This document shows, piece after piece, positions 1 to 64,000 of a stretch of 64,000 nucleotides of DNA (the stretch's first letter is position 1; each line of letters starts with the position of its first letter). A model generated the notes under the pieces. It saw only the letters and a list, made by a program, of their open reading frames with translations, was not told the origin of the DNA and did not search any database. Location of the stretch: positions 248,001 to 312,000 of the forward strand of contig NW_002476204.1 of NCBI RefSeq assembly GCF_000189635.1. The letters are read 5' to 3'. The translations under genes were made by a program, and so were the position numbers. The DNA comes from Tetrahymena thermophila SB210. Taxonomy: Eukaryota > Ciliophora > Oligohymenophorea > Hymenostomatida > Tetrahymenidae.

Positions 1-555
1 TTTTACTACAGGATTTCTTTATTTATTCATAATTTCGCTTTCAGTATAAGCTCTATTGCTTCTTATGGATTATGAAGACATATCTAAATAGCTATTATGA
101 CCTAAAGTGCCTGTAAATATATAGGAGCCTTTAGATTTTTTTTTATTTTTCTACTGAGTATTTGTTAATTTGCTTGAATGAATTTTTGCTTAACTTGAAT
201 CAAGAATCTCTTTGTCTATTTTATTGTTTAATGGAGAAATGTCTCTAATACTTTAATCTTTATTTCTATGATGACTTATTGTTTGTTGACTATCATCCAT
301 CGAATTTTGGTTTTAATTTTATTTCATGCTATCTTAAAAGTCATCATCTTCGGTATCGTGATCTTCACTTAATTTTTATTTCAATGTTATTTTAATGTCT
401 CTAGATATATATTAATTATTTGGATCTTCAGTAAATGACTAATTAGAAGACTTTGAGATACTTTATTTGCTATAATTCAGCTTTGATATAGAATTTTGAT
501 TATTTGGATTATTATTTCCATGCTCGCTGTCATGCTTAAAGCACAATTACCCCAT
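1..555 (-). CDS. Hypothetical acidic, Asn/Ser/Gln-rich protein, N-terminal part only
   Basis: This is the first 185 codons of a minus-strand gene that runs off the left edge of the window. It starts at the ATG at 555-553 and has no TGA; many TAA/TAG codons are read as Gln. The protein begins MGQLCFKHDSEHGNNN, so Gly2 followed by Cys5 could be an N-myristoyl/palmitoyl anchor, although position 6 is Phe and this is weaker than the classical signal. The rest is low complexity (N, S, K, D, E) with an acidic patch near residues 65-75 and no domain I recognise. The coding frame is supported by uninterrupted length and by a sharp fall in G+C upstream of the ATG. Function unknown. Confidence 0.7.
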
Positions 556-1818
556 TATAAGTTTCGTTATTATAAATTAAGAGTCCAGTGAATAACTAGT
601 TTACCTATTTACTTTTTCTTGTTAATTAAGTATTAATCTGAATATTTTTTAAATATAGATTACTTTAATTATTTTGTTAAAAATTTACAATAAACAAACC
701 TTTGCACTTTTATAAAAATCCTAAATTGATTGATTATGATTGATATGACGCTTTTCTTACATAAATATGTTTATAAATTTTAATTTGATTAAATGTAATA
801 CTGGTAACAAAAATCCTCTTTATTATAGTAAATATTTTAATTTATTTTTAACCTAAAAAGACATTTCAATTAATATTTTCATTTCATTATATTTTTGTTA
901 TTTTGTCTGTAAGTATTTTCTAGTTAATTTCTAGATTATTTCTCGAAATATTATTTGAAAATTAATAGTACTTAACCAAATATTTTTAAGTAAACAAAAT
1001 AAATATTACATAAAATGTAAAATGGTTAATTTATAAAATATAATTTTAAATTTTTTATTTTATTTTTTTTATAATATTTGAATAAATAAATTTTTTGTAT
1101 GCATTTATAAAATAAATAAAATTCTAAATATTGTTTTTACAAATTATTTCATTAAATATTGTTTTTACAAATTATTTCATTAAATATTTTATTTAAAAAT
1201 TAAATTATTTTATTCAAATTTTTTAACATTAAGTATGTCTTAATTCCTTTTATTTATTAGAAATTTGTTTTAATTTAAAACACTTAAAATAAATAATTTA
1301 GGATTCTCTTAATAAAATTAAATATTTTTGGTTATTTAATATCTATTTTTATTTCATATATCAATAGGTAACATAAAAGTTTTTAGACTAATGAAATAGT
1401 CAATTGATTCATAAAAAAGAAATTTAAAATTATTTAATTAAATTAACAAAAAAACTTAGTAGCCATATTAACATTTAGTTTTTCATATAATATTATAGAA
1501 AATTTTACTTTTCTATGCTTATAAAATCAGAATTTATAAGCAGTAATAATTAATAAATCATAATTAATAACTAAAATAAAAAATATAATCATATAAAAAA
1601 AAAAGTTAAATTAACAAGTTATGTAAAGATAGTAAAGAAAGAAATTATTGATTTCAAACAATATATAGCTAAATAACTAAAATGAGTTGAATTGTTCAAA
1701 AATAGAACTTAACTTTTTGCTCAGAAGAATAAATACTTACTTATAAATGAAATTTACTTAAAAATATTTAAAAGATATTCTAGAATATATTTAGATTGTC
1801 AATTAAAATAATAAAAAA
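556..1818. other. Divergent intergenic region
   Basis: This lies between the start of the left-edge gene and the start of a small plus-strand ORF, so it should hold promoters for both. It is almost pure A+T. Apart from a 28-bp direct repeat (annotated separately) I see no gene or motif. Confidence 0.6.
1125..1180. repeat. 28-bp perfect direct repeat, two copies
   Basis: The 28-base unit beginning TAAATATTGTTTTTACAAAT occupies 1125-1152 and is repeated head-to-tail at 1153-1180, followed by the first few bases of a third copy. It is a simple local duplication in noncoding DNA. Confidence 0.85.
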
Positions 1819-2178
1819 ATGATTAATGACTGTTTAGTTGATGACGAAAAAAAGGCTTAAAGCATTCATTTTACCAAACTAATATTAGATTTAAATTTTT
1901 CTCTTATAAGTAAAAATATAAAAATGAGTTGTAGTTGTGATGAATTAAATAGTGAATACTGTGTTAGGTGCTAAGTTTCTAAAAAAAAACATTTTTAGTT
2001 TGCTTATTTACATAGGAGAATGGTATTTGCTTATTAAGCTATAAAAAATAAATTATCTTTGCGTAAGGAGATAATTTAGGAAATTTTAGAATTAATATTT
2101 GATAAGTTAGAAAGGAAAAACCTACAAGAAAAACAAAAAAAATCATTTTAAATTAAAAAACATAAAAAAATATATTGA
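1819..2178 (+). CDS. Small hypothetical basic protein, 119 aa
   Basis: An uninterrupted frame with ciliate code runs from ATG 1819 to TGA 2176-2178. An internal ATG at 1924 would give a shorter 84-residue product starting MSCSCDELNSEYCVRC, which may be the true start because four cysteines (CxC...CxxC) follow it. The C-terminal half is strongly basic and helical, rich in Lys, Gln and Glu, with Leu/Ile spacing that suggests an amphipathic helix. Local G+C is slightly above the flanks. I do not recognise the family; it could be a chance open frame because only TGA ends translation here. Confidence 0.4.
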
Positions 2179-3191
2179 TGAAATTATTTTGATAGAAAAT
2201 ATAAATAATAACAAATTTTTGCATACTAAATATGATATTATAAATAAAAGTACCATTTTTAATTAATACTACTAATTTAAATTTAAAATAAATAAATAAA
2301 AAACAGTTATATAAAATTAAATTTTGTTGATTTACCAACCAAAAATTGATTAAGTTTCATATACTGTAAATTGAGATGAATAAATATGTAGGTTTTCTTT
2401 ATTTTAACCTTCAAAATTAAATGTTTCTTTAAACAAAATTGTGTTAAAAATACAAAATTAATAAATAAATTGGAAATTTATATTTGATTAAATTATTAAA
2501 TATTAATATTTATAAGAAAAAAGCTATTACTAACAATCTTATTTTGTAATTTTAATACTTTTTTAATTAAAAAATTTTAGTATTTAAAATAATCTTTCTT
2601 TAATTTATTATTTTATTAAAGATAATATTTTAATATAACATATTCCTTATTTTTATCTTTTTCCTTTTCTAATATTATATATTTCTTTCTAAAAGTTTTT
2701 AAAACTAAACTAATATATAAAAGACAAGCATATTATAAAATTAAAAATTAGATTAAATTTTTATAAACATACAAAAAAATAAAGTTTCTATTAATATTTA
2801 TTAAAATTAGTTTTAAATTTTTTTTATAAATGTAATATTTAAAATAATCATATATTTATTGATGACTTTATTATAGATATTATTTTAATTTTATTTTTAT
2901 TTAATTATTCGTTATTTTTATCTCTTTTTAATTTAAAAAATGAAAAGTTCTAGCTAAAATTATTAATTCGAATGATGGATTTAGTTAAAGATAAACATAT
3001 TATTGAAAAATATATATTTACATAAAAGTTATATATAAACACAACATTTATTAATTAATAAAGTTTATATTAATTTTTTATTAAAGTTTAGTTAATATTT
3101 AGTTTTATTAATTTATTTGTTGATATTTGAATATTTATATAATTGTTCATTAAATTTTTAAAATTATAGACATTATTTTTATTGAATTTAT
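2179..3191. other. Convergent intergenic region
   Basis: Very A+T-rich DNA between the 3' ends of two converging genes. Several imperfect stretches of the type TTAATATTTATTAA recur. No gene supported. Confidence 0.6.
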
Positions 3192-4133
3192 TCACAATGT
3201 TTATCTTCCGTTTAAGGCTAAATCAATAAGCTATCCAATAGATTTTCCTTTGTTGTTATTGGCTAAACTTAGGCAATATTCATAGTTTTTCTTAAGAAGG
3301 GCTGATAATTGCTTAGCCATAGATTCAACTTCTGGACTGTAGAATTCTTCAATGAGAGAATCCTTTAAGTTATTCTTTTATGAAGATATACCGATTTATT
3401 CCCAATAATTGAGAGGTTCTTCTGAAATAACAGTATCATCGGAGTCACTTAAGTTAACTATTTTTTCTTCATGTATTTTTTAGGTTTCTTTTTCATTTTA
3501 AATTTTAGATGAAGTTTTTTAATTTTCTTATTTCTATTTATCTTTTTTATCTTCAGAAGTTTATTATGATTTTGGTTACTATTCATTCATATTAACTTTT
3601 TATTATTCTTATTGTTACTTTTATTATCTTTTTTACTTCTTATTGGCTTTCTTTGAATTTTTTTGAGATGGAGTTTGATTAGCCTTTTATTATTTTGATA
3701 TGTTTTCATATACATATTCATTTTCATCATCAGTAGTTGAAAAAGCAAAAGGATCTTAATCACTTTCAGATTTCATTTAATTTTAGTTATCCTTTTAATT
3801 TTTTTTGTTTGATAAGAATTATTTAACAAAGCTGTTTCTTAATTCTTATTCTAGTAACTCTTCTTCAAGTTTTTATTAATAAGCTCTTTGCAATTATTTA
3901 GCTCTTTGTTATTATAAATACTTCTATTGTTATCTTTATAATTCTTATTCTTCCTTTATTCTCTAGTTTCTCAATTGGTTATAATAGCTGTTTGTATAGC
4001 AGCTCTAGTTTGGAGTAAAGAAGAACTCATCTTCATCATCTGAAGTATCAAGGAAAGAACATTATTATCTGTATCTAGGAGCTCTTTGCTATCTTTATGG
4101 ATAGAAAAATAAGTCTGAAGTAGTGAAGAACAT
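3192..4133 (-). CDS. Q-rich coiled-coil protein with shared C-terminal domain, paralogue A (313 aa)
   Basis: A single exon from ATG at 4133-4131 to TGA at 3194-3192, with an in-frame TGA upstream and no earlier ATG. The N-terminus is aromatic and Arg/Gln-rich (MFFTTSDLFFYPQRQQ), followed by an acidic DTSDDEDEFFF patch, then a long Glu/Gln/Leu/Arg region (about residues 60-110) predicted to be coiled coil. A Lys/Gln/Asn low-complexity middle follows. The last 75 residues form an ordered domain with the motif EEPLNYWEQ, then NNLKDSLIEEFY, then YEYCL. The neighbouring gene at 4915-5679 has the same C-terminal domain in the same order, so the two are tandem duplicates. I know no name for this domain; function unknown. 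Confidence 0.8.
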
Positions 4134-4914
4134 TTTTTCTTATTCTTTTGAATTTCTTTATTGAATGATTGGTTGGCTATTATTAATTTTTGTATTAGTA
4201 ATTGTTTTTTTATTTATTTGATTATCAATTTTTAGTGTTAGTTAAATTGATCAGATAAAGTGAAGTTAATGATATAGATACATCAAAAATAGAACAAATT
4301 AAGAAAGTTGAAGTTTTCTTTTTTTTAATAATAAAATTAAATAGATCAATTCTTTTCTTCTAGAAGAATTCTATTTTTCTAGATTGGCACAGTCAATAAA
4401 TCATTATAATTATTAATTAAATCTGGAAATTGGAAAGAAACATAGTCAGATCATCCCCATTTTCAAGTTAAACATTCAATAAAACATTTTTTTTACATTT
4501 TACTAAATTAATAATAAAATATTTTTTAATTTATTTTTCTTGGAAAAATTAATTAGATTGCAATCAAATCTTCAAAATTTAAATTAAATATTAACAAAAT
4601 TTTATTTTTATAAATGATAAAAATAATTTTATTTTATCTATCTTCATAAAATAAATTTAACTTTTTATAATCCAATTTTATTTTAGCTCTAAAATAGTTT
4701 TTTCCAAATATTAATTTTAAAAAATAAATAAGTAAATTGATAGATAAGTTTAAAGATATTTTAATTAATGGAAAAAGAAGAGTTAGTAATAAATAAATAA
4801 ATGAAATAGATAATATTTTTACATAAATAATACAATAAATACAGTTGATAATTAAAATATATTATTTTATAATTTATATATAAGTTAGTAAATTATGCTA
4901 TTAATATGCTATTT
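4134..4914. other. Intergenic region between tandem paralogues
   Basis: It contains the 3' flank of the 4915-5679 gene and the promoter side of the 3192-4133 gene. It is A+T rich; no gene or regulatory motif can be supported. Confidence 0.6.
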
Positions 4915-5679
4915 TCAAAGTTACTATCTCTTTTGCTGTTTGTTAAGTATTATATCGATATACATTCCCATTGTGTAGTCTGGATTTTACAAAATGACTT
5001 ACAAACAATATGAATAATCTTTTTGTACAATCTTAGAGAGCTTTTCTGCTTTTTATTCGATTTCTTCTGGATATCTTTCTTCGATTAAGCAGTCTTAGAG
5101 GTTATTTTTATCAGGATTGCTATTTACTTCCTTCCAGTAGTTTATCTATTCTTCTTAAATATATGTCTTAGAGTCGACTCTGATAAATTTCGGTAAGTTA
5201 TTTTATAAATTATTATTATTATTTTTTGAAGTCTGATCAGGTTTCGCTTAAGTATTATTTTGTAAACTTTCATTGGTAATTTATTCAAAAGAGCTATCGT
5301 GTTGGGAGTTAATTTATTCAAAAGAGCTGCTCTCATATTGTTTATCTTCATTTTCCATTTTATTAGGATCTTATAAATTTATTTTTTTATTCTTTACAGT
5401 CTTATTTTATTTTCTTTTATTTAATGAGGAATTCAATTTATCTACTTTTTCCTTTTCATCAAATGTTTTCTTCTCTTGTCTTCTTCTAAGTTCTTCTTCA
5501 TAGGGATCATAGTTTGGATAGTGAGTAGGATAGTAATTAAATGTTGGATCATAATCATAATAGCTGCTATGATAAGGAGTAGGCTGATAATAAGGTTGCT
5601 TCCTTTATGGTTAGTGGTAAGGAGTATAGTTTCCATAAGAATATGGATTCCAATAATTGCTGAAGGGAGAATAGTACAT
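4915..5679 (-). CDS. Tyr/Gln-rich protein with shared C-terminal domain, paralogue B (254 aa)
   Basis: A single exon from ATG at 5679-5677 to TGA at 4917-4915. The N-terminal 75 residues are unusually rich in Tyr, Pro, His and Asn (MYYSPFSNYWNPYSYGNY), like a prion-like low-complexity segment. An Arg/Lys/Glu-rich helix follows, then two copies of SSFEQI spaced ten residues apart, an internal mini-duplication visible at DNA level as TTATTCAAAAGAGCT. The C-terminal domain has EEQINYWKE, NNLQDCLIEERY and YSYCL, matching paralogue A in spacing. The N-terminal low-complexity regions of the two proteins are not alignable, so only the C-terminal module is conserved. Function unknown. Confidence 0.8.
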
Positions 5680-6340
5680 TTATTTCTAATGATTTTTTTT
5701 TTTTTTTCACCTTAATTTGATTTTATTTTTTTAATTAAATTAATAAAAATAAACCAACAAATCAAACATCAGATTTTTGATTCTAACAATAATTTCTAAA
5801 AGAAAAAGAAAATAACCATGATATTTATATTATAATTAAAATTCAATATAATGAATTTAGATTCAAATCATCTAAGTTTCTATCAATTTTTCGAAAGCAA
5901 ATTAACATCAAACTTAATTTGAGGTTATGCATCATTTAAATTGTAATTTTTGTTAATAATTTCTATTTTAGAAATAAATTTAATAATTTTAAAAATAGTA
6001 AAAATAATAAATCAATTTTGATAGGTTGAAAAACTTCTGACTTATCTAAATTTATATCAAATCTTCCTATAATTAGAAGTATAACTTTTATGTTTAAAGA
6101 TAAAATAATATTTATATGATTTAATTTCTATTTAAAAAAATATTTAATAAAAAATATAAATTATGAAAGTAACCATTTAAAATATAGAAATCAATTGATA
6201 ATATTGTCAAAAATATTGGATCGAGTAGACAGAAGCACTTTCTGGAACTTATTGATTTCTTGTTTTATTGTTTGTTTTTGATTAGCTAAGTAGTAATCAA
6301 TTCATTAAATTAGAAAATTAATTATTTTCAAACATAAAAA
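5680..6340. other. Divergent intergenic region
   Basis: It separates paralogue B (minus) from a plus-strand gene, so it should carry both promoters. A run of T at 5691-5708 lies just upstream of the paralogue B start. No gene seen. Confidence 0.6.
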
Positions 6341-6916
6341 ATGATTAGAAATATCTACAAGTTCGCTGATTATATAATTCCAACTAGTAAATCTACACAG
6401 CTGTAGAAGCTCAATAAGAATATTTACAGCTTTACTTGGAAACCTAAGACCTAAATAAACTAAGAAGAAGATGATGAAAATGTGAGTTTCTCAGATCTAC
6501 TTAAATAAGAAGAAGAAAAATTATAAAAGTAAAAATAAATGGAAGAAAACTAAAAATCATTTTCACAAAATTATGGAAATTATGATGCTAAACACATATA
6601 TATGAAATCTATCAAAGATAAAGTATAAGAAAAGTCTTTAAAAGAAGATGAAATTGTTAGACATACTAAAGAGACATTCGTTTATTCCAATCAAGATAAC
6701 CCATTCTTTAATCCAGATGCCGCTTCTATTCATAGAAATATGAATGCTGAAGAAGAAACTATAAGAGAGTGGTAATATTAATTCCAATTGAAGAACAAGA
6801 GAAAACCAACTCTTGCAGAAATGCAGGATGATCCCACAATTGGTCATATATTAGCTTAAAGAAAAAACTAGTTAAACATGCTTAAAGCTGTTGTCTTTAA
6901 GTATAAGATACATTGA
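6341..6916 (+). CDS. Hypothetical protein, 191 aa
   Basis: A single exon from ATG 6341 to TGA 6914-6916. The first 35 residues (MIRNIYKFADYIIPTSKSTQ onward) lack acidic residues except one Asp and are rich in Lys, Arg, Ser and Thr, which would fit a mitochondrial presequence, but this is inference. Residues 38-75 are Glu/Gln/Lys-rich and probably helical. The C-terminal half is better ordered, with aromatic and charged residues (FVYSNQDNPFFNPDAA; IREWQYQFQLKNKRKP; LAEMQDDPTIGHIL). No family recognised. Frame, length and higher G+C than the flanks support a real gene. Confidence 0.75.
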
Positions 6917-7585
6917 AGAGTATTTAACATGTCAAAAAAAACAATTATTTATATATAAAACATAATATCAATTAGAAAATAATTTAATTTTGTATAAAAA
7001 AAATTATATTATATGTGTAAATCAATTAATTAATCATAATTATAACTATTTTTTAATAAAATCAATTTTTTGTTCTTGTTTGATATATTCTACCTGATGT
7101 CTGCACTAGCGAATAGGTGCTTTCAAAAATTTTTTTTGATTGATGCTATAAGGAGAACTTTATAGATAGAATATTGAGTATTATGCAAATTAAAAAAAAT
7201 AATTAATTATAATTATTTGTTAACAACAACAAGTCGAAAGAATAGACAATAAGTAAAGGCAAAAGGGGCTTTTAATTCTATTAGGCTTAGGCAATCAGTC
7301 TAAAAAATAGCTTTAGAGATAGATTTTATTGAAATATATTGTATATCTATCTTCATAGAAAACTTTCGAAAAAGTAGTACTATTTGTATATAAGATTTTT
7401 ATCTTTTCTTTTTCTTTCCTTTTTCTAAAAAAGCAGAGTTAAGAAAAAATATTTAATAAAAATTAGTGTAAATAATTATTTGAGTATAATTAATAAAAAT
7501 AATAAAAAGTTATTTAAACCAATTTGTAAAAAATCAAAAAAGTTTTCTCTAATTTGAAAAATAAATAGTTCAATTTAAGCGAAAA
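6917..7585. other. Intergenic region with a slightly G+C-richer island
   Basis: Between two plus-strand genes. Around 7090-7400 base composition is less A+T biased than in other spacers. A small hairpin can be drawn at GCACTAGCGAATAGGTGC (about 7102-7119). No coding frame fits. A small noncoding RNA is possible but not shown. Confidence 0.4.
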
Positions 7586-8344
7586 ATGATTGCAAATACC
7601 TTCAAGTGCATGAAAAATTTAAAGTTAAAAACTAACTAATTTAACTTATTAAGAAATTTCGGCTAACAATCTTAAATTGGTGCCATTAGATCTCTTGCTG
7701 TTTACAATAAATTCTACTTTAGTAACAACGAACAACCTACTGGAGTTGATGAGGGTTCTCATGACGACTTTGTTTCAAAGAAAAAAGTAGGAGGAGTTGA
7801 TGGAAATAATTTAACTGATGAACAAGCTCTTGAAATGATTAATAAGGTACTTTAATCCTTCATTATTTATTATAAAAAAAGGTTATTCAATGCTTTAATT
7901 AATTATTTTTTTTTAATTTTAGTGGGTTAGCGGCAATAAGGTTTGTTTGTTTATGAAGGGAGATCCTAAGGAACCCAGATGCGGATACTCAAACTTCGTA
8001 GTCCAAACTCTTAAATTCTATAGTAAGCACACACATTTAAATTTAAATAAAATTTATAAAAACTATAAAACAATTTGAAAAAATTATTTAATGAATTATT
8101 CACAAATTATGCATCACTAATGATTTTTTGACGTTTAAAATTAGAAATCAAAGATTACAAGAGCGTCGATGTTTTGAAATATGAAGTAATTAGAAAATAA
8201 GTTAAGGTTTACTCCAACTGGCCCACTTTCCCTCAACTCTATGTTGATGGTAAGCTCGTAGGTGGTGCTGATATTGTCTAGGAAATGCATAAAGATGGTA
8301 GTTTGAAGGAACTTTTTAACAAGGTAGGTTTACTTGAACAGTGA
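7586..8344 (+). CDS. GRX5: Monothiol glutaredoxin, mitochondrial Grx5 type (186 aa)
   Basis: Three exons: 7586-7846, 7923-8022 and 8145-8344; introns have GTACTT and GTAAGC donors and TTTTAG/ATTAG acceptors, and the joined frame ends at TGA 8342-8344. Residues 1-85 are a basic, Ser/Asn-rich extension compatible with a mitochondrial presequence. The glutaredoxin fold follows: WVSGNKVCLFMKG, the active-site segment PRCGYS (Cys about 107), then WPTFPQLYVDGKLVGGADIV, the cis-Pro and glutathione-binding region. CGYS is a mild variant of the canonical monothiol CGFS. Known role of the family: glutathione-coordinated Fe-S cluster transfer in mitochondria. Assignment by motif order and spacing is firm; the organelle is inferred from the extension. 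Confidence 0.93.
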
Positions 8345-8944
8345 TCTTAAATAGCGAGATGAAATATTTATAAACAAGAGAATAATTAAATGGATTAGCA
8401 CTTATTTTATATAAATTCATAAAAAAATTTTTATTGTGATTATTCCTTTTAAAAACTTATTTTTACAATCAATTAATTGCAAACTTAACAAAATTTTTGT
8501 CTTTCTTTTAATTTAGGAAATTTCTTTAAGAAATTGAGAATTTTTCTTTAATTAAAAAAATATTATTTTTGATTTACAAAATTAAGCGAAAAAAAAAAAT
8601 ATATTTATTATTTTTTCAATATGTTTTATAAAAGTCAAAGCAAAATTATTTTTATTTTTTAGAATATTTTCTTTATTAGACTTAGTGAATTAAAGAATAA
8701 TTAAATAAGTATCTTTAAAATAAAATTTAGTTTTTATGAGATTATTTATTTTATATCCACTAAAATTATTAAAAAATTAACAATTTGATAGCAAAATATT
8801 ATAATTAATCTTTTTTCCAGTTACTGATCGAAAAAGAAAAAAGAAAAAAATTTATGCAATTTAAAGCAATCAGAAAATTTTATAAATTATAGTAGTATTG
8901 AAGTTGAAAAGATAAAATAAAAATTTTAATTCTTAGTTAATTAT
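8345..8944. other. Intergenic region
   Basis: A+T-rich spacer between two plus-strand genes; no coding frame or motif supported. Confidence 0.6.
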
Positions 8945-10645
8945 ATGCACATGCAACAGCATAGCAAAGATATTTTTACATTACAAGAAGCTGTTAGATT
9001 AAAGGTTTTGCTTCAAAAGCATAATAAATCTGAAAAGAATAAAGATGAAATTAATGGATTGTGCAAGGTATTATAATCCTTTATAGTTATTAATTAAGAT
9101 AAAACGGAAGACTTTATATAAATATTTCAAATATTAAGCTAAGATCTTATTTGTTAATGTCTTATTTATTCAAATAGAAAATATTGCTTTTTGATCATTT
9201 GGTTGGCACTTAATTCTACGAATAAGTTATATCTAAACTAGAATGTAAAGAGTTGAAAGCTAACTATAAATTCTTTTAAAATGTAATAAAACAATTTAAT
9301 ACTTTTCTTTTTATGAAATTTTATGCTTAACTGTGTAAAATATTTCATAAACAAATGATTTATTTTGAAAAAAAAAAGATAAAAGACAAAGATTACATAT
9401 ATATTGTACTGCTTGGCTAAGTAGACGTAATTTTAGAACTATAAGACAAACTTACTAATTAAAAGGAAGAAAGGTTAATGAATTCATTTGGCCTAGGTGA
9501 ATTCTTTTGGTGGGATGAAGATTAGTATACTGATCACAGAGGACAAGTTGTAGTTAAGTGTTTGGATGATGCGGAAATAATTTAAATAAACAAATCTTTA
9601 TTTGATTCATACTCTTAAGTAATTAAAAATGAAAGCAAATTTATAAATTTGATTAATCAATTAAATAATTAATTATACAATTAACAAATAATAAATTGAT
9701 TGATTGACTAATTATAAAATTATTTTTTATAAACTAAAAAAAAAAAGAAATTAGAAAAATAAGGTAATTAGTGTATAATTGACTTTATGAAGTAGGTCAA
9801 AGTCTTTGAAAATTTTAGCTAAGATGTCCTAAATGAGATAGTAAGCAAATCTACTCTTAAGTAATTTTAAGTAAATACTCTTATCCTAAGAGAGGAGGAC
9901 CTTCCTGGTTATGTATATATAATACTAAAGGGGTAGTGTACTTGCTTGAAGAGAGTAGCTATGAGGAGATTTGACTATCCTCATTTGGAAGATTTAGAAG
10001 AACTTGTTAAATCACCATCAAAGCAGGAAATGCAAAATGGTGAATTCGATTATAAATTATTTGAAACAAATTTCATAAAACCTGGAGAATTTTTTGGGAG
10101 CAATGAAATAATTAATTAATAAGAAATTGAATATTCTATTCTAACAACTGAGCCAACTGATATATTGATGATACCTCGCCTGGAATTTTTGGGCTTCTAA
10201 TAAAAAATTTTATACCGTAAAATATAAAATATTAATTTTTAAATAATACTATTGTTAAAAAATAAAAGCATTTTAGAAAGAGGCATAAAAAGTTAAAGAA
10301 GAGCTAGAACTAATAGAAATTAAGGGAATGACAAAAAAGGAATAAAAAGAACGTTAATTTTAAGAAATTAGATTACAGTATTACATGAAGAATAATTGGG
10401 AAACATTCAAAAAAAATACAATACAAAATACTAAGCATGAATAAAAATATAACAAAAATTAATTTGATAACTTGCTGAGATAGAAGTTCAACTTTAACAG
10501 AAAGAAGGATTACTTTATTCCTGATGAACAGGCTCATAAAAAAATATAAATGACAGTTAATCTACCACCAATTAATAATAACAATAAAAAAGTTTTTCGT
10601 CCTAATATATTTACCACAGAATCCGTAATAGACAGCAAATTCTGA
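8945..10645 (+). CDS. Protein with two cyclic-nucleotide-binding-like domains (437 aa)
   Basis: Five exons: 8945-9067, 9178-9282, 9379-9618, 9748-10216 and 10269-10645; all phases close to TGA 10643-10645. The first domain (about residues 45-155) has DKDYIYIVLLGQVDVILE, a typical CNB beta-strand pattern, followed by GLGEFFWWDED. The second (about 165-310) has DLPGYVYIILKGQC and IKPGEFFGSNEI. Both keep the Gly-Glu of the phosphate-binding cassette, but the Pro-Arg-Ala-Ala motif that contacts the cyclic phosphate is absent or displaced, so ligand binding is uncertain. The last 125 residues are Lys/Glu/Gln-rich. There is no channel or kinase domain. It may act as a PKA regulatory-like or structural protein; function is inferred from fold only. 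Confidence 0.85.
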
Positions 10646-11351
10646 ATGAAACTAAACAAAATGTAATAAAATTTACTAAAAATTATTAAGTATATTAACA
10701 AATAAATCAATCAAAAATATTAAAAATATATAAAACTTAAGCTATCAATTGGTATTTTCTATTATCTAAAATATTTTATATATTATTTGTGTAAATAATT
10801 TTATTAATTACTATTTATCTGATTCTTTTATTCAAGAAATTAACAATCCTTCTCTACTTCTCTAGAACTAAAAATCTTTTTGTCAATCTACTAATTTGCT
10901 TGATTTAGAAAATAAAACGTTTAAAAAATAAATAGATAATAAGAACTAACAAATTTCCAAAAATTTATAAGTTTTTGTTACACCATTCCGTTTTATATAC
11001 TTGTATGCTTTATACTTAAAGCTAAAGGAATTAATTACAAGTTTTTACTTTATTTATTAAATATAAAAAGAAATGGAAAAGTAAGAATAATAAATAACTT
11101 AAAAAAAAAATCAACTCATTATAGATTGATTGATTCATTCATGTATTTATATTTGTATCAAAAAATTAAAAAAAGCTTCGAAATAACATTTAATTAGCAC
11201 TAACAATTAATTAATAATTATTAAAATATAAGTTTTAAAGGAATTAGTCATTTTATTATTATTATTATTGTTTGTTAATAAATATATATATTTTTTAGAG
11301 TAGTCATTTATTAAAAACTGGTTAATTTTTTATAAAGAGAAGAGCGATACA
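10646..11351. other. Intergenic region
   Basis: Spacer between two plus-strand genes. A short TTATTATTATTATTATTG run occurs near 11253-11270. No gene supported. Confidence 0.6.
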
Positions 11352-14300
11352 ATGGGAAGCTGTTCAAGCATAAATAGTGTTTAGCCTAAATAAGAAGTAA
11401 TAGTTAGAAGAGTCAAGGTTAATCCGGTTAAGATGAAACAGAGAGAAGATTTGAAAAAGTAGAAATTATCAAAAGATAGACTCTATTTAGGAGAAGATAG
11501 GACTGTTGAGGTTTAATTAGATTAATTTCTAATCTAATCTCATTTAATGTAGTCTTTACAAAGGCAAACTTCTACTTATTTAGGAACTTACATTTTTAAT
11601 TCAAGAACTTAAAAAGCTTTCTAGCCTATGCTAAAGAATTTAGTTCTTGATTATTAAGAGTAATTTCCTAAGTGGCTCCTTTATGATGAATAGTTTCGTA
11701 ATGATCAATTGCAAGAGTTTTTATAAAAATGCTAAGAAACAGCTAAATTACAAACTTAAGATGAGCAGTTTTAAAAAGATAAAAATGAGAGCGAAGAAGA
11801 TGATGATGAAGATGAAGACGATGATGACCAAAGTGACGATCAAAGTGATGATTAATCATAAAATGAATCAATGAAATAATCTGCTAGCTAAATCAACAAT
11901 AGAAAAAATAGTAAACCAAATATTGTAAGGAAGAGTAGAGAATTAGATAAGATAAGTTAAGGTGAAAATGATGGCAAGTAGGAAGATGGAAAATTATTGT
12001 CATCAAATAATTCTTAAAGCTAAATAAGAGGAAGTAGTAATAATAATGGCCAAAGTAGGAGAGTAAGCGGCTAGTCTAATAAAAATAACTAATTATTTAC
12101 TAAGACCAAATCTTTTGTAGAAGAAAAAAGCCAGATCTCTAAAAAGAGTGCTGTACAAGATAGTGATAAAGAGAGCGATTAGGACAGCGAAGATGAGCGT
12201 AATAAAACTAATATGCATAAAGTGTAAGAAATATCAGGAATGAGAAGGCCATCGAATCATAAAAATACTTAACTATTATAAAAGCATGTATTTGATGAGG
12301 AGAACTTATTAAGAAGTTCTAATTCTGGCTAAGCAACAGGTAAAAAGAGATAAAGCAATGAAGCTCATACAATGCTTTAAATAGAAAGTAAAAGTCAAAT
12401 TGATTCAAAACCCCCAACAAGCAGACAAAATCGTCCAAGCAATGCTAATAATACTTATGTTATTAAACAATATAATATTGTAAAAAACGAATGGATTCAC
12501 TCAGCTATCTGCAAAACAGAGATTAAGACTCCTTAGAACTTATTAGAGTTTAAAAGGAGGTACTTTTATGAATTTGATAAAATGTCTGCCTTTCTATCTT
12601 ACTTGCTTGCTTTAAAGCGTTAAAATTTTTCAAATTTGCTTACCTTTTCATACATATAGATAGGTGAGACTCAATATAACGGAGGAATGTTTAAGTCTAG
12701 AAAATAAAATTTATAAGCTTTAGCTGCTAATGATGCAAAAGGTAAATAGGGAGATATGCACTAAAGTGTTAAAAGAAGGTAATCACTGCTTAACAAATAA
12801 GATCCAGATGACGAAGAAGATAGCAAATTAATTATGTATATCGATAGAATTTTTCCTGAATGTGGCAAAACATTAGATGAACATATTCACTCAGTAGCTC
12901 CCGGAGAAGATTTAATTAAAATTTGTGCCAGGGCCTTCCAAGTATTTGACACAATTGCCAATACACTTTGTAAAATGCATAGAGCTGGTTTTTCATATAG
13001 AGTTCTAAAGCCATCTATGGTGAGAATATTTGTGTCAAACCGATAAACTCACGTTTATTTAGATAGTCCTGATTTCATTTGGAATGAATAGGAAAGCAAA
13101 TACTTGCAAAGAAGAATATTAAATGAAATAGACTATATGTATTATGATTGTAAGTGCTTAAGTGCTTTGATGGTTTATTATTTCTAAACAGTCTTAGAAC
13201 TTAGAAATAGGAGGAGAGACTCTAATCGTCCAAATATGAATGCTGCAAATTAGCATAACAATAACAATGGTTCTTTAAGTAATGCTAATTCTATGATTGA
13301 ATTTATTGGTAACATAAAATCCCCAAGAAATAATTAGGAATCAATGACTTCAATACAATAAATTACAAATGTTTATAATTTTACAGAATTAGTTGCTTTA
13401 GAGGACTAAAATGAATTAGATTAAATATTAGAAAAAATAAAATTACCATAAATTGCATAAGAAGCCTTACAGTAATTAGTTATAGCAGATTTCCATGCAT
13501 AAAAGCCCATAGAAGAATTTACAGTTAGACTTTAAGGTGTATTAGAAAAAGGGCCACAAACTGCTTTTAAACATGATTCATTAAGTGCTTTTCTCTCATA
13601 CCATGGAGACAGAACGTTAAAAAATGATAATTAGCATGTTTATTTCCGCCGTAAAAACTAAATTCACTTCTATGAATTCGAAAGCAAAACTTTTAAAGTC
13701 ATAAAGCTGATTCGTAAAAAGGCAAAATTCCCTGTTAAGACACATTTAACATTTTCTAAATATGACAACTGCTTCTACTTTTTCGCTGCATCAAACTCAA
13801 ATAAAATTGTCAAAATTCCTTTAAATATAAACACTACAGAGCGTCATATAATCAACTAAAAGTCAGAAGTTATTTTTTTCAAGTCAATTAAAAATATGGA
13901 AATAGAGGATCCACAAATTTTAACAGTTGTACCTGATGATTACACTTTCAGACTATTCGTATTTAATGGTAAAAAAACTACTGATCCTGAGACAAATGAC
14001 AATTATTACAATTCTTACATTGTTCAAGTCTAGTATAAATAGGAATAATTCGGATCTGATGATTGGAATGAATAAATTAGAAGTAATAAGTTTACTCAAT
14101 TAATTTAATATATTTAACTTTAATTAAATAATTATCATTAAACCCAAAAAAAGTATTTTAAAATAAAATTAATATTTATAAAAACAGTTTATGAAGGACC
14201 ACGAAATTATCTTTGGCGTAGGAAAGCATTTCATTTTTATGATCCTCACAATAAATTTATTTACTGCATCCTAGATTCATTAAATATTTTTGAAAGAGGA

Positions 14301-17300
14301 ATTCGTTATTCTTATTTTGACACCTCTATTGAAAAAGGTGACTTTAAAGATGGAAATCTTAGGTTTGCTTGCAGTACAGAAGATGTAAATAATCAATTAA
14401 TTAAATAATTTCTTTAACACAAAAAACCCATTTAATTTAAAAGAAAAATTTAATAAACAAACATTAATTTATTTAATTCAAATAAAACTTGAATACGTTT
14501 AATTAACAAATTTTTTAACTAACTAAAAAAATAATAGATTTTTAATTAGTTTTGCGATCTTAATATGAATTTATCTTAGTTTGAATTTTGTGTAGAAGTC
14601 TAACACGGAGTATTTTTGTTGTCTGCTTCAAAAAATATTTATATTTTAGATTTTAATTACAAGTGTTTTTATTCTTTTAGCACTTTAAAATAACTTTTAA
14701 ATTTTGATAAGAATCATGAGAAATATCCTCATAGACATCAATATGCTTATGAAATTCTAAATCAACCATTTGAAGTAAAGTTTAATAATGCACTCAATTT
14801 AGGTAAGAATGTAGTCTTTCAAGAAGGGATGCTTCATATATTAGGTAGAAAGGAAGTTGAAACTGTTATATGCTCGTACGAGCTTCTTCCAACTTAAGGT
14901 GTTATGATTCTAAAAAAATGTGTTTCTTTACATTCTTTTGATGATATTCTATTAAAATCTCCTAAGCAGCTTTATGATATTTGGACTTTTTAAGAATTTA
15001 AAAGAATTGTTTATGAGAAAGCAGCTGGAGTAGGAGAGGATAAGAATGATACTGGATTAAAGCAAATGAAAACATTGATTAACATTAAAACTATTTAGAA
15101 TGAAGGAGGAACTGGATAGCATAGCAAAATAAGTGGTAGCGTTTTAAGCCCAACACCATAAGCTTAAAAAAGTGTTACTATTTAAAAATTAAAAGCAGAT
15201 GTTGGAGGAAATGAAAAATTAAGTCATTTTGCTACAAACAAGCAAAATACTTTATTTGCTCCATCACCTTAAATATTTGTTAATAAAAATGGCAATATTG
15301 GAAGTAACAATAACTTCTTACTTGCTGGCAATAATACTCCTTAATTAGATTATAAGATATTAACGCCAATGGCAGGTTCTAATCGCTCAAACAATACAAA
15401 TGCTGCCTTGTTAAATGATTAAAAAAACTAGTTATCTAAGCAGGATGAAATAAGTATGAACCAATTTATGGCAAAACTTAACTATCTTAAATAAGTTCCA
15501 TCTAATTTTGATGGAACAGTAGAACAGGATGGAGATTATTAACAAAATTAGTTTAAAATAATTTCATTATATTAACAAACTGGAGAGTATTAACTTTATC
15601 GTATATTACATTAATCATAGCTTTATAATTTGCGTAAAATTGGTATTGGAAGTATCTCTGAGTATGAGTAATTTGTCTAATTACTTGAGCTTAATGCGCA
15701 AAGCAAGTACCTAATTTAAATCAAGCAGTGTTTCCTCATGTAAGATGATAACACTGGAGCTCTTTTTGTCAACATTATCGAGGAAGATAGCGAATGGAGT
15801 CTTCTTGATGAGCTTAATAAGCGCATAAAAGAGTAAAATTATTTTAAAAGCTAAGAGCTTGGTACAATTTTAAAAGCCATTTTCAAGGCTGTTATTTCTT
15901 TATAAACAATTGAGTTAGTCCATGGAAATGTATCACCTCGCCTTATTTATTTCACAGGTAAAGGTTATATTAGACTCGCTGGGTGGTATTTAGAAAATAG
16001 AGAAACTTTTCAAAATGATTTTATAGATGCATGTACACTAATATATCAATTAGCAACTCTTGAATATGACGAGAATTTAACATTGACATCAAGCTACATC
16101 TAAGAAAATTAAGATAAACTTAAAATGTACCCAGGTCTTTCTTCATTTTTGATAAACAATATGCTCATCTTACAAGATGGAGATAATTTAAAATTAGATT
16201 AAATTAGTGAAGATATTAAAGAAATATATTAGAGTTTACAAGTAAGTTACATAAAAAATAACAAGGACACTCTCTCGAGTGATAATAAACGTATTTTTTG
16301 GATAGGATATAATACTAATTACTTAATATCTTGCCATTATGAAGAACTTACCTTTTGTAAAAATGATGTTGTTTATCTAAATAATACATAATATAAATTT
16401 TCTAAGCATAACATGTTTACTTTCGATCATGAAAGAATGATCTACATGACTGGTTCTTAAAAGTAATCAATCATTTATATATACCTTAAAAGTTACTTAA
16501 CTACAAACTATGATATTTATTTATTTATTTATTCATTTTTTGACAAATTTTATTTATTAAATAGGGAAGACTTTAAAACTTAACAACAACCATTTTATTG
16601 TATGGATTTTTCCTTTTAACATTAGGCTAAAATTAAATTAAGATAGTTAAAAGATATTCCTAACTCTATTTTATAACCCTCATTATACTACTGTAATGAT
16701 TTTGTTTACTGTATTGGAGGTTACTAAATTTAATTTGATGGTTCAAAGAGCATTTCAAAAAAAGCGTATAGATATTCTATCAAAACGGAAGACTGGGAGT
16801 AAATTTGTGATATGCCAATAGGTGTTGTCAGTGGCACTGTATTATCTGGAAAAGACTATGCTTTCTTATATGTATTTGGTGGTGTATCTGAGGAATTAGA
16901 ACTTAGAGGAAGAGAACTAAATTACTTAGTCTATGACATTGAGTATGATGAGTGGGCATTGAAAGTTGATCTGTCAATAAAAAGTCCTTTTATTAATAAT
17001 AGATATGTAAAACCTTGTATTGATCATATAGGCAACAATATTTTTGTTTCACTTTATCGCTAAAAAGACTGCATTTATGTTCAGTTCTTTGAATTAATAA
17101 AGGGAGGAATAAATATTAAGTTTAAAATTGAAGACGAAAGAGATGAGTTAATAAAAGAATAAGAAGAAGAAATAGATATATTCAATGACATCAAATATTA
17201 AGATTATTTTAAAACATATTAAGACGATTTATCTTTTATCTTTGTTAGGGATACAATATATTTCCTCGATGAATTTAACAATGCCCTTATAACATTAAAT

Positions 17301-17444
17301 TTTGCTAACTTTAATAATATAAAATACGATAGAACCCCTTGTAGTATCATAGCAAATGAAAAAGAAAATAAAACAGGATTAGATAAACAAATTACCATAG
17401 ATCGCAATACATCAATCGACAGTTTTTACTTTAATGGATACTGA
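11352..17444 (+). CDS. Giant double pseudokinase / kelch-like protein (1940 aa)
   Basis: Three exons: 11352-14082, 14188-14384 and 14550-17444, closing in phase to TGA 17442-17444. The N-terminus MGSCSSINSV is a classical myristoyl-plus-palmitoyl signal. Residues about 40-370 are low complexity with an acidic run near 155-180. A kinase-like domain follows (about 373-740): its catalytic-loop segment reads FSYRVLKPSM, with HRD replaced by YRV (about 549-551) while LKP is kept. Residues about 750-1060 are beta-rich and kelch-like (YEGPRNYLWRR, FHFYDPHNKF). An S/N-rich linker leads to a second kinase-like domain with LVHGNVSPRLIYF (HGN for HRD, about 1434) and IRLAGW in place of DFG (about 1453). 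The C-terminus (about 1560-1940) is again kelch-like, with FVYCIGGYQ, KTEDWEQICDMP and YVFGGVSEE. Both kinase domains look catalytically dead. The order suggests duplication of a kinase-propeller module. Likely a membrane-anchored scaffold; that role is inference. Confidence 0.85.
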
Positions 17445-18134
17445 TTAATTGCAATTGAAAACAATAATTATAAATTAACCCAGAAAAGCATTTAATTAAA
17501 ATCTTCTAATCCTAAATATTAAATTAATCTAATTTATTAACTTAGTTATTTGCTCATTCATTTTCATGAAAATTAACTACGAATATTACCTATCAAAATG
17601 AATATATATAACTACAAATATGCAAAGTAATTTAAAAATTTAATTTATTAAAAACAATTAACTCAAATTAATATCTACATTTATATTTTTTTGTTCATTC
17701 TATTTTGCTAGTTTATATCATTTTTTTGAAAGCATTTAATTCCTTTAATATCAATAAAATCCATAAATAAAATAGAATTTATTAAACATGATTACCCATT
17801 TCGATTGAAAATTAAATATTTTTGTTAAAAATAAAATATCAAAAAAAGAAATTTTAAATTAAAAATTAAATTAATAATGTAGTTTGCATTAAATATAAGC
17901 ACTGAAAAAGACTTAACAGATTGTTTAAATTTATTTAGTTAAAGTATATTCTTCAAATTACATTAAGTATTATGATTATTCTAAAATAAATTGCAGTAAA
18001 TTTTATGTAAAATAAATATTTATTTTAATTTAATTTGATATAAATAAATTTTATTTAAAATATATAAATAAATATACACTTAGTTACTAAACATTTTGGT
18101 AGAATAAAATCTATTGTATAATAAAATAAATAAA
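17445..18134. other. Convergent intergenic region
   Basis: A+T-rich spacer between the 3' ends of the pseudokinase gene and the MFS gene. No gene supported. Confidence 0.6.
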
Positions 18135-20087
18135 TCAACATGATAAATTTACAAGATTCCTAGATTAATCATCTGAATCATCTTAATCTTTTATTTATCC
18201 ATGAAAATTAGAGGTGAATATTTTTTCAATTTAATAATTAGTTAAACCTCTAGTTTCTTTAACAAAATAATATAATAGCATAAATCCTGCTATATTAAAA
18301 ACAAGAGAACTTAAATAAAAGATAAATTAAGCATCTTAATTAAGCAAAGAGGGATAAGTTATCGCTCCTATTAAGATTGAAACCAAAGAGATAAAATTTA
18401 CAGCAGCAACTCCTCTTTCTGGTAATATTTCATTAATTATAACAGGGATAACAGATGACTAAAAGCAAAATCCAATACAAACAATACACATAAAGAGAGT
18501 TATTATGTTAAGCTTAGATGAATATTCAAGTTCAGAAGTCGATGATAGACCTATAAAACCAATTATATAACAAATTTAACCAATAAGTAATATAGTTTTC
18601 CTTCCCATCAATTTTGCAAATGGAATTTAAAAAACTTATGTAAAGAGTAATACAGCCCCAATTATAAGAGTTCTATATTAGCTAATAAACTTATCATTAC
18701 TGTAAGAATCTAAGGCTTTACAGGAATAAAAGAGGAAAAAGAATACACCACTGAAATAACAAAAAAAATTCATAAGGCATGAAATCAATACTCTTCTTAA
18801 ATATCTTGGTTATATCATATCTTTAAGTTTTGTACTACCTTAATTTATTTATTTAGTTAGTAAATAAATAAAAGTAATTAGTAAAATATAATTTTACCTT
18901 CCATCTACCTTGCTTACTTAATTTCGAAGATTTCAAGAATTTTATCAGCCTACTATTCAACATAAAATAATGAAATAATTTTTCTAGCTTTTTCTTTCAG
19001 GTTTTTTTAAAGATAAAAAAATGGTGTGTCTTTTTTAAAAACAAAAAAAAGCAAAATTAATCTTATCGAAGATAGCGCTATTGGTAAAATATAAAAAATT
19101 TCTCCTATAAGTGTATAATTAGGCATACTAGAATCTTCATTCTATTCTTGTTTAATAAAGACTCCCCACACAAATGAAATAGCTATTCCTAAAATTACAA
19201 AAAAATGATGGGTTATTATTACTCTTCCTGTTCCAGAAAAGCAAGGTGCATATTCTAATAAATAAACAGGGATTATTGTAGAGTTAATTCCAACAGACAA
19301 TCCGATAAAAAACCTATAATTATTGATTAATAATAAACTTTAAAATAATTATTTTTAATTTGCATGTATTTTTCAAGAATTTGATCAGATAAAAACTTGA
19401 TTTAATTTACTTAAAAACAACCTAATCTAAACCTTATCTTACTTCTATTTCAAAATATTTTGATAATTGTCAAAAAAAATCAAATTAAATACTATTTTCT
19501 TGAGAAAATATAGGGTAGAAATTATTGGAGAGTGCATTTATTTATATCCAGTATATTATATTTATTTTTTTATATATTTATATATAATAATTTTCTATCT
19601 AAAATGGTTGTTTTTTGTAATTCAAAATAAATTTATTAAAATGATTTAAATCCCAAATAAATTACATTCCTATCATGATGCGAGAATCTGAAACATGTTC
19701 ATCACTACAACAAATTATAAGTATACTTATTAAGCATCCAGCTATCTAAATAAAATCAGCAAATATCAAAATAATTCTTCTTCCTATCCTAAACACTTTA
19801 CTAATGATAATTAAACATCCTATACAACCTCCTAAAGGAACCATACCCGAAAAAGAGGAGTTTATTAAATATTTTTTATCATCAGAATAGCTGCTTTGAT
19901 CAACGATTTATAAAAATAAATTAGTAATTGTAATACAATATCCTATTTCTAATGAGCCTAAGCAGATTGAAAAAATTAAATACTTCAAATTATATTCTGT
20001 TCTTAACTGACTTGTATTCTATAAATAATCATCTTATTAGGCTATACTTTATTGATCAGAAGAAGAAGTATCTCTACTATTATGCAT
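18135..20087 (-). CDS. MFS sugar-transporter-like permease (513 aa)
   Basis: Three exons on the minus strand: 20087-19666, 19313-18898 and 18838-18135, ending at TGA 18137-18135. About twelve hydrophobic segments are visible. Family signatures include YLINSSFSGMVPLGGCIG and RIGRR (the loop 2-3 GR-R motif), then IPVYLLEYAP after helix 4, which corresponds to the sugar porter PVYxxExAP motif, followed by a central cytoplasmic loop. The C-terminal end reads KETRGLTNYQIEKIF, matching the PETKG-x-E signature after helix 12. The family moves sugars or related solutes across a membrane; substrate and membrane cannot be told from sequence. The start is the first ATG ahead of a hydrophilic Ser/Gln-rich tail of about 35 residues. 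It is divergent from the MetRS gene 393 bp away. Confidence 0.9.
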
Positions 20088-20480
20088 TAATATTATATAT
20101 AAATGTTTCCTTTTCTAATAGCTTATTTAAAAAGCTTATGAAGTTAATTCTATTTTTATTATTTGGCTTTGAGATATTAATAATGAGTAATAATTATTTT
20201 TTTTATATTTAATTTTTTAATTACGATATTGTTAATAAAGTATAAGAATATTATGGATAATATTATACCTTTTAGCTATAAGCTGATTGAATAGAAAAAT
20301 TTTGTTTAATTATTTATGTGCGATATTACGGATTCTACTTTCTAAAAATACTTCAAATTAAAAATTATCTCTACAATAAAAAATTTATTGATAAAATTGA
20401 GATGATATCTATTTAATTAGAATTCATTAAAGAACAAAGATTTATTTATTTACGCAATTTCAAAATTAAAAGATTAAAAA
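20088..20480. promoter_or_regulatory. Bidirectional promoter interval between MFS transporter and MetRS
   Basis: Only 393 bp separate the start codons of two divergent genes, so both promoters must lie here. No specific element can be identified; this call rests on geometry alone. Confidence 0.5.
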
Positions 20481-22691
20481 ATGCTAAGTTCCTTAAATAA
20501 ATTAGTGCATAGAGTAACATAGTTTTAAGCCAAAAAAACAAAAAATTTACTTTAAATATTTTTATACTTAATTTTTTGAATAGTTTTCTAGTTCAAATAA
20601 ATAAATTTCCATTACTACTCCTATCTTTTATGTGAATTCTCAACCTCACATAGGGCATCTATATACTCTCATTCTATCTGATGCTTATCATAAATGGAAA
20701 CTTATAGACAATTATGAATCTTATTTCTAAACAGGTAATTTTTATTAGAATTTCAATTTTTAAAATTGTAAACATCGCTTTTTAATCTACAAAGGTACTG
20801 ATGAACATGGCTAAAAAATACAAAACTCTGCAAAGTAGGCATAAAAAGATCCATAATAATTTGTTGATTAAGTCAGTTAAAAATTTGTTGATTTGGCTTC
20901 TTAGTATAGCATTAGCTATGATAAATTCAATAGAACATCAGATGGTAAGAAAGAATGTTTTTTTCATAATTTTTTTGAAAATGATTATTGCCATAGCTTC
21001 ACTGGAAAGTCTTTAAAATAATTTGTTTATCATTAATAGTATCACACAAAGAGGGAGTTTAACATTTTTGGAATGTGCTAGAAAAAAAGGGATTCATTGA
21101 TATGAGTAATAAATATTTCTCCCAAACGATCAATCAATGTTTAATAATATTATTTGTTAGAGAAATACGAAGGGTGGTATCATACATCAGATGAAACTTT
21201 TGTAGGTGAAAAAGATTTAGTCAAAGACTCCTCTGGAAAGTTTGTAAATTACTTGTTATTTATTTATTAGTTTAACTTAGTTCTATTATAAAATTTATTA
21301 AATGAAATCTTTGTTAATAGGTAACACAATCTGGATAACCTGTTGATTGGGTTAGTGAGGAAACTCATATTTTTGTATTGGATAAAATAAGAGAAGCCGT
21401 TATAAAGTATTTAGAAAATGAAAAGCCTGTATACCCTGAACACTACAATAATAGTATGATTAAATAACTAGAAGAATTGAAGGTAAATTACTAAATTTAA
21501 TAAATACTTTAAAAAATAATATTTATTATTTTCATGAAAAATTACGCATTATCTAATTTGTATTAAAAACGCATTATTTTATAATATTAAGGATATTTCT
21601 ATTAGTAGACCTAAATCTAGATTAACATGGGGTATAACAGTACCTTCAAATGAGAAATACACAATTTATGTTTGGTTGGATGCTTTGACTAACTATTTAA
21701 CAGGTTTGGGATATCCAAACAATAATATAAATAAAATTCATTTATCCAATAATTTTTTCCATATAATGGGCAAAGATATTTTGAAGTTTCATTCAATATT
21801 TTGGCCAGCATTTTTACTAGCTGCTGGGTACTCAACACCTTAAAAAATTTTGATCCATCATCACTGGATCAAAGACAATGTAAAAATAATTTTTAAAACA
21901 AAAAACCTCAATAATAATCATAAATTAATAAACAGCAAAAAATGAGCAAAAGCCTTGGAAATGTAGTTGATCCAGTTGAATTAGGAAATAAGTATGGTAT
22001 CGACAGTGTAAGACTTTACTTTTTGTCAGAAGGTCCACAAGATTTCGATGCAAATTTTGATGAAGTAGATTTGACTAAAACATACAATTTATTTATTGAA
22101 GGATTCAGTAATTTAAATTCAATTAAAATAATTAATGCTAAACATAATATTTAATTTCTAGTTAACTTGATGTCAAGAGTTTTCAATAAGAAAATTATCA
22201 AAGATGGTAAGATTACTGAAATATCTTGGGTGCTTAACGAATAAGATCTCGAATATATCAGCAAATTCACAACTATCAGTAATAAAATTTAAGAACATCT
22301 AGACAAGTGTGATTTTAGAAGAGGTTATTTTGCTATGTCAGAGCTTTGGGGAATGACAAATAAACTTATGACAGATCATGCTCCCTGGTAAAAGGATATT
22401 TCAGAAGTAGAAAAACAAAAATCTTCATATCTAATATTAGAAAGTGTCAGAGTTCTTTCTATCTTCCTTTATCCATTTATACCTTAATATATTTAGAACG
22501 TCTATTAATTAATGAACATTAAAAATGATCGTATAAATACTAATTACTTACAATTTAGAATTGTAGATAAGAACAATCTACCTAAGTAATCTTTTGGCTT
22601 TGAAGAGTTGTCCTCTGAATTTTTGAAAGTAGATATTGATAATAAGAAGCTTATTTTTAAGCAAAAGTTTGACTTACAAAAAAAGATTTGA
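20481..22691 (+). CDS. Methionyl-tRNA synthetase, mitochondrial type (544 aa)
   Basis: Nine exons: 20481-20513, 20584-20734, 20795-20944, 21040-21105, 21161-21243, 21321-21482, 21592-21879, 21936-22107 and 22162-22691. The protein charges tRNA-Met with methionine. Class I signatures are clear: [18 protein letters not shown] (HIGH), [38 protein letters not shown] and [13 protein letters not shown] (KMSKS about 312-318). The short basic N-terminus ([11 protein letters not shown], then FSSSNKQ) looks like a mitochondrial presequence and is split by the first intron. Length and lack of a tRNA-binding C-terminal extension fit the bacterial/organellar form. The 54-nt intron 22108-22161 is a multiple of three and lacks TGA, so it could be mistaken for exon; removing it restores GFINLMSRV, as expected of the helical domain. 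Confidence 0.93.
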
Positions 22692-23480
22692 GGTTTCTTA
22701 AAAAATTAAAAATAATTTAACTTTCTAGCATAAAAAAATACAAAAAACAAATATATTTATTTCTTTATTTTTTGTGTAAATATTTATTGAGTAATAATAA
22801 TAATAATAATTAATTTTTAAAATAAATGGATAAAAATAATTTTAAAAATTTTATTTTATGAATTTTCTTGAATTAATTTAATTTGTAACCAAAAAACTTT
22901 TAAGGAATGAATTGATAGATAATAATTTATTTTTTAAAAAACATAAAGATACTTTTTAAATAATTCTTAAAAAATATTAAAAAATAATTTATTTTAAATT
23001 AAAAATAATATAAATACTTTTACATTCTTATCAATTAGCTACCACTCCTATTAATATTTTTTGTTTGAATTGGGTTTAATTTCTAAAAAAATTGGATAAA
23101 TTTACTTTTAAATTAGAAATAAATTAATGTAAAGTAATTTAAATAGTAAATAGCTGATAGAGGATTTGATAAATATGATAATGGTAATATAACAAATGAT
23201 ATATTATGTATAGGATACTTAAAAGATTGAAATTATTTGTTTAAATATTAAATTATATTTTTTGAGGGTTTTTTATAGTTAACTTTAATTTTTTATTTAT
23301 TTAGATTTTTAATATTTCATTTTATTTTTAATTATTTATTGATATTTACAGATTTTATTTTTTATGTTTATTTAATAACTTAAATTTAGGTTTTTATTTT
23401 TATTTTATAAGAATTTTTTGTTGATTGATTATTATTTTTAGTAATTTATGTCTTTATTTTTTTGTCTTTTCTTGTATCTA
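22692..23480. other. Convergent intergenic region
   Basis: Very A+T-rich spacer between the 3' ends of MetRS and the AGC kinase gene. No gene supported. Confidence 0.6.
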
Positions 23481-26400
23481 TCAAGCTTTACCTATAAAAG
23501 ACCAGTTTTTAACTCTGTTTATTTTTTAATTTTGTTTATTGTAGTCTTAATCCATGTATCTTTACTGCAATTTCTCTTTATTTTCAGTATTAACTATGTG
23601 TTAATTAGCAAATAAAAATTAAGGGGGTTAATATTATTTTTCATAAACTCTATGCCAGTCTATTCCTTCAAAGAATTCGTGAGATTTTATTTATTAAATG
23701 GAATTATAGCCCAGTCTTTCTTTTGGATTCTTTTTTAATAATTACTATAAAAAAAATTTAAAATGAAATTTATTATATTTAAAGCGATTTACTATAATTA
23801 GAGTCTTAGCGGAGTTAGAGAGATATTTAGGCAACTAAGGGTCTTCTGATTTTATTCCACTGTATAATTATTTGATATCTTCATGGAAGAAAGGTGGTTG
23901 TCCTGTTAGCATTTCATATAAAACACAACCTATCCCGTAAATATCTGAGGCCTTTGAGAATCCCTTTCCAAGAAGCATTTCTGGAGATAAATAGGCTGGA
24001 GATCCACAAAAACTCTTAGTTACATCAAAGTCTGCTACATGCTCTTTTGAAAGACCAAAGTCAGTCAATTTGATATGTCCATCAGAACTTATCAATATGT
24101 TTTCAGGTTTTAAATCTCTGTATAAAATATTTTATGAATGTAGATATTCTATTGCAAGGATAATCTCACAAACAAAGAATCTGGCTGTTAGCTCACTGAA
24201 TCTGCTTTCTCTTTGGATGTGCTAAAGTAAAACTCCACCATTGCAATAATCAAGAACCATATATAAGTGATTTGGAGTCTATTTTAAAAATAAATTTTAG
24301 ATTAATTCTCAATATAATAATGTAATTAATACCTGAAATGCATAATGAAGTCCAACCACAAAAGGATTTTTACAGCGCTTTAAAATATTGCATTCAGTTA
24401 CTGCATATTTAAGCTGACGCTTCATAATCAAACTTACTTTTTTCAACATTTTCATTGCAAAAAGTTCTTCAGTACTATTTTACTAGACAAGAAAAACTCT
24501 TCCAAATGAACCTTTTCCTAGTGCTCCGAGGATAGTAAAATCTTTGAATGCTAGCGAGTGACTAATTTCAATATGGAATGATTTTTTTACATGTTTTGCC
24601 AAAATTTCTTAGAAATTCATTCCGTTTTCAATATTGCTCATAGCTTATTACATATTCAAAGAATTATTTTAATCTTTCTCATCACATTTAGCACAGAAGT
24701 GTTACTCATCCTTGATTGTAATTACTTATTAATTAATTTAGATCGTTGAAAACATAGTAAAAAGCTTATCAGTAGATTATTGATCTGCTATTTCTTTTTC
24801 ACGTAGAAAGCTTCTTAATTTTTTATCAACATAATTGGCATATGCAATAGCTTCATTTAATTTATCTATCCAGTGTTCAGCAGCTTCCTTAGTTTTGAAA
24901 GCTATTACCATACTGTTTTAAAAAATAATTCTGACATAAATGAGATCTTTTTGCATAGGCCAGTGACGAGGTAGTAAATCTACATCTAATATATCTGTTA
25001 GGCTTATTACTAATCTATTTTAATAAAAAAAGGTGTTAAAAATTCTTATTTTATATAAAAATTAATTAATTACTGTGGTCTTAACGGCACATCATCTTCT
25101 TCTCTGTACATTTACAAAGTACATGAATCACTGTTAATTTCTAAGAAACGCTTCTAACAAATGCATGGGAAAATATCATGCTGTCTGAATACATAGCCTC
25201 TAATCATAGGAGGCTTTTTAGGCATATCGTTAAAGAAGCTCTAATTATTTATATAAATGACAAAATAAGTAAAAGTGTATTTTTTAAAATTTAATGAGGA
25301 TTTTAAAAAACTAAGTGACTCATGATTTATAAAATTTAATTATTTATTTTTCTTGTCCATCAAATCAAATTAATTAACTAAATTGTGCTAATGAGTATTA
25401 CTCAAATTAAATAAAAGAATTTTTATATGACACAAATGATAATCACATCTAAATATCTTTATAATGCAAATTACATTTTGCTGAAATTAAAAACTTATCC
25501 TGTCACTTAATATAAATCAAAATTAATTTGCTTGAATTTTTACCTTTCTATTTTCGAGATAGTCCATAGCTGTTTATATATCAAATTTTTTAATTTGTCT
25601 ATGTTATCTGAAGAAGAATCTGACTTTTTTAGTGGCTACATCAAAAGGGGATTTTCCTTCTGTTGGATGTTTTAGTCTAATTTTGTTGGAATAATTAAAT
25701 TTAATACTCTAAATAGAATTTAAATTACTCTGGATTAGCATTTTTATCTAAAACTAGGTACTAAACTATCTTAATAAAACCTTTAGCGCTAGCGAGATGA
25801 AGCGCGGTACCTCTTTAAGTAATTTAATCTATAATTAAGTCGTCAGAGTCTGTTAAAACTTTTACTACTTTCAAATTATTTTTAAATACAGCAAGCTGTA
25901 AAGGCGTCCAATCATCTGAAGTTGGTTTATTCAAATCAGCACCTTCAATAATAAGCTTTCTGCAGATATCATCAAACTCTAAGTAAGAAGCATAATGCAA
26001 GCTATTCCATCCATTTGAATCTAACTCTGAAATAATATCTTATTATTTAGTTTTTTTATATTTTTTTAGCAAGGTAGTGTGCAAATCAAGGTATTATTTA
26101 GCTTCTTTCCATTTCCTATCTTGTATAGCCTATAAATAATACAAAAATATATGATAAAGTTATTCTTATAGATAAAAATTAATAGGAAATATAGAATATA
26201 TTTTATTAAATTCTAAATACTTAATATTTACCTTAATAAACTACTATAAAATTTAATAAAACTTCTGTTAAGAGTAACCGTCTTCAGACTCTGAATAGCT
26301 ATGAGGAGTTGTAGCTTTAGTCGATATAATAGAATTGTCAAGAGTTGTACTAAGGATATTAGAATCACTACAAGCATTTAACTAACTATTATCTAGAGAC

Positions 26401-26944
26401 TAAATCTTTTCAATCTCTTCACTTTAACCAATAAGTCCTAACTTTCTATAATAGTGAGCATTAATTTATAATAGCTAATCTTGTACAACCTAATTTTAAA
26501 ATAGGATTTACATTTCCAACATAATTTTATGTGTATTTTTTTTACTTTCTTTTAGCAAGAAGGGTGATTAAAATGGAACTCTCCTTTTCTAAAATCATGG
26601 ACGTTAATTAGTTAGTTATCGTAAAACTAGTAAAATTCTAAAGTCCAACCTTCAATCACCTTTATCTAAACAAAATAAAAATATTTAGTAACCTAAAAAA
26701 AGTTAAAAATAGAGTAAAAAACTTCTTCATATTATTTATATACAACAGATTTAAAGTTTTTAGATAATGTTTTAATTTTTACATATTATCCTTCTACTAT
26801 TGTTGTTAGGATTTAATATTAAATGGGAATTCCAGTTTTTTCTTCAAATATCCTTTTAAGAGAATTTATATCTTCTGTTTCATCAATATGAATTTAAAAA
26901 GCTTTGGGATTTTTAATTCCGCAAACTCTACCAATCAATCTCAT
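23481..26944 (-). CDS. AGC-family protein kinase with ankyrin repeats and PH domain (903 aa)
   Basis: Nine exons on the minus strand: 26944-26744, 26665-26546, 26489-26232, 26129-25729, 25676-25544, 25240-25074, 25014-24333, 24278-23793 and 23744-23481. Domains in order: an N-terminal beta-grasp-like segment ([19 protein letters not shown]); ankyrin repeats about 200-340 ([63 protein letters not shown]); a PH domain about 383-480 ([10 protein letters not shown] to [13 protein letters not shown]); and a kinase domain about 580-850. Kinase motifs look active: [35 protein letters not shown]. The AGC-type C-tail ends WSFIGKA. It likely couples phosphoinositide binding to Ser/Thr phosphorylation; substrates unknown. 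The first intron boundary is the least certain: GTATAT at 26743 was preferred to a later GTTACT. Confidence 0.88.
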
Positions 26945-27698
26945 TTTTTTTAAGTATGCAAAATTTTTTATATATTAAATAAGTAATGTTTATCTAAAAG
27001 ATAGTTGCTACTTTATTAAAAAATATTAGTTATTATTAATATTTAATTAGCTTTTTAATAGTTTCTTTAATTAAGGTGTATTTATTTTCTTTAAATGTTC
27101 CACAAATTTTCTTGAGTCAATCTTAATTTTCTTTAATTCTTACAAATTTTATTATTAAAGTTTAAAATATATATACATGCTTGCATGAGCTAGATTTATG
27201 AATCAGTAAATTAACAAATACTCAAGAATTCCTACTAATGTAATTAATTGCTTTTATAGTGTTATTTCTTTTACACTTTGGATGGTAAGGTTTTTTTCTT
27301 TTATTGTTCTATTTGCACTTAAAAAGTTATTTAGTTATAAAACCAAACGACAGCTAAAATTAGGAAAAGTCTTTTACTTAAGAAGAAAGTGACTAAAAAA
27401 GCATAAATATTCAACAACAAAATATTTAATTAAAAAATCTTTTACAATTTAAATGATAAAATTATAATTGTAAATAATTGAAGCTTATTCTTTTATTAAC
27501 TAACATTTTAACTCTTTGCCAAATATACAAAATTATAAATAGAGTTAGAAATTATTCCTTATTATTTCTAGAAAAACATAATCGAGTAAAATAGAAAATG
27601 AAACATAAAAAGAAAGAAATAGATTTTAATTAATTTTTCTAGGAATTAATATACTCCAAAAAACAAATTTTAATATAAAATTATATAATTTATTCTGA
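26945..27698. other. Intergenic region
   Basis: Spacer between two minus-strand genes: 5' flank of the AGC kinase and 3' flank of the TmcB-like gene. No gene supported. Confidence 0.6.
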
Positions 27699-30600
27699 TC
27701 ATTTCCTTGAATTAAGATAGCTTGATGTGTAAGAATTAGTAGCCAAGACATTTATATCTATCAAGCTAAGCAATTAGACTGTATCATTCATTTACTTATG
27801 TGTAGAGTTATAAAAAGTCATCCAACCAAAGTAAAATGCTAGGATTAATGTCACTACTTAGGTGATAGCTAATGTAATTTACAATCTCATGTTAAAATTT
27901 AAAAATTAAAGACCTTATGTAGTTATAAAATCACTAAGGACTGATATGATTGTAATCATTAAATCTGTAAATTACGAGAGTTTTTTTATCTTGTACTAAT
28001 CCTCCCATGTTACAAGAAGAGTTTGTCTCTAATCATAATCCTCAACACTAGTTATTTCAAAAAGTTCCTTAAATAGATCTAAAAAGTATTTAGCAGAAAC
28101 TAAGAATCCTTATTTAAGTATTTCACTTTATAAATTGTTACATTTAGTTGAATTAAAATTATATTTCTAACTATCAATATATTATGAATTACGATCAAAA
28201 ACATCACAAACATCGCCTTTCAAAATTTAATAAAAAAAGTCCTCATATTCATTATTATTATATCTAACTTTCGAACTCGATTCAGATTCTGCCATGTATA
28301 AATCCTTCAAAATTTTATCATTATTAGTAAGCACATCTGGAATACGAGAATCAAAAAATCTTTTATTGTAAACTAAAGACGTAGGAATAGATTATTTTAC
28401 GTAAACGTTTGCATAAGAAAAGAATATGGTACCACAAAACTAAGATTTAACTGAAGATAGAATACCTATTTGATAAAATTAAAAAAATTTTTCATAAAAA
28501 ACTTTAAAAATTAGTCAATCAAAAATTTCAATAATCTAAATCTAAAAACAATCAATTTTTATCGGTTGATTGTTAATGGTACTGTTAAAAATAAACTGTA
28601 AAGAAAATAAATAAATGTTAGTTAATTAATTAATTAATTTTACTTAGCATTTGAATGTTAAAATCTCCATCAGATATAAAATTTTTAATTAAAAAGTAAT
28701 TGATAATAGGCTATGAAACGATAGAAAGAAATCCGATTATCCCAAATATCAGAATGTGCAAAGAAAACTTTGGTAGAGAAGAAATAATAGAAATATTTTT
28801 TTTCTTTCCATCTTTTTGTGCGTTTTTGAAGGTGTTTAAATCTTATTAAGGCTTAATTGTTTAAATCATCTTTTTTTCATTAGAAGCTGTTGGATTTTTA
28901 CTTGAAAAAAAATTTTATCCTATTGAGATTTTTGTTGATGAGATTGGGATCTTTTTATATGATAAATCATGTTAACTTACTTAACCGATTAGCGTCTAAG
29001 TTGACTAAATTCTCTTTTTTGTTTAATTTCTTTCTTTAGCTTGCAAAGAATTTAGACAAGCGTTTTCCATGTTTTAAATATCTTATGATTGCATAGTAGC
29101 AAATAATTTTAAAACTATTTCTCTCTAAGTTTGAATAATTGCATTCAAAGGTATGACTGCACATATTATCAATAAAGCTAATATGATGCATATTATCATC
29201 AAGAGTTTAGTATTTTCTAATATTTGGTTTAAAGAATCCACAGAACTTTCATAAATATCACCTTATAGTTATGTTATAATTTAATTATAATTATCAAAGT
29301 TGTCAAATATTGTCCCTAAAGGATTGTAAGCATTGTATATTTTCTGTGAGAAAAGGTAGTGTGTTATTATATAATACAAAATGAAATATTATTGTTTAGT
29401 TTAGACTGTAAAATTCATGCCTTTGTAACTTGAGAAATCTTTTTTTAATATGAAAGTATCATCTGTATCTGCTAATTTTTCAAAGTAGGAAGCAATTTGA
29501 AAATCACCATTTTATTGATTATCATACATTTTTATTACTTCAGCTTGATTTTGATGTATGAAATCAATGTTTTCTTAATAATATTAAGGCCATGCTTTTA
29601 CTAATGCTGGTATAATTTTTTAATCATTAATACCAATAATATAAACTCTATACATAATTTAAGATAGCAAAGATTGCAAATCCATAGGCCAAGTTATAAA
29701 TTAGTAATCTATTTTAGCTTTTTAGAAGGTTTATATGATAAGCACAAAGTCTACTGATATTAAACCTATTATAAGCAGTAGAGAAGCTATTCCGAAAATA
29801 TTTAAAATTTGCAATCCAACATTTCTTTATTTTTTTAATACTGAGTTGTAAATATGTTTTAATGATTAGTAAGTAAGTTATTGATTAGAACCTGTTTTTT
29901 AAGTTACATGAGTTCTTCTTGACCGCTTGTTATCTAAATCACTATCATCAGTATCAAAGCTGTTACTTTATTTGCTCCATGCATCAGAAAAATCTGAACC
30001 ATCTTAATTATTAAATTGTGATTTTTTAGTAAAAAATATTTATTATCGGTTCTAAAAGGTATTAATTTCTTCATTTCCAATTAAGTGAGGGGTAATATCA
30101 GGATAGTTAAATCTTTTCATACCTTAGTTTGGGGTAAAATAAGACTAATCATGAACTAAGCCATTTGAATATATCAAATTATTATTATAATTATCTTATA
30201 TTTGTTAAATACTTGGCATATCAACTTAGATTTCTTAATATTAATTTAAAACTTCTGTTTCAATAGATTTCTAATGCTGAAAATATTTCATATTTGATAC
30301 ATTTTTATTTTGATTAGATTGGTAGTTTATATATTTTTCAGAAGAATAGTAGCTTTCTTAATACATATTTTAGATATAATCGTCATCGAATACTTTAGTT
30401 TTATCATCATGCATATATATTTTAGTAGGAGACAATAAAATACCACTAAATTAATTAGATGTGCTAGGCGATAATAATTCGTTAATGTAATTAGTTTTTT
30501 TATCATGAAATGTTTCTTACATTTTTTCATGGTCTAGTAATTTCTATAGAGTCCTATTCCCTTACATCATGTAGTTTGTAGAAAGGAGATCTTTTTGTGA

Positions 30601-33587
30601 GCCTTCATACTTGTCCTCATCGTTTCTACTTCCTTTTCTTATAGTTTTATTCCATTTTATATTATTATATCTATTTTCAGAAATAGTTTCATCTATTAAA
30701 ATATTTTATTATTTATGATATTTATTAATAAAAATTAAATTTTACCTTATCTTCCATTAGAGGGTTTTGAATTTTAGCTTTATAAAGTAGTGAGAAAATT
30801 GAGTTATTCAGCTTCTAAAATAAGTGAATCAATTTGAATTTTAAGGAGTTAGATATTTTCTTAAATTTCTTTTTGTTTTTTTATTTTTTTAAGAGAAAAT
30901 ATCTCACAAAGTAAAAGTTCATCTTCATAATTTTCTACTTCTTTTACATAAAATCTGATCTTGTAAAAATCAAATTAATATAGAGAATTTTAAGAGATCT
31001 TTTATTCTAATAGGTCTTGAATTGTTAAAGGAGTTTTGAAGTAAAATGAGTCTTGGTTATTCTGCTTATTTGGGAGGAAGCAGAGTGTATCAATAAATGG
31101 AGAGCCTTTTAAGATTCGAGAATGTTTTAGGAATATAGAAATTGGAACCAATTTAGAAAAATAAATAGTTGAAATTTCTTAAACTTTGAAGTATTTTTTC
31201 ATAAATTCAGAATAAAAAACTGTGTTAACTAAATTTAACTAGAAATTTTAAGGGCTAAAGAGTGCAAAATAGTTAGTGTTGTTAGAAACTTCCAATCTAA
31301 TTATTATACCAAACATATCAAGATGTGGTATATAGTCTAAGAACATTCTAGGAATTATAGGTATTCCCAGTCCTATATTTGTTCTGCATAAAAGCATTTT
31401 AATTTATTTATCTTATTTATTTTCATAATTTACCATGTTTGTCATATTGTCTATTCTTTGTTCGAATTTTTGTATCATAATAGATGGAAAAATTATGCTT
31501 ATATCTTGAGAAATTATATTCTGAAATCCAAATATAGATTCAAAGTTATTTGAAGTAGCTAAAATCTTCCCTCTTTCCCCTTGTTGAATGCTAAAAAATA
31601 CTACACAAGTTTTGTAATAAGATTTAATACTTTCGTTTTTGAAATAAGTTGTTTCAGACTCGTTTTTTAATTCAATGCTGTAAATGGATTCTGAGGAATC
31701 ATTTGAAAAATTGGATGAGTTATAGTTATAATTAACTAAATTATCTTTGGTGTCTAAAAAAGAAAGACTAATCAGGAAACCATTTATTATTTCTTTTAAC
31801 TCAGGGTTAAATTTGTTCATCATGGATAAATTTCTGATTTAGGCTTTTAGTTGATTTCTTTATTATAAAAGATTCGTACCTATCTTGTAAAGTGATTTTA
31901 TATTTATTTCATCATTGTTAATAACTTAAAGGAGTTTTAATTTTTAGTTAAGGCATAATTCATACAAACTTTAAGTCTCTTTTACTTATTTCTCAAAAAC
32001 TAAGGTTTTTTTACAAAAATTAAATTATCTGTTTTTTTCTTTAAAAATTTGTTTAGCTTTATTAAGTAAATAGTTTAAGTAGATTTTCTTAGAATTGTTC
32101 ATTTTTGATCCATTTCTTTGCTTAAGCAATTATAATTAATAATAGGATGGAGCTTAGGTATTGCAAGTATCAATTAGAAAATTTATGTAAAAAAAGGAAA
32201 TCGTTATTGAATTAGAGAATTATGCACTTTAGCAAAAAAATATCATGCTTTGAATATGATTCAAAAATATTTTTTTTCTCAATTTATCATCAATTATGTT
32301 ATCCCAAATTTCTTATTTGGTTTCGAACTTTTATTTTCAAAATAATAATTATTTTTATTTTTAAAACTTTTAAATTATTCAAATTGTTAATAAAATGATT
32401 AAACTCTAAACAAACAAATACCTTTGACTGGCAAAAGCAAGTAGTCTCCTTCAAGCATGTAAAGGAATGGAAACAAAATATTTATTCTAAAATGATCGAA
32501 CTAAAACTCTAAATGTACTGCACATACTGTTGATTTTACATCAAATATACAAAATCTTGCAAATAAAATAGAGCTTTCTTTCTTCTATTTACTTAACTTA
32601 TATTCTCAAGGTTTGGAAGGAAATTCTGTATGCTTTGTTAAACACACTCTATATGGCTAGAAATTTTATACACACAAGGAAACATAATGATTAGAGAAAC
32701 AAGTATGCTAAACTTCAAATCAATGAATCTAAATATCAAAAAATAAAAACTCCACAAAAGCATGTAAAGTTAAATAACTAGATTGTTTAAGCGAATAGTC
32801 TTATTTTAGTAAACTCTGTAAAGAAAATGAATAATCAAGTTTTTGATACATAAGATGACAAATAAAAGATCTTGAATATTTGCTTAAAATAAACCATGGT
32901 TAAGTATTAGCACCACTATATATGCAGAGTTAAATAAATTAATCCATTTTAAATTTCTTCTTGATAATGAGTCGTGAGGAAAAGGATTAAAGTTGTAATC
33001 GAAGTCATGAAAGTCACAAATAAATTCTATTTTTTCATTATTAAAAATAAATTCAAACAAAAATATTCTTATCCATTGGTTGGCTGTCATTCACTAAGTA
33101 GAAATTAATTTATTTCTACTTTGCTATTTAAGGTTAAAGTTATAAATCAAAAGAAATAAATTAAATGAGTAATTTTTTTACATACTATTATTGCCACAAC
33201 AATATTAACATATGATAAGCTATTTTCGAGATACTGAACGGGTGTGGAAATGCTAGGAATAAAGATTAAGTAAGAATAAAATTTATAGAGTATGCTAAGT
33301 GTACGTTGAATAAATCCCTCTTTATTTTTAATTCTAAAGTATGCTATTTGTACAATATCTGTAACTTAGACTATTAAAAGCAAAATATTATACGCAAGGC
33401 ATGCATAAAATATAAAATAGAAAACCTAATCATTATAACTAAAGGTGCTGTTAATGTTTTTAACTATTTAAGTGTCTAATTATTATAGCTAAGCTCTTTT
33501 ATACTTGCCAAGCATCACATAAAATAATTGGCAAGCATGGAGATAAATTAAGAATAATGATAGAATCTATTTTCTGTTAAATATCAT
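27699..33587 (-). CDS. Polytopic membrane protein with PAS-like domain, ciliate TmcB-like family (1752 aa)
   Basis: Five exons on the minus strand: 33587-33182, 33083-32422, 32120-30746, 30692-28644 and 28465-27699, with phases closing to TGA 27701-27699. The N-terminal third has several hydrophobic segments (for example ILSLFLIYLHACQLFYVML) followed by a Cys-rich stretch, CFHSFTCLKETTCFCQSK, and helices. A PAS-like domain lies near 525-600 (GERGKILATSNNF, SIFGFQ). After a hydrophilic S/N-rich linker, two helices near 1105 and 1315 flank a probable extracellular sensor segment. Further helices lie near 1460 and 1700. This layout matches the large TmcB-like membrane proteins expanded in ciliates (family knowledge, from memory). 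A sensory role is inferred. An extra 5' exon at 33790-33738 spliced to 33594 would also stay in frame and add 20 residues, so the true start is unsettled. Confidence 0.82.
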
Positions 33588-34435
33588 AAAGGTGCTATAA
33601 AATTGGAAAAAGTAATATTTTTTTAATTTTTATATAAAAATCATTTCCTCTGCCAAGGTTCAGATGAATTTATTAGTCCTTTACTATGGAGCAGGAATGA
33701 ATTATAATTATACTTTACGTTTGATTGATACTTTTACTATTATCCAATAGTTATAATAAATTCCAATATTTTTTTTTAGAAATTTTGCATAGACTGAAAT
33801 AAATAAATTAATTACACATAAAATCTATGTATCAAATTTTATGATTTTTTTTTTTAGAAGCTAAATGCTTACTTTCTATTTTAGGGAAAAAATATTGGTA
33901 ATACTAGATCAACCAAGATATGTTTAATATTAACTAATTTATTCCAGTAAAACAAAAACAAATTATTATTTATTAATATCATACCACAAAAAACAAGCAT
34001 TTAGTAATCATAACTATAAATAAAGCAATAAAAATATGCATCCTTTAGTATATTATTTCATTCCAATGTATATTGAATATTTTACTCATAAAAATTATAG
34101 TTGGTGTGACTAACTATGTAACCTATCAAAAAAATAATGCATAATCTAACTCTTAAACTAAAACTTAATGTAAGGATTAAAAAATAATTAGCATCAGTAA
34201 ATATGAAAAAATAGTTTAAGAAAAGTTTTTATATTTTTAATTATTTTAATTTTGAAATGTAAATTTTATTGTTTGGATTTTTTAATGAATTTAATACTAC
34301 TGGTATTTTGTTATTTGTAAAAATAAAAATAGTACTACTAAACACAAATATAAAAAATTTATTTATTGTTCTAACCATCTAAATATAATAATAATGAAAA
34401 TGTGATAATTATTTTAAGTAAATTTATTTTTCTTA
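33588..34435. other. Intergenic region, may hold a first exon of the TmcB-like gene
   Basis: A+T-rich spacer. A possible 53-nt coding exon (33790-33738, starting MQNFQKK) could belong to the downstream minus-strand gene. Nothing else supported. Confidence 0.5.
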
Positions 34436-36040
34436 TCAATAATTAGAGAGGTTTACTTTATTTTTCTTTTTTTCAATAGCTTCAATCGCGGCATCTTTAA
34501 ACTTGTCATGGTTGTATAGCTCTTTGTTATCTAAGTTAACTTAGTCTTCGAGATTTTAAATTTGTTAGTCCTGATTAGGATTTTAAGTTTGAGTTTTGAA
34601 ATCTTTAGGGGGTATTTAATCAATGAGTAAGCTTTTTGATAAATCGTTGTTGTCGTTATTCATAGATTTATATGCAATGAGGATATTAGCATAATACTCT
34701 ACATCTGCAAGATATTACTCCAAATTGTTTTCAGTTAAATCAAATCCAAGCTCGTAGTCAAATTGTTTCTTTGGGTCTTATTTAAATTATGTCTTTGCTA
34801 ATTCTACTAAGGAATTTTGTAAATGGGGCTTCAAGTCTTTGATTATGTTTCTAACTTGGTTAATTTCTTCTTCTTTCTTTTGTAAGAGTCCATTAAGTTT
34901 TTTCTTTATTTTTTCATCGTGAGGAGTTCCCATTAAGGCTCTTTTGCGCGATTCATTTTCAATCTCTTATTCTATGCATTTGTTTTCTAAATCACGATTA
35001 ATACTTTCAAGGTTATCAATATCTTGACTCAAAATATCAACGTAATTATAAAGCGAATAGTTTTGTTCTTCACTTTTAATAAAAGTATTTGTTATTTCAT
35101 CAATGTCAGTAATTCCACTTCCTTCCTTTATCTACTAGAAAGCTTCATCAATTACTCTCAAATTCTTTTAATACTATTCAATAACTCTGACTTTTTCTTT
35201 GTTGTTTGCAATAATCTTTTTCAAACGATGTTTCAATAAATTTTAAGTGTCCATAGTTTCAAAATTCTCTTTCTTACTAGCCTTTAAAATTTCATGCTTA
35301 GGCTTTTCTTCTTCTGCCTTCTTTTATACAATATCAAATTGCCTTTATTTTATTCAATATAATTTATTTGAATTTTTCAAAGAAATTTTAAAATTTATAA
35401 ATTGGAAAATACAATTTAGGAATCATTTCAATAAATAATGTTTTAATATAATATCAATAAATCGTTCAATTAATTACTTCATGTATGTCTTTTTTTCCTC
35501 TTCGTTTTTATTGCGAAGCATTATTATTTCTGATTAAATTATATTTGTTTTGTTGATTTTTTCTTCATTTTGGTCAATAATTTCACGGGTAAGCTTAGAA
35601 GCCTTTTCAACTTCCTCCCCTAATTTTCTGCATACATCTAAATGCAGAACTCTTTCTTTACGTAAAGAATTAATTTGTTCTTTTAATTTTTAGTTTTCTG
35701 CCTAAGTTTCATTATACTTTGCTTATGCTTGTTCAATTCTTGCGCGTAAATTCTTGATCTTAGCTTCTATTAATTTGGTGGAAGTATTATTTTGCTTTTA
35801 TTTTAACTCAGTAATCTTTTCCTTCTTCTGTTAATGCTCTCTTTTCACCATATTATAGGTTTCTTCTAAAGAGAAGAGCCTTCTTTTTTCATGTTCTACT
35901 CTTCTAGTATAATTATCAACCTCCTTTTAAAGAGTAACAATATGTGGTTCAGATAATAATGAACGTCCTGCGGCAGAAGCAATTGAGTAATTTAAACTCT
36001 TTGTAGAATGGTTATTATAACCTTAGTAACCAGTGTACAT
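34436..36040 (-). CDS. Outer dynein arm docking complex-like coiled-coil protein (CCDC114/CCDC63 family, 489 aa)
   Basis: Two exons on the minus strand: 36040-35478 and 35342-34436, ending at TGA 34438-34436. It starts MYTGYQGYNNHSTKS and is predicted coiled coil almost throughout, with heptad-like Leu/Ile/Lys/Glu patterns. The diagnostic part is residues about 255-310: DEAFQQIKEGSGITDIDEI, followed by FIKSEEQNYSLYNYV. It resembles the conserved segment of the CCDC114/CCDC63 (ODAD1, Chlamydomonas DC2) docking-complex family, which fixes outer dynein arms on ciliary doublet microtubules. The C-terminus is acidic then Lys-rich. I separate it from CCDC151/ODAD3 because of the EEQNYSLYNYV element. 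The cilium role is inferred from family. Confidence 0.75.
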
Positions 36041-36787
36041 TTTAAATTGATTGGTTAGTTTTTTATCCTATATTTCTCTACTACTTTTATATCAAAATCA
36101 AGAGGATTTATCACTATCCTTTTAAATAATTTACTACACTATAAATAATTAATTATTCTTATTAAATACTAAATATTGCATATACTCAAAGCGTTTTTTT
36201 TTTTAAATAGATAATTAATTATTCAATAAGTTTTTTAATGCTTATATATATTCTGCATAATTATAAAAAATGGTTGAGTACTAAAAAAATATAATTAATT
36301 TTAACATATTTTCTTAATTGAATTTGAATAATATTTAAAATTATTTTCTACCTTAACTACCTTTTAAAAAATGAAGAAATTTGAATGATAATGTTTGAGA
36401 TAAATGTTTTTTTTATCTGAATTAAAAAAAGGTATTTAATATTTATTTAGCTAGATTTAAAAATTTTTTGATTCATTAATAAAATGTATTTGATTAAAAT
36501 TTTTATATTAAAATTATTAGTTTAATAGCAGAATCAAAAATACAATTAAATCAAATTATTGAATTTTGAGATAATTATTTCATTTTAGCATAAAATAATA
36601 TTAAATATTTTGCCATAAAATTGTTATTTGTTAATTTACTAATGTATTATTAAGAAAAAGAAGGTGAACTTATCTAAAAATTTGGAATAAATTATGGCAA
36701 AGATATTATTTATTTATTACATTTGATATAATTTACAAAATTACTTTAAAGTAACATTATTGATAATAAATATTTAAAAAAAGAATT
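36041..36787. other. Intergenic region
   Basis: Spacer between two minus-strand genes; A+T rich, no gene supported. Confidence 0.6.
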
Positions 36788-37702
36788 TCAGAATGGAAGG
36801 TGAGAATCACATAAATGCAAAAAATTTTCATAGATAGAGAAGAACATACTTCCATATACTAAAACCTTAACAAATCTTGGTTAAAGGCCTACAAATAAGT
36901 GACTTACTCCTTCATTTTTTACAATATCAGTCATTAATTAGATACTTCCCTATTTTCCATACACTTCATTTATTTATTTACGAGTTTTAAGTACATCGAA
37001 TGGTTAAGTCAAGAAACCAGCAACACTGGCCCCGCAAATACCAGCAGACCAATTCAAAATAAAGTTTTTAATCAAATATTAAGTTTATTTGTCACTTCCA
37101 CTACCTTTTTAGTAGGTTTTTAATTCAGAAAAATAATGCTTTTAAATCAAGAACTTCTTTACATTTTCGCTTATAGGCCAAAAGAAAATGAAAAATCCAA
37201 CATTTCTTTATATGGAAACTATTAAGGCAGAGTATATTCTATTACCTAGTTAAAAGCCCTTTTTATTGGAAACTCCTTCATTTGATTATTATACAGTTTT
37301 CCAATATTCGAGTGGGAATGCTAAAGTAGTGCCAATTGATGTAGAGAAGACAGAAGTGATAAGAGGTTTATAATAAGAATTGCTTGTTATATTATGTTCT
37401 ACAAAATGAGATAATCTTTCATAAACTAATAACATTGTTAAATTAAATCCAACACTTTAATAAACTGAATACTAGAGGCCATTAAACAGTGTCTTAACTC
37501 CTTCTTGCTTAACTATATGTTTAAGAGTTGATAAAAAAGACACTTTTCCCACCTTCTACTCCATAGATGACTTTTACAATCTAATTTTAATTACATCTAA
37601 AGGTACTAATATTGAATTAGTTATTGCAGCAGATGTCATTGAGCTTAAACAAATGTGAAGAATGTTTCTTTGCTTTTTTTATTGTTATGTTTGAGTACTC
37701 AT
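36788..37702 (-). CDS. Mitochondrial carrier family protein (304 aa)
   Basis: A single exon from ATG 37702-37700 to TGA 36790-36788, about 300 residues as usual for SLC25. The three-repeat pattern is visible: PLDVIKIRLQ near residue 38, PLEYWKTVQQ in the middle repeat and PFDVLKTRKQ near 235, each at the end of an odd-numbered helix. Repeat ends include QEGVKTLFNGLQYSVYQS and NEGVSHLFVGLQPRFVKV. It transports a metabolite across the mitochondrial inner membrane; the substrate cannot be read from these motifs. The middle signature (PLEYWK) deviates from the PxD/ExxK/R consensus only mildly. Confidence 0.92.
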
Positions 37703-39395
37703 TTTACAACCTATAATTTGCTTAATTAATTTAATTTTTTATTTGGCAATTTGATTATTTTTTATGTTTTCTGTGACAAATACATAATATTTCACTATCA
37801 GAAATATAGCCGAATTAGTAATTTTTTTTGCTATTCAAAAAATATCCTATGTTTATTTAAGACGATATTTCAAGTGTCTTAAACAAATTTATTGCTTAAT
37901 ATGAAAAGTAACAAACATATTTATTCTTTAAATTTTCTATATTTTTCAAATAAATTATAAAAGAAATCAATAAAAACTATAAATTTATACTAATAGAATG
38001 AAATTCCATCAGAAAGTTCATTTTAACCACTATATTACTTTCAAAGCCTAGTTTGAATCTCATAAAACTATTTTTAGAAAATGTTTAAATCAATAAAAGT
38101 AAAAAGCTATTGTCATAGTATCTTTATTTAAAAGCATAAAGCTTATAAAATGAATATTAATTTGTTATTAAAGTAGAAATTGAAAACTAAAAATACAAGA
38201 AATAGTTTTTATAACAAAAATTATTATTTTAAAAATTCTTTTATTATCAATAAAAAAAATAAAAGAAAAAAATATTAAAATCATAATTAATACCACTTTT
38301 TATCAATTTTTTGTTAAATTAAAATTACTTTTAACGTTTTTATCAATTATATTTAAAAAATTAAAATAATCTTTTAAAAGTACAAGTTAAAAACTTGATA
38401 ATCAAATTAAATAGATAAACTTTATTCAGAAAAATTTATTGTTTAATTTATCCTCATTACTTAGTGACAATTTAATTTATTCTATTCAACAAATAAAATT
38501 TAGGTTAGTGAAAATATATTTTATTTAAGTCAAAATATTTTTTTTTCAGTCAAAATATATTTTTTTTTAGTTACCTTAATTTACTAGTTAAACTGTTTAG
38601 TAAGTTCAAATAAATTTGATATTCTTTTAATTATTTTAAAATTATTTAAATTTGTATTAATTTTTTTATCATAACATTTAAAAATAAAGATAAATATGAT
38701 TCTAATGTAGTTATTAATTACATTTATTTCTGAATTAATTAGTTTTATAAATTATACTAAATATTTTAGGAAATATAAAAAGTAAAAATTTTCAATCATT
38801 TTATTTTAGGATATTTTTATTTAAAATTAAATTGTATTAAATAACAAGGATGAGAGATACTAAAAAGAAAATAAAGAATAAATTATGAAATATATGCGGA
38901 AAAAACATCTCAATAAAAATATTAAATAATTTTCCTAAATTTATCTAATAACATAAATAAACATATTTATGCATTAATTAATTTAATGAATTAAAATTTT
39001 CATATTACTTAAAATAAACTCTTCTTAAATGTAAATAATATTTATTTATTTATTTATTTATTTTTATTTTATTATTTTTGAAAAATATTTACAAGTTTCA
39101 TTTTGTTATGTGGGTGCATTCAGACAGATCTTTAGCTTGCCTTTCCATTATTGATTGATAAATAAAGCATATACACTTTAAATTTGCGATGGTTTAATTC
39201 TTCTGTTCATTCATTTAATAGAGCAATTTAAATTTTATCCATCAATTTATTTTTAGTCATTACTAAATACTTAATGAACGAAGTTAAGTTTTAATATAAT
39301 AATCTATTTGGGATTATTTTTTAATTAATTAATTTATTAATTATTTCAATTTCTTAATTATTTTTGTGATTTCTTTATCAAAAAATGAGTTTTAG
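37703..39395. other. Long A+T-rich intergenic region (1.7 kb)
   Basis: Promoter side of the mitochondrial carrier gene and 3' flank of the MGCVKSS gene. It contains a TTTA tandem run (annotated) and long A/T tracts. I found no coding frame with plausible composition on either strand. Confidence 0.55.
39042..39066. repeat. TTTA tetranucleotide microsatellite
   Basis: About six head-to-tail TTTA units (TATTTATTTATTTATTTATT) in noncoding DNA, followed by further T-rich sequence. Confidence 0.8.
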
Positions 39396-40439
39396 TCACT
39401 CGTTTTCACATGATTTAAAATAACTATAAGCAGAACAGGGTTAAAAATATTGTACTTAATTTTAAATTAAATGAATACTTTATGTAAGATCGTCTAAATA
39501 TTTTGATCCAATATCCGGAGGTTTTTTTTCATTTATTGAAGTTAATGTACCAGTGAGTATATTTTCACAAATTTAAAATTTAACTTCATCTACCTGAGAT
39601 AAATCTTATCTCTAAGATACTCTAGGAGTTGTTTTAGTTATTTCACTATTTTTTTCTCTATATTTTTTAATCATTTCTCCAAGCACCTCCTCCATTTCAT
39701 TTTTAAATAAAATGAATATACAATCGTTATAATCTTAAAAATATGGGTAGAGTTGATTAAATACAGAGTCAATCTAATATAAACCAATTTTTTTAGCAAC
39801 TTCATCAAACTAACAGGATTCTCCTTTTTCTTTTATTCTATCTTTTATGTAATCAATATATCCTGAATAGTCTTAAAAATAGCTTTTCTTTAATATTTTA
39901 TATATAAACCAAACTTTAACTTCAGTGCCTGAATAGAGATTCACAATTGTAGTAAAAATGTGATAAATTTCTGTTATGCAATACAAAATTAGAATTGGAA
40001 GTTTTTAATACTTCTAAGAATAAATATCTCTAGGTGATAATTTTAGCATTATTGTACAAAATTTTTTGCATTCCTGAAGCATATGCATAAGATTTATAGA
40101 GAGATTTTGCATTTCAGGTAAAATTTTTATTTTTTTAAATTGATTGCTAATCTTTTTTATGATTAAATCGCTTGCAACTAATATGTCTTTTTTAAGTTCG
40201 TATCCTAATTCTTTATCTATATATTTCTTAATGCTTATCTCTTTTTCTATAATTTATTAATGGAAGTTGGTTGAAGTTATATTAGCCACAACAAATGCGG
40301 TTCACTTCGATTGTAATTCATTAAATGACATTGCACGGGTTAATTTAAAGGCATACTCTTTTTACTTCTCAACTGTATGAGATCTCTCGCGTTCCCTAAA
40401 TCCTTTCAATAATAACGAACTCGATTTAACACATCCCAT
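39396..40439 (-). CDS. MGCVKSS protein with one internal TGA (347 codons)
   Basis: One frame runs from ATG 40439-40437 to TGA 39398-39396 with a single internal TGA at 40304-40302 (codon 46). Sequence on both sides looks coding: upstream AFKLTRAMSFNELQSK, downstream TAFVVANITSTNFHQQIIEK in the same phase, with coding-like G+C. The N-terminus MGCVKSSS is a strong myristoyl/palmitoyl signal. The rest is helical, with IKKYIDKELGYELKKDIL and a Cys/Leu-rich middle; no domain recognised. Explanations for the TGA: a selenocysteine codon (Tetrahymena uses UGA for Sec), a Trp TGG changed to TGA (decaying gene or sequence error), or a short intron from GTGAAC at 40305 to an AAG acceptor about 70 nt on. 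I favour none firmly. Confidence 0.65.
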
Positions 40440-40880
40440 TTTCAATTAACCTAACTATTTGCTTTTAAATTTTTATCTTATGAACTGTCTTCTCTCCTAA
40501 TTATAGAATTTTTTATCCTTTAAAAGCAAGTTATTTTATATTATGATTGATTTTTATGTAATTAATTGTTTAATTGCTAAAAAATCAACGAATTTGCTCT
40601 ATGTTTACTTGGTTTTTATTTACAAATTAATAGTATTTAAACATAAATTATTAATTTTTTATCAAAACTCTTCTAATCAATATTTTTGTTGTTAAATTAT
40701 AAACAATCAATTAATTAATTTATCATTTTATTGATTGATTGATTTATTTCTTTCATTTATTTTTTACAATTTGCAAATAATATTTAAAATTAATTCCCAG
40801 TATTACTTTTTATATAATGAACATTTATTTTTTCATTTGATTACTTTTAAATTTTTTTAAAGCAAAAATATTGTACACAT

Positions 40881-41007
40881 ATAATGTTTATCTTAAAAAA
40901 CGTTTTGAATACCAATAACTAGCTATCAAATACTTAATTTATTCAATAAATATAATGTTTATGTTAAATAAGGATTTGATTGTCAATAATTAGCTATTAA
41001 GTACTTA
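40881..41007. repeat. Pair of 56-bp imperfect direct repeats
   Basis: The segments 40881-40936 and 40952-41007 both begin ATAATGTTTAT, contain CAATAA-TAGCTAT and end with TACTTA, with roughly three-quarters of positions matching and no length change. They lie 5' of both flanking genes. Either an old duplication or a repeated regulatory element. Confidence 0.7.
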
Positions 41008-41337
41008 AAATAAAAATAATTTTAAAAATCAGTTATCTCATATTGTAGAAGGAAGGTAAGTCTTTGAATTTTATAATTTAAGTTTTATTAATAGTAAAAT
41101 TTAATTCTTTTAAATAAAAAATTAAAACAATATTCTATTTATAAATTAAAAATAAATGCAGTCAGATAAATTTCCTTCCAAAATAGATTTGGTAAAAAAA
41201 ATAATTTGTTTGTTATTTTTCAAAAAATTAAATTCTTAAATTTTTTAAAAAATGATCAAAAAATATTTATTAGCTTAATGAGAAAAAAATTATACAGAAT
41301 TAATTAATTTATTTATTGAATAAATAAATAAGGAAGG

Positions 41338-41359
41338 AGATTTGATTTGATTTGATTTG
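41338..41359. repeat. Short TTGAT tandem run
   Basis: Four head-to-tail units of the pentamer GATTT/TTGAT type upstream of APC3. A simple repeat; no function can be assigned. Confidence 0.7.
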
Positions 41360-41551
41360 GCTTTCTTTTGTTTGAAAAATATTCAAAAAAAGTATTATTT
41401 ATGAATTAATTATCTTTAATTAATTAAAAGAATTAAATATATTTCAAATACTATTCATAGTTATACAAAAATTTTCTTTTAAGCAAATAAATATAAAAGC
41501 AGAGCTAAAGTAAATTTAATTGAAGCCCATATAATACATACCATATTTAAA

Positions 41552-44495
41552 ATGGAGGAAGACGGTTAAAATACAAACTAGACTTTAATTCGCTAACTTA
41601 TCGATTCTATTGAAGATAATTTAGCCAATCATCTGCCTTCAAATGCTGTGTTTTTAGCTGAGAGGTTACTCGCTGAATAAGATACAGAAGAAACACGCGG
41701 TATTTTAGCAGAGTGTTACATGGCTGAAAACAAGCATTATAAAGTTTATGATATCCTCAAGCTTTGCAAATCAGAAATGAATAGATACAGATTTGCTTTA
41801 GTTTGTCTTAAGCTTAACAAAAATCAAGGTGAAATCACAATTTAAAACATTTTTATTTTTTTAGGTGATAGTTTGTGCATGTAAATAAAAAACATAGGCA
41901 ATCCAAATAAATGCAAAACGAAACAAAAAAATTTTATTTAATGAGTACTTTAACTCCTATTTTAATTTAATAGACGGAGAAAAAGCTTTGTTAATGGAAA
42001 ATTACAACCCTTAGGATTAAAATATGTAATCTAAGCACAGGTCTTAAATGCTACCAGACTACGTTCCTAACGGTTGCTATGGATTCTACTTACTTGGTTT
42101 AATCTATGAAGGATAATAGAAGTTTTAGGAAGCAAAAAATTATTTTGTGAAGGCGTTAGAATTAAATCCAACATTATGGGTAGCATATGAAAAGATTTGT
42201 AAGATTGGTGATTAAGAAATCCTACCTTACAAGGTGATTTTTTATTTATAAAAAGCTTCTCGATTAATAATACTTAAAAAAAACTATTTAAATAAATAAA
42301 TAAATAGATTTTCTGTGAGACAAAATATAAATAATATATCAATTCAAAGAAGGCTAAAGGCTTGTATAGCTTCAATCCATAAGTTAACTTTTTAAGAAAC
42401 TTCAAAGAATCTGCTGGTTTTTATAATTCAACTGATGAGTAAAAATTACAACTATTGCAAGCAATAAATTAAATTATATAAATTAATATGTTTAAATAAT
42501 TTACTTATTTGGTATTTTAATAAATAGGACTGAAGATGGAAATAGTTTAGCAAATCAAGTGGCAAATAAATAAAGAATACCTAATCAAGCTAGTAATTAA
42601 TAAGTTAAACTACATTATATTTATTTTAAAATGCTCTTTTATAAACAAATAAGAAGATCAGGGTCTTTAAAGAAATCCAGCTCAGTAAGCAATCAAACCT
42701 GGAACATCAAATATTTCTACGTAAGTTTATATAAAATCTAGCTATTATTTTAAGTAAATTATTAATAAATAGTATAGGATAAGTGACTGCAGGAAGAAAC
42801 GATAGTAATTCAAGAAATAATAGTGCAAAAAGGAAAAAATCAGGAAAGTTAGATAATGGTGTAGGCCTTTTAAGCTCTATACCATCACAACCATCTAGTG
42901 GTAGCAGTAACATTTAAGGAGGGTAAAATAGTTAATTAGGCGTAGGTTCTTAACAATTTCCTGCTGCCTCTTCTGCTAACTAATACATTCCTGGTTAGAT
43001 GGGTAATTCAAGTGTTTTGCAATTTGATTCCACATCAGCTACTTTATTAGGTTTATAATAAAAGATGTCTTCTTCTGTTAATAATACAAGTACATCACAG
43101 CAATAGCAACAACAAATATTATCTTAAGGACTTAATTTGGGCATGAATAATCCTAATCAATTTATATCTGCAAATAGCTAATTCTAAAATCTTTAAAATA
43201 CTGTTAATTCGCCTTATATTGAATCTCGCTATGGTGGTAGTTAAGATTATTATTAATTTTAAAAACCTACTGCTGCTATGTAGTCTACTGCTTATAATAT
43301 TTATGCATAATAAGGAGGTGTTAATAAAAATTTACAAACTCCATAGATAAATATGTTACTAAGCAATTAAATGAATTAGCACTAGCTTTAAAGTAACATT
43401 TAGCCTTTCTTTGGAGCTCCTGGATTTTAGTAATAATTGAGTGCAAATGATTTTTCTTAATCTGTTTCCTCTTCAGCAACTCCTATTAGAGATATTTGCA
43501 CTCTTCTTAGAAGATTTGGTGAAGCCTTCTATCATATGTCACTTTACTTGTGCAAAGAAGCTATTGATTATTTCTTTAACCTTCCTAAAAATCATTAACA
43601 AACAGGTTGGGTTCTTACTCATATTGGTAGATGCTATATGGAAATTGTTAAGTACAGTGAAGCTGAAAAGTATTATACTGAAGCTCTAAGAATTGAGCCT
43701 TACAGACTAGAAGGAATTGAGTATTATTCTAGTTGCTTATGGCACTTGAAGAAGCAAGTAGAACTCTGTTATCTTGCCCATTAGGCTTTAGATAAGTCTT
43801 TATTTGCTCCAGAAACATGGATTGCAGTTGGAAACTGCTTTAGTTTATAAAAGGAGCATGAAAATGCATTAAAATTCTTCTAAAGAGCAATTTAATTGAA
43901 TCAACAATCAGCCTATGCTCATGCTCTTTGTGGTCATGAATTTGTGTACAACGAAGACTTTGCTCGTGCTAGAAAATCATTCCAACAAGCTCTTAATCTT
44001 GATCTAAGAAATTACAATGCTTGGTGGGGACTTGGTAATATCTTTTATAAATAAGAAAAATACAATCGTGCAGCTGAACATTTCCAAAATGCAATCAAAA
44101 TTAATTAAAAAAATCCAGTGCTCTATTCATTTATGGGTATGACATTAGCTGCAGACAGAAACTATAGCTCAGCCCTTTAATATTTTGAATAATCAGAAAA
44201 GCTAGACCCTAAAAATGGATTAAATAAATTCTAAAAAGCCAACACTTTAGTAAAATTAGAGAAATACGAAGCTGCCTTAAAAGAATTATAAGAATTAAAT
44301 TTGATGATGCCAAAAGAAGCCCCTATACCTATGCTAATGGGAAAGGTTTATAAAAAGCTTAATAAAACAGATCTGGCTTTGAAATACTTTACAGATGCTC
44401 TAGATTTAGAAAATAAAGATACCCAAAGAATAAAAGCTTTAATAGAATCTCTGCATCAAGAAAATTAAGATTTTGGAGAAGACCTAGAAATTTGA
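41552..44495 (+). CDS. CDC27: Anaphase-promoting complex subunit 3 (Cdc27, 840 aa)
   Basis: Six exons: 41552-41828, 41974-42233, 42308-42438, 42528-42592, 42654-42720 and 42773-44495, closing to TGA 44493-44495. It is a TPR scaffold of the APC/C ubiquitin ligase that drives mitotic exit. N-terminal TPR-like helices (AVFLAERLLAEQDTEETR, YGFYLLGLIYEGQQKFQEA) are followed by a Gln/Asn/Ser-rich linker (about 215-470), as in Cdc27 of other eukaryotes. The C-terminal TPR superhelix is well conserved: TGWVLTHIGRCYMEIVKYS, ESWIAVGNCFSLQ-like APETWIAVGNCFSLQKEHE, NYNAWWGLGNIFYKQEKYN and VLYSFMGMTLAADRNYSSA. The small exons 4 and 5 encode linker only, so their boundaries are the least certain. The second and third-from-start introns use GTGA donors. 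Confidence 0.95.
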
Positions 44496-46709
44496 AGCCA
44501 ATTAATAAATTTTTATTACGATAATTAAAATTACTTACTTCATATAATTAATAAATTCACCTAAATTAAATGTTGTAAAATATTAATAAATTTAATTATA
44601 ATTATTTTTTCAAAGTGTTAAAATTTTCTTATTTCCTATCTTATTTATTTACTTATTTCCCTTTCGACTTATTTTTGCTGATTTCAAAATGTAATATTAT
44701 TTGTCCTTTTAATTGTTTTTCAAATACAAAAATAATGTAGATTTTATATAAAAGCCTTTTAAAAGCACATTTTCTAATGCAAATAAAAACAAAATATATT
44801 TTTTTAATAAATAAAGATTTGAGTTTTCAACTTGTCATTTAGGAGATGAAAATAAAAATATATTAGTTTAGATTTAAGACAAGTTAATTTTTTTAATAAG
44901 ATAATATAGAGAACTACAAAAAAACATATGAAATTGCAAATAAAATAATATTTTAAAAATTATTACTTTCTTTATAAATACTAGCAAATTTAATTAAAAC
45001 AATTTCATAAAAAGAATAAAACGAATAATAATAATTTATTTTTTGAATTGAGAATGTATGTTTAAAGCAATATTTTGAAAAAATTTTTAACAAAATTATT
45101 TAAACAAATATTATTATTATCTTTTTAAGAATTATTTGACCATTTAGAATATTAAATATCATTTGATAATACTCAAAGTCTAAAGTATAGTTGGACATTT
45201 AGATTTTATTTAAATAATTTTTCTCACTCATTAATATTTATTATTAAGTTTTGATCCAATTGTTTTATATAATTTATCAAAAAAATGATTCTCATAATCT
45301 AGCTAAACAGTTTCAATCCAAGTAAAATTTTGATTGAGCTAATGCATCAAATTTCTATGTGTGCATATTAAATTAAATTGAGTAATTAACTTCAAGAAAG
45401 ACACTTTAAATTTTGTGTTTTCAAATTTAATTTTAAATTTAGTATGCAATATTTTAGTAAAAGAAATTGTATTATCATGATTAAATTTACTTAAGTAATA
45501 TTTATTTATCTTTTAAATCACATGATATAAACTGCAATATTTCATTTTTAAATATGAGAAAATTTTGAAATTTTTATCATTATTAATTTTATAAATACCA
45601 AAAAGTATTAATAAGTAGAGCCTTGTTTAATTCTACTTTGTTATCAGAAGTGTGTTTTTTAAATTTTAAGTTCTTGTTCATTGTTTTATTTTATAATAAA
45701 TAGACTCTTTAATTGCAGAAAATTGTCATAAATCAGTTAGATTTTAGCAGAAATTAAAAACTTTTGAATAGGATTAAGTTAATAAAAGAATTTTCAAAAT
45801 AAACAAAGAGTTAAAATTAATTGCATCATGAATTATATATTACATATTATTTCATTTATTAAGTTGTTGAATTATATATAATTTGTGCGACATAATATGA
45901 AATAGAAAAACTTTTAAATGTTTGTAAAATATAAACATCTTTACTTACAATCTAAAGTTAGTTATATTGCTTTGTTTTTTAGCAAATTATGAATATATTT
46001 ATTTTTATATAATTCTTAATATATTGACTAGATTCAACATTCTGTTATATTTTTTTTTTTAAATAAGATTTTTTATTTTAGTTTATTTATCTAGTATAAC
46101 TAGTGCTTTTAATTTTCATCATCATAAAGATAGTAAAAGAATTTAAGGAATAAAAACATATTTTTGATTATGGCATCATAAAAGATATTACAGATTAAAT
46201 TACTTATTTAATGATATAGTAAACTCTTAGTACTGCTTATTATAAGTAGAAACTTTTATTTAAATGTTAAATACATTTGAATTTAATTTATACTATTAAA
46301 TTATTTAGAAAGCTAGCTTATTTATGCTTTAAAATATAATAGAAATCTACTTATTTAGTATTTTGAGTAAATATTTTAAAAATATCGTTTTTAAATTGAT
46401 ATAATCCAGTCTAAAAGATACACCAATACAATTTTTTTAAAATATATCTGAATAGTTTTCAATACCATCAATCAATCCCCGAAAAATTAAATAAGCGATT
46501 TATTTTGAAGTTGGCAAAAACAATTTATAATATATACTTGGACAGAAGTTCGATAAGTAGGAAAAGTATTAATCAGATTATGAATTAAATAGTGAAAATT
46601 AAAAATATAAATAATTAAAAATTAAATAGAAAAAAGATTCGCAAAAGAATATTTTAGAAGAAAAAATTTAATAAAAATATTTATTAATCAAAAATTTACA
46701 TCACTATAA
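44496..46709. other. Longest gene-free stretch of the window (2.2 kb)
   Basis: A+T-rich DNA between APC3 and AsnRS, both plus strand. I read both strands and found no frame with conserved-looking protein or coding-type composition. The last 250 bp, slightly richer in G+C, may be the AsnRS promoter and leader. No structured RNA or repeat array seen. Confidence 0.5.
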
Positions 46710-49244
46710 ATGGAAGAAGGTACATATTTCTTAAATTCAGACGAAATGAGAAACACCCTTTTATTTAAATATTTCTGTACAGTTGCTAAGACTGCCGTAA
46801 ACACAGCCAAAGAAGTTAGTGAAGTCAAGCCTGTCAAGGAGACCAAGCCTGCTAAAGAACCTAAAGCTCCCAAAGAACAAAAACCAAAGGAAGCAAAAGA
46901 ATAAAAGGAAACTAAAGCCCCAGTTGTTGAAGAAAAGCCCTTCACTTATGATTTTACTGAAGACTTAAAGCTCGTCAACCACAGTTTCGAAAAGGTTAGA
47001 TTAAACCCTACCACTTCATATGTCGTCCCTCCTGAATTAATGAACAAGCCTTCAAGTTAATATTTGGTTGGTTCTGTTGAAAAAATCTCTAACATTCTTA
47101 TTGATCCTGAAAACTACATTGGAAAAGTAGGAACTGTTGCTGGTTGGGCTAGAACTACTAGGTAACAAACACACTCATACTTTTTATTTTATTTTTTAGC
47201 AAAAAAAGCATAAGGAAAGAATAAGCATAGCACATTTATTTAGAATCTATTAAAAAATTAGAGCGAATTCAAATTAAGTTTAAATTTTATTAAATAGAGC
47301 TGCTGGTAAGGATCTTTTCTTCATCGAATTGAACGACGGTACTTGCTAAAAGGGTATTCAAGTATGGAGCAATTTTATTAAAACGATTTACTCTTTAGTT
47401 TCAATTGAAAATTTGATAATTTTAAATAATTTACCTTTAAAATAAATAGATCGTCGTAAGTAGTGGTACTATTGAAAACTACGATACTGTCGTCAAGATT
47501 AATACTGCAACTTCAGTGAAGGTCACTGGTCTTTTCGTCAAGCCTGAAGGTGGTAGCGAAAAGGTTGAAGTCAAGATTGGATCTGCTGAACACAAGGTTG
47601 AAATTTTGGGTGCTATTGATCCTGCTCTCTCTAAGACTTACCCTATGGCTAAAAAGTTCCACACTGTCGAAAAGTTAAGAGAAATTGCTCACTTACGTCC
47701 TCGTTCTAACTTAATTGGTTGTGTTGCAAGAATTAGAAACAATCTTGCTTATGCTACTCACATCTACTTCCAATCTAACGGTTTCCAATACATTCACACC
47801 CCTCTTATTACTGCATCTGATTGCGAAGGAGCTGGTAAATAACTTTTGAATACTTATCATATATATAAATCTCAATAGATATTCTAGATGCAATTGATTA
47901 GTTTTAATAGTTAGTTGGTTTGATATATAATTTAAAAGAAGAATTAGATATTTTTCCTCTGTTTTTAGTTTTCCTTTACATATATTTTCAAAAATAAATT
48001 ACATAAATATCTAGTTTTTTATTGAACTAAAAAAATATAACTCAAATTTCGTTAATATCTTTAAAAAAATGTCTATTTAATAAAATAATAGGTGAAATGT
48101 TCTAAGTTACTACAACTTTACCCAAGCCTGAAGAATCTCTCCTCAAAGTTAAGGATAAGGTTCTTGATAAGGAAGGTAGAATCGATTACTCTAAGGATTT
48201 CTTCAAGAAGCCTGCCTTCTTAACTGTCTCTGGTTAACTTTCTGTCGAAAACTACTGCTGCGCCCTTTCCAACGTCTATACTTTTGGTCCTACCTTTAGA
48301 GCTGAAGTTTCTCACACTACTCGTCACTTGGCTGAATTCTGGATGATCGAACCCGAATTAGGTAATTAAAAATAAAATATTTTTCTAAAATAATAAAAAA
48401 AGTTAGGAAATTTTGAAAGCAAAAAAAATAAATATATAAAGATTAGCAAGAAATGAGCAAATATTTTAGCTTTATTATTATAAAAGAATAGTAATCAAAT
48501 AAATAAACTAATTAATTTTATTTTATCAAATAAAATTTTAGCTTTCGCTGATGTTCACGATGTTATGGATTGTGCTGAAGGTTACGTTAAGTTCTGTCTT
48601 GAATATGTCTTAACTAACAACAAATCCGATCTTGAATTCCTTCAAAATGCTTTGAAAAAGCCTGAACTTGTTGAATATCTTAAGGGTTTGATCAGCGGTC
48701 CCTTCGCTAGATTGAGCTACACTGATGCCATCACTCTTCTCTAAAAGGTAACAAATAATTCAATAAAATAGTTTATATTAATTGTAATTATATTAAAAAG
48801 GCTGTTGCTAACGGAAAGGTCTTTGAAAACAAGGTTGAATGGGGTGAGGAATTAGCTACTGAACACGAACGTTTCCTCGCTGAAGTAGTTTTCAAGAAGC
48901 CTGTTGCCGTATATAACTATCCTAAGGGATTCAAGGCCTTCTACATGAGATTAAACGAAGATGGCAAGACTGTCGCTGCCTTCGATATGTTGGCTCCTTA
49001 AGTAGGTGAATTAATTGGAGGATCTCAAAGAGAAGAAAGATTAGATGTCTTAGAAAAGAGAATGATTGAATCTGGCTTAAACCCTGCTGATTACTGGTGG
49101 TATTTGGACTTAAGAAGATACGGTACTGTTCCTCATGGTGGTTTTGGTTTAGGTTTCGAAAGACTTTGCATGTTATGTTCTGGTGTTGACAACGTTAGAG
49201 ACGTTATTCCTTTCCCCAGAACTCACGGTAACGCTGAATTTTGA
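46710..49244 (+). CDS. Asparaginyl-tRNA synthetase, cytosolic (606 aa)
   Basis: Six exons: 46710-47161, 47298-47361, 47450-47834, 48092-48361, 48542-48747 and 48801-49244. Class II enzyme that charges tRNA-Asn. An N-terminal extension includes a Lys/Pro/Glu-rich repeat ([19 protein letters not shown]) like the basic tRNA-binding appendages of eukaryotic synthetases. The OB-fold anticodon-binding domain follows ([29 protein letters not shown]). Catalytic motifs: motif 2 [20 protein letters not shown] and motif 3 [13 protein letters not shown]. The ending [16 protein letters not shown] is the characteristic AsnRS C-terminus. Codon use is clearly biased (AAG, GTC, GCT, GCC, CTC) compared with its neighbours, as expected for a highly expressed ciliate gene. 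Confidence 0.97.
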
Positions 49245-49639
49245 GAAACTCATCAGAATATTTAAATTAAATCATAATTATAAATAATAAAATTATTATT
49301 ATACCTATAATATACTTTAAATGTTTTTTTGTTTGTAATCTACTAAGTTAATAAAGGTGTAATATTTTTAATTCTATCAAGTCTCTTAAATTAATTATTA
49401 ATTGATTTTTATTCCTAAAAAATAACAAACTGTACTTACAATAAATATTTATAATTAATTGACTGATAATATTTTTTTTTCAATTAACAAGCAATTTATT
49501 TTTTTAAATCATAATTTAGGCGGACCTAGGAGTATAGGTCTGCTAGTTTTATGACAAGTCTATTGTATTTGTTTATAACCTAGGCTTATGGAGAGACTAT
49601 GGTATTTGTTTATAAAATACTTAAAAGGTCATTTGTTTA
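49245..49639. other. Convergent intergenic region with hairpin and short repeat
   Basis: 3' flank of AsnRS facing the duplicated 3' end of the EF-hand gene. It holds a G+C-richer hairpin and a 17-nt repeat (annotated at 49519-49614). Otherwise A+T tracts. Confidence 0.55.
49519..49614. other. G+C-richer hairpin followed by a 17-nt direct repeat
   Basis: GCGGACCTA at 49520-49528 can pair with TAGGTCTGC at 49535-49543 (nine base pairs, one G-U, six-base loop). Downstream, TATTGTATTTGTTTATA (49561-49577) is repeated with one change at 49598-49614. This stands out from the surrounding sequence. It could be a small RNA, an mRNA 3'-end structure or chance; no known RNA family is recognised. Confidence 0.4.
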
Positions 49640-50387
49640 AATTATAATTAATACAAAATATTTTTTATTTAATTTTTAAAATAAATTAACTTTTAACTTA
49701 AATAAATATTCTAAGTTATTTTTTTTAACTTAAATAAGTTAATATTTTTGGAAAAAAAGTTAAGAATTTTATGAAAAGGTTTTTTTTTATTTAAAATAAA
49801 ATTTAGAAGATTTTATGGATATGAAAAGTAACTAACTATATTTATAATTTTAATACAGGATTTGATAAACTAAATATTAACCACATAAAAATCATTTTAA
49901 TAGAACAAAATTGATAATTTAGATAATCAGACTCCCCAAGCTATTTTAACTACTTATTCAAAGTGATCATCATTTTGAATAGAAACACTTACTGCTGAAT
50001 AGTAATCAATCCAAATTATAATTAATACAAAATATTTTTTATTTAATTTTTAAAAATAAATAAATTAACTTTTAATTTAAATAAATATTCTAAGTTATTT
50101 TTTTTAATTTAAATAAGTTAATATTTTTGGAAAAAAAGTTATCATGAAAAGGTTTTTTTTTAGTTAAAATAAAATTTAAAAGATTTTATGGATATGAAAA
50201 GTAACTAACTATTTTTATAATTTTAATACAAGGATTTGATAAACTAAATATTAACCACATAAAAATCATTTTAATAGAACAAAATTGATAATTTAGATAA
50301 TCAGACTCCCCAAGCTATTTTAACTACTTATTCAAAGTGATCATCATTTTGAATAGAAACACTTACTGCTGAATAGTAATCAATCCA
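49640..50387. repeat. Two 374-bp tandem direct repeats carrying the terminal exon of the EF-hand gene
   Basis: Unit 1 is 49640-50013 and unit 2 is 50014-50387, each beginning AATTATAATTAATACAAAAT and ending AATCAATCCA on the plus strand. They differ by a scatter of substitutions and small indels in the A+T-rich part, whereas the last 150 bp, including the exon portion, are essentially identical. Unit 2 contains the functional last exon of the gene at 50301-51307 plus its 3' flank. Confidence 0.9.
49927..50013 (-). pseudogene. Duplicate copy of the terminal exon of the EF-hand gene
   Basis: These 87 bp repeat the last exon (coding WIDYYSAVSVSIQNDDHFEQ and the rest, with its TGA at 49929-49927), lacking only the first three exon bases and the intron acceptor. 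Because no AG acceptor sits directly upstream, it is unlikely to be spliced into the mRNA and would lie in the 3' flank. It is a by-product of the 374-bp tandem duplication. Confidence 0.85.
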
Positions 50388-51307
50388 TTCCTATATATTT
50401 ATTTAAAAGATAATAATTAATTATTTATCAAAATCATTTTTAATTTAAATTATAACCTTAAGTTAAATTTTTCCATCTTTACTGTTATCACAGAAGTTTT
50501 GTAAGAACTCAACAAACACTTGTTCTTCAGTCATTTAACCAGTTTTAATTTTAGGATGATTATCACAGTTATAAACACCTCTGATTTATAAAAAGATTAA
50601 CAGATTAATTTTGTTTGATTGTATAAATTGCTGAGAAAAATAAGTAATTAATAAGTTTTGTTTGTCACCTTAAATCACGAATTTCAACGAATCCTGTATT
50701 ATGAGGGTCAAACTTTTAGAATGCTTTCAATACGATAGCTTTTCTTTATTCATTTAATTCACCCTATTATTAATTATTAGTACAATAAATAAGCAAATTT
50801 GAAATATATGATTGATTATATTTCTTAAAATTACTCTTATCACGCACAAAAACTCATCAAAGTCAACAGTTCCTTCGTTATTTCTATCAAAACATTAGTG
50901 GAGAACCTTTTTAAAGTTTGAAAAATTTAGTTAAATGAGTGTCAAAAATATTGAAACAGTAAATGTTTTAATGAATGAAGAAAATCTAAATACAAATTAT
51001 TCTTATTTAGTTAAGGAAACTCCATTTTCTTTCAAGACTATGAAAAATTCATCTCTATCAACTTTGTTATTTCTATCGTATGAGTCAAGCTATCTAAATG
51101 CTCTAGCTAATCCTCTAATTGTATTTTAATTTCTAGAGAGGAGAGCTGATCTAACTCTATTAATAACTATAATAAATTCATCATTAATATGTAAATTAAA
51201 TCTTGTCTTAAAAATGCAGTAATTATTATTTCAATTTAGATTAGATTAAATTTAATGATAGAAATTAAATTGTCTTTTTATTTACGGTTTTATAAGTCTG
51301 AGTTCAT
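50301..51307 (-). CDS. Calcyphosin-like EF-hand protein (191 aa)
   Basis: Six exons on the minus strand: 51307-51286, 51166-50994, 50906-50835, 50763-50669, 50580-50457 and 50390-50301. Length and layout match calcyphosin (about 190 aa). The N-terminal NRVRSALLSRNQNTIRGLAR is the conserved lead-in, followed by four EF-hands: LDSYDRNNKVDRDEF, FDRNNEGTVDFDEF, FDPHNTGFVEIRDL and CDNSKDGKIQLKEW. Between EF3 and EF4 is VYNCDNHPKIKTGQMTEEQV, typical of the family. The C-terminus YYSAVSVSIQNDDHFEQVV matches the calcyphosin ending. It binds Ca2+; in ciliates such proteins are often axonemal, which is inference. The 22-nt first exon (MNSDLQN) is inferred from phase and homology. The last exon is tandemly duplicated downstream. 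Confidence 0.9.
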
Positions 51308-51713
51308 TTTATATTGTTTGTAAATGGTGTTCCTATAATTTATTTAAGATAAGTTGCTTTTTTTAATTAGCTGAAAAATTATTATAATTATTTATGATTA
51401 ATGAAATTTTTAATTAGAATGAATTTGAAACAATTAAATTTGCTTGTTATAAATAAAGAATAATAGAATGAATGAATCAATCAATCATTTATAATTAATT
51501 TTATTTAGAATGAATAAAGATTTATTTTGGTTATATTTATAAATTTTATAGAATAAACGTTGGTTGGTAGTGTTTTTCCATTTTTAGTAAAAATTTTAAT
51601 GTTAATCAAAATTAAAAATATCTTTTGATTATTCTTTAAGATTCTTTATGTATTAAAAATTTTTTAAAAAGTGTGATTTTATAAGCGAATAGGTAAATTA
51701 AAAAACATCAAAA
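51308..51713. other. Divergent intergenic region (406 bp)
   Basis: Shared 5' region of the EF-hand gene and the Tim44/mL45-like gene. No specific element identified. Confidence 0.6.
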
Positions 51714-52631
51714 ATGAATATTCTCAGACCTTCTACTGTTAATTTTTTAAGAAGCTCTAATAAAAGTTTAAGTCATAAAGTTTAGAGGAATTTCTTCTAG
51801 AAGATATTTGAGGAAGCTAAAAAGCACCATAATTCTGAACCTTTAAAAATAGTTTAAAAGCTTAATCAAGATTATAATCCTGAATATCTTAATAATGAAT
51901 TTGTTAAATACGTAAATCAAATAGGAGTTCCTCCACTTAACTCTTACAATATAGTTAATCCTAGGATAGCTGAAACAGATTTTTTTTCATAAAAAACTAT
52001 ATTTAGAATAGCTGCGTAAGCTTAATTTAGAAGATGGATGGACTAGTATGAAAGCTTAGTGGATAGTTTAGTTGCAGGTGATATGAATAAAATCAATAAA
52101 TTATGCGAAGAAAGACTTTGTTAAAAATTTGAGACCTTTCTTGAAAAGTTAGAAAAATCGCAATTAAAATTTTCAAAAATAACACCATTAGAAAATTTAG
52201 ATATAATGGCTTATCCAGAATATCAATATCATAGATAAGTAGAAGGAGTTTCTCTAAATAGAAGACTTAACTATCATGAATCATAATATGTGAAGACATA
52301 AAGTAAAGAAAAGTTGATTTTCAAAAAGCTTAATGAAAAAAAGTAGAGTAAATGGGCTCTCCTCAACTTAAGCGATGATTAATCTGAAAAAGAAAATAAT
52401 ACTGATGAGCTTGTTTTAAATTAATATTTGATATCCTTTTAAACCAATATAAGATTAAATCTTGTTCGTAAAGCAGACGAAACAGAAATAGTTTATGGAT
52501 CTAATGACCGTAATTTAATAGCTGTTCATTTCATTTAAATTGAAAATGTCAGAAATCATTTCTAAGAAACTGATTATTACATAACAGATATAGATAATAT
52601 TCTTAATGGAAATCCTTTTGTTACATCTTGA
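51714..52631 (+). CDS. Possible mitochondrial Tim44/mL45-like protein (305 aa)
   Basis: A single exon from ATG 51714 to TGA 52629-52631. The N-terminus MNILRPSTVNFLRSSNKSLS is basic, Ser-rich and lacks acids, a good mitochondrial presequence candidate. The mid-region AAQAQFRRWMDQYESLVDSL followed by VAGDMNKINKLCEERL resembles the start of Tim44-like domains, where a helix is followed by GD-x-x-x-L-x-x-x-C. Near the C-terminus, VRKADETEIVYGSNDRNL fits the strand region of that fold. Mitoribosomal protein mL45 and Tim44 share this domain, and length favours mL45. The match is by pattern only; call it hypothetical mitochondrial if in doubt. Confidence 0.55.
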
Positions 52632-53131
52632 AATATTTTATGTCTAATTAAATTAATCACTCACTCACTCATAAAAAATCATCTTTAAAATTATTATATT
52701 TATTTATGACTATTAATTTTCAACTAGAATTTTAATTTACTACAATAATAATTATTTTTTTTTAAATAATTAACAAATCTTTCACAAATGTTTTATACAT
52801 TTCCAAGAATCATTTAAAAAATTAAATCTCTACTTAAAAAATTTGTTAAAATAGTGCAATCCTTCATCTATATTTTAATTAATATACTAAAAAATAATTT
52901 TGATTATTTATTAATTACAAAATAGAGTTTATTTTTTTAAAATTATATTTTTTTTTTTGGGTAAGTTCAACATAAAATAAATATTTAAATTATTAATTTA
53001 TCAGTAAAATGTGATTAATATGCAAAAAATTTGGTATTTTAAAATTAATAATTCATATCAGATATATTTATTTATATAGCTTAAAAATAATTCATTTTTA
53101 ATTATTTATTCCAATTAGAATTTTCAAAAAA
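52632..53131. other. Intergenic region
   Basis: A+T-rich spacer between two plus-strand genes. Several CACTCACTCAC-like bases at 52658 follow the stop codon of the upstream gene. No gene supported. Confidence 0.6.
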
Positions 53132-55796
53132 ATGAATAAAGATAAAACTTAGGAGGAAATAGCAGCTGAAGAGCTAGCTAGTAAAATTGACTACACAGGT
53201 TTATTAAAAATTTTTCCATTTTTTCATCTAACAATCTTCTATAAAAAAAGGAAAGACTCCTACAAGAATTAAAAAAGAAATTTAATAATAGCTTTTCAAT
53301 TAAGAAAAAAACATTATATTTGTAATAAATAAATATGAAAATATCTAAGTAGATTAAATTTATTTTTTACTAATAAAAGCGTCTTGAAGAATTAAAAGGT
53401 ACCTTTGATAACATTCTGAATGAATTGGGAAATTTGGACAATAAATACAAAGATATTTAAGGAATTATTGACCATCAATCAACATAATTTAATAAATTGA
53501 GTTCTGATGTAGAACTGATAGAAAGTTAGAAAAAAGTAATTGAAACTAGAATGAAAAACTAGCAAAAACTCTAGGATACACTCAAAATTTTAATTTCTGG
53601 TTTATCTTTAAATGAAGATGAAAAAAAAACTTTAGAAAGACCTAGTTTTTCGTCTACTGAAGATTTGCGTAGAGCTGAAGATGTAGTAGAAAAGATAGGG
53701 AAATTTTTGCAGTTTTAAGTTGATTAATTTAGAAATGTAAAAATCTATTAAAATCAAGTTTAGTCTATGAATCAGGAGCTAAATAGTTTTATAAATATAG
53801 TAATTATATTTGCTAATCATTCTTTTATATAGTTATTTTATTTTCTTCAAAAAAGTTAAATTAGTAGAAATATATTTTATTCCTTATGCTTATTATTTTA
53901 AAAATATTAAGTTTTACAAAGATTTACAAGAAATAGCAAAGAAGAGTTCAGCTGCTTTATCTGAAGAAGGAGAAAGCAGGGAGGATAAAGGAACAGAAGC
54001 ATACTTGAGTGCACTTGATATGAGTAATTTTAAATAGGCATTGATGAAGAGAAGAAGGTTGATCAAGAGTTTAATTCAAGCCAAAAATAACTCATCTGAC
54101 TTCTTAAGTGATTTAATGTCAAAAATATAGAGAAGTATAAAATATATTGTTGACATGTGCAAGAAATAAATGAGGAAGAATTTAAAATACTAGTTGGATA
54201 GATCTCTAATCATAAAAAGTAAATGCAGCTATGTAGATAAGATCAATGCTAAAATTAGTTCGATTGTAAATGCTGAGAATATATCTCAACCTAATTCCCT
54301 TATGCAGTGGTTTTAAGATTTTATTAATTAGTTATCAGGTTAAATTGATTTGGATCTTAACTATTGGACAAAATATTTTTCCTTTGATCAAAAAAAATTC
54401 ACCAAAGATGATTAAGAGATTTAATCCTTTATTAGCGAAGCATACTCTCCCCTATTTTTAATGGTAAATGAATTAGTCGAAGAAAGTATCCAAGCTAGTC
54501 CTATTAGTGCCTATTGCTTTTTAACATCTACTCTAAACTACTTAACTGCTAAGGAAAAAGATGAAGAAGAAGATGATGCAGACACAAAAACTGTAGTCTA
54601 AGATAGCAGATCTTCAGTTTATTCATACATTTCATCTAAATCAATATAGAAAAATCCAGAACTACCTATTGTTGATAATTCAGACACCCTTTCAACGATT
54701 AGTGGAGCGGGAAGAAAAGAATCGTTTAATGTGCCTGCTGGTGCTGTCAAAACAAAGATTATGGAAAACTTTTTACTTGACTTGAAAAAAGAATTAGAGA
54801 GTAGAAAGAAAACGATCGCTCATAGCTATTAAAAGTATTTATCAGATCACGATTACAAAGTGAAATATGCTCCTCCTTTTGACTAATCAATATATTTTTC
54901 AGTAAACAAAATAAAAAACTCTAATAATTTTATAACCTTTATTTAAAAATAAAGGATGCCTTCAGGTTAATGATTGACTTATTTGGACCATATATATCAA
55001 CTTATTACTAAAAGGATTTATAAACATATGCTTCTTATTTTACATCGTAAGCCTATTTATTTATAACTCCAAAAACAATTTAAATAAATATAATTTTAGG
55101 TGGATTAAAGAGTAAAGTAAGAAATATGAAAAATATGAAAACATTAGAGTTATTACAAATATCTTCCCAGTCATGAATAAGTTAACAGGAAGCCAAATTT
55201 CTCAATACAAAGATGTGTATAAAAAGATTAACTCTGCATACAAAGAAAATCAATAAAATTATTGCATTGATTTATTTTGCTATCACTTCACTAAATTTTC
55301 TGTAAAAAATTCTTTAGAGAAGAAAATATTTAAAATTAGATTTTTTATTTTATATTTTAGGAAATGTGGTTTAAAATAAAATCTGTGAATCCATCTGATT
55401 TGGAGAGTGATAGTCAGTTCAATGCAGGAAAATTTGTTAAATCTGTTTAAAATACCTTTAGTCATGTAATTTTTTGCTAAATATTTCTTTTTAAAAATAA
55501 AATAAAAATATAAAATAGATTGAAAAAGAGCTAGATCCAATCTTAAAACGAATGAAGAAGCACTTTTGTAAAGACAACGAAATCATCCAAAGATAATTTG
55601 AAGCTTTAATTGTAACATTTATTTTCTGTTTCTAATTTTGTTAAATTTAATTTAACATTATTAAAAGGAGTATATAATAGAGCAATATACTGAAATAGAA
55701 TAGCTATGCTGGAAGGCCTTAAAGATAAAAGTTACACCTAGTATATAGGAAGTATAAACAAATCTGTAAAAGAAACTAAATATTTTATTTAATTGA
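53132..55796 (+). CDS. SEC3: Exocyst complex component Sec3-like (722 aa)
   Basis: Nine exons: 53132-53198, 53251-53321, 53380-53799, 53912-54901, 54955-55046, 55100-55301, 55361-55465, 55519-55611 and 55668-55796, closing to TGA 55794-55796. The N-terminal 190 residues are coiled coil with the Sec3 pattern: SSDVELIESQKKVIETRMKN, then LKILISGLSLNEDEKKTL, then TEDLRRAEDVVEKIGKFL. The remainder is helical, as expected for exocyst subunits, with an acidic/Ser insert near 400-430 (AKEKDEEEDDADTKT). No N-terminal PH-like domain is present, so it is shorter than animal or yeast Sec3. The family tethers secretory vesicles to the plasma membrane. Exon 2 rests on phase agreement and could be wrong; overall assignment is moderately strong. 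Confidence 0.75.
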
Positions 55797-56387
55797 ATTA
55801 AACATACTTTTATTTAATTTTATATTTATTCGAAGTATTACAATTTTCTGCTTGTGCTTTGTAAAAATCCTAAAAAACTTACAAAAATAATAAACTAACA
55901 TCTTAATTAAATTTCTTTATATTACACTTTTTATATTTGACAATTTTAAATCAGTGTTTTTTGTGACTTTCAGATAGATTCGATTCTAATATTTGAAAGA
56001 GTAAATTTATTTTATTAATTAGAGTATACTTTTTAATAATGTTTACTTAAAATATTAATTTATGATAAAAGAGATTTCAATAATATTAAAAATATAAAAT
56101 TAACTATTAAAAATAAATTTATCAAATAAATGCTAAAATCTAATTCAGAAACCCAACAAATTTAATTTTCAATTACAGGCATTGGTTATTAAAAATTCTT
56201 AACGAAAGGTAAATTATAAATCGTAATTAAGTGATATTTAGAATCTTTAATTAAATCCATAAAATTTTATATATTGGTGAAAATTATAATTAGTAATAAA
56301 TTGTTACTATAAAACACTTGCTTAAAAATATTTACTAATTAAATTGATTTTCTTTTATTCAAATTCACCTTAATTCATTTTTATAAG
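55797..56387. other. Intergenic region
   Basis: A+T-rich spacer between two plus-strand genes; no gene supported. Confidence 0.6.
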
Positions 56388-58046
56388 ATGATAGCTAACA
56401 ATAATATTAATAATATAAAAGAGGATTCCGAAGAAATATTTATGAATAAATAAGAATTCAGAGATGTGTCTCACTAATCCCCAATTAATTTTTACAATAT
56501 GAAAAATAAAAAGCGGATGTAGACTACTTTTTTTCCTAACCATAGAGCTAGCTCTAACCCAAACACAGAACGATAATAATTTACGCCCTTTATTATAGAT
56601 TCTAACAATAATCAACAGCATTAAATTACTCCAAATAATTAAAGTACAACATTTTATCCAAGAAATAACTGTGATGCAAATATGACACAAATATTCAAAA
56701 GGCAGATTATTTCAAAAAATGTAAATAGGCAAATGCACTTAAAAAAAGGAGTCTAATTTAGAAATATAGCTTTAGATAAAATAGCTTAAAACGTTACCCA
56801 AGTTAACAATGAATCTGAAATACTAAAGATAACTCAAAAGAGAATTAATAATCAAAACTCTAGTCTTGATTAGTCTTCTGATGCTTTAAACTCTTAAGCT
56901 ATAAACTCCTCTCTTATAATTTTTAATAGAAAAAAGGCAAATTTATTGAATGGCGGCTATTCAAATTTATCTAATTATAGCTAGATTCAGTATCCTAATT
57001 CATCTCTTGAATACAGTAGGGTTAGCTCTGGATCTAATGATGAAAATGTGAATAATATTTTGTTTATATCTACCGATACGTCAACTCAAATAACAAGTAG
57101 ACAAAAAAAAAAAATTGCTAGCATTTAACCAATTAATAATTATGTAAGTTAACAAACCTCAAATAATGAAAAGAGTAGACCGACTCCTTTAGATATTTAT
57201 AAAAACTAAAAGTTTCTAAATCAGTATGTTAATATGAACAACAGTAAACTATTTGACAAGTAAAATTAAAACAAATTAAACCTTTAAGAAAATTAAATAT
57301 TACAAAACAATAAGAATTTCATAAGTTAAGATACATCTTTAAATGGTTATAGTAATTAAGCTCATTTCCAACCTTTTTATGATATGTAATTTTAAGAAGA
57401 ACAAATAAATTCAAGTTTAAACAACTCTCCTATCTATACATAAAATTCTCTTCATGTTTAAAAAAGAAAATTAATTAATTATATAAGAAATCAATCAAAT
57501 AATTTAAAATCTACAACAAAAAATCAAAGTCCAAACAATAGTCAAAACTAATATTAAAGTGGTTCTGTAAAAAACACTGAAGAAATACCTGAACAAAAAT
57601 ATAATAATAACTCAAATCTTAAAATAAATGAAAATATTCCATTATAAAATACTGGTTTTCAAACAATAAAATAAAGAGCCCTCTCCCCCAAAGATGCTTT
57701 GGTTAAAATAAAAAATAAATAAAATATATAGGAAATATGCCTAACATTCAAAAAAGAAGAATAAGCAATCTAAAAATAATAACCAATAGTGAATCCTTAA
57801 TTATCTCTAAAAACTGACATAATAAGAAAACTTCAAAGTAACTCTGAAAGAAAAAAATCTAGCAGAGTAATTAATTCAAGAGGCTTTCCATATTAAATAT
57901 AATTTGAATAAAAATCTTAAAAGTGTTAACTTGAAAATATTTATAATCTTGATAATGAACCATTAGAATCTTGGGGAGTTGAACATAGGCAAGAAACCCT
58001 ATTTGGTATTGAGAATTTTACAACTCGTCATGATTATGAATAGTGA
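56388..58046 (+). CDS. Asn/Gln/Ser-rich hypothetical protein (552 aa)
   Basis: A single uninterrupted exon from ATG 56388 to TGA 58044-58046. It is low complexity, dominated by Asn, Ser, Gln, Lys and Ile, and many Gln are encoded by TAA/TAG. There are no transmembrane segments or recognised domains. A short ordered-looking C-terminus (EPLESWGVEHRQETLFGIEN) may be a docking motif. The great length without TGA and the absence of long A/T tracts argue for a real gene. Likely intrinsically disordered; function unknown. Confidence 0.75.
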
Positions 58047-58750
58047 TTTTTGCCAATAATAAAATATTAAATTTTTTCAATTTACTTTTTAAGTTAAAAC
58101 TATATAAAAAAATTATTTATAAACAACAATTAAATCAATTAAAAACAATTAATTTACACTAAAAAAATAAAAATTTTTAAAGCATTCTTTGATGTAAACA
58201 AGATGTTATCTATAATATATAATTTTTATTTTAAAAATAATAAAAATACCTTTAAAAAAAATATTAATTCTATACTTAGTCTTATTTTCATGATATTAAT
58301 GTGCTTCTTATAAGCTATAGATTTTCTATATATATTTTGATTTTAGAATAACCATGACATGATTATGAAAGGTTATTTTTTTAAATAATATATTGACTGG
58401 ATAGTTTGCATATTAAATAAATAACACATAAAATTTTTAATCAAATTAACATTTTAATTATGAAAATATTCTTTGAGGCAAAAAAACAAAAATTGATAAG
58501 TAATGCGAAATTATTGTCTATAATAAAATTTAATACTTGTTAATAAGTTAACTCTATATTTAAATTTATTATTTGATGCCTTTATTTATGCATTTTAAGA
58601 TTATTTTCAGAATAGAATTTATGTTTTTAAGGAGGTGATAATTATAAATAAATATATATATTATAATTATTATTATTATTATATAGGTAGAAATAAAAAA
58701 GTAGAATAAAAGTAAATTAAATTAAAATCTGATTATTGATAGATAGATAG
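58047..58750. other. Intergenic region with microsatellites
   Basis: A+T-rich spacer. ATT/TTA repeats near 58655-58684 and a GATA run ending at 58750 lie directly before the next ATG. No gene supported. Confidence 0.6.
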
Positions 58751-58752
58751 AT
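58735..58752. repeat. GATA tetranucleotide run abutting a start codon
   Basis: TGATAGATAGATAGATGC: about four GATA units, the last of which merges with the ATG of the Sec14-like gene at 58751. In the 5' leader it may be neutral; repeat length changes would shift the leader but not the frame. Confidence 0.75.
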
Positions 58753-59686
58753 GCTCGATTTTGATTAAAAATAACTTAATTAGCCAAAAAATACCATTCC
58801 GTAACTAAAAAATAGTCTGAATGAAGCATAAATACTTAAATTTAAAGAATTAAAACAGAAAATTATTGATGAAGCTCATACTTTGTTATGCCCAAAAGAT
58901 GTAACCAAATTCGAAAGATATACAGAAGACAATTAAGCTGTAAGACTTTTATGGGCTCAAGATTTCCACGTCGAAAAGGCTTTTGCTATGTGGTAAAAGT
59001 GGATTTCTTGGAGATTAAAGATTGGTGCAGATGATATAAAAGAAGAGGATATTGCATAAGAATACTAAAGAGGAAGAGCTTTTTGGCATGGTAAAGATAA
59101 GTAAAATAACCCCTGTTTAGTTGTTAAAGTGAAAAATCACATTCCTGGAGTATCATCAGACATAATGGTAAAATATGTTTTGTTCTTAATTGAAGAGGCA
59201 ATCTAGAAATCTGAAGAAGCTGGTACTGGAATGATATCAATCATATGGGATAGAGAAGGATTTAGTATAAAAAATGTAGATTATAAGCTCTTTGAAACAT
59301 TCAAGTCGCTGAATTAAATTATTTAAGATAACTATGCAGAGAGAATTTAAAAAGTTTATATTCTCTACCCAAATTGGTTCTTCAAAACTATTTATGCTCT
59401 TGTTAAGCCTTTTCTGACCGAAAGAACCAAATAAAAAGTACTTTTTGTTGACTAAATTGAAGATATGACCACTTATTTCGAACCTAGTGAACTATTGATT
59501 GAACACGGAGGAACTTCGCCTTACAAATTTAATTACTAATTTGAAAAAGTAAATAAATGCATATAAGATAATGAACTATAAAGCAACGAAGTTGATTATA
59601 ATCTACTATCAAATAATTTTAATTGTATTGATGTTTAATCTGATTAAGAAACTAGAACGGCCTTGGAAACTGAGTGCAAAGTATGA
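58751..59686 (+). CDS. Sec14-like CRAL-TRIO lipid-binding protein (311 aa)
   Basis: A single exon from ATG 58751 to TGA 59684-59686. The N-terminal CRAL-TRIO-N helices include DNQAVRLLWAQDFHVEKAFA and MWQKWISWRLKIG. The lipid-binding domain follows, with GRAFWHGKDKQNNPCLVVKV, ISIIWDREGFSIKNVD, YAERIQKVYILYPNWFFKT and IYALVKPFLTERTKQKVLFV, the gate-helix region, then ELLIEHGGTSPYKF. This is the standard Sec14 order and length. The family exchanges phosphoinositides and other hydrophobic ligands between membranes. The last 50 residues are an acidic, Asn-rich tail without similarity that I can see. Confidence 0.92.
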
Positions 59687-60586
59687 CCACTGATTTAGAA
59701 TTTTTGATATATATAAAAACTATTATTATTTATTATTTATTTTTACTTTTACTGTTTATCATTTATCGAATTTATTTTACTGATATCAAATAAAAACCTA
59801 TATATGTTTGCTTTTAAATTTATTTTAAAAATATCTTAATAAATGAGCTAGCAACCCATCAGTTTTGTATGTCGTTTCTTTCCCTTTTTACATTTAAGAA
59901 AGCCAAAAATTTTTGAATTTTAGTTAATATTTAAAAAAGATACCATTTCTTATTTACTGAAGAGATAATCAATGTCGATTAAAATAAATTTAAGTGTAAA
60001 TTAAATAATAAGTAAAATATTTGAATGCATAAATATATATGTTACATGAACAAATTAAAATATTTGTTTTTTTCTCTAATACTACATCCAAAAGGTAATA
60101 TCTTTGCGATTTTTATGAAGTATCTTTATGGTATCATATTTAAATGATAATTGTATTTTTAATATATTGTATGATAGTAATATTTAGATAAAGCTTTCTA
60201 GACTGCTTATTAATAAAGCTAATGTAAATAGTGAATTACTTGTATCAAGAAAATAAATTTAGATAGATAGAAAAGTTAGTTTATGAGTTTTAACATATCA
60301 CCATGTATCTCTTTGTAGTACACCATAAAAATTTTTTGGGGATTGAGTAGACTTCATGCATGCAGGAATAATATAAATAAGATAAAGAGTGAAATCAAAT
60401 TTACCTTTTAAAAAGCGTGCAGTAATAGGAATAAATAAAATAAATAAAAAACTGAGTTTTTATGGATAGATCTCAATCAATAGAACAGTTTAATTGAAAT
60501 TAATAAAATAAAAATACAAACCAAACAAATAAATAAATAAACAATCAAAATTTTAAAGAAGATTAAGCAAGTTTTATAGCAGAAAG
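59687..60586. other. Intergenic region
   Basis: Spacer between the Sec14-like gene and the kinase gene. An open frame of 68 codons (59844-60050) exists but lacks coding features. No gene supported. Confidence 0.55.
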
Positions 60587-62697
60587 ATGACAGAAGGGAG
60601 TGACTGGATATCTAAGAAAATAGATAAGTTCGTTGTCGTTAACAAAAAATTAGGTAAAGGTGCTTTTGGTACAGTATTTAGAGGCTTTTGCGAAGACGAT
60701 GAGAACAAGCTAGTAGCTGCTAAGCAAATCCCAATCAAAAATATTTCTAACTCTGATAAAATGATCAAATTAATTAAAAGAGAAATCAACAACTTATAGA
60801 AACTTGATAGTAAATGTAATGTCGTTTCTAATATTTTATTAACCTCAAAGTTATTTCTATCATAAAAACTACTTCAAAAATAAAATAAAATCCTATCAAA
60901 GCCACTTTTATTTATCCTCGATTTTTAACTCTTTTTTCTATAAGCCAAACAATAAATGTCGTTTTAGAATCTTACAAAAAATAAAAAAAATGTTTTTTTT
61001 GTAAAAGAGTGTCATTCATAATAAAAAATATTAAAAATCTGTTTAAACTTAAACCTTAAATTTTTGCTAACATCAAAATAATCACTTTGACAAAACATTA
61101 AGCTTATTTTTTTTAAAATTATATTTTTTTAAAACTAGATATTGTCAAGCTATATGATGTTTCTCGTACCCCTAACAATCTTTACATGTTTTTGGAGTAT
61201 TGCATGGATGGAGACTTAAAAGAATACTTAAAAAAGAAGAAAGGTGGTATGTTAAGTGAGCCAGAAGCGATTAAATTCTTCAAGCACATTGTTGAAGGAT
61301 TTAAAGAACTTTAAAAGCATTAGATTATTCATAGAGATATAAAGCCTGCAAACATTATGCTAAGTGGTGGTCGTGCAAAGATTTCTGATTTCGGCTTTTC
61401 ACGTTAACTTGAAGTCGATAATTAAGCTTACATGACACTTTTAGGTTCTCCTCTCTATATGTCTCCACAAATTTTAGAAGGAACAAAATTTTCATCTAAA
61501 TGTGATGTTTGGAGTGTTGGTCTTGTCTTCTACGAAATGCTTTATGGAAAGACTCCTTGGATGGGTACTTCTCAAATAAACTTATTCAATAACATAAAAG
61601 AAAAACCTTTAGTTTTCCCTTCTGATCCTGTTAGAAGCGATAAGGTAAAGAGTTTAATCAAACGTATGCTACAATTCCGTGAAGAAGATAGAATTTCTTG
61701 GTAAGAAGTTTTCGATGATGAGTTAATTACAGGAGATCGTAAACTCCTCGAAGAGAGTGTTCGTTTAATTGAAATTAATAAGGATAATTTAGAGAAATCT
61801 ATGATAGAAAACGGAGCTTATATTTAAACTAACTTAGTTGTTAATTACTTGAAGAATGTTGAGGAAGATAATGAAACAGAAAGTGATGAAAAAATATCAA
61901 ATCAAGGTAAAGATACAGAATGCAATAATGAGTCAAAGTAGACTATCACAGAAGACAAGTATTAGTATGAAGAAAAGGCAGAATAGCTAGTAAAATAGCA
62001 AATAGACAATGAAAAAATGCGTAAAAACATCATGAAAGTTAACGAATATATTCTTTATGAGAGAAATGTTAGTTTCTTCTATAACTTTGTAATTCAAAAA
62101 ATTATCAAGTCATTCAATTCCAACATACTTTCAATTAGCGGTGATCTCTACTTTCGTATTATCTTTGCAATATGTAAGTGTTAAAATATAAATTTGGAGC
62201 GTGTCAATCACATGCTTAAATCCTAAACAAGCGACTTTAATCCTTAATTGTGGAAAAATTACCAATAATCTCGTGAATTCATTAAAACCTAAAAGACCAT
62301 AACCTAGGATATTTACCACTCTAAGAAGTTTTTCTAAGAATTACTTAAAAAGACATCTGAAGTAGTAGAAAATTCCCTAAAAAAAGACCCTTCAAAAGAA
62401 AGTTTAAAGAAATTTTAAGAAGTCATGAATGACAAGTTAACATAAGATTCTAATTTCAAATAGGTTTATTAGCAAACACTAGCAGAATTATTGAATAACT
62501 TGAAGTAATTAGCTCCTTCAACTAATAAAAAGGATATACTGATCATCATTCGTTATATTATGGTATGTCAAAATCCATATAGCGAATTTAACAATTCCGA
62601 TTTCGACTTCAATAAATTCTACGAAGAAATCGATAACTGCCAATTAGACTCACTTCGTGAGGAGATCATTAAGAAGTTAAATTCAATTAGTTAGTGA
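60587..62697 (+). CDS. ULK/Atg1-like Ser/Thr protein kinase (593 aa)
   Basis: Two exons: 60587-60809 and 61139-62697, closing to TGA 62695-62697; the 329-bp intron lies within the N-lobe. Kinase domain about 14-285 with LGKGAFGTVFRG (Gly loop), AAKQIP (catalytic Lys), IIHRDIKPANIML, ISDFGFSRQ, GSPLYMSPQIL and CDVWSVGLVFYEMLYGKTPW. All catalytic residues are present. DFGFSR and GSPLYMSP resemble the ULK/Atg1 group, although APE is changed to SPQ. The C-terminal 300 residues are helical and charged (NEYILYERNVSFFYNFVIQ), perhaps a MIT-like tail as in ULK kinases, which is inference. The window neighbours give no hint of pathway; autophagy or cilium roles are both possible. Confidence 0.88.
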
Positions 62698-64000
62698 ATG
62701 GTTTATTTGCATTAAGAAAAACGAAATTTAAAAAATAAACAATTTATTCTTAATAATTTTCATATGTTATTATTACATTTTTTATTTCATTTAATATTTT
62801 TCAAATTGTTATTCATTGTTTTTCAAAATGTATATTTTAATAAAATTGAAGTATCTATCTGCATAACTGCTAATTTTATTACTAAAACTTATTACCTTAC
62901 TTAAATTAAATTTTATTTTTCCAACAAATCATTATTAATTAATATTTGCTTAAATAGTAATACTTCTGTAATTATAAATTATTTAACAAATCTATTTACA
63001 AAAAAAAGGAACCGTAAAGGTAAAAATATTTGATTAGGATGAATATTCAATATTTTAATTAAATTCTAAAATCATCTAAAAATTATTAATGTGCAGCCAT
63101 TAAATTAATTAATTAAGAATATTTAATTTTATTTTTTTCAAATAATTTTTACAGCAAAAATAATTTAAAATTTATAAAATGAAAAAGAAAATTTAGAAAA
63201 CAAAAAATTTATGCAAAGGTTTTTTTGATAAAATTTGGCAAAATAAAGTTTTTAAAAATGTTTTATTTATTTAGATTTATAAGCAAAACTTAAAATTTAG
63301 TTTTTAAAAAAATAAAATTAATATATTCGATGGGTCTACTTCCTTTTTATGTTTTTTTTTTTTGAAATATAAAAGCTTTTAGTATTGAAAGAGATAAATT
63401 AAAAAATTTTAAGTATTGAAGTATAAAATTTTAGATTTACAAAATATAATGGCAAATAATTAGTATTAAATAATTTTCAGCCAACCATTTACAATTTATT
63501 AAATGAAAAATGCATAATGAGAAAACAAATAAATAAAATTAGCAGTAAAAATTATTAGAGATGCAAAGCTTTTTTTATTTAATTATTAAATAGCATTGGT
63601 ATCCTTGTAAATTAATTAGGTATTACCTTTTAATATTAGCTAAAAAAAATATAAATAATCTATGGTGATTGATATGTACTTGATAATTTATTTGAAATAT
63701 TATCAATGTAGTTTATCTTTTTTAATTATTAATTTGTTTTATATATAAAATTAATTATTAACTCATAATATCATAAGTAATATATATTATTTAGTATTTA
63801 ATATTTGGTAGTTCAGGCAATCATAAATAGATTGATTGATTATAAATACATCCAATCACTGAAAACTGTTGAATTAAATAAAGGCAAAAAAAGGAACAAG
63901 TTGTTATTTAACGAAAGTAAACTATTTCAATAAAGAAATATATAGGAAAGGAGATCTGTCTTAGATTTTTAAACAAAGTCAAAATTTAGGATATATTTTA
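62698..64000. other. A+T-rich region to the right edge
   Basis: No coding frame supported on either strand in the last 1.3 kb. It contains many A/T tracts and a small TTGAT/GATTGATTG run near 63831. The next gene presumably starts beyond the window. Confidence 0.55.

Follow-up and report, generated by a model that had tools for sequence, protein, structure and literature searches.

A degenerate kinase domain joined to a kelch region in one Tetrahymena thermophila protein, possibly a membrane-anchored scaffold

The window analysed here, a stretch of 64,000 nucleotides from contig NW_002476204.1 of Tetrahymena thermophila SB210, includes a single gene for one protein, probably of about 1906 amino acids (Table 1). 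In the ciliate code (code 6), which reads TAA and TAG as Gln, the open reading frame runs from the ATG at 11352 to the TGA at 17442-17444. The initial annotation gave a product of 1940 residues. Its start and end stand, and exactly 1940 amino acids are obtained when the two clear introns (introns 1 and 2) are spliced out, but removal of a probable third intron, likely overlooked in that annotation, shortens the product to 1906 amino acids. Without intron 3, the Pfam propeller matches to PF24981 and PF24681 rise from 24.6 to 32.0 bits and from 20.2 to 25.6 bits, and that to Kelch_6 from 35.6 to 37.6 bits, with PF24996 unchanged (22.7 and 22.6 bits); the E-value against the natural kelch structure 2woz falls from 0.047 to 0.00094 in a comparison in which the query lengths differ too. 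GC content is 27-31% in the exons, 11-15% in the introns and 16-17% in the flanks, and the TGA counts of the three frames are 0, 10 and 51 in exon 1 and 0, 9 and 31 in exon 3.

Table 1. Features of the gene, in positions of the 64,000-nucleotide window.
Feature	Coordinates	Strand	Basis or remarks
Exon 1 (N-terminus, K1, start of P1)	11352..14082	+	Open in code 6, 910 codons; MGSCSS at first Met
MGSCSS, predicted acylation site (N-myristoylation at G2, palmitoylation at C4)	11352..11369	+	Sequence; consensus rule
N-terminal region, aa 7-369, acidic and N/Q-rich low-complexity stretches	11370..12458	+	N+Q 21%, acidic 16%
K1, putative pseudokinase domain, aa 370-736, two low-complexity inserts	12459..13559	+	hhalign to kinases of the same genome, weak
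P1, beta-rich, aa 737-1105, split by introns 1 and 2	13560..14937	+	FYWIVT 34%; propeller not shown
Intron 1, 105 nt	14083..14187	+	GTAATAAG...AAAACAG; GC 0.11
Exon 2	14188..14384	+	Between introns 1 and 2
Intron 2, 165 nt	14385..14549	+	GTAAATAA...TTAATTAG; GC about 0.13 (0.127); contains in-frame TGA 14490
Exon 3 (end of P1, linker, K2, start of P2)	14550..16462	+	Open frame
K2, dead kinase domain, aa 1301-1541	15522..16244	+	Kinase-family profile of the same genome, hhalign, motif table
P2, kelch propeller region, split by intron 3, about aa 1542-1880	16245..17360	+	Kelch_6, own kelch profile, PDB kelch chains
Intron 3 (probable), 102 nt	16463..16564	+	GTAATCAA...TTAAATAG; GC 0.15; three of four compared kelch/propeller scores rise without it
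Exon 4, including stop TGA 17442-17444	16565..17444	+	Gene model

The second kinase-like domain, K2, is by its profile matches a true kinase homologue, with homology extending across the domain. Against a profile of nine relatives from the same genome, from which K2 itself was excluded, it scored 39.1 bits (E 1.1e-10), a value reached by none of 500 shuffles. Alignment by hhalign to kinase profiles of the genome gave probabilities of 94.5-96.1% (for example, 94.8% for an alignment of 143 columns and 96.0% for one of 162), and K2 and the C173 kinase find each other in mutual genome searches (E 0.0037 and 0.0027). When the PDB was searched with K2, 31 of the 32 distinct sequences at E<=10 were kinases, the best of them at E 0.11 and none significant singly. 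The Pfam kinase models miss K2, as does a profile of six ordinary kinases of the genome (2.6 bits, E 1.1).

K2 has lost all the catalytic motifs examined and most of its activation segment, and by its sequence the domain is dead and cannot phosphorylate. HGN (aa 1434) stands for HRD and AGW (aa 1453) for DFG, the catalytic-loop Lys is replaced by Ser (HGNVSP), and only 13 residues separate AGW from the helix-F Asp, compared with 34-56 between DFG and helix F in 11 comparison kinases. The dead kinase followed by a kelch region that had been proposed for this half of the protein is thus borne out, since P2 scores 32.1-37.9 bits with Kelch_6, above the curated cut-off of 25.3. P2 also matches our own kelch profile (E 9.7e-12) and kelch chains in the PDB, and by these matches it is kelch.

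The nine relatives of K2 that were read (L048-L056) comprise the C173 kinase and eight further places among the matches of a genome search; C167 was passed over, and when taken up later it gave no usable ORF. DFG is absent from all nine, and six begin with MG. An additional sequence, L086 (on C60), does not reach a start and falls outside the MG count. The HG loop is common to K2 and its relatives, but the loop Asp, kept in eight of the nine, is lost in K2, as is the activation segment. The 3' ends of six of them, judged by eye, are low-complexity tails and not propellers. We conclude from these sequences that K2 probably derives from a degenerate kinase group of this genome, mostly MG-starting among the members read. 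The protein shares with that group an N-terminal MG and a kinase domain matching its profile. It departs from the group's layout, in which the kinase lies shortly after the MG start and the tail is of low complexity: K1, beginning near aa 370, and not K2, is the domain that follows the MG start, and the C-terminus is kelch.

MGSCSS lies at the first Met of the frame and fits a consensus that we take to direct N-myristoylation of Gly2 and palmitoylation of Cys4. The motif, together with the MG start of six of the nine K2 relatives, agrees with the acylated N-terminus first proposed for this protein. A myristate on Gly2, probably joined by a palmitate on Cys4, would tether the protein to a membrane.

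The first kinase-like region, K1, has weak support as a kinase. In K1, YRV (aa 549) replaces HRD, with Val in place of the catalytic Asp; the catalytic-loop Lys is kept (YRVLKPS). The YRV, like HGN and AGW in K2, agrees with the initial annotation. The DFG position is DSP or SPD, depending on the placement of a single gap, and a helix-F-like Asp, placed by eye, lies 28 residues past DSP. Against kinases of the same genome, hhalign gave K1 scores of 31.3 or 29.4 (E about 0.001) over only 32-49 aligned residues, a weak match. For one of these two comparisons 20 loci were fetched, and two (L062 and L077) were dropped because they had no motif-bearing ORF. With broader kinase profiles K1 scored above every shuffle, 200 in one run and 300 in the other, and its best profile score was equalled by one of 122 other ORFs. 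The aligned part runs from helix E through the catalytic loop, in one of the runs as far as the next strand pair. With a motif of the right kind in the right place, and one in 122 other ORFs as good, kinase homology of K1 is only suggestive. Of the two kinase-like domains claimed, K2 stands on its family profile, but K1 has no match among Pfam or PDB kinases. A search of the genome with the K1 core found no paralogue; the only other match (C97, E 0.76) lies, by eye, inside a transporter-like ORF and was dropped.

A kelch-like region had been proposed behind K1 as well. P1 is beta-rich (the content of F, Y, W, I, V and T is 34%, and 37% in P2), yet it matched no kelch or propeller profile, and no relative was detectable in searches with Pfam, our own kelch profile and hhalign. 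The suggestion that the protein is a duplicated pseudokinase-propeller module was examined by aligning its halves. Neither K1 with K2 nor P1 with P2 aligned better than shuffled sequences, and because the two halves do not align, the view that they are copies of one module is unsupported.

AlphaFold2 models made from single sequences covered three of the four segments proposed for modelling (K1, K2 and P2). Mean pLDDT was 36.7 for K1 (aa 370-763) and 29.6 for K2-P2, in which the probable intron 3 was read through. K2-P2, backed by sequence in both parts, served as a positive control for the fold; this control failed, and the failed K1 model is therefore uninformative.

We consider it somewhat probable that the protein is a membrane-anchored pseudokinase-kelch scaffold of about 1906 amino acids and not an enzyme. 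Acylation of the N-terminus would hold it at the membrane, the acidic, N/Q-rich region that follows would act as a flexible spacer, the dead kinase domain or domains would serve for binding or allosteric control, and the P2 propeller would dock partners. K1, should it have a kinase fold, is without a catalytic Asp. A fuller version can be entertained only tentatively: a dual-acylated signalling platform with two dead kinases, a beta-propeller after each, descended from a ciliate group of N-myristoylated degenerate kinases, its kinase folds purely structural.

It is rather unlikely that the pseudokinase-kelch module is confined to the second half, K1-P1 being an unrelated alpha/beta region in which the likeness of YRVLKPS to a catalytic loop is accidental. 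Besides the missing Pfam and PDB matches, the equal score of another ORF and the failure of the halves to align, the profile of the K2 relatives scores K1 no better than shuffled sequences, 121 of 499 of which do as well, or gives it 1% probability by hhalign. The margin over shuffles with broader profiles, however, and the nature of the aligned part, helix E with the catalytic loop, and a helix-F-like Asp beyond, speak against this alternative.

K1 could also have kept an unusual activity, either nucleotide binding or a non-standard transfer. The retained Lys of YRVLKPS, and an AICK that may hold the strand-3 Lys, would suit such a function, which the Val at the catalytic Asp, the altered DFG position and the uncertain fold make improbable. 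That two neighbouring genes are present, the first stopping at TGA 14490 and the second beginning near ATG 14565, is very improbable: this TGA is in frame, and is the sole further one, but it falls inside predicted intron 2, whose ends (GTAAAT...TTAATTAG) and GC content are those of an intron, and only about 70 nt would be left between the genes. A gene in decay, which the degenerate motifs and the lack of a close paralogue in searches of the genome might suggest, is hardly credible given the long TGA-free exons, the strong frame bias and the sharp GC contrast between exons and introns.

If the scaffold reading is correct, kinase folds have been reused as parts of a membrane-bound scaffold, and a ciliate has an MG-starting degenerate kinase group that we did not meet in literature searches of titles and abstract openings. 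The scaffold reading predicts Gly2-dependent membrane binding and no catalysis.

No named family with this exact order of domains was found in Pfam or in the literature, which was searched by titles and abstract openings and leaves absence in print unproven. The order remains unmatched in these searches, as first claimed, but kinase-kelch fusions are already known, as are ciliate-expanded kinase families with probable pseudokinases; to us the protein is made of known parts, newly combined. For Ichthyophthirius, kinase families specific to ciliates have been noted, along with probable pseudokinases (PMC3341644), and one might guess that L048-L056 are among them. Among trypanosomatids, Tb927.5.3150 is a kinase with kelch domains (PMC8519429), and one kelch-bearing kinase is entered in the first species column of another survey, that of L. 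major if the order of the title holds (PMC1266030). These likewise combine kinase and kelch within one protein; Tb927.5.3150 differs in having predicted transmembrane and signal segments, and a double pseudokinase was not met in the trypanosomatid descriptions taken from these two sources. The kelch-phosphatases PPKL/BSU1-3, reported to occur in Tetrahymena (PMC3143110), are a similar fusion of a signalling domain with kelch, but the domain is a phosphatase and not a kinase. A radial-spoke candidate is also a kelch-repeat protein (PMC12399478), with no link to the present gene seen in that account.

Relatives of K2-P2 outside the genome were sought in viral contigs (12 pattern matches) and genome contigs (22), and none was confirmed. 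Within the genome, another gene, at 512.8-515.2 kb of C13 (L057 and L028), has a kinase domain followed by kelch repeats. It is a single module, unlike the present protein, and its kinase is apparently active, because HRD, DFG and the strand-3 Lys are all present. Six kelch-like places were also seen in the genome beyond the Kelch_6 list, on C114, C91, C179, C130 and C39 and at C81:1132563.

The focal gene, encoding a putative pseudokinase-kelch protein that begins MGSCSS, has a frame that is open only with TAA and TAG read as Gln; code 11 gave zero ORFs of 100 aa within window positions 9000-20000. TGA occurs 0/10/51 times per frame in exon 1 and 0/9/31 times in exon 3, and the exons are richer in GC (27-31%) than the flanks (16-17%) or the introns (11-15%). 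Removal of the first two introns reproduced the 1940 aa of the initial annotation. A third intron, absent from that model, is likely, and splicing it out as well gives 1906 aa.

Features of the focal gene (window positions) and of a second kinase-kelch gene in the same genome
Feature	Position	Strand	Length (nt)	Remarks
Focal gene	11352-17444	plus		
Intron 1	14083-14187	plus	105	GT...AG ends
Intron 2	14385-14549	plus	165	GT...AG ends; encloses in-frame TGA at 14490
Intron 3 (probable)	16463-16564	plus	102	GTAATCAA...TTAAATAG; from kelch/propeller scores
C13 kinase-kelch gene (L057 + L028)	C13:511500-516283			kinase, then kelch repeats

The second kinase-like domain (K2, residues 1301-1541) is a kinase homologue, as had been proposed. 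A profile of nine kinase-like relatives from the same genome, with K2 left out, matched it at 39.1 bits (E 1.1e-10), a score reached by 0 of 500 shuffles, and hhalign gave 94.8% over 143 columns against 16 own-genome kinase sequences (the nine relatives included) and 96.0% over 162 columns against 34 sequences. Across the genome (101 Mb, 445 contigs), the single match to exon 3 elsewhere was a weak one (E 0.0037) to a kinase-like gene on contig C173, which as query recovered K2 at E 0.0027, ranking 40th of 49 matches. The C173 gene matches Pfam kinase PF00069 (E 1.3e-17), and eight of the nine relatives pass the Pfam kinase cut-off, the C134 exon falling below it at 16.0 bits. Pfam kinase models had no match to K2 itself, and a profile from six ordinary own kinases missed it (2.6 bits, E 1.1). 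Kinases made up 31 of the 32 distinct sequences found with K2 in the PDB at E<=10, the best (E 0.11) being individually not significant.

The catalytic loop of K2 is HGNVSPRLI, where HRDxKPxNI is expected, and AGW stands in place of DFG, both substitutions being as initially annotated. From AGW to the helix-F Asp there are 13 residues, compared with 34-56 from DFG in 11 comparison kinases (the C173 and C13 distances span a hand-joined junction). Because of these three features K2 is, on its sequence, a dead kinase domain.

The region after K2 (P2, about residues 1542-1880) is kelch by its profile matches, in agreement with the earlier reading. Against a cut-off of 25.3 bits, Kelch_6 scored 32.1 when the entire exon was searched and 35.6-37.9 when P2 was taken separately, and an own-genome kelch profile gave E 9.7e-12, the top control score among 400 shuffles of four segments being 6.2 bits. 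P2 was scored unspliced, with an alternative intron at 16492-16569 removed, and with intron 3 removed; in that order the bits were 24.6, 27.7, and 32.0 for PF24981, 20.2, 21.8, and 25.6 for PF24681, 35.6, 37.9, and 37.6 for Kelch_6, and 22.7, 23.7, and 22.6 for PF24996, which thus lends no support to intron 3. The E value of PDB kelch chain 2woz against P2 went from 0.047 to 0.00094 after intron 3 removal, with query lengths also differing.

Unlike the second half, the first half of the protein is not well founded as kinase plus kelch. Its putative kinase-like domain (K1, residues 370-736, YRV for HRD) had no match to Pfam kinase models or PDB kinases. Broad kinase profiles gave an hhalign E of about 0.001 and a probability of 18-20% (41% for the K1 core piece), with a score above 200/200 and 300/300 shuffles; the alignment covered helix E plus the catalytic loop, extending with the 16-sequence profile into the strands that follow. 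With the smaller profile K1 also outscored 120/120 other ORFs of the genome, and with the larger one 1 of 122 other ORFs (L014, with no Pfam family at E<=0.01) reached 29.5 to K1's 29.4. The profile of six ordinary own kinases gave 7.1 bits (E 0.043). By hmmsearch, K1 scored 8.0 bits with the 16-sequence profile (1/492 shuffles as high), 5.3 with K2 added to it (2/495), and -0.3 with the nine-member profile (121/499); without inserts, the values were 11.7 (0/496), 11.9 (0/500), and 3.9 (11/499). Against the K2 relatives alone, hhalign probability was 1-2%. Based partly on order and motif, K1 probably has a kinase fold.

The following region (P1, residues 737-1105) had been called kelch-like, a reading that did not hold up: its composition is of beta type (34% FYWIVT, with 37% in P2), and no match was found, kelch/propeller profiles included. 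K1-K2 and P1-P2 alignments were at shuffle level, so the proposed duplicated module was not recovered. Sequence establishes the gene, the kinase homology of K2 with its lost catalytic motifs, and the kelch nature of P2; the full original picture of two pseudokinases and two propellers is less likely than not. We infer the folds of K1 and P1 and acylation of the protein, which on the preferred reading would act as a scaffold tethered to the membrane.

N-termini were read for nine K2 relatives, namely C173 itself plus eight out of the nine loci ranking next in the C173 search. Six start with MG (MGAKES, MGAAGP, MGNVTA, MGNQLG, MGASKS, and MGQGKS) and three do not; MGNVTA has an earlier in-frame Met, and MGNQLG and MGASKS start on a separate exon assumed to be part of the gene. 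The myristoylation pattern fits five of the six, MGAAGP having Pro at a disfavoured place. The chance of six in nine is 6e-8 to 2e-5 with Gly at 3-8%, a post hoc figure that ignores relatedness. DFG is found in 0/8 tabulated relatives and HGD is kept in 7/8; the ninth, C134, has HGD and LLDQ. These loci (L048-L056 with L079-L085) form a degenerate kinase group with DFG in 0/9, the HGD loop in 8/9, and an MG start in 6/9. CSS[FY] and SD[IV]FSLG motifs are present in only part of the group. No propeller was seen by eye in the downstream stretches of six relatives, whose tails are Q/N-rich or low-complexity. A further relative at C60:78983-80400 (minus strand; L073 + L086) is also degenerate, since its catalytic loop is THQSLRLDTI.

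A Kelch_6 genome search gave 39 matches at 27 hand-counted sites including the focal gene; these counts are lower bounds, with six more kelch-like places outside the Kelch_6 list. Reading at least 1.5 kb on each side (less for C309, at a contig start), we found a kinase domain at one of the 26 other sites, on C13. That gene has ALK, HRD, and DFG and a Kelch_1 match (E 2.3e-13), and the exon for its kinase C-lobe, taken by itself, reaches 26.8 bits, under the Pfam cut-off of 31.7. The genome thus holds a kinase-kelch gene whose kinase is apparently active, judging from these motifs. It resembles the focal gene in having a kinase domain followed by kelch but differs in keeping HRD and DFG.

Kinases bearing kelch domains are known in trypanosomatids (PMC8519429, PMC1266030), and kelch-phosphatases in Tetrahymena (PMC3143110). 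Ciliate-specific families are reported to take in a large share of ciliate kinases, and 38 ungrouped kinase genes of Ichthyophthirius to be likely pseudokinases (PMC3341644). None of the papers found in literature searches describes the focal architecture, going by their titles and the opening lines of their abstracts.

Elsewhere in the window are two ordinary kinases, at 23502-24548 (minus; YRD/DFG) and 60608-61962 (plus; HRD/DFG). Just upstream of the focal gene lies a cyclic nucleotide-binding domain (9703-10437; PF00027, E 3.5e-9). A gene resembling sugar transporters occurs in pieces at 18138-20423 on the minus strand (PF00083), and 42537-44492 encodes a protein with tetratricopeptide repeats.
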